A stretch of 64,000 nt of DNA from Sulfuriflexus mobilis. Lineage in GTDB: Bacteria > Pseudomonadota > Gammaproteobacteria > AKS1. The position numbers and the translations under genes were made by a program. The stretch lies in the NCBI RefSeq assembly GCF_003967195.1, contig NZ_AP018725.1, positions 1,736,001 through 1,800,000 on the forward strand, in the 5' to 3' direction. Below the pieces are notes generated by a model. That model was given only the letters and a program-made list of their open reading frames with translations. It was not told the origin of the DNA and searched no databases. Shown one piece after another: positions 1-64,000 of this stretch; position 1 is the first letter of the stretch, and each line of letters starts with the position of its first letter.

Positions 1-45
1 GGCCTTCAGTGCTTCGGAAATAATCTGTTCGAGTTCAGTATTCAT
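1..45 (-). CDS. pheS: Phenylalanyl-tRNA synthetase alpha subunit, N-terminal fragment
   Basis: Only the first 15 codons are inside the window; the gene runs off the left edge on the minus strand. The peptide MNTELEQIISEALKA resembles the start of the PheS N-terminal coiled coil. The position directly after rplT is the standard gammaproteobacterial order infC-rpmI-rplT-pheST. PheS is the catalytic subunit that charges tRNA-Phe. A strong hairpin with a T-run lies between rplT and this start, so expression may depend on readthrough or on a promoter in the gap. The identification rests mainly on synteny because the fragment is short. Confidence 0.85.
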   Translation of the reverse strand, partial: MNTELEQIISEALKA

Positions 46-100
46 GCTTTGTAATTTTATTTTGAGATCTCTTCACTGAATCTTATTTATTGGAATGCAT

Positions 101-136
101 AAAAAAACAGGGGAAAGACTTTAGGCCTTTCCCCTG
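101..136 (-). terminator. Rho-independent terminator or attenuator between rplT and pheS
   Basis: On the minus strand a perfect 10-bp stem, CAGGGGAAAG paired with CTTTCCCCTG, closes a 9-nt loop and is followed directly by seven T residues. This is a textbook intrinsic terminator, 33 nt after the rplT stop and 56 nt before the pheS start. In E. coli the same gap holds the pheM leader peptide and the pheST attenuator. No Phe-rich leader ORF is visible here, so I call it a terminator whose use as an attenuator is unproven. Confidence 0.85.
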
Positions 137-168
137 ATGTATTTCACAAGCTGTTACGACAGTTTGAT

Positions 169-522
169 TTACAGGGCGGCCTTGGCCTGTTCTGCAATCG
201 CTGCAAAACCTGTCTTATCAAATACTGCAATATCAGCCAGTACCTTACGGTCGATTTCGATCTCGGCCTTCTTCAGACCATTGATCATACGACTGTAAGA
301 CAAACCACATTCACGTGCAGCAGCGTTGATACGGGCAATCCACAATGCGCGGAACTGACGCTTACGCTGACGGCGGTCACGGTAAGCATACTGACCGGCC
401 TTGGTAACAGCCTGAACGGCTACACGATATACATTCTTGCGACGACCACTATAGCCCTTCGCAAGTTTAAAAACCTTATTATGGCGTGCACGTGCAAGCG
501 TGCCGCGTTTTACTCTGGCCAT
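169..522 (-). CDS. rplT: 50S ribosomal protein L20
   Basis: Encodes a 117-residue basic protein starting [24 protein letters not shown], the usual L20 start and length. L20 binds 23S rRNA early in large-subunit assembly. In E. coli it also represses its own operon by binding the rpmI leader mRNA. The gene lies 12 nt after rpmI and is clearly co-transcribed with it. A strong terminator follows the stop codon. Confidence 0.98.
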
Positions 523-534
523 TAATCCTTCCCC

Positions 535-732
535 TTAAACGTAAGGCAACATGCGGCGAATAGATGCCACATCTTTAGCGTTAATCATTGCAGCAGAACG
601 CAGGTGACGCTTACGCTTGGTGCTCTTCTTGGTCAGGATATGACGACGGTGTGACTGGATACGCTTGAAACCACCTGAGGCGGTTTTCTTGAAGCGTTTC
701 GCGGCACCGCGATTCGTTTTCATCTTAGGCAT
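535..732 (-). CDS. rpmI: 50S ribosomal protein L35
   Basis: A 65-residue Lys/Arg-rich protein, [20 protein letters not shown], with the typical L35 signature and length. It is a structural protein of the large ribosomal subunit. It lies between infC and rplT. The 118-nt gap upstream (733-850) is the equivalent of the L20-controlled leader of E. coli. I did not fold it, so a regulatory pseudoknot is only a possibility. Confidence 0.97.
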
Positions 733-850
733 TGTCTACAGACTCCAAATTACTACATCTGACTTCGCATTTTCATTTGGCTTTCGCCATCATTACAACA
801 AGCATTTAACTGGACACCTGGACCGACAAAGCCCGGCGGACAGTAGCCTG

Positions 851-1369
851 CTACTTCTTCTTTGGAGCAATGACCATCACCATCTGGCGACCTTCCATCT
901 TCGGAAACTGTTCAACAGTTCCCAATTCTGCAAGATCCTCCTCGACGCGCTTAAGTAAATCGCGGCCAAGGTTCTGGTGAGCCATTTCACGACCACGGAA
1001 ACGTAAGGTTACCTTGGTCTTGTCTCCCTGCTCCAGAAAGCGCTTCAGGTTGCGAAGTTTTACCTGATAGTCGCCAACTTCTGTGCCAGGCCGGAACTTG
1101 ATTTCCTTAACCTGGCTTTGTTTCTGTTTCTTGCGCGAAGACTGTTGCTTCTTGCTGTTCTCGAACCTGAACTTGCCATAATCCATAATACGGCAAACGG
1201 GTGGTTCTGCAGCGGGCACAATCTCCACAAGGTCCAAACTGACCTCTTTAGCCTTCTCGAGCGCCTCGGCGATCTTTACAACACCTACCTGCTCACCATC
1301 CTGATCGATGAGACGAACTTCCGGTACGGTAATGTCTTCATTGAGACGCGTCTTCTTGTCTATAGCGAT
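851..1369 (-). CDS. infC: Translation initiation factor IF-3, with a rare AUC start
   Basis: Encodes IF-3, which binds the 30S subunit, prevents premature 50S joining and rejects non-standard start codons. The frame reads [20 protein letters not shown], then [17 protein letters not shown] and [20 protein letters not shown], and ends VIAPKKK, covering both IF-3 domains. No ATG, GTG or TTG lies at the expected N-terminus. The best start is AUC at 1369-1367, eight bases after a perfect GGAGG, giving 172 aa. The ATG just after that Shine-Dalgarno sequence is out of frame, and a TTG at 1237 would remove most of the N-domain. AUU, AUC and AUA starts are characteristic of infC and allow IF-3 autoregulation. 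The thrS stop is only 3 nt upstream. Confidence 0.95.
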
Positions 1370-1372
1370 ACT

Positions 1373-3298
1373 TCATTCCTCCAAAGATGCAATGCCACGA
1401 CTCGCGTTTTCTGCGGCGAGGCGTTCTGCAAAGGCCTCGATTGACATCGAGCCCAGATCCTCACCGCCGCGCGTACGGACGGCTACTGCATTGTCTTCAA
1501 CTTCGCGATCCCCCACCACGAGGATGTACGGGACGCGCTGAATTGTGTGCTCGCGGATTTTAAAGCCGATCTTCTCATTTCTCAAGTCCGAAATGACCCT
1601 GAGACCCTGTTTTTTCAGGATTTCTTCAACTTTTCGGGCATGAGCGGCCTGATTGTCGGTAATATTGCTCACCACGGCCTGGATCGGCGCCAGCCAGACC
1701 GGGAAGGCACCGGCATGGTGCTCGATGAGAATGCCGATAAAACGCTCCAGCGAGCCCAAAATAGCACGGTGCAGCATGACCGGCACCTGTTTGTCGCCGT
1801 GTTCATCGATATAGCTGGCATCGAGGCGGCCCGGCATGGAGAAATCGACCTGGATGGTGCCGCACTGCCAGACACGGTCGAGGCAGTCCTTGAGGGAAAA
1901 CTCGATCTTCGGCCCGTAGAAGGCGCCCTCGCCCGGCTGCAGGTCCCACTCCAGGCCCTTGGCGTTGAGGGCCTGTTCGAGGGCGTGCTCGGCCTTGTCC
2001 CAGATCGCATCTGCGCCGACACGCTCTTCCGGGCGGGTCGAGAGCTTGATGATGACCTCGTTGAAGCCAAAATCGGCATAGACCTTGAACAGCAGGTCGA
2101 TAAAGGTGCTGACCTCTTCCTGGATCTGGCCCTCGGTACAGAAGATGTGTGCATCGTCCTGGGTGAAGTTACGCAGGCGCATCAGGCCGTGCAGCGTGCC
2201 AGAGGGCTCATTACGGTGGCAGGAACCGAACTCGGCCATGCGCAACGGCAGCTCGCGGTAACTCTTCAGGCCCTGGTTGAAGATCTGGATGTGGCAGGGG
2301 CAGTTCATCGGCTTGACCGCGTAATCGCGGTTTTCGACATGGGTGGTAAACATCATGTCCTGGAACTTGTCCCAGTGGCCGGACTTCTCCCACAGGCTAC
2401 GATCGACGATCTGTGGTGTGTGCACCTCGTTATAGCCATTCGCCTCCAGCACGCTGCGCACATACTCGACCACGTTCTGGTAGATCGACCAGCCCTTCGC
2501 GTGCCAGAAGATCATGCCCGGCGCCTCTTCCTGGGCGTGGAACAGGTCATGGCGCTTGGCCAGCTTGCGGTGATCGCGCTTCTCCGCCTCTTCAATACGG
2601 TGCAGGTAGGCCTTCAGGTCCTTTTTATTGGCGAAGGCAGTGCCGTAGATGCGCTGCAGCATCTCGTTATTGGAGTCGCCCCGCCAGTAGGCCCCGGCCA
2701 GCTTGGTCAGCTTGAAGGCCTTGAGCTTGCCGGTGGACGGTACGTGCGGACCACGGCACAGGTCGATGAAATCGCCCTGCTTGTAGAGCGAGAGCTGCTC
2801 ACCGTGCGGGATACTCTCGATGATCTCGGCCTTGTAGACCTCGCCCATATTACCGAAGAAATCGATGGCCTCCTCGCGCGGCATGACACTGCGGCTGACC
2901 GGGATATCCTGCTTGACCAGCTCGGCCATCTTGTTCTCGATGGCGGTCAGGTCTTCCGGGGTAAAGGGACGCTCATAGGCAAAATCGTAGTAAAAACCAT
3001 TCTCGATCACCGGGCCAATGGTCACCTGCGCCTCGGGAAAGAGGCTCTTCACGGCCTGGGCCAGCAGGTGCGCGGTCGAGTGGCGGATGATCTCCAGCCC
3101 CGCCTCGTCGCGCTCGGTGATGATCGCCAGCTCGACGTCGTTTTCGATGACATGCGAGGCATCGAGCACCTGCTCGCCGATTTTGCCACCCAGGGCGGCC
3201 TTGGCCAGGCCCGGACCGATATCCGCGGCCACATCGAGGATGGAGACAGGCTGAGAAAATTTGCGTTGACTACCGTCTGGTAGCGTAATGACTGGCAT
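1373..3298 (-). CDS. thrS: Threonyl-tRNA synthetase
   Basis: A 641-residue class II aminoacyl-tRNA synthetase that charges tRNA-Thr. The TGS domain occupies about the first 65 residues. The editing domain carries HSTAH near residue 73 and the DLCRGPH motif. The catalytic core contains KPMNCPCHI, which supplies the zinc-ligand cysteine, and a class II motif-2-like stretch [14 protein letters not shown]. The C-terminal anticodon-binding domain ends near residue 640. Length and domain order are normal. The start has a good Shine-Dalgarno sequence (AAGGGGA). The 243-nt leader between this gene and tRNA-Val holds a series of small hairpins, annotated separately. Confidence 0.98.
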
Positions 3299-3360
3299 AA
3301 CGTTCCCCTTTATCAGTGGCGACCCCTACCAAAGGCCGCGTGCGGGTTAAATTTAGAAGA

Positions 3361-3535
3361 ATGGCGGATAAAAATCCGCCATGGGCTCAAAGAAGCCTTT
3401 CAGGCTTCATTATGCTGTCTCACAGAACGCCTATAGCGTTCTTCATGAGTTGCCCAGACTCACTGGGACAGTGAGTGGGGTATTCATGATGATGCCTGAA
3501 AGGCATCTATGATCCCTACACCTACGGTGTCAGGG
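3361..3535. repeat. Cluster of six small near-perfect palindromes between tRNA-Val and thrS
   Basis: Six compact hairpins follow one another: ATGGCGGAT-aaaa-ATCCGCCAT (3361-3382), GAAGCCT-ttc-AGGCTTC (3392-3408), AGAACGC-ctata-GCGTTCT (3424-3442), ACTCACTG-gga-CAGTGAGT (3458-3476), GATGCCT-gaa-AGGCATC (3491-3507) and ACACC-tac-GGTGT (3518-3530, with an outer CCCT/AGGG stem). The second and fifth are also near reverse complements of each other (GCCTTTCAGGC and GCCTGAAAGGC), so the whole block has nested symmetry like a REP/BIME doublet. None is followed by a clear T-run. The cluster lies 3' of tRNA-Val and 5' of thrS, so it may be a repeat element, a processing region or part of the thrS leader. 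Confidence 0.75.
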
Positions 3536-3541
3536 CAAAAT

Positions 3542-3618
3542 TGGTAGGCACGAGTGGATTCGAACCACCGACCCCCACCATGTCAAGGTGGTGCTCTAAC
3601 CAACTGAGCTACGTGCCT
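3542..3618 (-). tRNA. tRNA-Val (GAC anticodon)
   Basis: The minus strand gives a complete cloverleaf. The acceptor stem AGGCACG pairs with CGTGCCT, the D arm is TAGCTCAGTTGGTTAGAGC, the anticodon stem-loop is CACCTTGACATGGTG with anticodon GAC, the T arm contains GGTTCGAATCC, and the 3' ACCA is encoded. The core closely matches E. coli tRNA-Val(GAC). It decodes GUC and GUU. A strong promoter lies directly upstream. Confidence 0.97.
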
Positions 3619-3636
3619 AAAGTCAAACAGGTGGGC

Positions 3637-3664
3637 ATTGTATAGCTTCAAAGGATTTTGTCAA
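3637..3664 (-). promoter_or_regulatory. Sigma-70-type promoter of tRNA-Val
   Basis: On the minus strand a perfect -35 box TTGACA (3664-3659) is separated by 16 nt from a -10 box TACAAT (3642-3637). Transcription would begin about 10-12 nt before the tRNA 5' end. Placement and box quality are typical of a stable-RNA promoter. Confidence 0.8.
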
Positions 3665-3838
3665 AGCCCATTTAAGCCTTTGGTTTAAAAAAGAATAATC
3701 ATCATACTATTTAGGCATACAGCTACCTGTACCCCTCCCATGTACAAGGATGACAGCGCCTATGGCAACCAACCTGAACACAACCCCCATGCAGGCCCAT
3801 ATTGAGAGGCATAGGCAAATGGCCATCATCACAATGCA

Positions 3839-4714
3839 TTACTCCGGCAAATCCTGGCTCTCAAGCAGGAAGGGTCGTGGAGAAAACCCGAGGTCATTTT
3901 CAGCTTCTTTATGCTCAAACACCAAATCCCGGCTCATACGCTCGGCCATGGCGGTCGACCACTGCCGATAACGTGGCAAACGGCGCAATACAGTCACCAT
4001 CAGATGGAAAGCCCAGAGCGGGACAGTCAGTAAGCGTGTACGACGATCAAGCGCAGTAAAAACACGGCCGACCATGTCACGATAAGTAAGTGTCTCGCCA
4101 CCGGAAATATTATAAGCCCGGTTCGCCGCACAAGGTGCCTGCAAGGCGGCCAGACAGGCACCCGCTACATCCGCTGCATGAACAGGCTGCCGCAGGCCCT
4201 TTGCCTTACCAAACAACGGGAAAAAACCAAACCGCCGGATGAACCGGATAATCTCGGAGATGTTCTTGTCCCGCCCCAGGCCATAAATCAACGTCGGGCG
4301 CAGGATCACCCATTCCACCCCACGGCTCTCCGCCCACTCCCGTACACGCGCTTCTGCATCAGCAAGACGCAGAGCTGTGGCTTGTTCCTCCAAATCGGTG
4401 GAATCATCTTTGGTAAAACGGCTGGTAGAAGATAGTGCCACGACTCGTTGTGCTCCATACGCCGCCAATAAGTCAAAGTAGTCTGGCAGTACCCAAATAG
4501 GCGCGACACAAATCCAGTGCTCAATCTTATCCCCTACTTCCGTATGAGGATTAGAGAGAGGAACAATCGACCGCCACTCAATACCAACAGCTTCACTTTT
4601 TCTGGTTTGTCTCGAGAACGCCATCACTTGCCACTGCGATTCTGTCATCAATGACAGCAGGCACTCACCGACCAGACTTTTCGCACCTAACAGGCCAACG
4701 TGATTCTCATCCAC
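3839..4714 (-). CDS. Atypical short-chain dehydrogenase / NAD-dependent epimerase-like protein
   Basis: A 291-residue protein with a Rossmann-type N-terminus (GLLGAKSLVGECLL) and SDR-like segments ILRPTLIYGLGRDKNI and PVHAADVAGACLAAL, followed by YNISGGETLTYRDMV. The usual YxxxK catalytic pair is absent where expected after SSTSRFTK, which is typical of atypical extended SDRs related to NDUFA9-like proteins. It may act on a nucleotide sugar or a lipid-linked intermediate; the substrate is unknown. The GTG start overlaps the upstream glycosyltransferase by 8 nt (GTGGATGA), so the two are probably translationally coupled. It is the last gene of the first polysaccharide locus. Confidence 0.8.
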   Translation of the reverse strand: MDENHVGLLGAKSLVGECLLSLMTESQWQVMAFSRQTRKSEAVGIEWRSIVPLSNPHTEVGDKIEHWICVAPIWVLPDYFDLLAAYGAQRVVALSSTSRFTKDDSTDLEEQATALRLADAEARVREWAESRGVEWVILRPTLIYGLGRDKNISEIIRFIRRFGFFPLFGKAKGLRQPVHAADVAGACLAALQAPCAANRAYNISGGETLTYRDMVGRVFTALDRRTRLLTVPLWAFHLMVTVLRRLPRYRQWSTAMAERMSRDLVFEHKEAENDLGFSPRPFLLESQDLPE

Positions 4715-5600
4715 GCCCGAGACCTAACCACTGTCCAGCGCGGCGTGCAGTGTAATATACCGCCACGCCGCCAAAACGCACCCAGACACCCAAAACAACA
4801 AGCCACATTAATACACCCGGATACTGATGCCTGAAAAATTTATGATAAAACCGCAACATACCCTTGTGCTTATGCCACTCGACAAAGATAGGCCTACTTC
4901 GGCTACACGTTCCCTGTGCATGAGTAATCTGAGCACTAGGCACAAACATAATCTTCCAGCCTTTTCGCCGAAATCGCATGCACCAGTCCAGATCCTCAAC
5001 ATGCAGAAAATAACCTTCGTCCCATGGACCTACATCATTCATCGCCTCACGCTTAATCAACATACAAGCACCAGAAATCGCCTCAACCTCAATCGGCTGA
5101 TCGGGCAGAGGCTGCTTGTGCAAATGAAAATCAAAAAACAGACGAGGCCAACGACTTTCGAGATGGTATAGACCAAAAGCGCGTACAAAAGAACGCCAAG
5201 GTGTGGGTACGGCCCGACGGCCACCTGCTTGTTCTGTCCCATCCGAATTAACAAGCAAGCCCCCGACCATGCCCACGCGATCATCAACACGCATAGACTC
5301 TAATAATTTAACCAACATTCCCGGTTTGACTAAACAATCAGGATTGAGGAACAATAAGAACGGTGCTGCAGCAACATGCGCCCCGCTATTACAAGCTGCT
5401 GCGAAACCAACATTGGTTGGATTTTTAATTATCTGTACGCACGGCAATCCCGGCAAGGCATCCAAACTACTATCCGTAGATGCATTATCAACCACGATAA
5501 TTTCTATTTCCAATGGACAATTCAGCAACGAATCGACGCAGTCACGCAAAAATTCACCTGCATTATAATTGACAATGATTATTGAAACGACGGCACTCAT
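4707..5600 (-). CDS. Family 2 glycosyltransferase, rhamnosyltransferase-like
   Basis: A 297-residue GT-A enzyme. The N-terminus SIIIVNYNAGEFLRDCVDSL and the acidic patch VVDNASTDSS near residue 36 form the nucleotide-sugar site. FLNPDCLVKPG supplies a DxD-like motif near residue 90. ISGACMLIKREA and WDEGYFLHVEDLDWCMRF mark the acceptor half. This pattern matches RfbF/WbbL-type dTDP-rhamnosyltransferases, and rmlBACD in the same locus supports that donor. The exact linkage cannot be read from sequence. The C-terminus has a hydrophobic stretch (MWLVVLGVWV) that may touch the membrane. Confidence 0.88.
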   Translation of the reverse strand: MSAVVSIIIVNYNAGEFLRDCVDSLLNCPLEIEIIVVDNASTDSSLDALPGLPCVQIIKNPTNVGFAAACNSGAHVAAAPFLLFLNPDCLVKPGMLVKLLESMRVDDRVGMVGGLLVNSDGTEQAGGRRAVPTPWRSFVRAFGLYHLESRWPRLFFDFHLHKQPLPDQPIEVEAISGACMLIKREAMNDVGPWDEGYFLHVEDLDWCMRFRRKGWKIMFVPSAQITHAQGTCSRSRPIFVEWHKHKGMLRFYHKFFRHQYPGVLMWLVVLGVWVRFGGVAVYYTARRAGQWLGLGRG

Positions 5601-5709
5601 ATTATGTTTTTACTCAGTTTTTGTTGAAACCATTCTATTTTTTAATATCGTGACCATTGTCGTCCATTGAGGTTTTACCAACCATATCTCTATGTGCGCA
5701 TTGCATGAC

Positions 5710-7149
5710 TCACCACCATGACCTGAAACGTCTAAACGCCCGGTAAACTGTCCTAGAAAACAGCCTTCTTATATTTAACTGGCGTTCCATCCAAAGTGCC
5801 CATTCATCACTTTCGACAGAAAATGTGTCAGATAAATCATTAGGCTTAGGACGGCTGTGAACTACGCCATTGAGAATTCCTTGAAGATTTTTACCAGAGT
5901 GAAATTCTTCATAATGCATACGACCTAAACGACTTTCTTTTTCGAGATCAGTAGAGGTTACTGAAGCACAATAATTCAGTAATTCATCAGGAAAACGCCA
6001 ACTAAAGGCTTCTGAGTAGGCAAGCTCAATCCCACTCAGGACTCGGGAGAAGATATGTCTATGCAAGGCCACCGGAATACCCGCCCCCATTGCTTCGATC
6101 AACGTCAGTCCCCCACCATACGGGAAAGATGCAACATACAAGTCAACCCGATAATCATATAGAGCCTTCCATATACTAGGCACCCAAGGCGTGTAAATAA
6201 ACCGACCCGGCTGAATGCCATAACGCTTCAGTCCTCGTCGAATTTTAAACAGTGCCCACGGGGACAGCCGGCCAATATGGATGTGACGTCCTCCTGTAGC
6301 CTTCAGTAGTTTAGGCACTATATCAAGATAACTTATGAAGTAAGGAATTTCGATTTTGTTTGATCTGGCTGCCGTACAGGTAGTAAGTACCCCATCATGA
6401 CAGAATGGCAAATCAGCGTGACGTTCTCCTTTATCCTCAACAGTCAGTGGAATATAGGTATTATCGATACCTAATACATCCCGGCAATGGTGATAGCCCA
6501 TTGGATGAAAATCAATATGCTCCAAATGAGACAAATAAACACCCAAGCAAAGATGGTGGTCACCATGATGATAAAAGCTGGCATCAAGCTTCATCTCAGG
6601 CTGAATGGCCGCAATAGCGACACTATCCTGATGGTGATTGAATAAATAAACTTTTTTCGGATGAATATTTAAAAGGCGCTTCTGTAACCACGTTAACCGT
6701 TGTTGATAATTAGCCTTCGGTGCTTGCTCAAATACAATGTTGGTATATTTGGCTAAATAGTCAGAATCTGACCTTCCCGCCAACTCTGTCGACAAGATGA
6801 TATGTTGCCCATCAGGTTGCGCTCTGATGAAGTCTTCAATGACGCGGGTGTGCCCGCCTGATTTTTGCAACTTGGTGACGATGTAAACAAAGCCTGACTG
6901 GTCCTGCTGCTCTTGTGACACATCTTCGTTTTCTCGTATAATTTCTGCAAGACTGGCTTTCCCGATGTGCTGGCATAGATCATCCAGCGTTTTAGAACCG
7001 AAAACCTGTGAGGTGCACAATGGTTCAGTAATAATGCGTTCTACAAAATCGTGAATCAATCGTAGCGCTTGATCAAGATGGCCTCTGCCAGTTAAGCGCG
7101 ACACGTCCAGTTCAACAGAGTGCAAAGATTTGTGTCTTCTAACGTTCAC
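5710..7149 (-). CDS. GT-B-fold glycosyltransferase-like protein
   Basis: A 479-residue protein. The first 90 or so residues are poorly conserved and may be helical. Then come FVYIVTKLQKSGGHTRVIEDF, which looks like the glycine-rich N-lobe of a GT4-type enzyme, and in the C-lobe YTPWVPSIWKALYDYRVDLYVASFPYGGGLTLIEAMGAGIPV, which matches the donor-site loop EAMGAGIPV of GT-B transferases. YLFNHHQDSVAIAA and SFYHHGDHHLCLG are His-rich features between the lobes. The start is GTG, with GGA about 8-10 nt upstream. Donor and acceptor are unknown. It is the gene next to the divergent AT-rich gap at 7150-7526. Confidence 0.75.
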   Translation of the reverse strand: MNVRRHKSLHSVELDVSRLTGRGHLDQALRLIHDFVERIITEPLCTSQVFGSKTLDDLCQHIGKASLAEIIRENEDVSQEQQDQSGFVYIVTKLQKSGGHTRVIEDFIRAQPDGQHIILSTELAGRSDSDYLAKYTNIVFEQAPKANYQQRLTWLQKRLLNIHPKKVYLFNHHQDSVAIAAIQPEMKLDASFYHHGDHHLCLGVYLSHLEHIDFHPMGYHHCRDVLGIDNTYIPLTVEDKGERHADLPFCHDGVLTTCTAARSNKIEIPYFISYLDIVPKLLKATGGRHIHIGRLSPWALFKIRRGLKRYGIQPGRFIYTPWVPSIWKALYDYRVDLYVASFPYGGGLTLIEAMGAGIPVALHRHIFSRVLSGIELAYSEAFSWRFPDELLNYCASVTSTDLEKESRLGRMHYEEFHSGKNLQGILNGVVHSRPKPNDLSDTFSVESDEWALWMERQLNIRRLFSRTVYRAFRRFRSWW

Positions 7150-7526
7150 TTTTCGGCTTCCGACTTATCTGCCTTGTAAAACTCTACTAAGTCCTTGGCA
7201 GAACCCAGTTTTTTCTAAGGTAATTTATGAGGAATTTCTTTTGAAAAAGTATCCCATTTGTATAAATCATATTTACTAAGTAAAATATGAAACTTAATCC
7301 TTATCAAAAGCTCCAGTATCCTTCATAATAATCGCTAGACGCGCTATTCAATCAATTAAATCCATGTAATATATAGATATGTAGTGAAAAAATATAATTT
7401 AGACCCTCAAGTAATAAATAGCTTATTCATATACGTATTAGTATACTTTCTTATAAATATTTTTTGCTTAATTTTACATTTTATATATAATTCTTTTGTA
7501 TTTCAATAGGATAAGGTGAAAAATCA
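7150..7526. other. Divergent AT-rich intergenic region
   Basis: This 377-nt gap separates the leftward glycosyltransferase from the rightward radical SAM gene. It is strongly AT-rich, especially 7320-7526, and I see no ORF in it. It holds a short perfect palindrome, TTTACT-a-AGTAAA (7272-7284), inside a longer AT-rich near-symmetry; this could be an operator but is unproven. A plausible rightward promoter is annotated separately. Extreme AT-richness next to an orientation break fits a junction of acquired DNA. Confidence 0.6.
7464..7491 (+). promoter_or_regulatory. Possible promoter for the plus-strand radical SAM operon
   Basis: TTGCTT (7464-7469) and TATAAT (7486-7491) are spaced by 16 nt and lie 35 nt upstream of the ATG at 7527. 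The -10 box is perfect, but the surrounding AT-rich sequence makes chance matches likely. The gene also has a plausible Shine-Dalgarno sequence, AAGGTG, about 9 nt before the start. Confidence 0.4.
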
Positions 7527-8498
7527 ATGGCAAAAATTCAAAATGAATATGGTTTTCAAGGGAGACTCAGTTCTGACTTCCCTTCACAGATCATTATGGA
7601 TATAACTGAAAGATGTAATCTCGCATGTATTCATTGCCCTCATCCTGAATTTACAAAGTCAGAGCATTACGCTGGTCGTTTTCTCCCCGTTGAATTAAAC
7701 AAGAAATTAGTGGATGAGGTTAAAGAACACGGTAAAGGGACCACTCAATACATCAGATATACCAGCAATGGCGAACCATTAGTCCATCCTGATGCCTATG
7801 AAATGATTGATTATGCTGTTCGTGAGTCTGGTGTCTATGTCACCTTGACAACCAATGGCACAATCATGAAAGAAAGAAAAACCAGGAGACTCCTTGAAGC
7901 TGGTGTAAATATGATTGATATAAGTATTGATGCCTTTAAAAACGAAACTTACGAAAAAGTAAGAGTACGTGGCAACCTTGATGTAACTAGAACGAATGTA
8001 TTAAACCTACTTAAATGGATAAACGAAATCGAATCACCAACAAAAGTCGTCGTCAGCTTTGTAGAACAACCACAAAATTCAGATGAAGTTAAAGACTTTG
8101 AAAAGTACTGGAATGATCAAGGCGTCGATAAGGTAGTCATAAGACGTCTTCACTCCGCCGCAGGTGAAGTTACTGAAATAGCGGATAAATTAAGAAAATC
8201 GAATGACGAAGCGCGGTATCCTTGTTTGTATCCATGGGAGAGAGTTTTAGTGAATACGGAGGGAGAGTTATGCTTCTGTCCCACAGACTGGTCTCGGAAA
8301 AGTGTACTCGCTAATTACGCAGATACGACAATAAAAGAGCTTTGGAGTAGTAAAGTTTATAATGATCTAAGAGAAGCTCATCTCAAGAACAACTTTACAA
8401 ATCATTCGTTTTGTGGGAATTGTCCTGACTGGTCTGCAACACGCTGGCCTTGGCAGGGAAAAAGCTATGCGAACATGATTGAAGAATTTATAGAATAA
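7527..8498 (+). CDS. Radical SAM protein with SPASM-like C-terminus
   Basis: A 323-residue protein. C30-x3-C34-x2-C37 (RCNLACIHC) is the canonical [4Fe-4S] cluster site that cleaves SAM. YTSNGEPLVHPDAY, TLTTNGTIM and DISIDAF are the conserved barrel-strand motifs. The C-terminal part has further cysteines, in YPCLYPW, GELCFCPTDW and FCGNCPDW, in a SPASM-like pattern that should bind auxiliary Fe-S clusters. Such proteins in glycan loci can perform oxidation, epimerisation or dehydration, but this substrate is unknown. It is the first of three plus-strand genes inserted in a minus-strand locus and is markedly AT-rich. Confidence 0.88.
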   Translation: MAKIQNEYGFQGRLSSDFPSQIIMDITERCNLACIHCPHPEFTKSEHYAGRFLPVELNKKLVDEVKEHGKGTTQYIRYTSNGEPLVHPDAYEMIDYAVRESGVYVTLTTNGTIMKERKTRRLLEAGVNMIDISIDAFKNETYEKVRVRGNLDVTRTNVLNLLKWINEIESPTKVVVSFVEQPQNSDEVKDFEKYWNDQGVDKVVIRRLHSAAGEVTEIADKLRKSNDEARYPCLYPWERVLVNTEGELCFCPTDWSRKSVLANYADTTIKELWSSKVYNDLREAHLKNNFTNHSFCGNCPDWSATRWPWQGKSYANMIEEFIE

Positions 8499-8630
8499 CA
8501 TTGTTCGGATCTCATCTATATTTTTCATGGATACCGTTTCTGGTTTGCTTTTGTCCTGTGAATTTTATTCCTCTTTTCAGCCTATAGAATATGGCTCTGT
8601 TTAACTACGTATTTATTAGTGAACTATAGT

Positions 8631-10289
8631 ATGGCTAATAGTACTTTATCACCTGAAGAACTAGTCCAATCCGGAAGGTATGGCGACGCACTCCGTTTGC
8701 TCTCTGATCTTGCAAAGAAGAACCCTTCAAATATTAATTTAAGTCTCGATGCAGCCAGATTACTAAGGCAAATGGGAAACCATGGACTCGCTATCGAAGT
8801 TTTAAACGAGGTGAGAGGCGTCCCATCTGTTCATTTATCCCTAACTAAGGCATATCTGAGCCAGTGTGATTATCGCAATGCTTTTCTGAACTACGAATTT
8901 TATCATCACAGCAGCAGCTTTAATAACAGTTCTTCATGGAACTGCGCTAGTGAACTGCAAAAATCAACAATAATTCTGGATATCCTGAATCAGCTTACTT
9001 TTGGCACTCCTGAGAGTGCAATCTCTATACTGCTCGGTTTCATACATAACTATCCATTCGAAGGCTGGTGGTCATATATCTGGATGTCTCACTGTCTTCG
9101 CGCAAAAAATGATTTCCAAGGATATCAGGATTGTTCAGTTGGAAAGATGGAGAGAGCGCTAGGAAAGGACTACTTCCCGTTAAATGATGACAGAACCGCA
9201 TACATCCAAGAAATAGCTAATAAAAATCTAGCGACTATCAGATGTGTTCACTCCAATAGTAACATAGCCCCCGTAAGTCTAAACGCCAGTACTCCTCTAG
9301 GAGGCTTTACACCCAACCACCTAAAGCGAACAATTCCAAGTACCCATGATGATATAAATTTAATTTCACTTAAGAATGGACGCGCTTGCCTTCATCAGTG
9401 CGGTGTTGCCTTCTTTGATGAAAATGACAGATTTCTACCCGATATATCGAATGGTGATTCATCTATCATTGGTACATCAGATTTACTTCCTATATCAAAA
9501 AAAATTAAAGGCAACGTGTTGTTCCTGGCTAATGCTTATGCATGTGAGTTTTTTCATTGGGTGGCTGAAACATTGCCTAGAATTCTCTGCATGAAATCAA
9601 GCACTGCATCTATTGATTCAATTGACTATGTATTCCTGCGTCATGCCAACAATCTCCATATTAGTACCTTGAGTCTGCTCGGCATAGATAAATCTAAAAT
9701 CATTACTTCTGAGGACTCTGGCATACATATCTCAGCTGATAACCTATTTCTAGTTGATGGTATTGATCCTGAATACCCCAGCTACGAAACAAATCCCTTC
9801 ACAATAAATCTGATGAGAGATGCATTTTTGCATTTTGCAGAGGAAACCAGCAATAACCGAGATCTAAAGCACATATACATAAAGCGACGTGGCTTCTATG
9901 GTCGTGAAATTATAAATATCTCAGAACTCGAATCAATGCTCGATGAAGGTGGCTTTACAGGTGTATCACCGGAGAAAATGACCTTTCCTGAACAAATCTA
10001 CCTATTTAATAATTGCACTGCTCTTATCGCTCCTGCTGGCGGTGCGCTGTCCAATCTTGTATTCGCTTCAAAGGATTTAAATCTGTGCGTTACATATCCA
10101 CAATCAGCAACATGGAAATATTACTGGTCAATAAGCAACCACATCGGCTTTCGACATTATCATATAATAGGCAAAGAGCCTGATTGTAACTGGACGGTTG
10201 ACCCTGACTGGATGGATATTGAGAATAACAGAAGTTACTTTGTAAATTTGGATGCTATAAAAGAGTTCTTAAAAAGAATATCATTATGA
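8631..10289 (+). CDS. TPR-like N-terminus fused to a GT61-type glycosyltransferase
   Basis: About 552 residues from the ATG at 8631; a GTG at 8619 would add four. The first 110 or so residues are helical repeats typical of a tetratricopeptide region (SGRYGDALRLLSDLAKKNPS, GNHGLAIEVLNEVRGVPS). The C-terminal half matches the DUF563/GT61 family: FLANAYACEFFHWVAETLPRI near residue 305, EKMTFPEQIYLFNNCTALIAP and PAGGALSNLVFA near residue 475. GT61 enzymes transfer sugars such as xylose or GlcNAc in other systems, so the donor here is open. A second GT61 protein is encoded at 25878-27404. No clear Shine-Dalgarno sequence precedes either start. Confidence 0.85.
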   Translation: MANSTLSPEELVQSGRYGDALRLLSDLAKKNPSNINLSLDAARLLRQMGNHGLAIEVLNEVRGVPSVHLSLTKAYLSQCDYRNAFLNYEFYHHSSSFNNSSSWNCASELQKSTIILDILNQLTFGTPESAISILLGFIHNYPFEGWWSYIWMSHCLRAKNDFQGYQDCSVGKMERALGKDYFPLNDDRTAYIQEIANKNLATIRCVHSNSNIAPVSLNASTPLGGFTPNHLKRTIPSTHDDINLISLKNGRACLHQCGVAFFDENDRFLPDISNGDSSIIGTSDLLPISKKIKGNVLFLANAYACEFFHWVAETLPRILCMKSSTASIDSIDYVFLRHANNLHISTLSLLGIDKSKIITSEDSGIHISADNLFLVDGIDPEYPSYETNPFTINLMRDAFLHFAEETSNNRDLKHIYIKRRGFYGREIINISELESMLDEGGFTGVSPEKMTFPEQIYLFNNCTALIAPAGGALSNLVFASKDLNLCVTYPQSATWKYYWSISNHIGFRHYHIIGKEPDCNWTVDPDWMDIENNRSYFVNLDAIKEFLKRISL

Positions 10290-10334
10290 GCGAAAGTCTT
10301 TATTTTACATATAAAGAATTTATTGAGCTAAATT

Positions 10335-11021
10335 ATGTCTAAAGTTGCGATCATACAATCTAACTATATCCCTTGGAAAGGCTACTTTGATATCATTAAT
10401 TATGTTGATGCTTTTATTTTTCTTGATGATGTTCAGTATACAAACCGAGACTGGCGAAACCGCAATAAGATAAAGGGGAAACATGGTGAGAACTGGTTAT
10501 CTATCCCAGTTGGTTCTAGCACAAAACGGCTTATAAATGAGGTTGAAGTCCTTGATAATTCATGGCCTGATATACATGCAAATCTTATAGAAGAATATTA
10601 TAGAACAGCACCTTTCTATAGCGACTATAGCTTTCTTGTGAATGAATTATATAAGAATGCAACCATAACGAATCTTTCAAAGTACAACCAATATGTCATC
10701 CGATTTATTTCAGATGTCTTGGGCATAAAAACGTCATTTTATAATTCATCTCAATTCAATGCTATAGGAGCAAAAGATGAAAAGCTTATAAACCTACTTA
10801 CAGCAGTTGATGCAACAGAGTATGTAAGCGGGCCAGCAGGGAAAAATTATATAGACAGCAATAAATTTTCTGAAAAAAATATAAAGCTCTCATTTTTTGA
10901 CTACTCTGGTTATAGAGAGTACAAGCAGCTAAGCGAGCCATTTAATCACTATGTGAGCATTCTTGATTTATTTTTTTGCACTGGCGATAAAGCTAGTGAC
11001 TATATGCTGACATTTACCTGA
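10335..11021 (+). CDS. WbqC-like family protein
   Basis: A 228-residue protein with the WbqC signature near the N-terminus: AIIQSNYIPWKGYFDII, FIFLDDVQYTNRDWRNRNKI and GENWLSIPV, then the C-terminal YVSGPAGKNYID and SILDLFFCTG. WbqC-like proteins recur in O-antigen clusters, but their reaction is not firmly established; a role in sugar modification has been suggested. It follows the GT61 gene after a 45-nt gap and ends in a terminator hairpin that overlaps its stop codon. The codon usage is AT-rich like its two plus-strand neighbours. Confidence 0.88.
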   Translation: MSKVAIIQSNYIPWKGYFDIINYVDAFIFLDDVQYTNRDWRNRNKIKGKHGENWLSIPVGSSTKRLINEVEVLDNSWPDIHANLIEEYYRTAPFYSDYSFLVNELYKNATITNLSKYNQYVIRFISDVLGIKTSFYNSSQFNAIGAKDEKLINLLTAVDATEYVSGPAGKNYIDSNKFSEKNIKLSFFDYSGYREYKQLSEPFNHYVSILDLFFCTGDKASDYMLTFT

Positions 11022-11045
11022 AAACTTTCAATCAGGTCTTTTTTC
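11016..11045 (+). terminator. Intrinsic terminator at the convergent gene end
   Basis: ACCTGA (11016-11021) pairs with TCAGGT (11032-11037) across a 10-nt loop and is followed by CTTTTTTCT. The left arm contains the WbqC-like stop codon, and the right arm contains the stop of the convergent minus-strand gene. It should end transcription of the three plus-strand genes. Confidence 0.65.
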
Positions 11046-11322
11046 TAAATGGGATATTCGATAATGAAAATAGTACAACCTCTGCCCTCGTTCTTTGCAT
11101 AAGTTTCATCTCGTCTATTTTCGAAACTATACCATGGTGCAAGACCCTATTATTCCCTGATTCTTCATTATTCCCTGATTCTTCATTATTCCCTGATTCT
11201 TCATTATTCCCTGATTCTTCTTGCCTCAGTCCAAGTTTATAATACAGTCGATTTCGTATTGCCAATAAATTATGCGTCAATGACCACAACAACAGAAATC
11301 TTTTTAACGGCCCGTCTTTCAT
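11032..11322 (-). CDS. Small protein with four pure EESGNN repeats, coupled to the carbamoyltransferase
   Basis: A 96-residue protein. The first 33 residues, MKDGPLKRFLLLWSLTHNL onward, are basic and hydrophobic and could form a membrane or membrane-surface helix. Then comes four times EESGNN, encoded by a perfect 18-bp tandem repeat, and a 38-residue tail rich in basic residues. Its ATG overlaps the carbamoyltransferase stop by one base (TAATG), a strong sign of coupled translation. I do not recognise a family. Small helper proteins do follow some carbamoyltransferases, but this one matches none I know. It could also be a decayed gene end kept in frame. Confidence 0.6.
   Translation of the reverse strand: MKDGPLKRFLLLWSLTHNLLAIRNRLYYKLGLRQEESGNNEESGNNEESGNNEESGNNRVLHHGIVSKIDEMKLMQRTRAEVVLFSLSNIPFRKKT
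11149..11220. repeat. Perfect 18-bp tandem repeat, four copies
   Basis: ATTATTCCCTGATTCTTC is repeated four times without a mismatch. Because the unit is a multiple of three, copy-number changes keep the minus-strand frame and only alter the number of EESGNN hexapeptides. Perfect identity suggests recent expansion or active slippage. Confidence 0.97.
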
Positions 11323-13256
11323 TACAATTTCCTTGTTAACTTATACCCTGGGAAAAATAATGCATCTATATCTGTACTTAATAGAAACTCAATTGCATGT
11401 CCAGGCAATTCCACTACTGGTTCTCCCGGCCCGTTAAATGAAGTATTCATAAGTACTGATGTTCCAGTAATTTCTTTGAACTTTGTTAGAAGCTCAAAGA
11501 ATCCTCCACAGTCCTTGTTTACCATTTGGACACGCGCTGATCCATCCACATGAGTTGTCGCCGGAGTATCTTTTGTTCTTGTCATAAAATTAAACAGCAT
11601 AAAATATGATGCTTGGCCTAGATTTTCGAAATGCTCTTCTATATCATCTTCAAGGATTACAGGGGCAAGCGGTCGCCATAACTCGCGCGTCTTGATGATA
11701 TTCACACGTTCCCAGTTTTCATGATGTTTAGGATTAGATACGATAGAGCGGTGACCTAATGCACGCGGGCCAATCTCACTCCGCCCCTCAAACCACGCTA
11801 TTATATTATTTTTTGACAGCATTTCCGCTGCTTCACTGGCTGAATTTTCAAGTTTTTCGACATTTATTTTAGTATTGTACTTTTCTAGTGCTTTTTCTAT
11901 GACATCCCGTCGAGAACTGCTATTAAGGCCGAGGTATGCCTGCGCAGGAGATGTGCACTCTCGAGGTGTTCTATCTTTTTCGAGCATATTGAAATACAGC
12001 GCGAGTGCTGCGCCAGCTGATAGGCCACCATCATGAACAGCCGGAGGTACAAACAAATTATCAAACGGCCCTGTTTTCAATATACGACTATTTGCCGGGC
12101 AGTTCAGTGCAAAACCTCCTGAAAAACACAGGTTCTGACTTCGTATGTTACTCCTAGCCATTGATTCGTAGAGCGTTTCAATTGTCCGTGACAAAACTTC
12201 TTCTGCAAGTCTTTGAGTACTTGCCGCAATATCCACATTGACAGGTGCTAGGATTCTTTCCGGATCGCCCAGTGGTGTCATGTCGTAACCTCTTTCCTCC
12301 GCTTCCCTGACGCAGTGGTCAAACCATTCTTTTGCTGACACCTTTCCCGTATCGTACCAGTTACCAACAAAGTCTGTTGTAAAGAACTTCGGCTTACCGT
12401 AAGCAGAAAGTCCCATTAGTTTGCCCGCACCTCCAATGCCCCCCAGACCTATCAAGTAACCTGTGTAATCGTATATTTCACCAACAGACAAATGATGAGG
12501 AGTCAATGTAAATAACTTATTACCCTCCCCGTATGCGAACACGCCACAGCCATAATGTCCGCCGCCACCACCACCATCATGGGTAAAGATCGCAGCATTT
12601 TCATATGGACTTTCATAGAAGCTATATGCGGCATGTGCAAAATGATGTGCAAAAAAGTAGCACGCTACCTTCTTGCCAAGGATAGTCAGAGTGCCAGGGT
12701 AATGGAAACCCTGGCGTACAGCGTCATCTGACAAAACCCCCTGGTAATCTGTATGACTCATATCATCTAATGATGTGACACTCTGCCAAAGAGTATTATC
12801 AATATAATGCTCAAATCCACCGTAGTAGTGTTTCTTGCTTGTGAAGACTTCTTCCGCTTCAGGAAGTAATGGCGGATAAAATTTATTTTCTTTATCAAGA
12901 AAAACCTTCTCGCCCCAACCAGATGCCCTTTCAGACATCATATCTGAATCAACTTTCAACCTGTCTGTCATTGTGCAGGGCAAAATATGGTCTGGGTGCG
13001 AATCCAGATTAACAGACAAATTATCGCTATCCAGAAAGATATATTCCATTAACTGTGTAGTCGTTACCGCACAGTAATCAATATCATCAGTTGATAAATT
13101 GACATCTTTAAGACAATCTACAATATCATCTGATCGCAATCCGACTACATGCTTAACCCTTGCAAAACGTTCGCGTTCTACGCATATCAGGATTTCTCCA
13201 TCCTTTATAACTGAAATAGAAGCATCATGACCAAAATGAAGACCTAAAATTATCAT
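11322..13256 (-). CDS. Carbamoyltransferase of the NodU/CmcH/TobZ family
   Basis: A 644-residue enzyme expected to transfer a carbamoyl group from carbamoyl phosphate, via carbamoyl-AMP, to a sugar hydroxyl. The N-terminal Kae1-like half has GLHFGHDASISV near residue 5, ICVERERFARVKH, the metal-binding HHFAHAAYSF near residue 205, THDGGGGGGHYG and GAGKLMGLSAYGKP. The C-terminal YrdC-like half has CFSGGFALNCPANSRIL, EGRSEIGPRALGHRSI and VLMNTSFNGPGEPVV. All key blocks are present and length is normal. It lies in the polysaccharide locus after a WecE-type aminotransferase, so a carbamoylated glycan residue is likely. Confidence 0.93.
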   Translation of the reverse strand: MIILGLHFGHDASISVIKDGEILICVERERFARVKHVVGLRSDDIVDCLKDVNLSTDDIDYCAVTTTQLMEYIFLDSDNLSVNLDSHPDHILPCTMTDRLKVDSDMMSERASGWGEKVFLDKENKFYPPLLPEAEEVFTSKKHYYGGFEHYIDNTLWQSVTSLDDMSHTDYQGVLSDDAVRQGFHYPGTLTILGKKVACYFFAHHFAHAAYSFYESPYENAAIFTHDGGGGGGHYGCGVFAYGEGNKLFTLTPHHLSVGEIYDYTGYLIGLGGIGGAGKLMGLSAYGKPKFFTTDFVGNWYDTGKVSAKEWFDHCVREAEERGYDMTPLGDPERILAPVNVDIAASTQRLAEEVLSRTIETLYESMARSNIRSQNLCFSGGFALNCPANSRILKTGPFDNLFVPPAVHDGGLSAGAALALYFNMLEKDRTPRECTSPAQAYLGLNSSSRRDVIEKALEKYNTKINVEKLENSASEAAEMLSKNNIIAWFEGRSEIGPRALGHRSIVSNPKHHENWERVNIIKTRELWRPLAPVILEDDIEEHFENLGQASYFMLFNFMTRTKDTPATTHVDGSARVQMVNKDCGGFFELLTKFKEITGTSVLMNTSFNGPGEPVVELPGHAIEFLLSTDIDALFFPGYKLTRKL

Positions 13257-13282
13257 TTTATGGGTTTTCCCGTGTATCTCTG

Positions 13283-14419
13283 TCAGTAGTTACTACAGAA
13301 AGACTGTATGGCTGTGATGACCGTTTCCTGTTCAAAATATGACATATGAGCATAAAGTGGTAGCCTAACAATGCGCGAGGCGATGTCCGAAGTTATACTC
13401 AAGTCAGTTCCGTTCTTCGCGTATTTCTTTCCGGCAGGCGATTCATGAAGAGGGATATAATGAAAGACAACAGATATACCCGCTTTATTTAGCTCACCTA
13501 TTGCCCTGTCCCGTATCTTCATACTTGGAAACAGTAAATAAAAAATGTGTCCATTATGGTCACAATCCGCTGGAACACATGGCCTTACAACTTTCTCAGT
13601 CTCTTCCAGATCCTTAAAGGCTGCGTAATATTTATCCCAAAGTTTGATGCGCTTTCTGGTTATTTCAGAAGATCTTCCTAGTTGTACAGTCAAAAGTGCG
13701 GCAGTGATTTCGCTTGGTAGGCACGACGAGCCAATTGATTTCCATGTGTATTTATCAACCTTGCCAGTAAAAAACTTCCTCCTGTCGGTACCTTTCTCCC
13801 AAAAAATTTCCGCCTCTTCAATGTACTCTTCATTATTTATAAGAAGAGCTCCGCCCTCGCCTGAAACTATATTCTTGGTTTCATGAAAACTGTATGCACC
13901 CATATCCCCAATAGAGCCAAGACTACGCCCTTTATACGTTGAACAGATCCCTTGAGCGGCATCCTCGATAACAGAAAGTGAATTGGCCTTTGCTATATCC
14001 ATTATATAATCCATCTCACAAGCTACACCTGCATAATGGACGGGTAGTATGGCCCTGGTTTTGTCACCAATTGCTTCCTCTATCCTAGACTCATCTATGT
14101 TAAGCGTGTCCTCCCGTATATCTACAAAAACGGGCACACCACCTCTTAACGCAATAGCATTAGCTGTCGATACAAAGGTGTAGGATGGCATTATAACTTC
14201 ATCACCCGGCTGTATATTTATTAAGCAAGCAGCCATTTCCAATGCGGTGGTACATGATTGTGTAAGTAGCGCTTGCGAACAGCCAGTGTTATTTTCAAGC
14301 CATCTATGACATTCATCAGTATAATTTCCGCCACCTGCGAATCGCCCACTGTTAACCACCTCTACTAATACAGCAGATTCTTCAGGACCTATCGTTGGGC
14401 AGCTAAATGGGATGCTCAT
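13283..14419 (-). CDS. wecE: dTDP-4-amino-4,6-dideoxygalactose transaminase (WecE/RffA type)
   Basis: A 378-residue PLP enzyme of the DegT/DnrJ/EryC1 family, very close in pattern to E. coli WecE: IQPGDEVIMPSYTFVSTANA, PVHYAGVACEMDYIMDIA, VIEDAAQGICSTYKGR and SFHETKN, which carries the PLP lysine near residue 182. The C-terminus has FHYIPLHESPAGKKY. The expected reaction converts dTDP-4-keto-6-deoxyglucose plus glutamate to dTDP-Fuc4N. Its keto-sugar would come from RmlA and RmlB in this locus. The ATG at 14419 overlaps the preceding stop by one base (TGATG); a TTG just upstream is less likely. No WecD-like acetyltransferase is adjacent. Confidence 0.9.
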   Translation of the reverse strand: MSIPFSCPTIGPEESAVLVEVVNSGRFAGGGNYTDECHRWLENNTGCSQALLTQSCTTALEMAACLINIQPGDEVIMPSYTFVSTANAIALRGGVPVFVDIREDTLNIDESRIEEAIGDKTRAILPVHYAGVACEMDYIMDIAKANSLSVIEDAAQGICSTYKGRSLGSIGDMGAYSFHETKNIVSGEGGALLINNEEYIEEAEIFWEKGTDRRKFFTGKVDKYTWKSIGSSCLPSEITAALLTVQLGRSSEITRKRIKLWDKYYAAFKDLEETEKVVRPCVPADCDHNGHIFYLLFPSMKIRDRAIGELNKAGISVVFHYIPLHESPAGKKYAKNGTDLSITSDIASRIVRLPLYAHMSYFEQETVITAIQSFCSNY

Positions 14420-15264
14420 CAATATTTACTACACTGTAACTCTATTATAAATTTTCGGTTTTCAGGAAATGGTTCTATTTGAAAGATATTCTCAGGATTC
14501 TTATTCAAGATAGTATTTCTAAACCAGTATAAAACAAGCATCCGTAAGAGGATTAGTCCGTAACGTATCAGTGGTACAGTAGAATCCGCATCAGAATCTT
14601 CCCACTTCATAGGCACTTCTTGAATCCTGATACCTGACAGCCCATATAAAAGTATATTGAGCTGTGGGTGGAACTGCCATGAATTAGATAGCCCGAGAAA
14701 TGGTATTTTTTCTAAAATTTCTCTTCGAACAATTATCATCGCCGTTCCAGAATCAGACATTTTATGCCCTGAGCATAGCCGTGTAGTAATGTTAAAAAAA
14801 TAATTACCGAACTTTCGTAACGTACTATAGTTTTCAATGCTACTTTCTGATTTAAAACGACTCGCCAAGACGAGATCCGTCAAAGGTGATAGCTTCACTG
14901 GTTCTATCAACTTTTCCATTAACCATGCAGGAGCTACCTGATAATCCCCGTGAATAACCATAACATGTGACACGTCTCTCGATAGAAAATATTCAAAACC
15001 AGCTTTGATACTGCAGCCATACCCATAATTTTCTGCATGCAACACAAGAGTCACACAGTCTGAAAGTTCCTTATTATCATGCAAATACTTGCGGATAATT
15101 GATATGGTTTTATCATCGCTGTGATTATCAATTATTAAAATTTCAGATATTCCTTCAAATAAATTCTGCGCAATACTCTCCATGACCTTCAGGATCGTTT
15201 TCTCCACATTAAATACAGGAATAACAAGACCTACTTTCATTATATTTTCATCTTTTTCAGCCAT
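14419..15264 (-). CDS. Family 2 glycosyltransferase (DPM1/polyprenyl-mannose synthase-like)
   Basis: A 281-residue GT-A protein: KVGLVIPVFNVEKTILKVMESI, then ILIIDNHSDDKTISII, SIKAGFEYFLSRDVSHVMVIHGDYQ with the DxD-type motif replaced by HGDYQ, and DSGTAMIIVRREIL. The pattern resembles dolichol-/undecaprenyl-phosphate sugar synthases, which charge a polyprenyl phosphate with a single sugar. A GT-C membrane protein in the same locus could use such a donor; this link is inference. Two starts are possible, at 15264 and at the ATG eight codons later (MKVGL). It sits 5 nt after the methyltransferase gene. Confidence 0.8.
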   Translation of the reverse strand: MAEKDENIMKVGLVIPVFNVEKTILKVMESIAQNLFEGISEILIIDNHSDDKTISIIRKYLHDNKELSDCVTLVLHAENYGYGCSIKAGFEYFLSRDVSHVMVIHGDYQVAPAWLMEKLIEPVKLSPLTDLVLASRFKSESSIENYSTLRKFGNYFFNITTRLCSGHKMSDSGTAMIIVRREILEKIPFLGLSNSWQFHPQLNILLYGLSGIRIQEVPMKWEDSDADSTVPLIRYGLILLRMLVLYWFRNTILNKNPENIFQIEPFPENRKFIIELQCSKY

Positions 15265-15269
15265 ATTAC

Positions 15270-16406
15270 TTACTCAAGAAACTTAGTGTTCTCATTAATA
15301 TTTGTCAGGATATCATCTTTAATTTCCTGATTATAAACACCTGCTTTCAAAATGACGCAGGGATTATTTACACCTCTGAGAACAGAAGGTGATTGCACCA
15401 TCAAATTTGTTCCGTAGAGACGTCTCCCTTGTTTATTCTTGTCATTATCAAGAAGTGAGACAATTTTGCTAGTATCAAGCCCAAAAGCAATTAAATACTG
15501 GGCAAAAACATGTGCGCCAAAAAGATACACAGGCTGATCCATGTTCTGAATTATAAAGTTTAACTCTGAAATAAGATCCTGATGATACTTCACGTATTCT
15601 TCGTAAAGTGCTTTATTCTTTTGGTACAAGTCGGGTGCCAATTCGGTCGGCTGCACTGATTTATCTCGAATTGCTGCATAAAAAATACTATGGTCGTCCA
15701 TGAAATACTCCTTGGACGCCAATCTAAAGCCATGTTTTGCCAAAAGAAACTCTACATATGATTCTGTAAGGAAAACAGTATGCTCGAAATTTATACAATT
15801 AGTATACTTCCTTTCAAGCATGACCTGCATATTTGGTAGAGAAAAAATCAGGCTCTTACCTTCTTCCATAAAGTCGGCCAAATGCTTCATAAATTGATCA
15901 GGCTGATAAATATGCTCAAAAACATGCGAATGAACAAGTGCATCAAAAGGCTCATTATACGAAAACTTGTCATCAAAAAAGCCTTTTATAAAATGAGCCT
16001 TGCTTCCTTCGACTGGCGATGGATTAGGTTCAAGAATAGTCCATGGGATAGCACCAAAAGATTGGTATTCTTTTTCCAAAATACCATGCGCTCCACCTAC
16101 TTCAAAAACAGAAGACGGATTTATTTTTTTAATAAAGTTTGCGAATGATTTGTGATGTTTATCCCATAAAGCACCTACTGCACCCGCCCCGTGTGATTCA
16201 GGGTACAGAACATCTAGCGGTAATAGACTTTTTAGTTGAATCAGTCCTGTACTACGGCTTATCCACCAACTCATATCTTGTTTAAGATCGTTTTCTTCCG
16301 GTTGTTCCATACACCCCATAAAAACCGGAAAATCCGGAAAAGTATAAAGGTGCTCGAGATCGTTGTCCTCTAAAAGCACGCAGTGTGTCCTTTCAATTAG
16401 CTGCAT
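15270..16406 (-). CDS. SAM-dependent methyltransferase, C-methyltransferase-like with a degenerate zinc site
   Basis: A 378-residue protein arranged like sugar C-methyltransferases (TylCIII/NovU type): N-terminal zinc-type domain, central SAM fold, C-terminal Rossmann-like domain. The SAM motif is SSVFEVGGAHGILEKEY near residue 97. VHSHVFEHIYQPDQFMKHL and SLPNMQVMLERKYTNCINFEHTVFLTESYVEFLL are typical of the family. VYLFGAHVFAQYLIAFGL begins the C-terminal domain. The N-terminal zinc ligands look lost: THCVLLEDNDLEHLYTFPDFP has one Cys where CxxC is expected. It overlaps the upstream gene by 14 nt. It may methylate carbon or oxygen; the target is unknown. Confidence 0.82.
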   Translation of the reverse strand: MQLIERTHCVLLEDNDLEHLYTFPDFPVFMGCMEQPEENDLKQDMSWWISRSTGLIQLKSLLPLDVLYPESHGAGAVGALWDKHHKSFANFIKKINPSSVFEVGGAHGILEKEYQSFGAIPWTILEPNPSPVEGSKAHFIKGFFDDKFSYNEPFDALVHSHVFEHIYQPDQFMKHLADFMEEGKSLIFSLPNMQVMLERKYTNCINFEHTVFLTESYVEFLLAKHGFRLASKEYFMDDHSIFYAAIRDKSVQPTELAPDLYQKNKALYEEYVKYHQDLISELNFIIQNMDQPVYLFGAHVFAQYLIAFGLDTSKIVSLLDNDKNKQGRRLYGTNLMVQSPSVLRGVNNPCVILKAGVYNQEIKDDILTNINENTKFLE

Positions 16407-17973
16407 TATTATCTAGCTCCTTAAACAGCATTGTCTTACCAAGCGCATAAAGTAATAGTGAATAGGGGTGGTGGTGTAGTGCTGCTATATTTAAATATAC
16501 TAAAGCAGTCATTATCCAAACCTTTTTACGATCATAACCTTCAAGCTCCAGCCATGAATCAAAACGTTGTTCACACTCCACCAATACCTGTTTACGAAGG
16601 AAATCATAGCGTATTTCATTCTTCTCCCATTCAACAGAAAATAACTCTCGTGTGATCAATTCATGACTTATAATTAATCCGTGTAGGAGCTTAGCGAAAT
16701 CATAATAAATATCGCCATTAGAAAGATCCCCACCGAAGTCTTGTCTCCAGTCGAGAAAAGAAAACCTTTGTTTACTTTCAGACCAAAGAATATTTTCAAA
16801 ATGAAAGTCGCCATGGAAGCGGCCGGGCAATCCATCTACCATCCATTCCCAATTTATAGAATCCAGAAGCTCTTTAAGCTTTGGCATCGGCATACCGTTT
16901 ATTACTTCATCGCCATCTTGCCGGTCAAAATTCTTATAAAACAATTCAACTCTTTCCATTGTCTTATCACGGTAAAAGCTCATACAAGCATGGTGAAAGC
17001 TTTGTAGTTCGTCAGGTTTTAAAGTGTGTGGCTCCCAAAACATTTTGGCGTGTTCAAGGAAACGCTCGAACAAGGGAGGATTTATTACTTCTGACAGAAC
17101 TCTTCCCTTTACCAAAGAATATTTATACATGTGAGGCTGATATCCTACGATTTCAGGGACATAGCCGCCCAGTTCTTTAGCTCGCTTTACGCGGTTCTCA
17201 ATGAATTTCTCATCATCAGAAAATTTGATCGCCTGATCCCCGACAAACCAGATTGCTTCATTGGCCTTTTCCAGAATATTAGGTGCATCTGGCTCAGTGT
17301 ATATTTCACGGGTTCTTGTTAGGCTTTCTATATTGCCTGTGTCATACCATGTAAATTGATAAGCTTTTATCTTATTAGTTACTAAGCCACGCAAACCATG
17401 CGCTTCACCTGTTTGAATAACCAGTTCATTCTTCTCATCCATAGCAGACCAGAATGTTTTAAAATCATGAATACCAGCAAGGCCGATGTATGGCTTATGT
17501 GATCCTGCTTTTCCTTCTCCTTTCTCACAAATTGCGTTCACCATACCTGACTGGACTTTAAGGGTTCTGTATGGGAGAAGATCATCGCACTCAGCATATG
17601 CCATCCAGTTTACATCTGGTCCTGGTATATCTTCTTTCACTAAAGTATCGCAGGAAATAAAGACAAATGGTTCTTGTAAGTATTCTCTACATGATAACAA
17701 GCTTAACCCCAAGCCAGAGCCAGGCCCTTCAAATGGCTCTACTTCGGCAAAAAAAAACTTTCGATCCTGATAAGCAAGTTCCAGGAACTCACGCACAAGA
17801 TGTCCTTTATGACCAAGGGCAACTACAAACTCCACATCTTCTGGAAACTGTTCAATCACGTGAGAGAGCGTTGGTCGGTTAGCTATGCTAACCAAGGATT
17901 TATTTACAAATTTAGTCAAACCGCCAAGCCGGGATCCTGTTCCGGCAGTCGGAATACAAACCCTATAGCTCAT
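16393..17973 (-). CDS. Bifunctional sugar nucleotidyltransferase and APH-type small-molecule kinase
   Basis: A 526-residue fusion. The first 230 or so residues are a nucleotidyltransferase: CIPTAGTGSRLGGLTKFVNKSL, where NK replaces the usual PK, and FVFISCDTLVKE with the metal-binding Asp. The C-terminal 280 or so residues are an aminoglycoside/choline-kinase fold: VKGRVLSEVI, GRFHGDFHFENILW with the catalytic HxDxxxxN, and FLDWRQDFGGDLSNGDIYYDFAKLL as the metal-binding block. One chain could phosphorylate a small molecule and then couple it to a nucleotide, as LicA and LicC do for choline. It lies between the cupin and methyltransferase genes with 4-nt and 14-nt overlaps. The substrate is unknown. 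Confidence 0.85.
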   Translation of the reverse strand: MSYRVCIPTAGTGSRLGGLTKFVNKSLVSIANRPTLSHVIEQFPEDVEFVVALGHKGHLVREFLELAYQDRKFFFAEVEPFEGPGSGLGLSLLSCREYLQEPFVFISCDTLVKEDIPGPDVNWMAYAECDDLLPYRTLKVQSGMVNAICEKGEGKAGSHKPYIGLAGIHDFKTFWSAMDEKNELVIQTGEAHGLRGLVTNKIKAYQFTWYDTGNIESLTRTREIYTEPDAPNILEKANEAIWFVGDQAIKFSDDEKFIENRVKRAKELGGYVPEIVGYQPHMYKYSLVKGRVLSEVINPPLFERFLEHAKMFWEPHTLKPDELQSFHHACMSFYRDKTMERVELFYKNFDRQDGDEVINGMPMPKLKELLDSINWEWMVDGLPGRFHGDFHFENILWSESKQRFSFLDWRQDFGGDLSNGDIYYDFAKLLHGLIISHELITRELFSVEWEKNEIRYDFLRKQVLVECEQRFDSWLELEGYDRKKVWIMTALVYLNIAALHHHPYSLLLYALGKTMLFKELDNNAAN

Positions 17974-18317
17974 TGAGGCGCCCTTTCGTAATCATCCACC
18001 AGTCTAACTACATCGTCCATTTCTGGAGTGCTGGCTTCAAGATAAACACTGTCTTCGACCGCTTCCATCCTATGGATAACGCCAGCTGGGAGAGTGATAT
18101 ATTCGCCACCTTTAAATACTCGTGACTCCAATTCATCTTGATTTGAACCGCTATAGATACGTAGTTGTCCACTTAATACATATATAGTTTCGCACTTAAT
18201 GTTGTGGTACTGGAGGCTGCAGCGATGACCTTTCAGCATTGTTAGCTTTTTCATCATATAGCGGTCATTAATTTCAATAACTTCCTCTTTACCCCAAGGC
18301 TTATCAATGATTTCCAT
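17970..18317 (-). CDS. Cupin protein, mannose-6-phosphate isomerase type II-like
   Basis: A 115-residue single cupin. PWGKEEVIEINDRYMMKKLTM, the metal-binding GHRCSLQYHNIKCETIYVLSG and the second cupin motif YITLPAGVIHRMEAVED are clear. This matches the isolated C-terminal domain of ManC/AlgA-type enzymes but without the guanylyltransferase part. It may isomerise a phosphorylated sugar in the pathway encoded by its neighbours. It ends with an ATGA overlap into the nucleotidyltransferase-kinase gene. The locus has a full ManC at 34248, so this is not simply a duplicate GDP-mannose enzyme. Confidence 0.85.
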   Translation of the reverse strand: MEIIDKPWGKEEVIEINDRYMMKKLTMLKGHRCSLQYHNIKCETIYVLSGQLRIYSGSNQDELESRVFKGGEYITLPAGVIHRMEAVEDSVYLEASTPEMDDVVRLVDDYERAPQ

Positions 18318-18328
18318 AATAGTTTATC

Positions 18329-19153
18329 CTATATTTGATACTGTTTAAATTCAGGGTGAAAATCAAAAAAACGGTCATAAAAGCTTTTAACATACTGTTG
18401 CATTGCCCAATGACTATTGAAACCATATTTGTTACGCATCCAGCGCTGACCTTCTTCGATATACAATCTGAGATTTTCCTCATACCCTTCAGTCTTGATC
18501 AGGTCTGCCTGATTAATAAGATATGACTCATTTTCATCGACCAAAACCTCACTAGTAATGGCTGCAGCCCAGTCATTCGCATAAGATTTGGCAATCAGTT
18601 CATGTTCAGAGCCGTATCCTCTAAAGTTAATCCCATCAAATAGAAAACTCATAAAGTCTGGTTTTTCTATATTTATTATATCTTCAATAAATTCACGCCT
18701 CAGTAACAATGCATTATTATGTATAAACCAGAAGTATTTTGTCTTTTGTTCTTGGAGCAATAATTTCTCTCCCCATCGTTTTCCACATGGGGATAAAATA
18801 CCCATTCTTGGATGCTTATCTATCAACCTCATCAGCGGGTTTAATGTTGATATTTTTTCCAACTCTGTATCATTTGTGAGCAAGAAAAATGCGTCATACT
18901 GCTTAAACTTTCCTTCTTTCCATAACTGACTCAAACCAAAATTCATGCCTCTTGGAAACCTTAACCCATGATATATCGCGTCCGGCCAATCTGCATGCCA
19001 TGTCATATTACGAGATAGTCGCCCCACATCAGAACCCGCCTCAACAACAAAAATATCAGTCATATCACCATCATACTCAGACAGGTGATCACATAATTTA
19101 TCAGTAACATCTGGTAAATTTCGATTTAGTATAATGGTTGCTACTCTTTTCAT
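18329..19153 (-). CDS. Family 2-like glycosyltransferase
   Basis: About 274 residues starting MKRVATIILNRNLPDVTDKL, a GT2-like N-terminus. FVVEAGSDVG takes the place of the usual DNGSxD, and GLRFPRGMNFGLSQLWKE and FFLLTNDTELEK (DxE-type) follow, then NPLMRLIDKHPRMGILSPCG. FWFIHNNALLLRREFIEDI is the acceptor-side segment. The ATG at 19153 overlaps the preceding stop by one base (TGATG), which I prefer over the GTG one codon earlier. The donor is unknown. It is embedded between the GatZ-like and cupin genes, so it may use the sugar they help make. Confidence 0.78.
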   Translation of the reverse strand: MKRVATIILNRNLPDVTDKLCDHLSEYDGDMTDIFVVEAGSDVGRLSRNMTWHADWPDAIYHGLRFPRGMNFGLSQLWKEGKFKQYDAFFLLTNDTELEKISTLNPLMRLIDKHPRMGILSPCGKRWGEKLLLQEQKTKYFWFIHNNALLLRREFIEDIINIEKPDFMSFLFDGINFRGYGSEHELIAKSYANDWAAAITSEVLVDENESYLINQADLIKTEGYEENLRLYIEEGQRWMRNKYGFNSHWAMQQYVKSFYDRFFDFHPEFKQYQI

Positions 19154-20319
19154 CACTCTCTCACCAAACGAAAGCTCTTAAGATATCTCATAATCGCTTG
19201 CTTAACTTGTCCCTTCAGGAACTGATCAAGGTCAATACCTTTACTTATAAGCTTCTTACTCGCCTCAGCTTTTAACTCAATACACTCAGGATTTGAAAAA
19301 TTATAGTGACCTGCAATAATTGCACGATCTCGATCTGTAGCTAAAGTTCCTTCAATCATCCACTTGCTCCATTTATTAGAGTCATATGATAATTGAAGAA
19401 ATTTTTCAGCTAACTTATTAAGCCCATTTTCTTCAAGAACAGACATCAGTGCGCGCGTCTCGCTTACACCAAATTCAGGGGCAACATTGGCAGCATGAAT
19501 CCCCAGTCTTGGGTGCCATTGCAATGCAGTGTCGGATAAATAATCGGTATTATGTTCTTTCATAAAGATCCCATACCTATTACATATGTCGATCATCTTC
19601 GGCAATTGAATTTCAGCTGGCAATTCATCTGCCACTCGAATAGGGACATCAAACGAACCAATGTTTCGCATTTCCATTACCCGTGTACCACATTGAATTA
19701 CTACAAAGGTAGGGGCTGGAAAGTTATTCTTCTTGCAGAAGTTTTGCATTGCACTTAATGTGTAGTCCAACTCCTCCTGGCTATTTGTACTACCGCTCTG
19801 CTCCTCCGTACCTATTTCAAAAATCACTTCCTTGCCTAGCTTTTGGGCTTGAGTCCAACAGAACTCATATAACTCAAAAACTCTATCCAAAACTTCATCA
19901 ACAGCAGGTCTATCATGTATATCTACACTAGGATCAATATGTAAAACCTGAAAGCCTGCTTCAATATCTGCAAGATATGATGACTTGGCAGACTCCATAG
20001 CTCTTCGTAAACTCAAATCCTCTTCTATTTCTTTGCTATTCTGCCATGGCCCGCCATGATCACGCGCTAATAAGATCTTTCCTTTTGTGTCTCGATCTAT
20101 TACATAGCTTGCAAAATCAGCAGTACTCCAGTTATTTACATACCCTCCCCCAAACTCATCAGAGTCAATTTGCCTTCGACTTGCAATTAGGAACAAAGGT
20201 ATATTATGTGTATTCGCCAATTCAATCGCCGCATCAACGCAATTCACACTCATGGGACCCACACCCAGTAAAGTGCATCTTCTGTTTTTTAAAAACGTCT
20301 CCAGCCGTTCCTGAATCAT
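19153..20319 (-). CDS. GatZ/KbaZ-family aldolase homologue, orphan
   Basis: About 388 residues. The family pattern is visible: TLLGVGPMSVNCVDAAIELAN, IPLFLIASRRQIDSDEFGGGYVNNWSTADF, ILLARDHGGPWQN (the GDHLGPN-like motif with D and H kept), LHIDPSVDIHDRPAVDE and VIFEIGTEEQSG. GatZ and KbaZ are TIM-barrel subunits that pair with GatY/KbaY in class II tagatose-bisphosphate aldolase. No GatY partner is encoded nearby. Instead it is translationally coupled (ATGA) to a KdsC-like phosphatase and followed by glycan genes. It may therefore be an aldolase or epimerase in its own right, building a sugar precursor. Start M4 at 20319 has better Shine-Dalgarno spacing than the ATG at 20328. Confidence 0.82.
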   Translation of the reverse strand: MIQERLETFLKNRRCTLLGVGPMSVNCVDAAIELANTHNIPLFLIASRRQIDSDEFGGGYVNNWSTADFASYVIDRDTKGKILLARDHGGPWQNSKEIEEDLSLRRAMESAKSSYLADIEAGFQVLHIDPSVDIHDRPAVDEVLDRVFELYEFCWTQAQKLGKEVIFEIGTEEQSGSTNSQEELDYTLSAMQNFCKKNNFPAPTFVVIQCGTRVMEMRNIGSFDVPIRVADELPAEIQLPKMIDICNRYGIFMKEHNTDYLSDTALQWHPRLGIHAANVAPEFGVSETRALMSVLEENGLNKLAEKFLQLSYDSNKWSKWMIEGTLATDRDRAIIAGHYNFSNPECIELKAEASKKLISKGIDLDQFLKGQVKQAIMRYLKSFRLVRE

Positions 20320-20849
20320 ACCGTCCATTCCCCGGAAAGTTTTGATTGTGAATTTGGAGCTTCATTTGGGTCGAAGGGTGTAAAAAATACTTCCAAAACA
20401 TGGAGACATGCTTCTGCTACTGCACGATCGGCTCCAGATCTTTGCGTCACAAAATTAGCATGCTTTTTAGCAACATCATCAGCATTAGAGGGAGCAATAG
20501 CGTAACCCACTTTTTTCATAACGTAATGATCAAAAATACCGTCACCCATATAAATTACTTCACTTGCATCATACTGTTCTTCAATCCAGTTTATTCGCCT
20601 TATCGTGCTAACTATATCTAAAGGAAACCCCATATCATCAACAATTCGTTTTTTGCTAATTGGAAAACCTTTCTTATCTCCCGTAACAAAGCGAATATCG
20701 ATGTGCGATTTCAGCAAAGAAAGTCCATCATTATCATCAGGACCAAATACCTTCATTGCCTTTCCATCAGCAGTATAAAGAAACTGACCAGTGGTCATTA
20801 CACCATCCACATCCAGAATGAAACATTTTGGTTTTATATTAGACTTCAT
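20316..20849 (-). CDS. KdsC-like HAD phosphatase
   Basis: A 177-residue HAD-superfamily protein of the small, capless KdsC type. Motif I is FILDVDGVMTTGQF near residue 10 with both catalytic aspartates. RFVTGDKKG gives motif II. The C-terminal block IYMGDGIFDHYVMKKVGYAIAPSNA has the acidic motif IV. KdsC removes phosphate from KDO-8-phosphate, and relatives act on NeuNAc-9-phosphate or similar sugars. Here the partner is a GatZ-like protein rather than a KdsA/NeuB synthase, so the substrate is probably different, for example a phosphorylated ketose. The gene is first in a tightly overlapping run. Confidence 0.88.
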   Translation of the reverse strand: MKSNIKPKCFILDVDGVMTTGQFLYTADGKAMKVFGPDDNDGLSLLKSHIDIRFVTGDKKGFPISKKRIVDDMGFPLDIVSTIRRINWIEEQYDASEVIYMGDGIFDHYVMKKVGYAIAPSNADDVAKKHANFVTQRSGADRAVAEACLHVLEVFFTPFDPNEAPNSQSKLSGEWTV

Positions 20850-20881
20850 TTATAACACCTTCTCTTCCATAATCCTTCTTA

Positions 20882-22504
20882 TTACTCTTCCAACTTATAA
20901 AGGAGAGCATCATATCCTTCATAAATCAAACTGTATTTTCGACCATAATACTCTCCTTTCTTGTAGAGTATTTCACGAGTCATTTCCTCTAGATCTGCGC
21001 CTGTTAACCCACTAATATCAAACCCCTCCTTACGAACTGAACTCGATACGCGCTTGCCATAATAGTCTCTAGAATTTAGTAAAATATAATCAAATCTACC
21101 CCAAGTTGATTTTTCCTTCAAATCCCCATAGTTGATAGCCACGTCAACTCCCTCCATAAACCTGGTTGCAGGGAAAATAGAACTGCTATCTTGCAATATA
21201 CGAACAGGGCGCTTCAATGGTGTAACTAAAGCCCTCATCTCCTCGAGAGCCTTAATCTGCCTAATAACTCTTTCGCTTTTGGCTATTTCAAAGAAGTTTA
21301 TAGTATATACACTAAATAATTGCTTTCTATAATCATAACCAAGAATAAGACCTGTAATAACTATTGAATAAACGATCGTAACTTTTACCGCAGATGGAAA
21401 TTTCAAATTTACTATGCCTAGAAAACCTAATGGCAATAAAAAACCGAGACTTATCAAATAGGTTGCAATATAGATTGGCGCCTTATCTACAGCTATTACA
21501 ACGGCCGTAATAGAAACAATAATTGTTATAAATATATAAAGAGTAATATAACTACGATTTTTCAGGTCATTAAAAGCAAGGATAATAAATAGAAGAAAAA
21601 CAAATAATAATGTAAAGGGGCTTAGATAAAAACCCAATCCATCAACGATTAATGTCGATACCTGGTGCCCACCCGTGCTTGCCATATTTTTAAATAAAAC
21701 AAAAGTTCTATATGTTGCTCCCAACTCATCTATGAAGAAAGGGAATAATAAAATTCTAGGTGCCGTACAGGCTGCAGCAGTAACAATAGTAATTACAATA
21801 TAAGTCAGTATGCTCTTAATTAACCTTTTATCACCCTGCTGCCTGAGTCTGGTCAATAACACCAACCCCAGCAATGGAAGAATAATGACACTAGTAAGCT
21901 TAAATCCCACGGCTAACCCTGCAACCAGCGATGATAAAACCTGAGACCTATATTCCAGCGTAGAACCACGAAGAAGAATATAAAACGATAAAAGACCTAA
22001 AAATACGACTTGCGCATTTACATGGTACTTTGTTGCTATAATTGGAACCATAGGCATGGCAGCAATTGAAATTAGTACCGCGTACTTTATGGAGCCAGCA
22101 TCAGGGCGTATTCGATCAATTATCAAACTTACTACATAAATACTTAAAAAAACAAAAATTAACGATATCTGTCGGCCGGCTATAATTAATATTTGAGCAT
22201 TGTCTATAAAATACAATGGCAAAAGAATTATTGCATTTATTAACCAATAAGCATTTCCATATGCATAGTCAAAGAACCCGAAAACTCGCTTCCAATCACC
22301 AGAAAGAATGGCTTTTTGCATGCTTCGTAATGAGTCTTGCATAGCATAATCATCGATACTCCTTAGTGATAGCACTTCCCAACTGTCTGACATCACAAAG
22401 TTCTCAGCAAAAAGGTAGCAAAAAATTGAAATTAATACCCCTAACTGAGCATAAATCCAAAATTTATATCCGGCATTATTTTTCCATCCTTCAGCTACAT
22501 TCAT
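20882..22504 (-). CDS. GT-C-type membrane glycosyltransferase-like protein
   Basis: A 540-residue polytopic membrane protein with about ten or more hydrophobic segments between residues 15 and 410 and a soluble C-terminal domain of about 130 residues. The first extracytoplasmic loop contains LRSIDDYAMQDSLRSM, an acidic pair of the kind found in GT-C (PMT/ArnT/GT39-like) enzymes. These use polyprenyl-phosphate sugars to modify glycans on the outer face of the inner membrane. The GT2 enzyme at 14419 could supply that donor. The ATG overlaps the preceding gene by 4 nt. Function is inferred from topology only. Confidence 0.7.
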   Translation of the reverse strand: MNVAEGWKNNAGYKFWIYAQLGVLISIFCYLFAENFVMSDSWEVLSLRSIDDYAMQDSLRSMQKAILSGDWKRVFGFFDYAYGNAYWLINAIILLPLYFIDNAQILIIAGRQISLIFVFLSIYVVSLIIDRIRPDAGSIKYAVLISIAAMPMVPIIATKYHVNAQVVFLGLLSFYILLRGSTLEYRSQVLSSLVAGLAVGFKLTSVIILPLLGLVLLTRLRQQGDKRLIKSILTYIVITIVTAAACTAPRILLFPFFIDELGATYRTFVLFKNMASTGGHQVSTLIVDGLGFYLSPFTLLFVFLLFIILAFNDLKNRSYITLYIFITIIVSITAVVIAVDKAPIYIATYLISLGFLLPLGFLGIVNLKFPSAVKVTIVYSIVITGLILGYDYRKQLFSVYTINFFEIAKSERVIRQIKALEEMRALVTPLKRPVRILQDSSSIFPATRFMEGVDVAINYGDLKEKSTWGRFDYILLNSRDYYGKRVSSSVRKEGFDISGLTGADLEEMTREILYKKGEYYGRKYSLIYEGYDALLYKLEE

Positions 22505-23478
22505 ACTGATGCCTTTACAGGTTTTTTTATATCATTTTCTTGGATAAGTATATTCGACCTATGTGCCTTTCTTGTAATCCAAAACCATGCACCTGGTAAA
22601 CTTGATATAATAGCAACGATTCCTAAACATATTGATATCAAAAATGCATCAGATTCTGACATGCCGAAAAGGGGCCATAAGCTAATCATAACAAGTTCAC
22701 GAATACCCCAACCATTTATTGAAATGGGAACTGCAGATGTCAAAATGATGATCGGCATTATCAACCACCACATCCAGAATGAAGACTGCACACCAATAGC
22801 CAGACTTAAAAAAAATGCTGACAGTATTACCAATCCGTGACCCGTCACCCCAAAGACTAATGATTTAGCTATTAATGGGATAGATATGTTTATTTTATTA
22901 AGACTTAATCTGCTCATCAGGCGTCCTAAAGCTTCATTTGCAGTAAATAGCTTAAGAAACCTTAAGGCTAGAAAACCTGCTGTTAATGACATAAAAACAC
23001 CTATCAAAAACCATTCAGCCCAAACTATCATTTCTTTTGGTAAAAAAGTCATAAGTATAGGCACCGCGATTACAACCATAAATACAACCGCAAATAATGA
23101 GACAAAACGGTCCATTATTAAGCTTGCAATTACCCGCTTATTACTTGTTCCCATGTTCCAAATCATCCATCCGCGAACAACATCTGCACCTATTGCCCCC
23201 GGTAATACCTGACCAACAAAGAGCCCGGCAAAAGTGGCTTGTGTTGCAACAAAGAATGAAATATTCACGCTAAGCATTTCGGCGAGAAACTTCCAGCGAT
23301 TTCCGATCGCAGGCACCGCTAACACTGCAAAGATAATTGCAATTAACAAATAAATGGGTTCTATTACTTTGATAGTCGATACAAGCTCGACAATATCAAA
23401 CCTCCTCCCTATGGCATAAAGTATGCCGCCAGATATAGCAAGTTTGCTTACGATCAATAATTTTTTAAGCATTATCAT
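22501..23478 (-). CDS. Lysylphosphatidylglycerol synthase TM-region/UPF0104-like membrane protein
   Basis: A 325-residue integral membrane protein with about eight hydrophobic helices. FAVLAVPAIGNRWKFLAEML, GLFVGQVLPGAIGADVVRGWMIW, ASLIMDRFVSLFAVV and NGWGIRELVMISLWPLFGMSESDAF match the transmembrane module shared by MprF and AglD-like proteins. Stand-alone copies in glycan clusters are thought to aid transfer of, or flip, lipid-linked substrates. It is coupled by a 4-nt overlap to the GT-C-like gene, and the pair may work together. A 137-nt AT-rich gap precedes it. Confidence 0.82.
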   Translation of the reverse strand: MIMLKKLLIVSKLAISGGILYAIGRRFDIVELVSTIKVIEPIYLLIAIIFAVLAVPAIGNRWKFLAEMLSVNISFFVATQATFAGLFVGQVLPGAIGADVVRGWMIWNMGTSNKRVIASLIMDRFVSLFAVVFMVVIAVPILMTFLPKEMIVWAEWFLIGVFMSLTAGFLALRFLKLFTANEALGRLMSRLSLNKINISIPLIAKSLVFGVTGHGLVILSAFFLSLAIGVQSSFWMWWLIMPIIILTSAVPISINGWGIRELVMISLWPLFGMSESDAFLISICLGIVAIISSLPGAWFWITRKAHRSNILIQENDIKKPVKASV

Positions 23479-23615
23479 AAAACCCGCATTCTTCTCAAGA
23501 ACAAAAAAATATACAAAAAATCAATTGACAGTTTTCTGGAATATTATTTGTAAACTCTCAATTATTTTTCCAGTTAAAATCATTTGAACTATTTTCAAAA
23601 TATATCGTTCTTGCC

Positions 23616-24719
23616 TTACTTTATATCTTCAAATGTATTAATTGCACATACTACAGTTTCAACCTGACTTGTAGTCACAAATGGTGAGATCGGTAAACTC
23701 AATACTTCTTCTGCCAGCATTTCAGCAACAGGTAAGTGATATTTTTGTCCGCTTCTATAGCCGGCTTGCTGATGTGGAGGAATGGGATAGTGGATTACTG
23801 TTTCAACTCCTTGTTGCTCCAAATAGCTTTTTAATACATCCCTTTGTTTACTTCGAATGACGTAAAGGTGCCATACGGTTTCTGCATACTCAGGAGTAAG
23901 TGGCAATTGGACGTCCGCATCTGCCAAAAGTTTCGAGTACTGATCTGCGATTAGTCTACGAGTTGCGTTCCATTCATCAAGCACCACGAGTTTTACGCGA
24001 AGAAAAGCCGCCTGCATTTCATCCAATCGACTATTGTAACCGACAAGGTCATGTTGATACTTCACTTTTGAACCATAGTTGCGAAGCTGTTTAACCTTTT
24101 CAGCAATCGCATCATCGTTGGTGAGTACCGCACCACCGTCACCAAGGGCACCCAAGTTCTTCCCTGGATAGAAGCTGGTGCCCGCTGCATGACCTAATGA
24201 GCCTGTGCGCCGACCTTTGTAACGGGCGCCTTGTGCCTGCGCCGCATCTTCGATAACGATCAAGCCGTGCTTAGTAGCCAGTATATTTATTGGGTCCATA
24301 TCTGCTGGCTGCCCGTACAGATGGACTGGGAGAATCGCGCGAGTACGTTTGGAGATTGCGTTAGCGATTAATGCTGGATCGATGTTATGGGTATCAATAC
24401 AAGGCTCCACCGGAACAGGGACTGCCCCGCATTCGGTAACGGCCAGCCAAGTAGCGATAAAAGTATTAGAAGGAACGATAACCTCATCACCGGGACCGAT
24501 GCCATAGGCCCGTAACAAAAGGTGAAGCGCCTCGAGGCCATTGCCAACACCTATGCAATGCTTCACTTCGCAATATTGTGCGAATTCGCTCTCAAAGGCT
24601 TCCAATTCGGGACCCATGACGAACCAACCTGAATCAACCACCCGTCGATAGGCCGAATCAAGCGGTTCACGAATCGAATCGTTTAGTCGGCCCAGATCAA
24701 GGAATGGAACTAATTTCAT
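23616..24719 (-). CDS. fdtB: dTDP-3-amino-3,6-dideoxyhexose transaminase (FdtB-like)
   Basis: A 367-residue DegT/DnrJ/EryC1 PLP enzyme: [83 protein letters not shown] and [16 protein letters not shown] with the PLP lysine near residue 187. These are hallmarks of FdtB/QdtB-type 3-aminotransferases. With FdtA directly upstream it should convert dTDP-3-keto-6-deoxyhexose to dTDP-Fuc3N (or Qui3N; FdtA and QdtA are hard to separate by eye). The start overlaps fdtA by 4 nt. Confidence 0.88.
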
Positions 24720-25129
24720 TTGGCCGCTCTCTGGGCGTCACTAATAAACTGATCGTATTCACGATAGTAATCCAGTTCATCGTAGTAATCCGAGGCCAAT
24801 ACCATGCACACCGCCCCAGATGAAAAGCTGTCAATTACTCGCCAGATCATTGGGCATACGTAAAGTCCGCTGTGACTACAGTCCATATGTACAGTCTTTT
24901 TTGAGTGTCCATCATCAAGGTGAATATCAAATGAACCCGATATGGCGATGATTAGTTGATGGAGTTCTTTATGTGCATGCCCACCTCTCTCAGCACCCTC
25001 AGGGACATCGGATAAGTAGTAAACACGCTGGATAGCAAATGGTACATGTCGAATCGATTCAACAAAGGTTAAATTACCCCTTGGATCCTTGACCTTTGGC
25101 AGATCAATAATCTTACACGAATCTAGCAC
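24716..25129 (-). CDS. fdtA: dTDP-4-keto-6-deoxyglucose 3,4-ketoisomerase (FdtA-like)
   Basis: A 137-residue cupin of the WxcM/FdtA/QdtA family: [30 protein letters not shown], then [22 protein letters not shown] with the catalytic His residues, and a final [10 protein letters not shown]. It moves the keto group from C4 to C3, giving the substrate of the next enzyme, FdtB. The GTG start overlaps the acyltransferase gene by 7 nt (GTGCTAG). Whether the product has galacto (FdtA) or gluco (QdtA) configuration cannot be decided by eye. Confidence 0.9.
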
Positions 25130-25881
25130 TGATCGTCTCCCTCATTATTCTCCCAATCCGCTGTTACCGATGCCGGGTATCCACGCGTGAAGTGATGTGT
25201 CCATGGATATGCAGGTCGATTGGAACCATCGCGCAACTTGATTGTTTTCGCCTCGCCAACAACACGAGCCGGAACACCTGCAACGAGCATATTCGGAGGA
25301 ATATTCTTCGTCACACACGCATGTGCAGCGACAACTGAATGATGACCAACTGTTACACCTGGTAGCACTACTGAAGCTGCCGCGATGCTTACATAGTCTT
25401 CGATAGTGCAGCCCATCAGCACGTTACTTGGCGGAGTGGGGTCATTGGTAAGTACCACGTAAGGCAATATCCACACAAAATTGCCAATTGTGGTATTTTT
25501 CCCAACAAAAACATTGGATTGAAAGCGAACGTAATCTCCAACAGAACAATCTCCTTGGATTTCACTCAGGGTGCCTATCTGAAAACCCGTACCGGCTATT
25601 GTATTTTCTCTCACAGTCACGTGATGACCTGTCGTCAATCCTTCCCCAAATGAAGAGGATTCATAGAGCACTGAGTGGGAGCGGATTAATGCACCATCGC
25701 CTATGATTAATGGTGTGCCGTCACCGAGTTGAGTCGCTATGCCCACCTCACAGTAAGCCCCAACCTTAACCCTGTCACCCAAAACCACATTCGCGTGAAT
25801 AATAGAGAATGGCCCAACCTCAACGTGATCGCCAAGTTTCGCTTCTGGTGAAATATAAGCAGATGGATGAATCGATCTCAT
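25123..25881 (-). CDS. Left-handed beta-helix acyltransferase, FdtC/QdtC-like
   Basis: A 252-residue hexapeptide-repeat protein. Repeats such as SIIHANVVLGDRVKVGAYCEVG and GDYVRFQSNVFVGKNTTIGNFVWI build a beta-helix. TVGHHSVVAAHACVTKNIPPNMLVAGVPARVVG is the usual C-terminal cap of sugar acetyltransferases. Next to fdtA and fdtB it most likely acetylates the 3-amino group to give dTDP-Fuc3NAc or Qui3NAc. The length is close to FdtC-type enzymes, but the acyl group is inferred. It overlaps both neighbours by a few bases. Confidence 0.85.
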   Translation of the reverse strand: MRSIHPSAYISPEAKLGDHVEVGPFSIIHANVVLGDRVKVGAYCEVGIATQLGDGTPLIIGDGALIRSHSVLYESSSFGEGLTTGHHVTVRENTIAGTGFQIGTLSEIQGDCSVGDYVRFQSNVFVGKNTTIGNFVWILPYVVLTNDPTPPSNVLMGCTIEDYVSIAAASVVLPGVTVGHHSVVAAHACVTKNIPPNMLVAGVPARVVGEAKTIKLRDGSNRPAYPWTHHFTRGYPASVTADWENNEGDDQC

Positions 25882-27404
25882 TTTCTACTAAAATCCTCTA
25901 ATAAATCACTAAGGCAGGCAACATCTATTGCAAAATCGCCATGAATTCCAAGATCACGATTTTCAATAATATTACCTAGCACATAGCTAACCTTAATTTG
26001 GATAGGAGCCAGCATGTTGTACCAATATCTATATATCATATTTTCATGCTTGCCCATCAAAACAGCCACCTGCGTACCTGGCTTGCAGACAATAGCATTA
26101 GCTAATGCTGCACCGGTAGACGAGATTATCTCTTTGGCGTTATTAAATAATTTTATCTGTTCTAAAAACGTTAGCTTCTCTGGCTCAACAATCACATAAC
26201 CCTGGGCGACCAGTAGTCTTTCAATCTCAGTCGCATTAGTGACTTTTCTTACGCCTGAACTACGACGTAAGAATATTTTTTCCGGCCAGGCCTCCTCTTC
26301 TGTCATCTGTATTGGTGCATTCAAAACGGTACGGAGTATCTCGAAGGCCCGCGGGCTGAATACTCCATGAGAATGACCCGAAAGTTCATTCGTTCGTCGA
26401 CCAAAGGGCACATAGCCAGCCACCGAAGTAAGATAAAGCTCGTCGACGGCCAACGCCCTGCCAATTGGAAGCGTGATGATATCACGCTTAGGCCCAGTCA
26501 CCAGAAACAGTGACTCCATGATGTTCTCGTGCAGTCCTTCATTAACCACGATAGGTATATCTTTAAACCGTTCCTCGGCACAAAAAAGGGCCAGACGAGG
26601 CAGTACCTCAGTCATCCAGTGGGCATAGTTTGACGCACAGGCATCAACAAATGTGGCGGCCACGGGAATTGATTCGGGTGCTTTGTCGTGTAACAACCAC
26701 CTGATGCGGCTGGACTGAGCATTCATTAGCGCATGTCCATGAAGTTCTTCACTTGTACAATCACGACTGCAATCAAATAAATCATGGCAGATGACTCCAT
26801 CATCAGCAAGAATCAGATTTGAGCCGCCGCAGGTCATCGCATTTTTTATTGTTGCGACGAATATTTCCGGGTATGTGTATCGGACATCTGACACAGCAAG
26901 ATGATTTTTATCACTATCTGGGAAAACTTTTGGCTCCTGTTCCTCAACAAGCATCGAATCAACTAGCTTGTGCGATAATATTTTATTTTCTCTCGTGAAA
27001 TCACTCAGTTTGATAAGCCGTCGCCATTTCTCTGCCTTCCGCCAAAAAATACGTGCCACCCAGTTTAAATAAATTGGATATCCGTTCTGCCAGAACCACT
27101 TAGCCACCCGACGAGCAACCGAGTATTTTTTCAGATGGTTTCTATAAAGTCGACCAGGCAGCCATGTGTTGCGTAATTTGGCAAGGGGATCACCGGACTG
27201 TGTTTGATTAGAGCTAATATTCCTGACTTTTGATGATGATTGAATATGCCCTACAACGCCACCCTTACGGTGAGAAGGCATCCATGCTGGAATAAGTTTA
27301 TCTAACAGTTGTTCATGGTGCGCAGTTTGTGTTTGCCCACGTAAATCATAAATAATGTTAAGAGCATCTTCGGGTGTCAGCACAGGGGGCAGATTCTTAT
27401 CCAT
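25878..27404 (-). CDS. GT61-family glycosyltransferase
   Basis: About 508 residues from MDKNLPPVLTPEDALNI. The start at 27404 gives an 8-nt ATGGATAA overlap with the Wzt gene; an upstream ATG at 27452 would overlap it by 56 nt and adds an unconserved leader. The N-terminal 190 residues are basic and unrecognised. The C-terminal half has GT61 motifs: VDACASNYAHWMTEVLPRLA near residue 240, PEKLTFLEQIKLFNNAKEII and STGAALANAIVCKPG. It is coupled to the ABC exporter, so it probably builds or finishes the exported chain. Linkage and donor are unknown. Confidence 0.85.
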   Translation of the reverse strand: MDKNLPPVLTPEDALNIIYDLRGQTQTAHHEQLLDKLIPAWMPSHRKGGVVGHIQSSSKVRNISSNQTQSGDPLAKLRNTWLPGRLYRNHLKKYSVARRVAKWFWQNGYPIYLNWVARIFWRKAEKWRRLIKLSDFTRENKILSHKLVDSMLVEEQEPKVFPDSDKNHLAVSDVRYTYPEIFVATIKNAMTCGGSNLILADDGVICHDLFDCSRDCTSEELHGHALMNAQSSRIRWLLHDKAPESIPVAATFVDACASNYAHWMTEVLPRLALFCAEERFKDIPIVVNEGLHENIMESLFLVTGPKRDIITLPIGRALAVDELYLTSVAGYVPFGRRTNELSGHSHGVFSPRAFEILRTVLNAPIQMTEEEAWPEKIFLRRSSGVRKVTNATEIERLLVAQGYVIVEPEKLTFLEQIKLFNNAKEIISSTGAALANAIVCKPGTQVAVLMGKHENMIYRYWYNMLAPIQIKVSYVLGNIIENRDLGIHGDFAIDVACLSDLLEDFSRK

Positions 27405-28140
27405 TGAGTTTACCAGCCAGATAACGTTCCACGACATCATCCGGGGAACCATCTGCCACTACTTTGCCGTGATCCATCCATATGACACGGTTACAGAGCG
27501 ACTTCACTAAGTGATGATCGTGTGAAACCATGATCATTATATCCGACTTATCAATCATCTGGTGCATCCTGGCCTTGGCCTTAACCAGAAAGGCCGCATC
27601 CCCTCCTGCAAATATTTCATCTAGCACAAGAATATCTGGATGAATTGCCGTTGCCAGTGAAAAAGCCAGCCGCATATACATTCCTGTCGAGTAGTATTTA
27701 ACCGGTGTGTCAATAAACTCTTCGATTTCGGCAAACTGGATAATTTCATTTTCAATCGACTCAAGTTGCTGTTTTTTTAATCCAAGTATTGTCCCGTTCA
27801 GGTAAATATTCTCCCTGCCTGTAAATTCCGGATGAAAACCAGCCCCAATTTCCAGAAGTGGCGCAATCCGTCCGTTGACATTGACTATTCCTGATGATGG
27901 CTCGTAGATACGACACAAGGTTTTCAATAAAGTACTTTTCCCTGCACCATTATGCCCAATAATACCAACACGTTCTGCTGGGCCAATTTCTAAAGACACA
28001 TCCTGTACTGCTGAAAAATTTGAATAAGAAGCATTTTTATTGGATCTAAATAAATTGGAAACGTAATCTTTAAGTGACGGTGATCGGTCATGGTAAATTC
28101 GAAAATTCACCGAAACATCTTTAATAATTATATTTGACAT
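27397..28140 (-). CDS. wzt: Polysaccharide ABC exporter ATP-binding protein (Wzt), short form
   Basis: A 247-residue ATPase of the Wzt/KpsT/TagH type. Walker A is GIIGHNGAGKSTLLK near residue 60. The polysaccharide-exporter feature GRIAPLLEIGAGFHPEFTGRENI is present. The signature region reads YYSTGMYMRLAFS and Walker B is ILVLDEIFAGGD. The chain stops soon after the nucleotide-binding domain, so the C-terminal carbohydrate-binding domain found in O9a-type Wzt proteins is missing. This fits exporters that do not recognise a chain-end cap. It lies 6 nt after wzm and overlaps the GT61 gene. Confidence 0.92.
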   Translation of the reverse strand: MSNIIIKDVSVNFRIYHDRSPSLKDYVSNLFRSNKNASYSNFSAVQDVSLEIGPAERVGIIGHNGAGKSTLLKTLCRIYEPSSGIVNVNGRIAPLLEIGAGFHPEFTGRENIYLNGTILGLKKQQLESIENEIIQFAEIEEFIDTPVKYYSTGMYMRLAFSLATAIHPDILVLDEIFAGGDAAFLVKAKARMHQMIDKSDIMIMVSHDHHLVKSLCNRVIWMDHGKVVADGSPDDVVERYLAGKLNG

Positions 28141-28146
28141 AGCTCA

Positions 28147-28971
28147 TCAAAGCCTAAAAATAATCTTCTTTTCCTGGTAACTAAAGAAAAAGAAACCCAC
28201 GACCATAGAAAATATCGCCATTATAAACGTATAAAGAATTATGTCGGAAGCCGGCAACATCCCTGTATACAAGGGCGCGCGAAACAACTCAACAAAAGAA
28301 GTAAGCGGATTCAGTTTTATCAGCCACGCTACTTTACCTGCCAGTGAGTCAGGCTTGTAAAACACTGGAGTCAAAAAGAACCAGGCCTGCATTATGATGC
28401 CAATAACATACTGGAGGTCGCGAAAGAAAACCGTTGCAATTGAGACAACCAATGCTATGCCAATTGAAAACATAATTAAGAGCGCATAGGCGACAGGTAT
28501 AAATAATAATGCCATAGAAAACTTCCCGCCCAGCACAAGCATTATAGCGAATAAGGCAACGAATGAGAGCAGGCTGTCAATAACAAGAGCAAGTGACACA
28601 CTAAGCGGGAATATTAGCTTTGGAAGATATATCTTTTTTATAAGGCCCTCATTGCTAATAAAAGACATACCAGACTGGACAACTATGGTGTTAAAACAGT
28701 TCCATGCAATCATCCCGGAAAAAAGAAAGACCGTAAATGTCTTCATATCTTGTTTAAAAAGGGTGGAAAACACAACTGCCATCACGGCCATCATCAAAAT
28801 AGGATTTAAAAGTGTCCAGAGATAACCGAAAACCGTACGCCGGTAACGTAAAATTAGTTGCTGGCGGATAAGCTGCCACAGAACTTCACGAGAAGATATT
28901 ACTTCCGCCCATGGTTTAATAAAAGTTAATGTCATAGTATGTATATCTTGTTCTTTGCGTAACAGACACAT
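28147..28971 (-). CDS. wzm: Polysaccharide ABC exporter permease (Wzm)
   Basis: About 274 residues of the ABC-2 permease family. VLWQLIRQQLILRYRRTVFGYLWTLLNPILMMAVM is the family N-terminus. Six hydrophobic segments follow, with FFRDLQYVIGIIMQAWFFLTPVFY and the last NPLTSFVELFRAPLY typical of Wzm/TagG proteins. Together with Wzt it moves lipid-linked polysaccharide across the inner membrane. The start is uncertain: ATG at 28971 or 28935; a TTG at 28992 gives 281 aa. It follows rmlD in the same transcript. Confidence 0.92.
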   Translation of the reverse strand: MCLLRKEQDIHTMTLTFIKPWAEVISSREVLWQLIRQQLILRYRRTVFGYLWTLLNPILMMAVMAVVFSTLFKQDMKTFTVFLFSGMIAWNCFNTIVVQSGMSFISNEGLIKKIYLPKLIFPLSVSLALVIDSLLSFVALFAIMLVLGGKFSMALLFIPVAYALLIMFSIGIALVVSIATVFFRDLQYVIGIIMQAWFFLTPVFYKPDSLAGKVAWLIKLNPLTSFVELFRAPLYTGMLPASDIILYTFIMAIFSMVVGFFFFSYQEKKIIFRL

Positions 28972-29005
28972 CTTTCTATCATAGAAAGACAATGCGTATT
29001 TTTCT

Positions 29006-29893
29006 TTATAATAATTCTTCCATGCAGAGCCTTAGCCCATACTCCCAGCTTGGCATTACTATATTAAAATTCTCTTCTAAACTTTCTGTCGCCAAACAAG
29101 AATATGCAGGACGCTTTGCTGGCGTTGGGTAATCTCGCGTTTGTATTGGCACTATGTTGCTAACGTGTATTTTCTCTTCTGGTCTGTCGCGAGCATTGTT
29201 AACAATAGCGCTGGCAAATCCATACCATGAGGTTTCGCCACTCGATGATACATTGTAAATGCCAGAGCTAAATACGCTTTTCCGCCTTTCATAAACAGAT
29301 TGTCGAAGGCAATGCGCTGTCGTTTCTGCAATTAACCGTGCCCATGTGGGGGAACCTGTCTGATCACCCACAATAGTTAGCTCATCCATCTCCTTTGCCA
29401 GACGCATTATGGTTCGTAAAAAATTTCGCCCTCTGGCTGCATAAACCCATGACGTTCTGAGGATCAAATGATCTGCTTTAGTTGCCTGTATAGCTTGTTC
29501 GCCGGCTAACTTTGATCGACCATAGGCGTTGATTGGATTTGGTAGGTCGTCTTCTGTATATGGTCTGTCCTTTGTGCCGTCAAAAATATAATCTGTTGAA
29601 TAATGAATTAGAAGAGCCCCGCTTTTATCGGCTTCCTCAGCAAGTACTCCGGGTGCAGTACTATTTATCACTGTAGCCAGATCTTCCTCTTCTTCGGCCT
29701 TATCAACGGCTGTGTAGGCTGCTGCGTTCACAATAACATCTGGATGATTATCGCACACAATTTTTCGTAAGGATTCAGGCCTGGAGAGATCAGCCTGAGT
29801 ACGATCTAAAGCAATCACTTCACCCAATGGTAATAGGCTACGATTCAACTCCCAACCCACCTGGCCATTCCTTCCCAGCAGTAAAATCCTCAC
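29006..29893 (-). CDS. rmlD: dTDP-4-dehydrorhamnose reductase
   Basis: A 295-residue SDR: MRILLLGRNGQVGWELNRSL gives the NAD(P) site, VNAAAYTAVDKAEEEEDLA and YSTDYIFDGTKDRPYTEDD are the RmlD signatures, and YGRSKLAGEQ holds the catalytic Tyr/Lys pair near residue 128. It makes dTDP-L-rhamnose in the last step of the pathway. The start is GTG, overlapping rmlC by 4 nt. Confidence 0.96.
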   Translation of the reverse strand: MRILLLGRNGQVGWELNRSLLPLGEVIALDRTQADLSRPESLRKIVCDNHPDVIVNAAAYTAVDKAEEEEDLATVINSTAPGVLAEEADKSGALLIHYSTDYIFDGTKDRPYTEDDLPNPINAYGRSKLAGEQAIQATKADHLILRTSWVYAARGRNFLRTIMRLAKEMDELTIVGDQTGSPTWARLIAETTAHCLRQSVYERRKSVFSSGIYNVSSSGETSWYGFASAIVNNARDRPEEKIHVSNIVPIQTRDYPTPAKRPAYSCLATESLEENFNIVMPSWEYGLRLCMEELL

Positions 29894-30435
29894 GGAAACA
29901 ACTCCGCATCGCTGAATGCCATACCTTCTTTATCTTTTGTTGAGAGTGCAGGTTCTCCTTCCATTGGCCAATCAATGCCTATCTCAGGATCATCCCAGCG
30001 GATACATCGCTCATGTTCAGGTGCATAATAATCCGTCGTCTTATACAGAACATCCGCCACATCAGACAACACAAGAAAACCATGTGCAAAACCTGGCGGC
30101 ACCCATATTTGGCGATGGTTATCTTCCGTAAGTTCTATACCATCCCATTTACCAAAATATGGCGATGATTCTCGCAAATCAACGGCCACATCAAATATTC
30201 GCCCTTTGACTACACGCAGTAACTTTCCCTGTGGTTGCTGAATCTGGTAGTGCAGTCCACGCAGGACATTCTTGCCTGAACGTGAATGATTATCCTGCAC
30301 AAAATCAACATCCCCACCCAGCACATCGGAGAAGGTTTTCCGGTTATAGCTTTCCATGAAAAATCCCCTCTCGTCGCCATGAACGCGTGGTTCAAGAATG
30401 AGAAGGTCTGGTATTTTGGTTTCTATTACATTCAT
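29890..30435 (-). CDS. rmlC: dTDP-4-dehydrorhamnose 3,5-epimerase
   Basis: A 181-residue cupin: PRVHGDERGFFMESYNRKTF, FVQDNHSRSGKNVLRGLHYQIQQPQGKL with the catalytic His, VDLRESSPYFGKW and WVPPGFAHGFLVLSD. It epimerises C3 and C5 of dTDP-4-keto-6-deoxyglucose. It lies between rmlA and rmlD. A separate 3,5-epimerase-like gene at 58451 belongs to the CDP-sugar set. Confidence 0.96.
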   Translation of the reverse strand: MNVIETKIPDLLILEPRVHGDERGFFMESYNRKTFSDVLGGDVDFVQDNHSRSGKNVLRGLHYQIQQPQGKLLRVVKGRIFDVAVDLRESSPYFGKWDGIELTEDNHRQIWVPPGFAHGFLVLSDVADVLYKTTDYYAPEHERCIRWDDPEIGIDWPMEGEPALSTKDKEGMAFSDAELFP

Positions 30436-30448
30436 GGGCTTTTTGCTA

Positions 30449-31312
30449 TTATTTCAATAAACCAAGCAGGTATTCACCATAGGCATTCTTGCTTAATGGT
30501 GTGGCCAGTTGCTCAAGTTGATGATTATCAATCCAGCCGCTCCGCCAGGCCGTTTCTTCGGGACAGGCGATCTTCAGGCCTTGCCGGTGTTCTATGGTCT
30601 GGATAAACTGGGCAGCATCCAGCAAGGAGTCATGCGTGCCGGTATCCAGCCAGGCCATGCCTCGGCCCATGACCTCAACGTCCAACAGGCCTTTTTCCAG
30701 GTAGATACGGTTTACGTCGGTAATTTCCAGTTCACCGCGTGGCGAAGGTTTAACCGCGTGTGCAATCTCGACCACATGGTGGTCGTAGAAATACAGGCCG
30801 GTCACCGCATATTTGGACTTTGGTTGTGCCGGCTTTTCTTCCAGACCAATAGCGTGTTTATTGCTATCAAACTCCACCACACCATAGCGCTCAGGGTCTT
30901 TGACCTGGTAGGCAAAGACACTGGCGCGGTCGGTTTTACTCGCGGCCTTTTTTAGTTGTTCTGAGAAACCGTGTCCGTAAAAGATGTTGTCACCGAGCAC
31001 CAGGGCGCAGGCATCACCATCAATAAACGTTTCACCAAGGATGAAGGCCTGTGCCAGTCCGTCCGGGCTTTCCTGAACAACGTAACTAAGCTTGATGCCA
31101 AACTGGCTGCCATCGCCCAGCAACTCCTTATATAAGGGCATATCATGGGGCGTGGAAATAATCAGAATATCCCTGATACCGGCCAACATTAAGGTCGTCA
31201 GCGGGTAATAGACCATCGGTTTGTCGTAGACCGGCAACAGTTGCTTGGAGACGACATGCGTTACCGGGTACAAACGCGTACCGGAGCCGCCAGCGAGGAT
31301 AATACCTTTCAT
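30449..31312 (-). CDS. rmlA: Glucose-1-phosphate thymidylyltransferase
   Basis: A 287-residue nucleotidyltransferase with [32 protein letters not shown] at the N-terminus, the [11 protein letters not shown] metal-binding motif near residue 108, and the C-terminal [13 protein letters not shown]. It forms dTDP-glucose, the source for dTDP-rhamnose and for the Fuc3N and Fuc4N branches. The ATG overlaps the rmlB stop by one base (TAATG). Confidence 0.97.
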
Positions 31313-32439
31313 TAGCTGACTTCCTGGATCAACCCGAGGCGTTCACGGCGATAACTGCCATCCATTACCCGCTGGCACCACTGATTATTTTCAAGATACC
31401 ATTCCACGCTTTTACGAATCCCCGTTTCAAAGCTTTCATCCGGCTGCCAGTTCAAGTCTTGCATGATCTTGCCGGCATCAATGGCGTAACGTTGATCATG
31501 CCCGGGACGGTCATCAACATATGTGATCAGGCCTTTAAAACCTTCTGGATTCCCGCCTTCGCGAGAATGACAATTGTCCGGTACCAATTCCTCCAGCAAT
31601 TCACATATGCTATTAACGACCTCAAGATTGGTCTTCTCGTTATTGCCGCCGATGTTGTAGGTTTCACCTACCTTGCCCTCTGTCACAACCTTATATAATG
31701 CCCGCGCATGGTCATCAACATACAACCAGTCGCGCACCTGGTCACCCTTGCCATAAATGGGTAAGGGCTTCCCTTCCAGGGCATTGAGAATGATGAGGGG
31801 GATCAGCTTTTCCGGGAACTGGTAAGGGCCATAGTTATTAGAGCAATTTGTCAGCACCACGGGCAGGCCATAGGTTCGATGCCAGGCGCGTACCAGGTGA
31901 TCAGAAGATGCCTTACTCGCCGAGTAGGGAGAACTCGGGTCATAGGGGGTTTGTTCGGTAAATAGGCCTGTGGCACCCAGGCTACCGTAGACCTCATCGG
32001 TAGAGATGTGGTGAAAACGAAACAGAGGTTTGTCCTTTTCATCCAGTGACATCCAATGCTGGCGCGCCGCCTCCAGCATCGTGTAGGTGCCGGTGATATT
32101 GGTATAGATGAAGTCGGCCGGGCCACTGATGGAGCGGTCTACGTGTGACTCCGCCGCCAGGTGCATGACGGCATCAGGGCGGTATTCATTAAATATGCGC
32201 TCGATCGCCTTGGCATCGCAGATGTCTACCTGCTCAAAATGATATCGTTCACTTTCGGAAACGTCTAAAAGAGACTCCAGGTTCCCTGCGTAGGTGAGCT
32301 TATCGACATTGATGACGTCGTGGCTGGTCTCTTGAATGAGGTATCTGATGACCGCTGAACCAATGAAACCCGCCCCGCCGGTAATGAAGAAACGCTTAGC
32401 TGCCAAATGGCTATCATTCATTGTTATCTGCTCATCCAT
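31312..32439 (-). CDS. rmlB: dTDP-glucose 4,6-dehydratase, carrying an in-frame repeat-derived insertion
   Basis: A 375-residue extended SDR, longer than the usual 355 or so. [18 protein letters not shown] gives the NAD site, [12 protein letters not shown] and [10 protein letters not shown] are active-site blocks, and [12 protein letters not shown] holds the catalytic Tyr/Lys. The extra length is explained by [11 protein letters not shown] after [11 protein letters not shown], just before the conserved [18 protein letters not shown]. That peptide is the translation of a common bacterial palindromic repeat. The insertion lies in the region before the conserved DRPGHD loop and keeps the frame, so the enzyme is probably active. 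The start may also be the ATG at 32421. Confidence 0.95.
31546..31571. repeat. REP-like palindromic repeat inserted inside rmlB
   Basis: The plus strand reads GGATTCCCGCCTTCGCGAG followed by AATGAC, the core of a dispersed proteobacterial repeat whose translations ([18 protein letters not shown] and variants) recur in many genomes. It contains the GCCTTCGCGAGAA core with a hairpin-like centre. It is a single copy as far as I can see in this window. It adds about ten in-frame residues to RmlB. Confidence 0.8.
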
Positions 32440-32498
32440 AATATTTATAGCGAATACCTATAGCCTTACACTGAGGCTACGCGCCAAAACTTGGCCGC

Positions 32499-32527
32499 AA
32501 GATACAGGATTTTGTCTACCTATTCAA
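32499..32527 (-). promoter_or_regulatory. Possible promoter of the rmlBACD run
   Basis: On the minus strand TTGAAT (32527-32522) and TATCTT (32504-32499) are spaced by 17 nt, in the 108-nt gap between pgi and rmlB. A small hairpin (TAGCCT...AGGCTA) follows before the start. Box matches are moderate. Confidence 0.35.
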
Positions 32528-32547
32528 GAAGATAACCGAGTTTCCGG

Positions 32548-34194
32548 CTAGTTTCTGATATGGCGTAAATAATGGTTTATCAGGCCATTGCTGGAGGCGT
32601 CATGGTTATTTACCTCCTCTCCCTGTCTCAATTGAGTAAAGACCTTCGCGGTCAGTTGCTTACCCAGCTCTACACCCCACTGATCGAAGGAATTGATGTT
32701 CCAGATCACCCCCTGGGTAAAGATCTTGTGCTCATACATGGCCATCAGCGCACCAAGGGTTTTCGGGGTCAGGGACTCGAATAATATCGTATTGGTCGGC
32801 TTATTGCCGGTAAAGACCTTGTACGCTAACAGGCGCTCTATCTCTTCAGCCGCCAGCCCCTCTTGCTCCATTTCGGTGCGTGCTTCGGCCTCGGTTTTGC
32901 CACACATCAAGGCCTCTGTCTGCGCAAAGAAGTTCGCCAACAGGATATCCTGATGTACACCCAGTGGATTGAGGCTCTTGTACGGGACGATAAAATCCGC
33001 CGGCACCAGATGGCTCCCCTGGTGCAAGAGTTGATAAAAGGCATGTTGGCCCGTGATACCCAACTCCCCCCACAGGATAGGGCCGGTCGCATAATCGACG
33101 GGCTTGCCGTCGCGGTCGATGCTTTTGCCATTACTCTCCATATCGACCTGCTGCAGATAGGCGGGAAAACGCTGCAGGTGTTGATCATAGGGCAGCACCG
33201 CATAGGTCTCAGCATCAAAAAAATTGTTATACCAGATACCCATGAGCGCCAGGGTTACGGGTAAATTTTTATCCCAGGGGGCGGTACGAAAGTGCTCATC
33301 CATTTCGTGCGCCCCTTCGAGCAGGGCCTTGAAGTTTTCCATACCGATATAAATGGCCACCGATAAACCGATAGCAGACCAGAGGGAATACCGTCCCCCT
33401 ACCCAATCCCACATCCGAAAGATATTTTCTTCGACAATACCAAACGCATTGGCCGCAACAATATTATCTGTTACCGCGATAAAATGGCGACTAATCATTA
33501 AGGCGTCACCGGCTGGGTCGGTCACCCACTTGCGCGCCACCTCGGCATTGGCCAACGTATCCTGCGTTGTAAAACTTTTTGATGAGATAATAAACAACGT
33601 CGTTTCTGGCTTCAGTCCGCGCAAGGTGTCACTAATATGACTGGAATCCACATTGGAGACAAAATGCACATGCAAACTATGACGACCATAAGGGCGCAGT
33701 GCCTCGGACACCATTTGCGGCCCCAGGTCTGAGCCGCCCACGCCGAGATTGACAACATCGGATATCGGCTGGCCGCTAAAGCCCTTCCACTCACCGGCAC
33801 GCACATGTCCGACGAGTGTCTTCATACGCGCCATTGATTGTCTAATCTCTGGCATGACATCAACACCGTCAACATAAACCGATGCGTCCAGCGGTTTGCG
33901 CAAGGCCGTATGCAACACTGCACGCTGTTCGGTATGGTTAATCCGCTCACCCGCAAACATACGATCAATCCAGTTTTTCAGTTCGCGACTATCAGCCAGG
34001 TCATATAACAATGCCATGGTCTCTGCCGACACCTGGTTTTTTGAATAATCGAGGAGAATATCGCCGAACTGCAGAGAGAAACGCTCAAAACGTTTTTTAT
34101 CCGAGGCAAACAGGTCACGCAGGGATTGTTGCGCCTGTATCTGCTGGTGTTCCTGCAGGGCACGCCATGCCGGTGAATCGGTTAAACGGCTCAT
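32548..34194 (-). CDS. pgi: Glucose-6-phosphate isomerase
   Basis: A 548-residue enzyme. NLGVGGSDLGPQMVSEAL near residue 155, FIISSKSFTTQDTLANAEVA, DWVGGRYSLWSAIGLS and the Pgi signature GELGITGQHAFYQLLHQGS are all present, with FDQWGVELGKQL near the C-terminus. It interconverts glucose-6-phosphate and fructose-6-phosphate and so feeds both the dTDP-glucose and GDP-mannose branches of this locus. It lies between rmlB and manC on the same strand. Composition is higher in GC than the glycosyltransferase genes further left. Confidence 0.97.
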   Translation of the reverse strand: MSRLTDSPAWRALQEHQQIQAQQSLRDLFASDKKRFERFSLQFGDILLDYSKNQVSAETMALLYDLADSRELKNWIDRMFAGERINHTEQRAVLHTALRKPLDASVYVDGVDVMPEIRQSMARMKTLVGHVRAGEWKGFSGQPISDVVNLGVGGSDLGPQMVSEALRPYGRHSLHVHFVSNVDSSHISDTLRGLKPETTLFIISSKSFTTQDTLANAEVARKWVTDPAGDALMISRHFIAVTDNIVAANAFGIVEENIFRMWDWVGGRYSLWSAIGLSVAIYIGMENFKALLEGAHEMDEHFRTAPWDKNLPVTLALMGIWYNNFFDAETYAVLPYDQHLQRFPAYLQQVDMESNGKSIDRDGKPVDYATGPILWGELGITGQHAFYQLLHQGSHLVPADFIVPYKSLNPLGVHQDILLANFFAQTEALMCGKTEAEARTEMEQEGLAAEEIERLLAYKVFTGNKPTNTILFESLTPKTLGALMAMYEHKIFTQGVIWNINSFDQWGVELGKQLTAKVFTQLRQGEEVNNHDASSNGLINHYLRHIRN

Positions 34195-34247
34195 ATTTCT
34201 TTACCTGTTATCTAAAACACCTGGGCAGCATTGAACGCCATGATTGA

Positions 34248-35663
34248 CTAACGCCCATAAACATCATCGAAGCGTACAATGTCGTCTTCTCCAAGGTAGC
34301 CCCCCGTTTGTACCTCAATAATTTCCAGTGGTACCTCTGCTGGATTTTCCAGCCGGTGTTTCATCCCCACCGGGATATAGGTCGACTCGTCTTCGTGCAG
34401 TTCCATGACTTCATCGCCACGCGTCACCCTGGCCGTACCGGTAACAACCACCCAGTGTTCCGCCCGATGCGCATGCTTTTGCAAGGACAAGCTGGCGCCC
34501 GGGTTCACGACGATCCGTTTCACCAGGAAACGCTCACCATCGTCGACACCCTCGTAAGTACCCCATGGCCGAAATACCCGGCGGTGGTGCAGGTGTTCTG
34601 ATCGGTTCTCCAGTTTCAGGCGTTCAACAATACGCTTCACGTCCTGCGCTTTATCTCTCGATGCAACCAGTACGGCATCGGCAGTTTCTACAATCACCAG
34701 GCCCTGAACACCAACGGCCGCCAGCAGCCGGTTTTCCGCACGCACGTAGCAATTTTGGCTGTCTTCTATGAAGACATCACCACTGACGACATTTTCTTGT
34801 TCATCCTGCACCGATAAATCTGAAAGCGCTGACCAGGAACCGATATCATTCCAGCCCGCATCCAGCGGCACGACAACGGCCTTGTCGGTCTTTTCCATCA
34901 CAGCATAATCGATGGAGTCACCCTTTATACTCATGAAGGCCTCATGCTCGAGGCGCACAAAGTCCATATCACGCCTTGCCGCCGAATAGGCCTGGCGACA
35001 CAAACTCAGCATCTCTGGCGCATAGTGTTGCAACTCCTCCAGATAACAGGCGGCCTTGAACATAAACATGCCACTGTTCCAGAAGTAATCACCGGATGCC
35101 AGGTATGCGTTGGCGGTTGCCAAATCCGGTTTTTCCACAAAGTGTTCAACCACCAGTGCCTGACAGGCCTGAGCCTTCTCATAACGCGCATTGGCCTTGA
35201 TATAGCCATAACCTGTCTCCGCCGCCACGGGGACTACACCAAAGGTCACCAACTTTCCCTGTCGGGCCGCTTCACCGGCCACCAGCAGGCTGTCATGAAA
35301 AATCGCTACGTTTTCGATGACGTGATCCGCCGGCAGCACCAGCAGCAGGGCCTCACTGTCTTGCTCGAGTGCGGCCAGTGCCGCAATCGCCACGGCCGGC
35401 GCGGTATTTCTGCCCTCTGGCTCCAGTACAATGGAATGCGGCAGTTGCTTCATTTCCCGCAGCTGCTCAGCCACCAGGAAGCGGTGTTCCTCATTACAAA
35501 CCACAATGGGTTGCGCCAGTTCCTCCAGACCTCGCAGGCGTTCAAGCGTCTCGCGCAGCATGGTGTACTCTGAAGCCAGGGGCAAAAACTGCTTGGGATA
35601 ACTCTCGCGAGACAACGGCCACAAGCGACTGCCGGAACCCCCTGATAAAATTACTGGAATCAT
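34248..35663 (-). CDS. manC: Mannose-1-phosphate guanylyltransferase / mannose-6-phosphate isomerase
   Basis: A 471-residue two-domain enzyme. The N-terminal nucleotidyltransferase has VILSGGSGSRLWPLSRESYPKQFL and the metal-site region LLVLPADHVI; FVEKPDLATANAYL and NSGMFMFKA are also typical. The C-terminal cupin (after residue 330 or so) has RPWGTYEGVDDGERF, LSLQKHAHRAEHWVVVTGTARV and YIPVGMKHRLENPAEVPLEIIEVQTG. It makes mannose-1-phosphate into GDP-mannose and carries isomerase activity. The product feeds gmd and fcl. No phosphomannomutase gene is in the window. Confidence 0.96.
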   Translation of the reverse strand: MIPVILSGGSGSRLWPLSRESYPKQFLPLASEYTMLRETLERLRGLEELAQPIVVCNEEHRFLVAEQLREMKQLPHSIVLEPEGRNTAPAVAIAALAALEQDSEALLLVLPADHVIENVAIFHDSLLVAGEAARQGKLVTFGVVPVAAETGYGYIKANARYEKAQACQALVVEHFVEKPDLATANAYLASGDYFWNSGMFMFKAACYLEELQHYAPEMLSLCRQAYSAARRDMDFVRLEHEAFMSIKGDSIDYAVMEKTDKAVVVPLDAGWNDIGSWSALSDLSVQDEQENVVSGDVFIEDSQNCYVRAENRLLAAVGVQGLVIVETADAVLVASRDKAQDVKRIVERLKLENRSEHLHHRRVFRPWGTYEGVDDGERFLVKRIVVNPGASLSLQKHAHRAEHWVVVTGTARVTRGDEVMELHEDESTYIPVGMKHRLENPAEVPLEIIEVQTGGYLGEDDIVRFDDVYGR

Positions 35664-35681
35664 CCCTATCTATACCTGTAG

Positions 35682-36650
35682 TTAAGCACGAAAGTGCCCT
35701 TCGTTATCCAGAAACCACTGATACGTCGACGCCAGGCCCTCTTCGAGCGGAATGGCGTATTCCCAGCCCATCGCCTTCAGACGGGTCACGTCAAGTAATT
35801 TCCGTGGCGCCCCGTCAGGTTTGCTTGTATCAAACACCAACTCCCCTTCAAAACCCACAACGCGCTTGACCGTCTCGGCCATCTCACGAATGCTGCAGTC
35901 AATCCCCGCGCCGACATTGATATGTGAAAGCATCTCGAGTGTATTCGCCTTGTAGGTCTCATCATCGAGCTGCAAAACAAACAACGAGGCCGCGGCCATA
36001 TCGTCAACATGCAGGAACTCGCGTTTTGCTCTGCCTGTGCCCCAGACCACGACCTCGGCATCGCTACGCAACTTTGCCTCATGGAAACGGCGTATCAGGG
36101 CGGGAATGACATGCGAATCTTCTGGATGAAAATTATCGCCCTGTCCGTACAGATTAGTCGGCATGACTGAACGATAATCCGTGCCATATTGTCGGTTATA
36201 CGACTCGCACAACTTGATGCCGGCTATCTTCGCCAACGCATAGGGTTCATTGGTTGGCTCGAGCACGCCGGTTAACAGGGCATCCTCACGCATCGGTTGT
36301 TCGGCATTTTTGGGGTAAATGCAGGAACTCCCCAGGAACAATAGGCGACTGACATTATTTCGGTACGAGGCATCGATGACATTGGCCTCGATCATCATAT
36401 TCTTATAGATAAATTCGGCCGGATAGGTATTGTTGGCGTGAATGCCCCCGACCTTGGCGGCGGCCAGTATCACGTACTCGGGGTTTTCTTCTGCAAAAAA
36501 TGCCTGCACTGCCGCCTGGTTACACAGGTCCAACTCAGCATGGCGGCGGGTGATCACATTGGAAAACCCTTTTGCCTCGAGCCGGCGCATGATCGCCGAG
36601 CCCACCAGGCCACGGTGACCGGCAACATAGATTTTTGCATTTTTTTTCAT
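35682..36650 (-). CDS. fcl: GDP-L-fucose synthase
   Basis: About 322 residues from [20 protein letters not shown]; a TTG four codons upstream is less likely. [30 protein letters not shown], the [15 protein letters not shown] Tyr/Lys motif near residue 136 and [21 protein letters not shown] identify the bifunctional 3,5-epimerase/4-reductase that turns GDP-4-keto-6-deoxymannose into GDP-L-fucose. It follows gmd. The fucosyltransferase at 50597 in the other locus is a likely consumer. Confidence 0.96.
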
Positions 36651-36690
36651 GAGAGCGGACAAGACAGGTTGTTATTATTCGCCGAAGCTA

Positions 36691-37779
36691 TTATTCATGG
36701 TAGTCGTAGGCCTTGAAACCATGGTCCTTGACCAGTGCATCACGCTTGGCGAGTTCCAGGTCGTGTTCCATCATTTCATGTACCATTTCTTCAAAGGTGA
36801 TCTTTGGCTCCCAGCCGAGCTTTTCTTTTGCCTTTGACGGGTCGCCAAGCAGGGTCTCTACCTCGGTAGGACGGAAGTAACGCGGATCCACCGCCACAAT
36901 GCACTGACCGGTTTCCGCGTCGTAGCCTTTTTCATCAACACCCTCGCCTTCCCAGCGAATGGTCTTGTCGAGATGGGCATAGGCGGCGTTACAGAAATCA
37001 CGCACCGAATACTGCACGCCGGTAGCAATACAGAAGTCATCCGGCTCGTCCTGCTGCAACATCAGCCACTGCATCTCGACATAATCCTTGGCATGCCCCC
37101 AGTCGCGCAGTGCATTCATGTTACCGAGGTAGAGACAGTCCTGCAGGCCCAGGCTGATACGCGCCAGGGCACGGGTGATCTTGCGCGTGACGAAGGTCTC
37201 GCCACGCACTGGTGATTCATGGTTAAAGAGGATACCGTTACAGGCATACATGCCATAGGCCTCACGATAGTTCACCGTGATCCAGTACGCATACAGCTTG
37301 GCCGCGGCATACGGTGAGCGCGGATAAAACGGCGTCGTTTCCTTCTGCGGGATCTCTTGCACATCACCAAACAATTCGGATGTCGAGGCCTGGTAGAAAC
37401 GGGTCTTTTTCTCTAAACCCGCGATGCGAATCGCCTCAAGGACTCGTAACGCACCGAGCCCCACGGTATCGGCGGTATATTCAGGGCTTTCAAAGGAGAC
37501 CGCGACGTGACTCTGCGCACCGAGGTTATAGATTTCATCCGGCTGAATTTCCTGAACAATGCGGATCAGGTTACTCGAGTCGCTCAGGTCACCGTAGTGC
37601 AGGATAAACTGCCGGTCGGATACATGAGGGTCCTGATAGAGGTGGTCAATCCGATCGGTATTAAACGATGAGGCACGACGTTTGATGCCGTGTACCTCGT
37701 AACCCTTCTTGAGTAGAAACTCCGCAAGATAGGCACCATCTTGCCCCGTCACCCCGGTAATTAATGCGCACTTCGCCAT
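36691..37779 (-). CDS. gmd: GDP-mannose 4,6-dehydratase
   Basis: About 362 residues from [21 protein letters not shown], which has AGGA seven bases upstream; an ATG at 37794 adds five residues. [73 protein letters not shown] with the catalytic Tyr/Lys, and [19 protein letters not shown] are all standard. It makes GDP-4-keto-6-deoxymannose. This is the right-hand, promoter-proximal gene of the first polysaccharide locus. A weak ATATGCC/GGCATAT hairpin lies just upstream in the 105-nt gap to uvrB. Confidence 0.97.
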
Positions 37780-37884
37780 CTGTCCATCCTGCATCTATTA
37801 AATATATGCCACAACAGGCATATTAACCCTACACAATTTGCTAAATATTATCATAGTTTTATAAGCACTATTATACTTGCCCGG

Positions 37885-39924
37885 CTAACCAGCCTTTTTA
37901 TTCACCGCTGTATCAATGATGCCCATACTGTTCTCCCGAATATGGGCGATTTCATCGCGCAGACGGCCGGCCTCTTCGAATTCGAGGTTTTGCGCATGTT
38001 TGTACATCTGCTGCTCCATTTCCGCGATCTTCTTCTCAACCTGTGCCGGCGGCATCGCCGCATACTCGATAATCTCTTCGGCGACCCGGGCATATTGCCG
38101 GGCATTGCCCTTCATGTTCGCATAACCGGCCTCCATGACATCATGCACGGCCTTTTGTATGCTCTTCGGGGTGATGCCATGTTCTTTGTTATAGGCCACC
38201 TGTTTCTCGCGCCGCCGCGAGGTCTCGTCCATGGCGCGCTGCATGGAACCGGTGATCCTGTCGGCATAGAGGATCGCCTTGCCGTTGAGATTACGTGCGG
38301 CGCGACCCATGGTCTGGATCAGCGAACGATCTGAGCGCAGGAAGCCCTCCTTGTCGGCATCGAGGATCGCGACCAACGAGACCTCGGGGATATCGAGGCC
38401 CTCACGCAACAGGTTGATACCGACCAGCACATCAAACTCGCCCAGACGCAGGTCGCGCAGGATCTCCATACGCTCTACCGTGTCGATATCGGAGTGCAGG
38501 TAACGCACGCGTATATCGTGCTCGGCAAGATAGTCGGTCAGGTCTTCGGCCATACGCTTGGTCAGGGTCGTCACCAGCACGCGCTCGCCCTGCTCGATAC
38601 GCAGACGGGCCTCGGAGAGCAGGTCATCGACCTGCGTGGTCACGGGCCGCACTTCTACCTCCGGGTCTATCAGACCGGTGGGGCGCACCACCTGCTCAAC
38701 GATCTGGCCTGAGTGTTCTTTTTCATAGAGCCCGGGTGTAGCCGAGACATAGATCGTTTGCGGCGCCAGCTTCTCGAATTCGTCAAAGCGTAGCGGCCGG
38801 TTGTCGAGTGCCGAAGGCAAACGGAAGCCGTATTCGACGAGGGTTTGCTTGCGCGAACGATCACCCTTATACATACCACCAATCTGCGGCACGCTGACAT
38901 GCGACTCGTCGATGACAAGCAAGGCATCATCCGGCAGGTAATCGAAGAAGGTCGGCGGTGCCTGCCCCGGCTCCCGCCCGGACAGATAACGCGAGTAATT
39001 CTCAATACCTGAGCAGTAACCCAGTTCCTGGATCATTTCCATATCGAAATTGGTGCGTTGTTCGAGGCGCTGTGCCTCGACCAGCTTATCCACCGAGCGC
39101 AGTTGCTCGAGACGCTCTTTTAGTTCGACCTTGATCAGCTCAATCGCATCGAGCAGGGTCTGCCGGGGGGTCACGTAATGGGTCTTTGGATAGATCGTCA
39201 GACGTGGCACACGACGCAACACCTCGCCGGTCAAGGGGTCGAAGTAACTGAGCTGTTCGATCTCATCATCAAACAGCTCAACCCGGATCGCCTCACGGTC
39301 TGAATCGGCCGGGAAGATATCGATCACCTCACCGCGCACGCGGTAGGTGGTACGCCGCAACTCGACATCGTTGCGCGTGTATTGCAGTTCAGTGAGGCGG
39401 CGCAACAGGAAGCGCTGGTCAATCGGCTCGCCGCGCACCAGGTGCAGGATCATGCCAAGATAGAGCTTGGGATCACCGAGACCATAAATGGCCGAAACCG
39501 AGGCGACCACAATCGTATCCTTGCGCTCGAGGATGGCCTTGGTCGCCGACAGGCGCATTTGCTCGATGTGCTCATTGATCGAGGCATCTTTGTCGATAAA
39601 GGTGTCCGAGCTCGGCACGTAGGCCTCGGGCTGGTAATAATCGTAATAGGAGACGAAGTATTCCACGGCGTTATGCGGGAAAAACTCCTTCATTTCGCCA
39701 TACAGCTGTGCGGCCAGGGTCTTGTTCGGCGCCATAATAATCGCCGGGCGCTGCAGATCCTGGATGACGTTGGCAATCGTGAAGGTCTTGCCGGAACCGG
39801 TTACCCCGAGCAGGGTCATGCCCGCCTCGCCGGCGGCCAGGCCCTCGTTGAGGCCGGCGATCGCAGCAGGTTGATCCCCGGCAGGAATGTATTCAGACTC
39901 GAGTTGGAAGGGTCGCGATGACAT
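37885..39924 (-). CDS. uvrB: Excinuclease ABC subunit B
   Basis: A 679-residue helicase-like DNA-damage recognition protein. Walker A GVTGSGKT is at residues 40-47, the beta-hairpin region [16 protein letters not shown] near 92, the Walker B-like [13 protein letters not shown] near 345, the helicase motifs [18 protein letters not shown] and [10 protein letters not shown], and a C-terminal UVR domain ([19 protein letters not shown]) that contacts UvrC. It loads damaged DNA from UvrA and recruits UvrC. Length is normal. The gene diverges from the aminotransferase at 40019. Confidence 0.98.
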
Positions 39925-40018
39925 GGTCTTATTTCATGGTTTTTCGTGAATCAATCCAGTATATTACAGCCGTTTTGTTTTACGCGCTCGTTTATCGGGC
40001 CCTACGTGAGCATTTTAA

Positions 40019-41206
40019 GTGGACATTAAGCTTTCGCAACGCGTGCAACGCGTTAAACCCTCGCCCACCCTGGCCGTCACTGCGCGCGCCAAGGCCCTGC
40101 GTGATGCCGGTGAAGACATTATTGGCCTCGGCGCCGGGGAACCGGATTTTGATACCCCCGAGCACATCAAGGAAGCCGCCATAAAGGCTATCCGGGATGG
40201 TGAGACCAAATATACCGCCGTGGACGGCACCGCCGGGCTGAAACAGGCCATTATCGACAAATTCAGCCGTGACAACGGCCTCGACTATGCTCCGGAGCAG
40301 GTGCTGGTCTCGGTCGGCGGCAAGCAAAGTTTTTACAACCTCGCCCAGGCCCTGCTCGATGAGGGTGACGAGGTCATTATCGCGGCCCCCTACTGGGTCT
40401 CCTACCCGGATATGGTGCTACTCGCCGATGCCACACCCGTCATCGTCGAAGCCGGCATTGAGCAGGGCTTCAAGCTCACCCCGGCGCAGCTGGAGGCGGC
40501 GATCACGCCGAGGACCCGGCTGCTGGTGCTGAACAGCCCCTCCAACCCGACCGGTGTCGCCTACAATAAAGCCGAACTGGCGGCGTTGGCCGAGGTCCTG
40601 CTACGCCACCCGCAAGTGCTGATCGCCACGGATGATATGTACGAGCACATCCTCTGGACCGAGGAGCCATTTGCCAATATCGTCATGGCCTGTCCGGCGC
40701 TGTACGAGCGCACTATCGTCCTCAACGGCGTCTCCAAGGCCTATTCGATGACCGGCTGGCGAATCGGCTATGCCGGCGGCCCGGCCAGGCTGATTGGTGC
40801 CATGAAGAAGATCCAGTCGCAGAGCACCTCCAACCCTTGCTCCATCGCCCAGGCCGCGGCGCAGGCTGCGCTGGAAGGGCCGCAGGCCTGCATTACTGAA
40901 ATGGTGACGGCCTTCAAACAACGCCATGATGTCCTCCTGGCCGCCCTGAACGCGCTGCCCGGCTTTAGCTGCCTGCCCTCTGACGGCACCTTCTATGCCT
41001 TCCCGGATGTTCGTCAGGCCATGCAGGCCCTGGGCAGTGCTGATGACATCGCCTTTGCCGAGACCCTGCTCACCGAGGCCGGTGTCGCCCTCGTTCCGGG
41101 TTCCGCCTTCGGTGCCCCCGGACATGTCCGCCTCTCCTATGCCACCAGCATGGACAACCTGACAAATGCTGTCAGCCGAATCAGCGATCGGCTTAAGGCA
41201 AATTAA
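40019..41206 (+). CDS. Class I pyridoxal-phosphate aminotransferase (aspartate aminotransferase-like)
   Basis: A 395-residue fold-type I enzyme: GAGEPDFDTPEHIKEAA, KYTAVDGTAGLKQAI, NSPSNPTGVAYN, and VSKAYSMTGWRIGYAGG with the PLP lysine near residue 239; PGSAFGAPGHVRLSYATS carries the substrate carboxylate-binding Arg. This is the AAT subgroup Ib pattern that uses aspartate or prephenate with glutamate. The start is GTG at 40019 with a weak Shine-Dalgarno sequence. It faces uvrB across a 94-nt gap, a common gammaproteobacterial pairing. Confidence 0.93.
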   Translation: MDIKLSQRVQRVKPSPTLAVTARAKALRDAGEDIIGLGAGEPDFDTPEHIKEAAIKAIRDGETKYTAVDGTAGLKQAIIDKFSRDNGLDYAPEQVLVSVGGKQSFYNLAQALLDEGDEVIIAAPYWVSYPDMVLLADATPVIVEAGIEQGFKLTPAQLEAAITPRTRLLVLNSPSNPTGVAYNKAELAALAEVLLRHPQVLIATDDMYEHILWTEEPFANIVMACPALYERTIVLNGVSKAYSMTGWRIGYAGGPARLIGAMKKIQSQSTSNPCSIAQAAAQAALEGPQACITEMVTAFKQRHDVLLAALNALPGFSCLPSDGTFYAFPDVRQAMQALGSADDIAFAETLLTEAGVALVPGSAFGAPGHVRLSYATSMDNLTNAVSRISDRLKAN

Positions 41207-41291
41207 GCCTTTTCCTACAGCCTCCCCTGCCATTCTGACGTAGTCTGAAACTGCCCACAGACGGGCATTTGACATGGAATGGGAGGTGGAT

Positions 41292-41837
41292 ATGGATATC
41301 CCCGCATTGCCCCGCCAGCGTGGCTTCACGCTGCTGGAGCTGATGAGCAGTATGAGTATCGCCGTCGTGCTCACGACCACGGCGATCCCGGCCCTCAATG
41401 GCCTGCTCCAGCGCAGTCGTATCACCACTGAAATCAATACCTTTGTCGCCCACCTGCACTATGCGCGCAGTGAGGCCATAAAACGTGGTCAGCGTGTGGT
41501 CATTTGCCGTAGCGCCGATGGCCTGAGCTGTGCCCGCACGGAGGGCTGGCACAGGGGCTGGATCACCTTTGCCGACAGCAATGCTAACCGTGAGCGGGAT
41601 GACGGGGAGGCACTGCTCCGCGTTGAGCATGGTGAGGAAAACGGGATCATCATCACCTCGGGGCAGCGGCGGCGCGTAATCTATTGGCCCACGGGCTTCA
41701 CACCCGGCACTAACGGCACCTACACCTTCTGTGACCCCGATTACCCCCAGTGGGCCAAGGCCGTGATCTTGTCGAATCCAGGGCGCCCTCGGCTCTCGGA
41801 TACAAAACCAGATGGCAGCGCTCTGGATTGCGGATAA
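41292..41837 (+). CDS. FimT/GspH-like type IV pseudopilin
   Basis: About 181 residues from the ATG at 41292, which follows GGGAGG at good spacing; an ATG at 41274 is less likely. RGFTLLELMSSMSIAVVLTTTAIP is the prepilin signal: cleavage after Gly, methylated Phe, conserved Glu5, then a hydrophobic helix. The mature part resembles GspH/FimT (FVAHLHYARSEAIKRGQRVVIC, GWHRGWITFADSNANRERDDGE) with four cysteines, two of them in YTFCDPDY and LDCG near the end. It is expected to be a minor pilin that helps start pilus assembly. It stands alone here, without other pilin genes. Confidence 0.88.
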   Translation: MDIPALPRQRGFTLLELMSSMSIAVVLTTTAIPALNGLLQRSRITTEINTFVAHLHYARSEAIKRGQRVVICRSADGLSCARTEGWHRGWITFADSNANRERDDGEALLRVEHGEENGIIITSGQRRRVIYWPTGFTPGTNGTYTFCDPDYPQWAKAVILSNPGRPRLSDTKPDGSALDCG

Positions 41838-41845
41838 AAAACTCG

Positions 41846-41880
41846 TCCCCTCTCCCTCCGGGAGAAGGTTAGGTGAGGGG
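41846..41880. repeat. Dispersed palindromic repeat of the CCCTCTCCC/GGGAGA type
   Basis: CCCCTCTCCCTCCGGGAG continuing AAGGTTAGGTGAGGGG is an imperfect inverted repeat. It matches a short repeat family seen between genes in many proteobacteria, usually as CCCTCTCCC...GGGTGAGGG. It lies just after the pseudopilin stop. Mobility is presumed from family knowledge, not shown here. Confidence 0.65.
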
Positions 41881-41909
41881 ATATAAAGGCACGGGTTTTC
41901 GGCGAAAAA

Positions 41910-41939
41910 CGAAAAAGGTGCTGAAAGGCACCTTTTTCG
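41910..41939. terminator. Bidirectional intrinsic terminator between the pseudopilin and tRNA-Asn
   Basis: A perfect 12-bp stem, CGAAAAAGGTGC with GCACCTTTTTCG, closes a 6-nt loop. The arms carry T-runs on both strands, and a second T5 follows on the minus strand. It can end leftward tRNA-Asn transcripts and rightward pseudopilin transcripts. Confidence 0.85.
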
Positions 41940-41961
41940 GGGGTTCAGATAGAACCAGATT

Positions 41962-42037
41962 TGGCTCCTCGGGACGGGCTCGAACCGCCGACCTAGTGAT
42001 TAACAGTCACCCGCTCTACCAACTGAGCTACCGAGGA
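41962..42037 (-). tRNA. tRNA-Asn (GTT anticodon)
   Basis: The minus strand folds with acceptor stem TCCTCGG/CCGAGGA, D arm TAGCTCAGTTGGTAGAGC, anticodon stem-loop around CTGTTAA with anticodon GTT, T arm GGTTCGAGCCC and encoded GCCA 3' end. It decodes AAC and AAU. A good promoter is found upstream and a strong terminator downstream, so it is a single-gene unit. Confidence 0.97.
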
Positions 42038-42049
42038 ATTGAGGCCGGT

Positions 42050-42078
42050 ATGTTACTGATGCACTCCGTCGTGGTCAA
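42050..42078 (-). promoter_or_regulatory. Promoter of tRNA-Asn
   Basis: On the minus strand TTGACC (42078-42073) and TAACAT (42055-42050) are separated by 17 nt, ending 12 nt before the tRNA 5' end. Confidence 0.7.
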
Positions 42079-42102
42079 GCATGATAAACCCTTAATTGGG
42101 CA

Positions 42103-43983
42103 TTATTGTTCGAGTTTTTTGACTTGATCGAAATGGATAACATTGCCTGTAGCAGACGACTCCGTCATTTCCGGAACGAGCTTTTTAATTAATTGCTCCA
42201 GTTTCGGCTCGTCAAAAGCCTCACTGGCAGCTTGCATAGCGGCAAAATCAGCTTGCAGTTGCTCCCAATCGACAATACGTGTTTTGGCCAACAGGATCTT
42301 TTCATGCGTCGTTGCCGACAGCTGTTCCTGTTCATGGAAGAGTTCTTCATAAAGCTTTTCACCGGGACGCAGGCCCGTATATTTAATCTCTATGTCCTCA
42401 CCCGGCCTCTTGCCGGAAAGAATGATCATCTGCTCAGCCAGATAGGCAATTTTGACCGGCTCCCCCATATCCAGGACAAATATCTCACCACCTTCACCCT
42501 GTACAGCGGCCTGCAGGATTAACTGGCAGGCCTCGGGGATGGTCATAAAGTAACGAGTGATCTCCGGGTGCGTCACCGTCACCGGTCCGCCCTTGGCAAT
42601 CTGCTCTTTAAACAGGGGCACCACACTCCCCGCGGAGCCGAGCACATTACCAAAACGTACGGTGATATAACGGGTTTTGGAGCGTTGATTCAGGTTCTGA
42701 CAAAATATTTCGGCAATGCGTTTGCTCGCCCCCATATTATTGGTTGGGTTAACGGCCTTATCCGTTGAGATCATGATAAAGCTATCACAGCCATATTTAT
42801 CAGCTACCAGTGCCATATTGCGTGTGCCGAGGATATTATTCCGCACTGCCTGACGTGCCTGGTGCTGCAACAAAGGCACATGTTTATAGGCGGCAGCATG
42901 AAAAATCACCTGAGGATGGTGCTCACTCATGCAGTGCTCTATCGCACTGTTATCACACACATCGCCGAGTACAGTATGTAAATCTATATCAGGATATTTC
43001 CCCGTTAGCTCACGATCTATCTGATATAAATTGAATTCACTATTATCAAAGACCACTAGCCTGGCCGGATCAAACAATAATATCTGTCTGCATAATTCTG
43101 AACCGATAGAACCGCCCGCACCCGTTACCATCACTGATTTTCCTGTAATCGAACCAGCAATAGAATCTCTGTTTAATGAAACCGGGTCACGGCCAAGAAG
43201 GTCATCAATTGACACCTCACGCAACGAACTAATTTCTGCACGGCCAGACACGAGGTCGGCCACATTCGGCAACGTTCTAAACGGTATGCCGGCATGTTCA
43301 CAGTACTCGACGATTTTTCGCATTTGCGCCCCGGTCGCCGTAGCCGTTGCAATAACAACCAACTCTACAGACATTTTTTCAGCACAATCTGAGAGCTCCT
43401 GTATGCCGCCGAGGACAGGCAAGCCATGTACCTTGGAACCACGCAGCCTAGGCTCATCATCAAGAAAGGCGAGAGGAAGATACTCATTGCCACGCAACAT
43501 CTCACGTGCAATTAATTCACCCGCCTGTCCAGCCCCCAAAATAATGACTCTTTTACTACCAACTGCGCTCAGGTTGCGTAGGCTTCGATCTCGCCAAACT
43601 CGATACAGTAATCGGGGGGAACCCAGCAAAAAGATTAACAGCAATGGGTAAAGGGCCAGTGAAGACCTGGGCACGCCCTCTACACGGTTTATAAGAAACA
43701 GGACAGTGACCAATAAGACGGTATTAATAACGGCCACACGAATGATATTCCACAAATCGGAAATACTGGCAAATCTCCAAACCCCGCGGTAGAGACCAAA
43801 GCCCCATGAAATAATCAGATATATAGGCAGCAAAATGAGCAGCACTTGCCAATAGGCGATGCTTTGCAGCATTTCCAGGCTAAAGTCAAAGCGCAGTAAA
43901 AAGGCCAACGTCCATGCTATTGTCGCCATTAGCATATCGTGCACTATAACGATAGCTCTACGTTGAATACTTGCTAATTGCAT
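42103..43983 (-). CDS. CapD/WbpM-type nucleotide-sugar 4,6-dehydratase, membrane-bound
   Basis: A 626-residue protein. Four hydrophobic helices lie in the first 130 residues. A first Rossmann domain follows (KRVIILGAGQAGELIAREML), then the catalytic SDR domain: SVMVTGAGGSIGSELCRQIL near residue 285, HAAAYKHVPLLQHQA, MISTDKAVNPTNNMGASKRIAEIF and VRFGNVLGSAGSVVPLF. Tyr is replaced by Met in the usual YxxxK, as is normal in WbpM/CapD/PglF. These enzymes convert UDP-GlcNAc to UDP-4-keto-6-deoxy-GlcNAc, precursor of QuiNAc or FucNAc. It is the last gene of the second locus, a position also seen for wbpM. Confidence 0.93.
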   Translation of the reverse strand: MQLASIQRRAIVIVHDMLMATIAWTLAFLLRFDFSLEMLQSIAYWQVLLILLPIYLIISWGFGLYRGVWRFASISDLWNIIRVAVINTVLLVTVLFLINRVEGVPRSSLALYPLLLIFLLGSPRLLYRVWRDRSLRNLSAVGSKRVIILGAGQAGELIAREMLRGNEYLPLAFLDDEPRLRGSKVHGLPVLGGIQELSDCAEKMSVELVVIATATATGAQMRKIVEYCEHAGIPFRTLPNVADLVSGRAEISSLREVSIDDLLGRDPVSLNRDSIAGSITGKSVMVTGAGGSIGSELCRQILLFDPARLVVFDNSEFNLYQIDRELTGKYPDIDLHTVLGDVCDNSAIEHCMSEHHPQVIFHAAAYKHVPLLQHQARQAVRNNILGTRNMALVADKYGCDSFIMISTDKAVNPTNNMGASKRIAEIFCQNLNQRSKTRYITVRFGNVLGSAGSVVPLFKEQIAKGGPVTVTHPEITRYFMTIPEACQLILQAAVQGEGGEIFVLDMGEPVKIAYLAEQMIILSGKRPGEDIEIKYTGLRPGEKLYEELFHEQEQLSATTHEKILLAKTRIVDWEQLQADFAAMQAASEAFDEPKLEQLIKKLVPEMTESSATGNVIHFDQVKKLEQ

Positions 43984-44034
43984 TTGATCCGTCTCATTAT
44001 TTCAGCATTTGCCTGCTAGCCAGCACGAAACTTA

Positions 44035-45042
44035 TTACACCTTGTAATAATCTTTATACCATTCTACAAACTTTTCAATTCCCTGCTCAATCTTTGTTGT
44101 TGGTTTATACCCAACATCGCGAACCAAATCATCAACATCAGCATAGGTTGCAGGCACATCACCATTCTGCAATGGTAGCATGTTCATTTCAGCTTTTTTT
44201 CCCAGGCAATCTTCGAGCACTTCTATATATCGCAACAACTCAACCTGGTTATTGTTACCTATATTATAAAGCCGATATGGTGCATAACTCGTCGCCGAAT
44301 CCGGCGCATCTCCACTCCAGTCCAGATTAGGCTCTGGTATGCGATCCAATACACGAATGACGCCTTCAACAATATCATCAATATAAGTAAAATCACGGCG
44401 GTGCTGGCCATGATTGAATACGTCAATCGGTTTGCCCGCAAGAATATTCTTAGTAAACAGGAATAAGGCCATATCAGGGCGACCCCAGGGACCGTAGACA
44501 GTAAAAAAACGCAACCCTGTAGTTGGCAGTTTGAACAAATGACTATACGAGTGCGCCATTAATTCATTTGATTTTTTTGAGGCTGCATAAAGGCTAACCG
44601 GATGGTCTACATTATCATGCACCGAGAATGGCATATTCGTATTGGCACCGTAAACTGAACTGCTGGATGCATACACCAGATGTTCGACATTATTATGGCG
44701 ACAGCCTTCAAGTATATTCACAAAACCGACTATATTTGTGTCTACATAAGAATGCGGGTTCTCAAGCGAATAACGCACGCCCGCCTGCGCGGCCAGGTTA
44801 ACTACCCTATCTGGCTTATGTTCCATAAAAACTTTCGCCACGGCATCGCGATCTTCAATCCCAATTCGAACATCATGATAATTTTCATGACCAAGTGTCC
44901 GTTCGAGTCGGGCACGTTTCAGGTTGACATCATAATAATCACTAAGGTTATCAACCCCAATCACCTCATCACCACGCGCCAATAATCTGAGCGCGAGTGT
45001 AGAACCAATAAAACCCGCGGCACCTGTAATCAAAACTTTCAT
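44035..45042 (-). CDS. UDP-glucuronate 4-epimerase-like protein (CapI family)
   Basis: About 335 residues starting [21 protein letters not shown]; a TTG one codon earlier is less likely. [19 protein letters not shown] is a family marker. [22 protein letters not shown], the [19 protein letters not shown] Tyr/Lys motif near residue 149, [20 protein letters not shown] and [19 protein letters not shown] all match UDP-GlcA 4-epimerases, which make UDP-GalA. Its UDP-GlcA would need a UDP-glucose dehydrogenase, which I do not see. The dehydrogenase at 60978 looks HexNAc-specific, so a 4-epimerase on UDP-HexNAcA is an alternative. Confidence 0.9.
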
Positions 45043-45163
45043 CAAATAATCTTCTTTATATAGTTATGTGGAATAAAAATCGCTAGTGTGACGATAGGTA
45101 TAATCACGAACATGCTTGCCTTAATTGACTTTTCGACATGCATATTGCATTCAATCTCAGCCA

Positions 45164-46195
45164 TTATCTGTCATCAGCAAAAGGACGCCCTGCGCCAAGC
45201 ATTAAAGCCGCCAGTACTAGCGGCGCAAAGGCGACCATCGTAATTATCATTGCTGATTCTGGCCACTTGTATGCTATATACGTCAATGGTAACAACCAGC
45301 AACAATTTACAATATTGACCGTCAGGGTAACCCGTAAATGCCCCCATTTTCTTGCTGCCTGTTGGTAGGCGTGACTACAATGTGCTTCATACCAGCGTTC
45401 TCCACGTAGAAACCTGGATATCAGCGTAACAGTAGCATCTACAAGAAATACCCCGAACAACAAGAGCCATGGCCAGACTATACTTGTCTCAATCACCAGG
45501 GCAAATACCAGGGCGCCCAGTACGATCCCCAGGAAACCGCTACCCGCATCGCCCATGAATATCCTCGCTGGCGGCCAGTTAAATACGAGGAAGCCTGATG
45601 TTGCCATGGCAAGAACAAATGCCAGCAGTGCAATGCCCTGATGACCACCTATGTAGGCAAAGTATCCGATTGCCCCTGAAATAAAAATTGTTTCACTAGC
45701 GGCAATCCCATCAATGCCATCCATGAAATTATACAGATTTAACAGCCACACAAGAGAAACCGAGGCAAGGAAAAACATTAGCCAGTCTGATGCCTGATCG
45801 AAAACAAATACACTACTGGTTGGAACAGAGTTCAGCCAATATATTACCCAAAAAGCACTGAAAAAATGTACAACCAGACGCCATTTCGCAGAAAGATCAC
45901 GATGATCATCCCAAAAGCCGATACCGGCCACGAGCACAGAGACTCCGGTCATGGCAATAGTTGTATTCAATTCAACTAATCCGGAAATTCTTAATATGGC
46001 AAGACCAAGCAGGAATGTAATAACAATAGCAGCCCCACCGCCTCTAGGGGTGGCGACTGCATGGGAACTACGCACATTTGGGACATCAATAACCTGCCTG
46101 GAGATAGCGTAGCGTCTGAAGAAAATCGTCAGAACTACTGAAACGAGGAAGCTGGACAATAATAGTACAATCGTCACTGTATATTCACATTGCAA
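45164..46195 (-). CDS. WbpL/WecA-type polyprenyl-phosphate HexNAc-1-phosphate transferase
   Basis: A 343-residue membrane protein of the MraY/WecA family with about ten hydrophobic helices. RSSHAVATPRGGGAAIVITF is the conserved N-terminal loop, GFWDDHRDLSAKWRL is the Mg-binding DDxxD-type site, NLYNFMDGIDGIAASE near residue 150 and RIFMGDAGSGFLGIVLG near 200 are diagnostic, and AHCSHAYQQAARKWGH is the C-terminal His loop. It loads undecaprenyl phosphate with a HexNAc-1-phosphate and starts the repeat unit. The likely donor is a UDP-6-deoxy-HexNAc made with the CapD-like enzyme. The start is uncertain: TTG at 46195, or GTG at 46177. Confidence 0.92.
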   Translation of the reverse strand: MQCEYTVTIVLLLSSFLVSVVLTIFFRRYAISRQVIDVPNVRSSHAVATPRGGGAAIVITFLLGLAILRISGLVELNTTIAMTGVSVLVAGIGFWDDHRDLSAKWRLVVHFFSAFWVIYWLNSVPTSSVFVFDQASDWLMFFLASVSLVWLLNLYNFMDGIDGIAASETIFISGAIGYFAYIGGHQGIALLAFVLAMATSGFLVFNWPPARIFMGDAGSGFLGIVLGALVFALVIETSIVWPWLLLFGVFLVDATVTLISRFLRGERWYEAHCSHAYQQAARKWGHLRVTLTVNIVNCCWLLPLTYIAYKWPESAMIITMVAFAPLVLAALMLGAGRPFADDR

Positions 46196-46304
46196 AAGTC
46201 ATTTTCTGTTTCTTCAGATTCACAATCCGCACTGCACAAATATCGGTTTGCCACGTTTAATAAATTCAATTTGTCTACCACGACTTCTTTATTCTCGTAC
46301 CCTT

Positions 46305-46320
46305 TGCATAATATTATGCA
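46305..46320. promoter_or_regulatory. Perfect 16-bp palindrome in the leader of the WbpL-like gene
   Basis: TGCATAATATTATGCA is fully self-complementary and lies in the 227-nt gap between the GT4 gene and the WbpL-like gene. It could be an operator or part of a promoter. It is too AT-rich to exclude chance. I see no ORF in the gap. Confidence 0.35.
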
Positions 46321-46422
46321 GGGAAAATTTAATTATCCAGAGGTAATACTTTATGGGAGAGTCACAACATTAGAGCACTTATGCAGTCAGAAAACATCAA
46401 AAGCCAATTTTAGAATGCCACA

Positions 46423-47526
46423 CTAAGTCAGTCCAGTCACACTATATGCCTCAAGCAAATGTTCACGAAAATTTGACTCCCTGAATTTTTCAGCAAATGT
46501 TACTGCGTTTTTTGAAAACGTTGCCATAACTGATGGATTTTCATAGAAAAACTTAATTTTACCAAAAAAATCATAAGCATTATCGTTTTCGCAAATAAAT
46601 CCCGTTTCTTTATCAACCAGGGAATCCCTGACACCATATATATCTGAAACCAAAACAGGCAGGCCAGAGGCCTGGGCCTCAAGAAGCACCAGTCCGAAAC
46701 CTTCCCTATGCGATGGAAAAATGAATATATCGCCTTTGGAAAGAACATCAAGTGGCCGAACAAATTCAGCAATCAACTGAACATTATCAAGCATGGCCAG
46801 TTTTTCTTGAAACAAAGAATAGTTTTTGAAGTATTTCTCAACTGGCCCCGCAATAACAAAATTTACATCAGGCAGTTCAGATGATTGCCGAACCAATTCA
46901 GCAATCTCCAAAATAGTAAACACGCCTTTTTCTTCAGCTATTCGGCCGACATAAACTATGTTGAGCCCTCGGTTAGACACAGCTCTTTCATGCGAGTTTA
47001 TTGTAAAATATTCTTCCTTTATACCATTAATTGAGCCACCATTAGGCACAACAAAGCACGATCTGGGCTTTCGCAACCCCTTTGCCAAGAACTCTGCCTG
47101 GCTCATCCCATCACAAAAAAGGAAGTCACTAAACCGGGAAATAAAGTAGTCCACCCAGTACGAAGCAGACAGAAACTTATTTTTACTCACAGCCCACACT
47201 TGCCCAGTAAACCAATGCAGGTGTTTTTTATTAAACTGCAGATAACTCACAATCGAACAGATCAAACCGACTTTGGGTCCAGCTGTTATTATCAGATTGC
47301 TTTTTCTGAAAAGAAAGAAAAGATACATTAACAACAACTCAAGGGGTAGACTAAGAATTGACCTCCTGCCATAAACAAATTTAAAAAAAATATGTTCGTC
47401 AAGCTTAATTATTTCAATGCGCGAATTCTCAGAAAGCACATCAATGTGATTAGAAAAGTAATTATCGATTGCATAGGACAATCCCACAAAAACAATATTA
47501 TTAGTATATGACTTCGAGTCAGCCAT
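46423..47526 (-). CDS. Family 4 glycosyltransferase
   Basis: A 367-residue GT-B enzyme. The C-lobe carries NIVYVGRIAEEKGVFTILEIAELV near residue 188, VIAGPVEKYFKNYS, the IFIFPSHREGFGLVLLEAQASGLPVLVSDIYG donor site with its ExxxxxxxE pattern near residue 280, and ETGFICENDNAYDFF. The N-lobe contains hydrophobic stretches (LLLMYLFFLFRKSNLIITAGP) that may contact the membrane. A role in adding the second residue to the lipid-linked unit is plausible next to the WbpL-like gene. It overlaps the SDR gene by 8 nt (ATGGCTGA). Confidence 0.9.
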   Translation of the reverse strand: MADSKSYTNNIVFVGLSYAIDNYFSNHIDVLSENSRIEIIKLDEHIFFKFVYGRRSILSLPLELLLMYLFFLFRKSNLIITAGPKVGLICSIVSYLQFNKKHLHWFTGQVWAVSKNKFLSASYWVDYFISRFSDFLFCDGMSQAEFLAKGLRKPRSCFVVPNGGSINGIKEEYFTINSHERAVSNRGLNIVYVGRIAEEKGVFTILEIAELVRQSSELPDVNFVIAGPVEKYFKNYSLFQEKLAMLDNVQLIAEFVRPLDVLSKGDIFIFPSHREGFGLVLLEAQASGLPVLVSDIYGVRDSLVDKETGFICENDNAYDFFGKIKFFYENPSVMATFSKNAVTFAEKFRESNFREHLLEAYSVTGLT

Positions 47527-48322
47527 ACCTAATACCCCGCAACAACATTCGGAGCTTTATCTCAATTTTTGCCGGCAAAAACACTGAGAGTGTGCGAAAG
47601 AAAAACATCGGCATACGCGGGATACGCAAAAACCAGCCGTCACCTACCTCACCTAGCAACAAATATTCCAATGAGACATGATTCGATAAAATAACATCCA
47701 GACTTCCATTTGACTTACATACATCCAGAATACCTTCAATCAATTCGTCACGATCTATATAACTTAGTTCACCGGGAAATGAAATCCGTTTCAGAAAAAA
47801 ACCATAGTCATTTATTACTTTTAAATAACGCTCTAATGAGGATCTGCCATTTCTAGAATAGAAAGATGCAGGGTAAATCCCTCTTATAGAGGCACCTTCG
47901 CTCTCTCTTAAATAGGCAACGTATGTGTCAAAGTCATTCTTAGACTTACCGTACAAATCGATTGGGCTTCTTGGTGAATCCAATCCAATATGATCATCCA
48001 CAACTCCAGAAAAGACTGCCAGACTACTCAAATACACAAAGTCCAATCCATTTGCAACCGATACATCTAACAATCTTTTAGGAAAGTCAAAGTTTAATGT
48101 GTTCATTATCAGTTCGTTACGACTTTCCCCCGAAATGAACAGCAATGCATCATAACTCTCACCTTGTACCATCCTATTTTCAACACTAGAAACAATATCA
48201 TCCAGAAGGTTCGTATCCAAAGGTGCGGTCACCTCATAGACGGTGAGTACATTCTCAGCGGAAAAAAACGATATCAACTGTTTAGAAAAAGACCCTGCAT
48301 TACAAATAAGTAATATATTCAT
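47519..48322 (-). CDS. Divergent SDR / sugar epimerase-reductase-like protein
   Basis: A 267-residue protein. ILLICNAGSFSKQLISFFSAEN is a weakened nucleotide-binding start, lacking the usual GxxGxxG. FVYLSSLAVFSG, then YGKSKNDFD with a YxxxK pair near residue 135, and SYIDRDELIEGILDVC preserve the SDR order. In WbpM/WbpL-type loci a reductase or epimerase (WbpV/WbpK) normally finishes QuiNAc or FucNAc; this gene sits where one would be expected. The poor nucleotide motif makes the activity uncertain. It is coupled to both neighbours, by 8 nt downstream and an ATGA overlap upstream. Confidence 0.65.
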   Translation of the reverse strand: MNILLICNAGSFSKQLISFFSAENVLTVYEVTAPLDTNLLDDIVSSVENRMVQGESYDALLFISGESRNELIMNTLNFDFPKRLLDVSVANGLDFVYLSSLAVFSGVVDDHIGLDSPRSPIDLYGKSKNDFDTYVAYLRESEGASIRGIYPASFYSRNGRSSLERYLKVINDYGFFLKRISFPGELSYIDRDELIEGILDVCKSNGSLDVILSNHVSLEYLLLGEVGDGWFLRIPRMPMFFFRTLSVFLPAKIEIKLRMLLRGIRYG

Positions 48323-48591
48323 ATAAAAACTGGCGCCCTATATCTCCACATCACCTTCCACACTTTCGCAAACAGAAATAGCACTACTAAAACATATGAC
48401 TCAAATATTCTTTGACATACTTTCGCCAAAATAGCCGCTTGATCAAGCCACCGCCACTCATTGCCGAGGTCCTTAAGCACAGTGACAAACAATATCTCTA
48501 TCTTCAATAAATACGAGCAAATCACTGGCATAACAATATTATTTACCATTCTGAAAGACCATAGCCCTATTCGCCAACTGATTATTCCCAC
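48319..48591 (-). CDS. Small hydrophobic ORF of unknown origin
   Basis: A 90-residue frame from a GTG, or a shorter one from internal ATGs. It has two hydrophobic stretches, near MPVICSYLLKIEILFVTVL and SYVLVVLFLFAKVW, and a basic end. Its stop overlaps the next gene by 4 nt (ATGA), like genuine genes here. However, the other two frames of this stretch also give protein-like pieces, so it may be the tail of a decayed gene. I do not recognise a family. Confidence 0.35.
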   Translation of the reverse strand: MGIISWRIGLWSFRMVNNIVMPVICSYLLKIEILFVTVLKDLGNEWRWLDQAAILAKVCQRIFESYVLVVLFLFAKVWKVMWRYRAPVFI

Positions 48592-48775
48592 ATGAAAAAA
48601 TATGGATGGTCGTCCCCCTCCGTCTTAATATGAGCAAACCAGCTTGTTGCCAGTAAACCCGGCAGCTCCCATTGCTGAAACTGCATAGTGCTCTCAAGTT
48701 AAATATAGTCTTTGATTTGATTATTTTCAAAAATCTGAAAATAAGGTCGATTTCCATCCCATAAAATGATCGTAT
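48592..48775 (-). other. Region without an intact gene, possibly decayed
   Basis: Between the GT2 gene and the small hydrophobic ORF, no frame is open throughout. Pieces such as MQFQQWELPGLLATSWF (34 codons, stop at the GAATAATC stretch) and IILWDGNRPYFQIF in another frame look protein-like but are split by stops and frame changes. With the downstream ORF this would make one lost gene of roughly 150 residues. The family is unrecognised. Confidence 0.35.
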
Positions 48776-49669
48776 TCAGGACAGTCGTTTTCTAATTTCT
48801 GTCCATTCTATCTGTGCTGATACAGGGATACCTGTAAATTGACGCGAGGGAATATGGAGCATCTGTTTGCATAGCCGCCAGCAATCAGACAGCACTCTTG
48901 CGAGCAAGACCAAGGTTGCAAAGATAATGTAATGCCACTGACCATCACGTCTAAAAGACCGAAATTGAATGCCAAAAACGGCCAGCCGGGCCTTAATCTG
49001 ATTTCTCATAACAATATTCTTCCGCACGCGATAAGCAAATAGTATTTCTGGTAGTATGCAGAACTGACTGGCTTTGTAGCTACGCAACAGTAAGTCCATA
49101 TCCTCTGAATAATATGGTCCGGGAATAGTATAACGATACTTGCAGAACCACGAAGTTTTTCCCATCCATGTGGGGTGCGGTAAATAAAACCCGCGCCAAG
49201 GTCTTGCACATATCTCCTCATGGGTGGCTGCGTAAGGAAATACTCCGACCGGCTCGTCTTCGTCGGAAATAGAAATTGCGCGCACGGCAACCAGATCAAG
49301 CCTGGAATCATTATGAAGTACGCGCAATTGATGCTCAAACCGCTCTGGGTATGATACGTCATCCTGATCCATACGGGCAAAATATTGGCCGCTTGCCAAA
49401 TCAATCGCCTCATTGAGCCTGGCCGCCAGTCCTTTATTTTCTCCATCACGTATAATTTGAATTCGAGAATCATCGATGTCCGCAATACTCCGCAACGCGT
49501 TATCCGTTGATCCATCGTCAATAATCAGAAACTCCCAATCCGTGAAAGTTTGTTTCACAATCGAGAGTACGGCCAGCCGTAAATACTTGCCCGCGTTATA
49601 CACCGGCATGGCCACCGTTAGCAAAGGTGGCTTATTGCTCTTTGCCTGAGCCTGTAATATTTCAGTCAC
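48776..49669 (-). CDS. Family 2 glycosyltransferase
   Basis: A 297-residue GT-A protein: LLTVAMPVYNAGKYLRLAVLSIVKQTFTDW, FLIIDDGSTDNALRSI near residue 47, GLAARLNEAIDLASGQYFARMDQDDVSYPERFEHQ with the DxDD motif near residue 100, and SEDMDLLLRSYKAS. These are standard features of O-antigen chain-building transferases. Donor and linkage are unknown. The GTG start overlaps the epimerase gene by 8 nt (GTGACTGA). Confidence 0.9.
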   Translation of the reverse strand: MTEILQAQAKSNKPPLLTVAMPVYNAGKYLRLAVLSIVKQTFTDWEFLIIDDGSTDNALRSIADIDDSRIQIIRDGENKGLAARLNEAIDLASGQYFARMDQDDVSYPERFEHQLRVLHNDSRLDLVAVRAISISDEDEPVGVFPYAATHEEICARPWRGFYLPHPTWMGKTSWFCKYRYTIPGPYYSEDMDLLLRSYKASQFCILPEILFAYRVRKNIVMRNQIKARLAVFGIQFRSFRRDGQWHYIIFATLVLLARVLSDCWRLCKQMLHIPSRQFTGIPVSAQIEWTEIRKRLS

Positions 49670-50600
49670 GGTAAGTCCTTAACCAATCCAGAGTACGACG
49701 TAACCCTTCATTAAAATCGATGGCTGGTTTCCAGTTCGTGTGCTCCTGTAATTTCGTTGAATCCAAGACATTGGCTTTTACATCAAAAGCGCGCTCAGGA
49801 AGATATTCTATAGCAGGCTCACAGCCTATCTCACGCATCAAGGGGGTCATCGCTTCGATTACATCTGTATTGGAAAGCCCGACCCCAGATCCAAGATTGT
49901 AGGTTTCAGATAGATGCCCCTTTTCCAGGGCACAGATAATACCTGCCGCAAGATCGCTGGCATAAATGTAGTCACGAACCGTACCTGTCTGACCAAATAT
50001 CTTGATGGGTTGCCTACGCATCGCTGAGGCCATTGCGGTAGAAATGAAGCCTTGACCAACAAATGGACGCTGCCCTGCACCGTACGCATTCGCCGGGCGG
50101 ATGCAGATATATTTCAACCCGTGTGTCACCCCATATAGATGCGCATAATTCTCTAACGTCAGTTTAGTAACGCCATAAGGAGAAATAGGCCTGGTCGGGT
50201 GATCCTCACAAATTGGTAATGTTATCGCCTCGCCATATACCGTCCCGCCGGAAGACACCAGCACCAGCTTCCCTCCTCTATCGGCCATTTCAGAAAACAA
50301 CTGCACTGTGGCTGGCAAGTTTTGTAGCAAGTCCGCCAAAGGATTTTCAAAGGAGGTATTCGGTACGGTGGCATAGGCCAAATGAATTACTTCCTGATGG
50401 TGATCAAGCAAATCGCAGATCAATTCATGCTGAGAAAAATCACCTTTAATGTAGACAGCACCTTTCGGCAACTCATCTCCGGGTACTGATCTCCTACCAA
50501 GCACAGTGACACGCCGCCCTGTGGCTATGAGTTCAGGCACCAAATGCGAACCTATGTAGCCAGCCCCACCAATAACCAAAGTATTTTGCTCAAAGCTCAC
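49662..50600 (-). CDS. NAD-dependent epimerase/dehydratase (GalE/WbpK-like)
   Basis: A 312-residue extended SDR. LVIGGAGYIGSHLVPELIATG holds the NAD motif, HLAYATVPNTSFENPLADLL and LVSSGGTVYGEA the active-site Ser/Thr region, and SPYGVTKLTLENYAHLYG the catalytic Tyr/Lys near residue 140. RPANAYGAGQRPFVGQGFI and DYIYASDLAAGIICAL complete the fold. It could be a 4-epimerase or the 4-keto reductase that finishes a UDP-6-deoxy-HexNAc. The GTG start overlaps the fucosyltransferase gene by 4 nt. Confidence 0.85.
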   Translation of the reverse strand: MSFEQNTLVIGGAGYIGSHLVPELIATGRRVTVLGRRSVPGDELPKGAVYIKGDFSQHELICDLLDHHQEVIHLAYATVPNTSFENPLADLLQNLPATVQLFSEMADRGGKLVLVSSGGTVYGEAITLPICEDHPTRPISPYGVTKLTLENYAHLYGVTHGLKYICIRPANAYGAGQRPFVGQGFISTAMASAMRRQPIKIFGQTGTVRDYIYASDLAAGIICALEKGHLSETYNLGSGVGLSNTDVIEAMTPLMREIGCEPAIEYLPERAFDVKANVLDSTKLQEHTNWKPAIDFNEGLRRTLDWLRTYRD

Positions 50601-51475
50601 AACGACACCCAGCCTGGCGGGAACAGGTCCTTAATATTGTTTTTATTGGCGAACCACTTTTTCGGTGCAAGCACAATTTTTTTTGGGTCGGAATTCAGCC
50701 AAGCTCCCCACCAACTGAATGAACTGTTGGCAATAATATGATGTTGACACAAACTCATCAGATGCATGTCGTTGAAACTTTCAGCACCATGATTGTGATC
50801 TACATACTGACAGGGGAAGTCCAACTTTAGATTAGCTTTTACCCAGGCAATATCATCCGAAAATATAAAAAAAAATGGCTCTTCAACCCGTTCAGAAACG
50901 AACTTAATAGCCGCCTGGTAATAATCAAGTGAACATAAACCATGCGTGGCACTGGTTTTAGGGTTGTTGACATAATCGCCACGCCGCATGTGCAGACTTA
51001 TCGCATTCACTTGGTCAATTTGTGCAGCGGTTTCAGCATTCCGGTTCACTAGCGGAGACTTGAAGCTAAAATCAGCACGAATATCTGCAGTAGCAGCCCG
51101 GAAATACCGCTCGGACTGCCAATAACCAAGCAGATAACAATCTCGAGGAACATTTTTTATTTCAGGCCAATAGTGGAAGTGCGGCTCAACGATAAAACCT
51201 TTGCGGCGAAATGCTGCCATGCCAGGTCGCGCTACAATTCTCCTGATGCCAGCGGAAAACTGCCAACCAAGAATGCCGCGAACATCCTCTTCGGTAGCGA
51301 TTCCTATCGGACAATCGAAAACCCTCTGCAGCTCAAAGCCCTGGTGTAAACCGTAACCAGCGAACCCGGTAACGTCCAGCAGCAACGGCTGCCCTCGCAC
51401 CAGTGATAATGCACGTCCCGCCGCATATTGAAACATCTGGTTGCCGAGGCCGCCAATAATCTGCGATATTATCAT
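50597..51475 (-). CDS. GT11 alpha-1,2-fucosyltransferase
   Basis: A 292-residue GT11 enzyme. GGLGNQMFQYAAGRALS near residue 8, the GDP-fucose-binding motif SLHMRRGDYVNNP near residue 158, and NSSFSWWGAWLN near residue 245 are the three defining blocks. It transfers L-fucose from GDP-fucose, usually in alpha-1,2 linkage to galactose. GDP-fucose would come from gmd, fcl and manC at 34-38 kb, so the two loci appear functionally linked. No fucose-synthesis gene is in the second locus itself. Confidence 0.94.
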   Translation of the reverse strand: MIISQIIGGLGNQMFQYAAGRALSLVRGQPLLLDVTGFAGYGLHQGFELQRVFDCPIGIATEEDVRGILGWQFSAGIRRIVARPGMAAFRRKGFIVEPHFHYWPEIKNVPRDCYLLGYWQSERYFRAATADIRADFSFKSPLVNRNAETAAQIDQVNAISLHMRRGDYVNNPKTSATHGLCSLDYYQAAIKFVSERVEEPFFFIFSDDIAWVKANLKLDFPCQYVDHNHGAESFNDMHLMSLCQHHIIANSSFSWWGAWLNSDPKKIVLAPKKWFANKNNIKDLFPPGWVSL

Positions 51476-51535
51476 CTGTAACAGTCTTGAAATATCTGAT
51501 TAATAAAAAAGAATTTACTCATTTAAACAATCCGA

Positions 51536-52237
51536 TTACCAAATTTCTCGATCTACAAACAATGTGTTTACATTAGTATCCGCATAAGAAAAATACCCTT
51601 TATCGTTCATGAAGTCAGTAATCTCAATAATTTTCTTTCCTTGGCGATTTTCAGAAAAAGTAATGGTCTCAACGCAAATTACCTTAGGACGATAGAGAGA
51701 AAAATTCAGGCTACGCAAAATTGATAAATCCAGCCCCTCTACATCCAACGATATAAAATCCGGAGCACCAAAGAAGTTATCCTTTATCACATCATTTATA
51801 TTCAGAACAGGAACATTTACGACTTCCTTGATTTTTACTCTACCTCCTTGCTCGGCTAATTTTGCATCGTTTTCTGAAAAGGTATTCAATGTACGCGTGT
51901 TCATTATATAGAACGGGATCTCACCTGTATTTTCAGCAATACCGACATTAAGGTTGATATCTCTCGGGCGTTCTTTTTGAAAAGCTTTAATTAGCGAAGG
52001 ATCAGGCTCGACATTCACACCATGTGAACCCATATCATAAAAGATCCTTGTATTACTAAGGAAACTTGGGTGATGGGCGCCAATATCAAGATATGTTGGC
52101 GATGGAATTCGCAGGGCATCAAATATATGACGAGTAATTAAATCTTCACCACACTGGGAGTAAGATTTTTTATAGTCAATACCAATATGGTTTTTGATTT
52201 TCCCCAAAACCCTATACAAAATCCAGTTAATTGTCAT
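51536..52237 (-). CDS. FkbM-family methyltransferase
   Basis: A 233-residue SAM-dependent enzyme. SQCGEDLITRHIF, TYLDIGAHHPSFLSNTRIFYDMGSHGVNVEPDPSL near residue 48, LNVGIAENTGEIPFYI and PDFISLDVEGLDLSILRSLNF are the FkbM pattern. FkbM enzymes usually O-methylate sugars or polyketides. It is coupled by an ATGA overlap to the GT2 gene upstream, so it probably modifies the same repeat unit. Confidence 0.9.
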   Translation of the reverse strand: MTINWILYRVLGKIKNHIGIDYKKSYSQCGEDLITRHIFDALRIPSPTYLDIGAHHPSFLSNTRIFYDMGSHGVNVEPDPSLIKAFQKERPRDINLNVGIAENTGEIPFYIMNTRTLNTFSENDAKLAEQGGRVKIKEVVNVPVLNINDVIKDNFFGAPDFISLDVEGLDLSILRSLNFSLYRPKVICVETITFSENRQGKKIIEITDFMNDKGYFSYADTNVNTLFVDREIW

Positions 52238-53145
52238 CTCACATTTTCCGAAAAAACATTATTAATCACATATCTAATATGATATGTATATGCAAACATG
52301 TATTTAAGTGGCGATGTAAGTATCAACAAAAACCTTTCAAAACTAACAGACCGGCTAAAATAGCCATTTTGAATTTGTGGCTCAACTGGGAAAACAAGCC
52401 TTCTTGCTAATTTTAATAAATACCCTCTACTTTCATTATTAACTTCAGCCTCCGACTCCGCATGTATTCGCTTATAAAGTTGAACACCTTTAACTGAGGT
52501 TATTTCTGTCTTGTTTAGTAAATCAAAAATAACATGGTAGTCATGCTCATAGTCCAGTAAATTACAATCTTTCACTACGCTTTTTCTAAACAAGGAATAA
52601 AACAAGTTGGCTTTTCCCGCACCTTCATATTCCAGAAAGTACCTAATCCTGCGCATCAATCGTGTTCCCTGAAATCTAAAGAGTCTTCCAGTTGCGACGT
52701 GCAAAATAGGCTGGGAATATTTATTCATAGGCTTTACTTGACCAAAAGCTGCTCCTGTTCCCGTGGCTTCTAACATATGTAGCAATTTCTCTATCCAACT
52801 ACTGTCCCATTTATCGTCGCAGGCTGCCCACATAAAATATTCGCCCCTCGCTTCATTCAAAACAAACTGAAAATTGAATAATGCCCCCGCATTATGGGTC
52901 TGTCGAATGCACCGAATCCTCTCATCTTTTTTTACATATTCCTGGCAAATATCACTAGTACTATCAGTCGATGCATTATCCGATATGATCAATTCAAAAT
53001 CAGAAAAGCTCTGTTCTAACAGAGAATCCAAAGCCTCTCTGATATAATCTTCACCATTGTATACTGGCATACCGATGCTGACAGTCGGGAAACGGTTAGT
53101 CACTGATGAATCTGTAAATTCACGTTCGGTTTTTAGTTCAGCCAT
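52234..53145 (-). CDS. Family 2 glycosyltransferase
   Basis: About 303 residues from MAELKTEREFTDSSVTNRFP. The start at 53145 gives an 8-nt ATGGCTGA overlap with wzx; an upstream start at 53223 would overlap it by 86 nt. VSIGMPVYNGEDYIREALDSLLEQSFSDF, LIISDNASTDSTSDI, GALFNFQFVLNEARGEYFMWAACDDKW with the DD motif near residue 110 and RFQGTRLMRRIRYFLEYEGAGKANLFY are clear GT2 features. The donor is unknown. Confidence 0.9.
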   Translation of the reverse strand: MAELKTEREFTDSSVTNRFPTVSIGMPVYNGEDYIREALDSLLEQSFSDFELIISDNASTDSTSDICQEYVKKDERIRCIRQTHNAGALFNFQFVLNEARGEYFMWAACDDKWDSSWIEKLLHMLEATGTGAAFGQVKPMNKYSQPILHVATGRLFRFQGTRLMRRIRYFLEYEGAGKANLFYSLFRKSVVKDCNLLDYEHDYHVIFDLLNKTEITSVKGVQLYKRIHAESEAEVNNESRGYLLKLARRLVFPVEPQIQNGYFSRSVSFERFLLILTSPLKYMFAYTYHIRYVINNVFSENVR

Positions 53146-54652
53146 TGAGTACGTGCCCTCTAAGCGTTTTGAATTGGCGACGCAAGAATTCCCGCGAGGC
53201 CGGCACGGTCCACAGCACCACACCCATTACCAAAATACCAATGCCAGTCATAGTTGCAACCATCGGTACACGGCCTGACGGTAGAACAATCCAGTAGCGC
53301 AAGGCCAATACGGTAATTGTTCCGATGCTGAGCGGTTTTATAACAGCACCCCAATACCACCGCCATTTCTCGTCGGGCAGAAGTCTACGGTGCATGAAAT
53401 GCACACCAATGAACACATATCCCGCATTGAGTGCGAACCACGCCCAGGCAGCACCGATGGCACCGAAACGCGGCACGGCCCAGAGGATGGCTGGGACGAT
53501 GAAACACACCGCCACAATGTTTACGCGTACGGCGAAGCCCGTCCAGCCATGAGCCAGTTGCATCATATAGGGCACATGCATGAAGCCGTTGCACAATGTG
53601 CCCAGGGCGAGCAAAATCAGTAACGGCCCAGCCTGTTGCGCCAGACTGACGTTACCCGTCCAGGCATAGAGTAGCGGTTCGGCAAACGCTGCTATCACCA
53701 GCGCCGCTGGAATCAGCACCGCGGCCAACCATTGAGTTGCACGATGGTAGGTATCTATGAGCACCTGCTGTTCGGACTTGGCGACCAGCTCGGTCAGTCG
53801 CGGCGAAACGGCGGTGGCAATCGGAGCTACCAGAAAAGCCAGCGCACCCGCTACAGATGCGGCGAGAATGTAATAACCAAATTCCTCGAGAGACACTAAC
53901 TTGCTCAACAACAACTTATCCACCTGTGTCAGCAACAAAGCCAGCAACGTGGTCGCTGCCATTCCTCCGGCGAAGCGGCGAATGCGTACGATAGCAGCCA
54001 GTTCGAAGCGGGCGGGCCTCTCTCCGGGCGGCAACAAATGGTAGGTCTTGCGGGAAAGGATGATCACGGTAAGTAGGGAGACTAGGCCCTGCCACAAAAA
54101 AAATGCCTCGATGCTGGTGTCAACCCAAGCCAACACGCCGACCACACCGCCCCACCTCAAAGTGGCTAGCACGCCTTGTGCGCCATTTAGCCAAACTTGA
54201 TGCTGCAAGCCTTGAATCGCGCCGCGATAAACCTGTTCTGCCATGCGCGCAGCCAGCACCAGACCTATCATCCCAATCGCCTGCGCCACGGTTGCGGCTG
54301 ATAAATTCACGACATTGAGCCAATGCGTGGCCACCCACGGTGCAATGAACCACACGATGCCCACCACCGCCACAGCTACACAGCCATAAATCACTTCTAG
54401 CGAACGCAACAAATCGCGAATGGTCTGCGCACTGTGCGCCCCAGCCTGAAAACGCGCCATTTCGCGACTCAAGGTCGGGGTGAGACCCATGTCTAACAGG
54501 GTGAGCCACGCCTGTAACATGGTCATAAAACCCACCAGGCCCCACGCCTCCACACCCAGATAATCGATATATACAGGAACGAAGGCCAGCCCCATCAGTG
54601 CAGTCCAGCCTTGGCCGAGGTAGTTGGCGATGATATTTTTCTTAAGCGACAT
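53138..54652 (-). CDS. wzx: Wzx-type lipid-linked oligosaccharide flippase
   Basis: A 504-residue membrane protein with 12-14 hydrophobic helices. SLKKNIIANYLGQGWTALMGLAFVPVYIDYLGVEAWGLVGF is the PST/MATE-type start, and GLTPTLSREMARFQ is the conserved first cytoplasmic loop. It should flip undecaprenyl-linked repeat units to the periplasm. No Wzy polymerase, Wzz or WaaL ligase gene is recognisable in the window. The higher GC of this gene compared with the following GT2 genes suggests a different history. Confidence 0.9.
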   Translation of the reverse strand: MSLKKNIIANYLGQGWTALMGLAFVPVYIDYLGVEAWGLVGFMTMLQAWLTLLDMGLTPTLSREMARFQAGAHSAQTIRDLLRSLEVIYGCVAVAVVGIVWFIAPWVATHWLNVVNLSAATVAQAIGMIGLVLAARMAEQVYRGAIQGLQHQVWLNGAQGVLATLRWGGVVGVLAWVDTSIEAFFLWQGLVSLLTVIILSRKTYHLLPPGERPARFELAAIVRIRRFAGGMAATTLLALLLTQVDKLLLSKLVSLEEFGYYILAASVAGALAFLVAPIATAVSPRLTELVAKSEQQVLIDTYHRATQWLAAVLIPAALVIAAFAEPLLYAWTGNVSLAQQAGPLLILLALGTLCNGFMHVPYMMQLAHGWTGFAVRVNIVAVCFIVPAILWAVPRFGAIGAAWAWFALNAGYVFIGVHFMHRRLLPDEKWRWYWGAVIKPLSIGTITVLALRYWIVLPSGRVPMVATMTGIGILVMGVVLWTVPASREFLRRQFKTLRGHVLNG

Positions 54653-54678
54653 TATTATAGAGCGTTATTGACTGGGCC

Positions 54679-55458
54679 TTAGCTAACGCGTTTTAAATAC
54701 CCATCCGGTGCCACGGTAATCTGCAGTTTATGCTGAATGCTCTTGTCGATCTCAAATTCAGAATGTGTCTTCAGATATTCCCACACTGCCGTCTTTGGGT
54801 TATCACCAGGCCCCCAAGGGCGGTCTGGGAACATTTCTTCCGGCATGTCTTCGATCACGGTATCAAACACCACGCAATAGCTGTCTTTGCTTGTCAGTGG
54901 CGCGTAGGCCTGCAGTTCAGCCAGTACATGGTCGTGAGTATGGTTACTATCGAGACAAACCAGCACTCGCGAATAATTCGCGGCGGCGTGGCGTACCTGC
55001 TCTATAATATCGGGCGCAATGCTGGAGCCCTGTATCATCTGAATACGCGATGCCATAGGATGCACCTCGATAGCCTCACGGTTGTGGGAACGGATATCGA
55101 TATCGATGCCAAGCACCTTACGGTGCGAAATATTCGGATCAACCTTTTCACCAGCCTCAATGGCATCACACATATCTAGCAGCGCCAACATGGAGGCGTT
55201 AAAAATTAGCGAGCCACCGTGCGCAATGCCGGTTTCAATGATGAGATCTGGCTTAATTGACCATATCAGCTCTTGCATCGCCACCATGTCTTGAGGGTAC
55301 TGAATAATGGGGCGACCTTGCCATTCGAAATGATAAGAGTACTTGCAAGCATTTACATGATTGACCCACTGAAGTGATAATTTATTTAATTCTTTATCTC
55401 GGCCCATCAAATCAATTTCTGTTCGACACTCTTGTTTGAATTGATCATATAAGTTCAT
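54679..55458 (-). CDS. CmcI/cephalosporin hydroxylase-family SAM-binding protein
   Basis: About 259 residues. A GGAG seven bases before the ATG at 55458 (MNLYDQFKQECRTEI) favours that start over the ATG at 55479. FEWQGRPIIQYPQDMVAMQELIW, DLIIETGIAHGGSLIFNASML, HRKVLGIDIDIRSHNREAI and VLVCLDSNHTHDHVLAELQAYAPL define the CmcI family, whose fold is that of class I methyltransferases. In glycan loci such proteins are taken to be O-methyltransferases, since the hydroxylase activity is debated. It follows the acyltransferase gene. Confidence 0.88.
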   Translation of the reverse strand: MNLYDQFKQECRTEIDLMGRDKELNKLSLQWVNHVNACKYSYHFEWQGRPIIQYPQDMVAMQELIWSIKPDLIIETGIAHGGSLIFNASMLALLDMCDAIEAGEKVDPNISHRKVLGIDIDIRSHNREAIEVHPMASRIQMIQGSSIAPDIIEQVRHAAANYSRVLVCLDSNHTHDHVLAELQAYAPLTSKDSYCVVFDTVIEDMPEEMFPDRPWGPGDNPKTAVWEYLKTHSEFEIDKSIQHKLQITVAPDGYLKRVS

Positions 55459-55487
55459 TTTTGTCTCCAAATAATTCATACGTTTAC

Positions 55488-56129
55488 TCAGAATATAGGT
55501 CTTCCAGGGTTGCCGACAATAATTAACCCATCAGGAACATCCTTTGTTACAACTGCACCTGCCCCTATTATCGAACCAGGACCGATTTTCAGTCTTGGCA
55601 ATACAACCGACCCAGCTCCTATCATGACGTTGTCTCCAATTGTGACACAACCACAAACCGTGGCTCCGGGAGCAAGATGGACACCATCACCTAAAACACA
55701 TTCATGATCTACTGATGCTTTATGATTGATAATGCATGCATCTCCCAACCTGCTATCAGCGGCCACCACAGCCTGGGCCAGCACTTGGCTTCCTTCACCA
55801 ATCGTGGTCGTATTGCACACAAAAGCGTTAGGATGAATTAAAGGTTCTAATTTTAAGCCTGCTGAGCGAAACATATGTTGAATTTCAATTCTATCACTCC
55901 CCCTATGTCCACCAATCGCCACAAGTCCCGTTACATTTAATAACCCTTGTGATTTGGAAAGCCATGTATTAAATCCAGCTTCTCCAAAATAAATGGGAAC
56001 ATCTGGTAATATTGAAGAAACCTCATTGTTATCAAAGAATGCAACAACCTGCCCGCCCTGAGATTTAATCAGGCTTACCAAAACCTTTGCGTGACCTGCA
56101 CACCCCCATATAACAAACAATTTAGTCAT
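55488..56129 (-). CDS. PglD/NeuD-family sugar acyltransferase
   Basis: A 213-residue protein. The N-terminal Rossmann-like domain has WGCAGHAKVLVSLIKSQGGQVVAFFDN. From residue 100 a left-handed beta-helix follows (NTTTIGEGSQVLAQAVVAADSRLG, INHKASVDHECVLGDGVHLAPG with the catalytic His, and TIGDNVMIGAGSVV). The ending VPDGLIIVGNPGRPIF is typical. It acetylates the 4-amino group of UDP- or other nucleotide-bound sugars. It overlaps the DegT aminotransferase gene by 8 nt (ATGACTAA), so the aminated CDP-sugar is its probable substrate. Confidence 0.9.
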   Translation of the reverse strand: MTKLFVIWGCAGHAKVLVSLIKSQGGQVVAFFDNNEVSSILPDVPIYFGEAGFNTWLSKSQGLLNVTGLVAIGGHRGSDRIEIQHMFRSAGLKLEPLIHPNAFVCNTTTIGEGSQVLAQAVVAADSRLGDACIINHKASVDHECVLGDGVHLAPGATVCGCVTIGDNVMIGAGSVVLPRLKIGPGSIIGAGAVVTKDVPDGLIIVGNPGRPIF

Positions 56130-57231
56130 TCAAAATGCTCTCAATCACATTGACTACACGATCCTGTTCGGTTTTTGAAATATCATGAAAGCTGGGTAAA
56201 TTAATTGCCCTTGCAGGAATATCTGAAGATACCGGTGTATATATTTTCCCTTCAAACATTGGCAAACTTGATAGTGGATGAAAAAAGACTCTTGCATCAA
56301 TGTTCTCTTCGGCAAATGTATTCTGAAGTTCTTCACGTGTAACACCTGTTTGTTGATCAAATACTATCGTTGGCATCCAGGCACCATTGACCGTATCTAC
56401 TGGCTCTGGATTCATGGATAAACCCGAAAAAATTTCCAAACGACTACGATAATACGAAAGAATCTCACGCTTACGGCGAGTCAATTCGTCGGCACGTTCA
56501 ATCTGAGCACAGCCGATCGCTGCCTGGATGTTCGACATCTTATATTTAAAACCAACCATATCCGGCCAAAACTGCTTAGTCTGTCCTCGCGCACGCCCAT
56601 GATTACTCAACGTAAGTACATGTTCATATAAAACTGCGTCGTTAGTGACGAAGATCCCCCCTTCACCTGTTGTGAGCGTTTTGGTGCCATGAAATGAGAA
56701 TGCGCCGAATTTCCCCATCGATCCCGCACGCTTACCATGGTAGATGGATCCGATCGCTTCGGCGGCATCCTCTATAACTGGGATGCTATGTTTTTCGCCA
56801 ATAGCGAGCAACTTATCCATCTCACAAAGATTACCGTACAAATGGACAGCAACTATTGCCTTTGTGTTGGGCGTAATCGCTTCCTCGACCAGCTTCGGAT
56901 CAAGGCACCAGGAATCAGGAAGAATATCGACAAAAACTGGTTTTGCACCCAAATGGACTATCGGTGAAGCCGTAGCAATCCAATTAATGTCGGCCATGAT
57001 AACTTCATCACCAGGGCCAATTCCTAATGCTGCCATACCCATGTGGAGTGCCCCAGTGCAACTTGATGTCGCGATCGCGTACTTAACATCAAGATGATCT
57101 TTGAACGCCTCCTCAAAGCGATTGATGTACTCGTAACATTTCTCGCCCCAACCATTGGCGGCCGCATCAGTAGCGTAACGGACCTCTAGTTCGGTTATGG
57201 AAGGCTTAGTATAGTGAATACGGGACTTCAT
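56122..57231 (-). CDS. DegT/DnrJ/EryC1 aminotransferase of the CDP-sugar set
   Basis: About 369 residues from MKSRIHYTKPSITELEVRYA. The ATG at 57231 gives an ATGA overlap with the preceding gene; the longer frame from 57393 lies wholly inside it. [72 protein letters not shown] and SFHGTKTLTTGEGG with the PLP lysine near residue 183 are diagnostic. It should aminate a keto-sugar, probably at C4. It differs from RfbH-type CDP-sugar dehydrases, which carry a histidine in place of the PLP lysine. Confidence 0.9.
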   Translation of the reverse strand: MKSRIHYTKPSITELEVRYATDAAANGWGEKCYEYINRFEEAFKDHLDVKYAIATSSCTGALHMGMAALGIGPGDEVIMADINWIATASPIVHLGAKPVFVDILPDSWCLDPKLVEEAITPNTKAIVAVHLYGNLCEMDKLLAIGEKHSIPVIEDAAEAIGSIYHGKRAGSMGKFGAFSFHGTKTLTTGEGGIFVTNDAVLYEHVLTLSNHGRARGQTKQFWPDMVGFKYKMSNIQAAIGCAQIERADELTRRKREILSYYRSRLEIFSGLSMNPEPVDTVNGAWMPTIVFDQQTGVTREELQNTFAEENIDARVFFHPLSSLPMFEGKIYTPVSSDIPARAINLPSFHDISKTEQDRVVNVIESILND

Positions 57232-58454
57232 GCGATCTCCAGATGCGGCACCGCAGTAACGAACTGGCCGCCCCACTCGCGAATATAGGCCAATTGCTCG
57301 ATCACCTCTGTACGCAAGTTCCAGGGCAGGATCAGCACGTAATCTGGTCGGCTTTGCTCTAGATGTAACTCCGCAACAATAGGAATACGACAACCGGGCA
57401 GGAATTTATCTTGCTTGGCGGGATTTCGATCTGCCACGTAAGGAATTAGATCAGGCCTCACACCAGCATAATTCAGAAGGGTATTTCCCTTGGCAGCAGC
57501 ACCGTAGCCGGCAACCATTTTGCCTGCCTGCTGGGCATCAATCAGAAAAACCAGTATATCGTTTTTGACTTTATTCGCCTTGGCCTGAAAACCAGCATAG
57601 AACGCTGTACTGCTCATGCCTGCTTCTGTTTCACGTTCCAATAGTTTCATGACATTCTGGCTTGTCTCGTGTGCACCAGAATCCTTGCGTTGTGCATAGA
57701 CACGTAAACTTCCGCCATGTGTAGGTAATTCTTCCACATCGAATACACTCAGGCCATTATGCTCAAAGATTCTCTTCACTGCAGTCAGCGAGAGATAGGA
57801 ATAGTGCTCATGGTAAATGGTGTCAAACTGGTTCTCGGATACCAGCCGCAGCAGGTGCGGGAACTCAAAAGTCGCCACGCCGTTCGGTTTTAACAACACC
57901 GCAAAACCTTCAACAAAGTCATTAATATCTGGCACATGCGCCAGTACATTGTTCGCCGCGGTCAAATCGGCTTGCTTGCCTTGTGCGGCAAGACGCTGGG
58001 CCAGTTTCACACCAAAGAACTCTTCAACGATTTCAATCCCCCTGCTGCGTGCCGCCTCCGCCGTGCTGGTCGTGGGCTCAATACCCAGGCAGGGAATTCC
58101 TCGTGCTTTTGCGTATTGCAGCAGGTAGCCATCATTCGCAGCCACCTCGACGATATGGGAGTTTCCGTCTAGCGCAAAGCGTTGTGCCATATTCGCAACA
58201 TATTGTTCGGCATGTTTTAACCAGGTTGTTGAAAACGAACTGAAGTATGCGTAATCAGCCGAGAACAACTCATCTGCCCCAGCATAGTCTTCTGTTTGTA
58301 CCAGCCAGCATTCTGTACACACCAGTACCCGCAAAGGGAAATATTTTTCTGGTGCATGCAAGGTTTTCTGGGTGAGATAAGCATTGGACGGAGGTGCCGT
58401 ACCCAGATCGATCAATGGCAGCGTTAATTCGGTCTGGCAATGGCGGCACTTCAT
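57228..58454 (-). CDS. Sugar C-methyltransferase (TylCIII/NovU-like)
   Basis: A 408-residue enzyme in three parts. The N-terminal zinc domain has CRHCQTELTLPLIDLGTAPPSNAYL and LVCTECWLVQTEDY, giving CxxC and CxxC. The SAM domain has HIVEVAANDGYLLQYAKARGI near residue 98 and NNVLAHVPDINDFVEGF. FDTIYHEHYSYLSLTAVKRIFEHNGL is the catalytic His/Tyr block. The C-terminal Rossmann part begins MVAGYGAAAKGNTLLNY. Such enzymes add a branching methyl group to a keto-sugar, usually at C3. It is coupled by ATGA overlaps on both sides in the CDP-sugar block. Confidence 0.93.
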   Translation of the reverse strand: MKCRHCQTELTLPLIDLGTAPPSNAYLTQKTLHAPEKYFPLRVLVCTECWLVQTEDYAGADELFSADYAYFSSFSTTWLKHAEQYVANMAQRFALDGNSHIVEVAANDGYLLQYAKARGIPCLGIEPTTSTAEAARSRGIEIVEEFFGVKLAQRLAAQGKQADLTAANNVLAHVPDINDFVEGFAVLLKPNGVATFEFPHLLRLVSENQFDTIYHEHYSYLSLTAVKRIFEHNGLSVFDVEELPTHGGSLRVYAQRKDSGAHETSQNVMKLLERETEAGMSSTAFYAGFQAKANKVKNDILVFLIDAQQAGKMVAGYGAAAKGNTLLNYAGVRPDLIPYVADRNPAKQDKFLPGCRIPIVAELHLEQSRPDYVLILPWNLRTEVIEQLAYIREWGGQFVTAVPHLEIA

Positions 58455-59011
58455 AAAACAAGTCCTTGGTAATCCTGGTCTAATAATGAGTGGTTTCGAT
58501 CACGCTCTGAAAGGTCATCAATAGGCAAAGGCCAGACAATACCCAACCTTGGGTCTGCTACATTAAGCGCGCCTTCTGCCTCGGGATGATAGGCCGCGGT
58601 GTGCAGGTAAATCAGCTCGCAGTCTTCAGTCAGCGCCTGAAAACCGTGCGCATAACCTTCAGGAATGAGCAAACCCCTACGGTTAGTGGCGGAAAGAATT
58701 TCGCTATGCCACTGCAGGAAGGTAGGCGATCCGCTCCGGATATCTACGGCCACATCCAGTACCTCACCCTTCAAACAACTCACAAATTTTGTCTCGGCAT
58801 ATGGAGGGTGCTGAAAATGTAGGCCGCGAACCGCACCTTTTTTTCGTGTGAGAGTCTGGTTAATTTGAGCTATTGGTTTGTTAAATCCTGCCTCCGAAAA
58901 TTCCTCAGCACTGTAAAGGCGTGACAAGTATCCCCGATGGTCTTCTGTCGCTTTGCGCTGCACTACCATCAGGCCAGACAATGGCGTCTGAATAAAATCA
59001 AAACGTGACAT
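58451..59011 (-). CDS. Nucleotide-sugar 3,5-epimerase, RmlC family
   Basis: A 186-residue cupin: FIQTPLSGLMVVQRKATEDHRGYLSRLYSAEEF, IAQINQTLTRKKGAVRGLHFQHPPYAETKFVSC with the catalytic His, VDIRSGSPTFLQWHSEILS and IPEGYAHGFQALTEDCELIYLHT. It differs clearly from the rmlC at 29890 and sits between rfbG and the C-methyltransferase. It probably epimerises the CDP-4-keto-6-deoxyglucose product before methylation. Confidence 0.9.
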   Translation of the reverse strand: MSRFDFIQTPLSGLMVVQRKATEDHRGYLSRLYSAEEFSEAGFNKPIAQINQTLTRKKGAVRGLHFQHPPYAETKFVSCLKGEVLDVAVDIRSGSPTFLQWHSEILSATNRRGLLIPEGYAHGFQALTEDCELIYLHTAAYHPEAEGALNVADPRLGIVWPLPIDDLSERDRNHSLLDQDYQGLVL

Positions 59012-59013
59012 GA

Positions 59014-60078
59014 TTAATCATCTTGTCTTGCAGACTGGTAATCATTTATTTGTCCTAATGTGACCAATCTCATGTCCTTGGCTTGCCGCCATGCCTCATG
59101 CCATTCCAATGTTTTTTGTAATGCCGTTTGCAGTCGCCAGCGTGGCTGCCAGCTCAGCTGACTGCGTGCCTTGCTACTATCTAATTTAAGATAATTTGCC
59201 TCATGAAGTTGCGGCGACTCATCGCGCTGCCAATTTACGGCTTTACACATTTCGGCCATGCGCTCAATTATCCACTTTACCGGCCGCGCATCGTCATCTG
59301 CTGGCCCAAAATTCCAGGCTTCAGAAAATCCAGTGCCCTTAGTACAAAGCTGTTCTGCCAGCATCAAATATCCAGACAATGGTTCCAGCACATGCTGCCA
59401 GGGTCGCGTAGAGTTTGGAGAACGTATCGTGAGTGTTTCACCGGCATCCGAGGCCCGCAGGAAATCAGGAACCAAACGATCTTCTGCCCAGTCGCCCCCG
59501 CCAATCACGTTCCCCGCTCTGGCACTTGCCAGGGCGATGCCCGCCGGCTCTAAAAATGATTGCCGATAAGCCGATGTCACCAACTCTGCACAACCCTTGC
59601 TGCTTGAATAAGGGTCGAAGCCGCCCATCGCCTCATCTTCGCGATAACCCCATACCCATTCCCGGTTTTCATAGCATTTATCAGTTGTAACATTCACTAC
59701 TGCTTTTACACCGGGCGTGGCACGCACTGCCTCGAGCATATGCACGGTTCCCATCACGTTCACCTCATAGGTTTCTACAGGTTGCGTGTAGGAGTAACGC
59801 ACCAGGGGTTGAGCAGCGAGATGAAAAACAACCTCTGGTCTCGCCTGCTGCATTGCCTGGCTGAGCTTGTCCGGTTCACGTAGGTCTGCAATGACGCTGC
59901 TCGCCATGCCCTCGCTCACCTTCGCCACAGAAAATATATTGATATCCGTAGGCGGATTGAGCGCGTAGCCATGCACTTCTGCGCCCATGGATTGAAGCCA
60001 CAGGGAAAGCCAGCCGCCTTTAAAGCCGGTATGTCCCGTCAGAAAAACGCGCTTACCACGCCAGAATTCCGGATTCAT
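59014..60078 (-). CDS. rfbG: CDP-glucose 4,6-dehydratase
   Basis: About 354 residues from [28 protein letters not shown]. The ATG at 60078 overlaps the rfbF stop by 4 nt (ATGA); upstream ATGs at 60084 and 60093 are less likely. [56 protein letters not shown] and [18 protein letters not shown] with the catalytic Tyr/Lys near residue 155 identify RfbG. It makes CDP-4-keto-6-deoxyglucose, the start of the CDP-dideoxyhexose and related branched sugars. Confidence 0.95.
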
Positions 60079-60848
60079 TTCCATACCTTCCATGGTGCCT
60101 TACCGCTTTGCCAAAGTTCTTCCAGGTGATTCATGTCGCGAAGTGTATCCATCGGCTGCCAGAAGCCGCTATGCTCATAAGCCATCAGCTCACCCTGAGC
60201 AGCAAGTTGACTCAGTGGTTCGCCTTCCCATGATGACTTATCATTTTCGATCAGGTCTATGCAGCCTGGTGACAAGACAAAAAAACCACCGTTAATCCAG
60301 CCGCCATCACCTTGCGGCTTTTCAATAAAGCCGCGCACTGACTTGCCATCCATATCAAGCGCGCCATAACGACCGGGAGGCTGAACCGCGGTGACTGTTG
60401 CGCGCTTGCCATGCTGCTTGTGAAAGGTCAGCTGCGCGGATATATCGATATCAGAGACACCATCGCCATAGGTAAAACAGAATGCCTCTTCGTCTTTCAC
60501 ATAATCCGCCACTCGCTTCAAACGACCTCCGGTCATACTGTTATCACCCGTATCAACCAGTGTTACGCGCCATGGCTCTGCATTCTGCTGATGGACTTCC
60601 ATCTTGTTGTTCTGCATATCGAAGGTTACATCTGACATGTGCAAGAAGTAGTTGGCAAAATATTCTTTGATTACGTAGCCCTTATAACCGCAACAAATAA
60701 TATAATCATGAATACCATGGGCTGAATAGGATTTCATGATATGCCACAGAATAGGTTTGCCGCCAATTTCTACCATAGGCTTTGGACGAGTCGATGTTTC
60801 CTCGCTTATACGCGTCCCTAAACCACCCGCTAATATGACTGCTTTCAT
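60075..60848 (-). CDS. rfbF: Glucose-1-phosphate cytidylyltransferase
   Basis: About 257 residues from [34 protein letters not shown], the exact expected start and length; a longer frame from 60959 would add 37 unconserved residues. [16 protein letters not shown] near residue 127 is the metal-binding block. [19 protein letters not shown] and [21 protein letters not shown] are family markers. It forms CDP-glucose. A 129-nt gap separates it from the sugar dehydrogenase upstream. Confidence 0.96.
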
Positions 60849-60977
60849 ATTGTCCAACCTGTAAAATCTAGTCTGATTTAAATTTGATGCGTCGTGCTGC
60901 ATACACTCTATACCTATAACAAAAACAGGCATATTGGTTAGATTTAAGATGCGCCTCAAGTTTCCAGGATTTCCTCA

Positions 60978-62270
60978 TCATAATCTTCCATCCACTTCAT
61001 CTGCATTCAGGATGTATTTTATATCGTACAAAACATGGTTTTCCCTCCCCAGTCTCCTTAGCTGTTGTGCGCCCATTTCCCTAAACTCGTCATGGGCAAC
61101 GGCAAGGACGATGGCATCGTATTTTCCTTCTATCGGCTTATCAACAGGCATAATGTCATACTCATGTTTAGCTTCAGCCTTGTCTATCCATGGATCAAAG
61201 ACATCAACGTTACAGTTAAAATTTTTAAACTCTTCGACAAGGTCAACAACACGCGTGTTGCGAAGATCTGGGCAGTTCTCTTTAAAGGTGAGCCCCATAA
61301 TAAGAATGTTTGCATCAACCACATGTATACGTTTTTTGGTCATCAATTTTGAGACCTGTTCCGCCACATAATTACCCATGCTGTCATTCAGCCGCCGGCC
61401 GGCCAGGATCATCTCGGGACGGTAGCCGACTTCAATCGCCTTATGCGTTAGATAATATGGGTCGACGCCGATACAGTGCCCACCAACGAGGCCAGGGCGA
61501 AACGGAAGGAAATTCCATTTTGACCCAGCCGCTTTCAGGACTTCTTCCGTATCAATATTTAGTCTATTGAATATCAATGCGAGCTCATTGATTAAGGCGA
61601 TATTGACATCCCGCTGAGTATTTTCAATAACCTTAGCGGCTTCCGCTACCTTGATACTGCTTGCCTTATGGGTGCCTGCAGTGATGATGGTTTGATACAG
61701 AGTATCTATCCTGTCTGCTATTTCCGGTGTAGAGCCAGATGTCACCTTCTTTATGCTAGTGACGCGATGTTCCTTATCGCCAGGATTGATCCTCTCCGGG
61801 CTGTAACCACAATAAAACCCTTTCGTTATCTGTTTGCAGTTATCGGCATGAATATAAGTGAGACCGGATAACTGTTCCAGTATCGGAACACATACCTCTT
61901 CGGTTGCACCGGGATAGACGGTGGATTCATAGATGACAATATCACCGACGCTGAGTAGCTTGCCCACCGTCTCACTTGCTTTGATAAGTGGGGTTAAGTC
62001 AGGGCATTTGTCTTTATCAATAGGTGTTGGGACGGTGACAATATAAATGTTACAGTCACGGATATCATCTGAATTTGTTGTGTAGCAGAGCTTCGATGCT
62101 TGTTTAAGCTCTTCTGGCTCTACTTCAAGAGTACGATCTTCGCCATCACGCAGTTCTTGAATACGACCAGGGTTGATATCGAAACCTATCGTATCCAGCC
62201 GTTTACCAAATTCAACAGCAAGAGGCAGGCCTACATAGCCAAGGCCGATTATAGCAAGCTTATTTTGCAT
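60978..62270 (-). CDS. UDP-HexNAc 6-dehydrogenase (TviB/WbpO-like)
   Basis: A 430-residue nucleotide-sugar dehydrogenase. [28 protein letters not shown] is the NAD-binding site, [13 protein letters not shown] and [16 protein letters not shown] are active-site loops, and [21 protein letters not shown] near residue 260 carries the catalytic Cys. [24 protein letters not shown] and VFDPW end the UDP-binding domain. TviB and WbpO oxidise UDP-GlcNAc or UDP-GalNAc to the uronic acid. It is the first gene after the ops element. No Shine-Dalgarno sequence is visible before its ATG, which fits RfaH-dependent ribosome recruitment. Confidence 0.94.
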
Positions 62271-62302
62271 AATTGTTATCTATCATATAATTCATCATCA
62301 GG

Positions 62303-62314
62303 CACGCTACCGCC
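62303..62314 (-). promoter_or_regulatory. ops element (RfaH recruitment site)
   Basis: The minus strand reads GGCGGTAGCGTG, identical to the E. coli ops core. It lies 32 nt upstream of the first gene of the second glycan locus and downstream of the rfaH gene. In E. coli RfaH binds this element in the paused elongation complex and makes transcription resistant to Rho over long distances. The rest of the JUMPstart sequence is not conserved here. Confidence 0.92.
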
Positions 62315-62366
62315 CTACAGTGCATCATTAATGCCCCGCATAGTCGGTCCATCACGGAAATCTCTT

Positions 62367-62993
62367 TTAGAGACTTTGTGAACTATTTTGTTTATCCAGA
62401 CGCAACACGTCCGGAACGATGACCTTTGCAGGGTCTACCTTTGATATTAGGTGTTCATAACTAATTTTTGTCGCATTCAAATCAGTTATCAGGTATCCAT
62501 CATGTTCTGGCAACATAGCAAGGTCGTGATAAACATCGTTGTTAATAAATCGAACATGCTCAGTATGTGGGTCATACAAAGCCACAATATCAATCCCACT
62601 ATCATAGGAGCGAAGAATGGCTATTTCAGCCAAATCCGAAAGGCCACACAAAACTATCCTGTTCCAACCGTTCTCCTTACATTGAACGTATGCATTGCGG
62701 CATGACTCACCCGCTTCTCGATAAAAAGAAAATGAGTTTTTCAAATACCAGGCCGTTAAACGTCCCTTTTCGGAGAGACCCTTTGGTGTCAGGTAATACA
62801 AGTATCGATTCGCTGGTGCATCACTGATCTTTATAAGCCCCTTGCGTACACAGCGTTTTAAATAAGAATTGGCAAGACCCAGTGCAACACCGAGTTCCCG
62901 TGCCAGATGACGCTGACTGATATCACTCTTGCGGCCTATCGCATCAAGCACACTTAGTGTAATTTCTTCTTCTTTAAATTCTTTATTATTCAT
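62367..62993 (-). CDS. Winged-helix regulator with a Rossmann-like C-terminal domain
   Basis: A 208-residue protein. Residues 10-75 or so form a winged helix: LSVLDAIGRKSDISQRHLARELGVALGLANSYLKRCVRKGLIKI followed by the wing RYLYYLTPKGLSEKG. Residues 115-200 look like a small Rossmann or CoA-binding-like domain (RIVLCGLSDLAEIAILRSYDSGIDIVALYDP). MarR-like winged-helix proteins often sit at the start of O-antigen and exopolysaccharide operons. The C-terminal part may sense a nucleotide or sugar nucleotide; this is inference. It is located between rfaH and the ops element and is probably co-transcribed with rfaH. Confidence 0.85.
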   Translation of the reverse strand: MNNKEFKEEEITLSVLDAIGRKSDISQRHLARELGVALGLANSYLKRCVRKGLIKISDAPANRYLYYLTPKGLSEKGRLTAWYLKNSFSFYREAGESCRNAYVQCKENGWNRIVLCGLSDLAEIAILRSYDSGIDIVALYDPHTEHVRFINNDVYHDLAMLPEHDGYLITDLNATKISYEHLISKVDPAKVIVPDVLRLDKQNSSQSL

Positions 62994-63014
62994 AGGAGAT
63001 TATTGAGATAATAG

Positions 63015-63533
63015 TTAACTAACTACCTCAATTGCCTCCATATCTATTTGTACACGTGTCGTCTTACCCATTAACTCAAGCAGTAACATCACACGTTGCT
63101 CACCTGTCCTGGCAACAAATACGCCCTCAAGACCCGCCATTGGCCCATCCAGTACCCGTACGTTGACACCCTTGCTGATTTCATCTTTAACATGCTGCAA
63201 ACCATCCGGGTTTTCACGACTACGGATCGCCTCGATGATTTCTTCGCTGATTGGCGTCGGCATTTGGCCGAAACGTACCAATGTTGAGACGCCTAGGGTT
63301 GAGCGAATGGGCGCCCAGTTGTCATGGCTCTGATCAAGGTGAATAAACAGGTAGCGGGGAAAAAATGGCTCATTGACATGGCGACGACGGCCATTTCGAC
63401 GTTTTACATTCATTATCATGGGGAGATAGGTGACATAGCCCTGCTGCTCAAGCTGCTGTTGAGCCACAGTCTCCTGTTTAGGCTTGGTATAGACAAGATA
63501 CCATGACCTACTATTTGCTTTTATTTCAGTCAT
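63015..63533 (-). CDS. rfaH: RfaH-type transcription antiterminator (NusG paralogue)
   Basis: A 172-residue protein with the NusG-like N-domain (SWYLVYTKPKQETVAQQQLEQQGYVTYLPMI, FFPRYLFIHLDQSHDNWAPIRSTLGVSTLVRFG) and a C-terminal KOW-type domain (GVNVRVLDGPMAGLEGVFVARTGEQRVMLLLELMG). RfaH proteins bind RNA polymerase at ops sites and allow it to run through long glycan operons while recruiting ribosomes. An exact ops core lies 0.7 kb downstream, ahead of the second locus. Starting with MTEIKANSRS, the length is close to other RfaH proteins. Confidence 0.95.
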   Translation of the reverse strand: MTEIKANSRSWYLVYTKPKQETVAQQQLEQQGYVTYLPMIMNVKRRNGRRRHVNEPFFPRYLFIHLDQSHDNWAPIRSTLGVSTLVRFGQMPTPISEEIIEAIRSRENPDGLQHVKDEISKGVNVRVLDGPMAGLEGVFVARTGEQRVMLLLELMGKTTRVQIDMEAIEVVS

Positions 63534-63738
63534 TTATAATATTTACGGTCAAATAGCCGATTATCTCTGATCATGGCGTTCATTCTATGAACATAGTCGA
63601 GATTTAAACAAAATTTAACTGAAAAAACAAGGGAATAGATTGAGAAACAAATACTTATACTATCCAATAATCACTGCGAATATTATGGTTTATTCGTCGC
63701 CGTGATAAACGGAACGAAGTCCGGAAGAAAAACTCTAT
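63534..63738. other. Intergenic region between cysC and rfaH
   Basis: About 205 nt, AT-rich. On the minus strand TTATCAC...CGAATA and TATTCG...GTGATTA form an imperfect inverted repeat (63667-63708) that could be the end of the cysC transcript. A possible promoter TTGTTT with TAGAAT at about 18-nt spacing lies closer to rfaH. Neither is strong. Confidence 0.35.
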
Positions 63739-64000
63739 TTATAACCAAACGCCGCGTGCTTTAAGACATGCAATAATCGTCTCTGCACAGTCATCAAGCG
63801 AAAGACTGCCGCTCGTATCCACAACAATTTCTGCCGACCTGGGGACATCATAAGGAGCGGAAATGCCAGTAAACTCCTTGATTTCACCGGCCCTCGCCCT
63901 TTTATACAGGCCCTTCACATCACGTTCTTCACAAACCTCTATGGGGCAATCACAATAGATCTCGATAAAATCATCACCGACCAGGTCCCTGACCTTCTGC
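63739..64000 (-). CDS. cysC: Adenylylsulfate kinase, C-terminal part
   Basis: The last 87 codons of an APS kinase, running off the right edge. [43 protein letters not shown] contains the conserved [12 protein letters not shown] motif and the APS-binding FTG...PYD loop, followed by [22 protein letters not shown]. The enzyme makes PAPS from APS and ATP. Whether it is fused to a CysN-like domain, as in many gammaproteobacteria, cannot be seen here. Its relation to the glycan loci is unclear; PAPS could serve a sulfotransferase, but none is visible in the window. Confidence 0.93.

Follow-up and report, generated by a model that had tools for sequence, protein, structure and literature searches.

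A run of five genes within a 64,000-nucleotide stretch of Sulfuriflexus mobilis DNA (hereinafter the window) is fairly likely to specify a de novo pathway for an NDP-sugar, which follows a logic like that of NDP-heptose synthesis with mostly different enzymes. The chemistry, i.e., de novo NDP-sugar synthesis, is known; what is new is the enzyme combination, and we found no described pathway with the HAD–GatZ–GT–cupin–NTK gene set in the open-access literature. The members of the run, along with the gene downstream of it, are:

20316..20849, minus strand: KdsC-like HAD phosphatase, 177 aa; predicted to remove a terminal phosphate
19153..20328, minus strand: GatZ/KbaZ-like protein (PF08013), 391 aa; predicted ketose-phosphate C4-epimerase
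18329..19156, minus strand: divergent GT2-like (GT-A) glycosyltransferase (GT), 275 aa; predicted dedicated transferase
17970..18317, minus strand: small cupin, 115 aa, resembling the C-terminal domain of mannose-6-phosphate isomerase; predicted aldose-ketose isomerase
16393..17973, minus strand: fusion of a nucleotidyltransferase (NTase) and an APH-type kinase (NTK), 526 aa; predicted sugar 1-kinase and NDP-sugar pyrophosphorylase
15270..16406, minus strand: SAM methyltransferase (MT), its C-terminal domain weakly similar to C-methyltransferases; often the sixth gene of the cassette

The gene run and its setting

All open reading frames of the five-gene run recognized in the initial annotation are present at 16393–20849 on the minus strand. 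Three of the four junctions overlap, namely HAD/GatZ (13 bp), GatZ/GT (4 bp) and cupin/NTK (4 bp), the sole exception being GT/cupin with a gap of 11 bp. The downstream MT gene in turn overlaps that of NTK by 14 bp, and its product matches PF13489 (E 7.4e-12) and, under the cut-off, PF08484 (E 5.8e-4). The run lies in a surface-polysaccharide locus, which also codes for an ABC-2 exporter and ATPase, a WecE-type transaminase, an FdtA-like protein, two GT61 proteins and a NodU-type carbamoyltransferase.

The GatZ-like protein

The GatZ-like protein reaches the gathering cut-off of PF08013 (35.7 against 26.7 bits), and reaches neither that of the tagatose-bisphosphate aldolase subunit equivalog TIGR02810 (29.0 against 568.8 bits) nor that of the equivalog NF012002 (34.9 against 707 bits). 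The closest fold to its AF2 model (pLDDT 92.6) is E. coli GatZ (2fiq; Z 36.8, rmsd 2.8, 362 residues aligned), followed by the S. meliloti protein 3txv (Z 33.7) and then by a tagatose 4-epimerase (9kcs, Z 27.2) and UxaE (Z ~27), with the class II aldolases ranking behind these at Z ~25. E. coli GatZ and KbaZ, although annotated as aldolase chaperones, are C4-epimerases that convert fructose 6-phosphate to tagatose 6-phosphate; neither deletion nor expression of gatY explained this activity, and GatZ displayed no aldolase activity under the tested conditions (PMC11907403). The mechanism proposed for GatZ is a zinc-dependent retro-aldol reaction via D87, H88, E171 and H257 (PMC11907403). This catalytic aspartate and the metal ligands are kept in the window protein, where they align as D90, H91, E175 and H259. 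In a 58-sequence alignment D90, H91 and H259 are invariant, and position 175 is either Glu or Asp.

Thus, the window protein is like E. coli GatZ and KbaZ in its fold over ~360 residues and in the proposed catalytic and metal-binding residues, but unlike them in overall sequence (~17% identity in the structural alignment), in other pocket residues, and in being set among biosynthetic genes without GatY. The pocket changes from E. coli GatZ are C20→G24, E44→I48, S47→R51, G86→R89 and K279→N281, such that the window protein, like the rest of its clade, lacks the canonical C20, E44 and K279 in the residue alignment. On its sequence features, the protein is a member of the same superfamily as canonical GatZ and of a different subfamily. 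Given this remodeled pocket, fructose 6-phosphate and tagatose 6-phosphate may not be its substrate pair.

Relatives of this protein in Balneolaceae, Listeria and Klebsiella occur in other, apparently catabolic contexts. The Listeria and Klebsiella versions carry the same pocket changes as the window protein and are adjoined by fructose-type PTS genes, in Klebsiella also by transaldolase and transketolase genes. The shared pocket changes, taken together with this setting, suggest that the substrate may be a pentulose or heptulose phosphate. A search of E. coli genomes gave nothing close to the catabolic operon of Klebsiella. The tree of GatZ relatives has many open forks, also as to the clade nearest the catabolic versions.

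The earlier observation that GatZ lacks a GatY neighbor holds, as none of the cluster's genes codes for a class II aldolase. The genome codes for one GatZ and two class II aldolases, both far away; the only candidates for a GatY partner elsewhere are an FbaA-like protein and a C-terminally extended ketose-bisphosphate aldolase, neither of which is nearby.

The companion enzymes

Profile matches bear out the initial domain calls for the KdsC-like HAD, the cupin and the NTase and APH domains. NTK matches PF12804 and PF01636 in its NTase and APH parts, respectively, and key residues are kept in both domains (G11, G13, D109, D211; K250, H387, D389, D408). In the AF2 model of NTK (pLDDT 95), the NTase domain matches the fold of 3hl3 (Z 23.6) and resembles LicC (1jyk) nearly as well as the sugar NTases. 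When NTK was compared with the PDB by sequence and by fold, this domain took up the matches, and the nearest APH kinase was thus not resolved. By likeness to AmgK/MurU and FKP, the APH domain may phosphorylate its substrate at the anomeric position (C1).

The HAD protein matches the KdsC profile TIGR01670 (E 2.7e-19) with 69.6 bits, under the cut-off of 106.95, and its motif I and IV aspartates typical of the C0-type HAD phosphatases (D13, D15, D103 and D107) are invariant in 36 relatives. This sub-threshold score and a second, separate KdsC-like gene at 646700 in the genome led us to reject the cassette HAD as the housekeeping KdsC. The cupin matches PF01050 (E 2.2e-10), and across its family the metal-ligand residues H38, E43 and H82 are invariant, with Q36 nearly so; alternatively, it could have a structural or regulatory role. 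The GT is, going by profile searches, the weakest domain call of the five genes. As to its initial assignment to GT2, some relatives show weak matches to GT2 families (to PF00535 in 1 of 26, E 4.7e-4), but the window protein itself has no match to PF00535, nor to any Pfam profile at E<=0.1.

Conservation across bacteria

With each species represented by a single genome, a scan recovered 329 places with relatives of the window GatZ, of which the best 80 were analyzed. Cultured bacteria with such relatives include Chlorobium ferrooxidans, Marinomonas colpomeniae and Massilia. The gene set occurs in more than a dozen bacterial phyla, and the 80 places come from many of them, including Planctomycetota, Chlorobiota, Thermodesulfobacteriota, Bacteroidota, Cyanobacteriota (Prochlorococcus), Pseudomonadota of the SAR11 and SAR116 groups, Kiritimatiellota and candidate phyla. 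At these best 80 of the 329 loci, GatZ is accompanied by the cupin in 68, NTK in 64, the HAD in 61, the GT in 52 and the MT in 39. The usual order is that of the window, HAD–GatZ–GT–cupin–NTK(–MT): the HAD lies directly upstream of GatZ in 54/76 cases, the cupin directly upstream of NTK in 48/61, and the MT, where present, usually directly after NTK. Hence, the conserved block exceeds the five genes first described, since roughly every second relative also includes the MT gene (15270–16406 in the window) in the block. Among the variants, type B cassettes show a larger two-domain cupin (seen in 11 loci) and an AroE-like dehydrogenase, and type C cassettes are missing the GT. The catalytic residues of the HAD and NTK and the metal ligands of the cupin are intact across the families. 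The neighborhood search put forward in the initial annotation therefore shows a gene set conserved far beyond chance, and the recurrence of the same order in many phyla rules out a fortuitous assembly.

In a sample of 398 genomes from the phylum of the window, the seven with a window-type GatZ all carry NTK as well, which at E<=1e-30 is found in only eight of the 398; five of these seven GatZ–NTK genomes belong to one genus, and as this relatedness inflates the co-occurrence P values, these are given no weight. In two genomes (G022 and G053) the genes for GatZ and NTK are on different contigs, although the GatZ contig of G053 breaks off nearby, so that the two genes may be physically linked in that genome. 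Co-occurrence even on different contigs points to a link between the two that is functional and not only positional.

Phage versions with exchanged front ends

NTK has almost no matches among annotated phages and plasmids. On viral contigs, a first scan found one GatZ locus and a query with an alignment found 295, of which 80 were taken. NTK is present in 69 of the 81 loci analyzed, with the cupin often fused to it or directly upstream; the other genes at these loci include one type of small HAD (36), an AroE-like protein (29), a KdsC-like HAD (25) and a split transketolase (9). Cupin, NTK, HAD and GatZ thus recur together in uncultured phages.

NTK loci without GatZ mostly show, beside a KdsC-like HAD and NTK, a Ribul_P_3_epim (Rpe-like) protein and a SIS isomerase of the HxlB-like type. 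Two of the Rpe-like proteins were scanned (E 1e-39 to 1e-45), and one of the isomerases scores above the TIGR03127 cut-off. That is, GatZ and the cupin are non-homologously replaced in phages by other ketose-phosphate enzymes. What speaks most strongly for GatZ and the cupin as suppliers of a sugar to NTK is the convergence of different front ends on one kinase–NTase. At one locus (L078) a second cupin–NTK pair is directly followed by a GmhA-like SIS protein, an arrangement seen only there, and then by a split transketolase.

A further front end is offered by phage RB69, whose DNA contains arabinosyl-hmC (PMC6024577). Its ORF053c and ORF052c, each searched alone as the deposited reading frames, are distant homologs of NTK, with the NTase and APH halves scoring 28.5 and 43.7 bits, respectively. 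Beside them, ORF055c codes for a GutQ/KdsD-like SIS isomerase, and the small HAD ORF051c is homologous (74 bits) to one type found in phage NTK loci. The RB69 route to UDP-arabinose is itself a proposed one. The RB69 module is comparable to the cassette in having a homologous NTase–APH fusion, an adjoining isomerase and a sugar destined for transfer by a phage GT. It differs in using a KdsD-like isomerase without GatZ or a cupin, in a small HAD that is not KdsC-like, and in a product that goes to DNA, as opposed to the surface-polysaccharide setting of the window locus.

The proposed pathway and its alternatives

Family chemistry and gene context offer precedence for predicting the activity of each cassette enzyme. 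GatZ would invert C4 of a ketose phosphate by a metal-dependent retro-aldol/aldol reaction, as in the characterized family; the cupin would isomerize the ketose phosphate into the aldose form, and the KdsC-like HAD would remove the terminal phosphate. The APH domain could then re-phosphorylate C1 of the free sugar, whereupon the NTase would convert the sugar 1-phosphate to the NDP-sugar, with RB69 in support of both steps. Finally, the GT might transfer the sugar to the surface polysaccharide of the locus, and the MT may decorate it. The chain would hence run from ketose phosphate via its C4 epimer, aldose phosphate, free aldose, aldose 1-phosphate and NDP-aldose to the glycan, this being one of the possible orders of the cupin and HAD steps. 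As the sugar, talose or galactose via tagatose 6-phosphate would fit, and so would an L-pentose or a heptose derived from mannoheptulose.

As proposed, this scheme parallels the GDP/ADP-heptose pathway (GmhA, the kinase HddA or HldE, the phosphatase GmhB and the nucleotidyltransferase HddC) in its conversion of ketose to aldose phosphate, anomeric phosphorylation, HAD dephosphorylation and nucleotidyl transfer, as well as in the clustering of kinase and NTase genes. However, in the cassette GatZ and the cupin take the place of GmhA (the window's gene set has no SIS-domain GmhA isomerase), an APH-type kinase that of a GHMP kinase and a KdsC-like HAD that of GmhB; further, kinase and NTase are fused, and dephosphorylation probably precedes C1 phosphorylation. 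AmgK/MurU and FKP likewise convert a free sugar to its 1-phosphate and then to an NDP-sugar by a linked kinase and NTase. AmgK is an APH-type kinase, and NTK shares the MurU-type NTase fold, but AmgK and MurU are separate enzymes of cell-wall salvage and FKP has a GHMP kinase for fucose salvage, whereas the free sugar of the cassette appears to be made de novo.

The initial annotation had foreseen an undescribed, conserved scheme of ketose formation, dephosphorylation, isomerization, phosphorylation, activation and transfer. This outline is supported, except for the C–C bond formation ascribed to GatZ, which is probably wrong in view of the GatY-independent C4-epimerase activity of E. coli GatZ and KbaZ (PMC11907403), with which the residues and fold of the window protein agree. 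We accordingly regard it as unlikely that GatZ is an orphan aldolase building a new carbon skeleton ahead of the dephosphorylation, isomerization, kinase and NTase steps. The class II aldolase fold, catalytic aspartate and metal site speak for such a role, and because epimerization is thought to run via retro-aldol cleavage (PMC11907403), aldol chemistry is mechanistically available to the protein. Yet the E. coli enzyme is an epimerase in which the corresponding aldolase activity was not seen under the tested conditions (PMC11907403), and the replacement of GatZ and the cupin beside HAD and NTK by Rpe-like and HxlB-like SIS ketose-phosphate enzymes is more in keeping with the remodeling of a ketose already at hand than with the building of a chain. 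As GatZ and KbaZ epimerize without GatY, the residues and fold are kept and a phage 3-epimerase can substitute for GatZ, the absence of GatY is not a puzzle.

The resemblance of the NTase to LicC, coupled with the APH-like nature of LicA, raises the alternative that NTK activates a small polar alcohol in the manner of phosphocholine, with GatZ, HAD and cupin serving another product of the locus. This is quite improbable given the presence of NTK in all seven GatZ-bearing genomes of the 398 sampled, even when unlinked, its adjacency to SIS and Rpe-like sugar-phosphate enzymes in phages, and its homology to the arabinose-linked protein of RB69. Least probable of all is that GatZ and the HAD form a detoxification or salvage side-branch, which returns a damaged ketose phosphate to metabolism and merely travels with glycan genes: homologs in the PTS, transaldolase and transketolase operons of Listeria and Klebsiella favor it, but the tight operon with GT, cupin, NTK and MT inside glycan loci and phage islands argues against it.

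Returning to the de novo NDP-sugar pathway, a broader form of it is plausible, though we advance it tentatively: widespread modular NDP-sugar pathways might be organized around NTK, with interchangeable front ends (GatZ C4-epimerase plus cupin, Rpe-like protein plus HxlB-like SIS, or KdsD-like SIS) delivering different rare aldoses from the ketose phosphates of central metabolism. The locus in the window would then yield, by a new route, a rare sugar epimeric at C4; examples are a heptose with mannoheptulose 7-phosphate as its source, or a derivative of talose or galactose that originates from tagatose 6-phosphate.

If this is correct, the GatZ family, annotated as a non-catalytic aldolase subunit, would provide the entry enzyme of a nucleotide-sugar pathway that extends from marine cyanobacteria and SAR11 to many other phyla, as well as to uncultured phages of high abundance. 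The putative sugar-activation step of the RB69 type would become open to direct test with purified proteins. A new class of rare sugars would be predicted in bacterial surfaces, and probably also in phage DNA or virions.

Companions of the cassette

The type B bacterial loci, the variant with a larger two-domain cupin, and 29 phage loci encode a shikimate-dehydrogenase-like protein (PF08501) alongside the cassette. Small SnoaL/NTF2-like proteins also adjoin it repeatedly, forming clusters with members in 12 and 3 loci. Examples (L-numbers denote loci, with local coordinates) are:

L022:12392-13201, L009:9333-9983 and L280:7141-7995, shikimate-dehydrogenase-like protein
L018:7935-8282 and L015:167-508, SnoaL/NTF2-like small protein

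Judged by eye, the carboxylate-binding serines are apparently substituted in the L009 shikimate-dehydrogenase-like protein. After a second cupin-NTK pair in L078 (12043-17148) come a GmhA-like SIS protein, a split transketolase and an AroE-like reading frame that is truncated.

Two further features lie in the host genome:

window 23616-25881, consecutive genes for an FdtA-like protein, a DegT aminotransferase and a hexapeptide acyltransferase
L103:1492-2667 (C1:1172046), C-terminally extended class II aldolase, distant from the cassette

The former, in the same locus as the cassette, looks like a 3-amino-3,6-dideoxyhexose set; the aldolase extension resembles an ABM-type domain.

GatZ homologues in other contexts

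GatZ proteins of the same pocket type occur in catabolic-looking operons of a Klebsiella plasmid (L012:807-10289) and Listeria (L011:4093-10051), both with a fructose-type PTS and a HAD protein, joined in Klebsiella by transaldolase and transketolase. On a Sinorhizobium symbiotic plasmid (L010:10016-13492), a homologue accompanies a cupin, DegT aminotransferase, HAD protein and DeoR regulator; this set, bounded by insertion sequences, is perhaps an amino-sugar variant. GatZ relatives in Balneolaceae (L064, L065, L067, L082; 48–57% identity) lack any other cassette gene and adjoin PIG-L-like (by sequence) and other genes.

NTK genes in viral contigs

NTK genes occur with Rpe-like and SIS genes in viral contigs (L218:2904-10033; also L221, L223 and L228), flanked by genes for a dCMP-hydroxymethylase-like protein (so labeled by sequence), a dCMP-deaminase-like protein, a GT and a C5-cytosine DNA methylase (PF00145). 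This neighborhood suggests that the DNA of these phages contains glycosylated cytosine.
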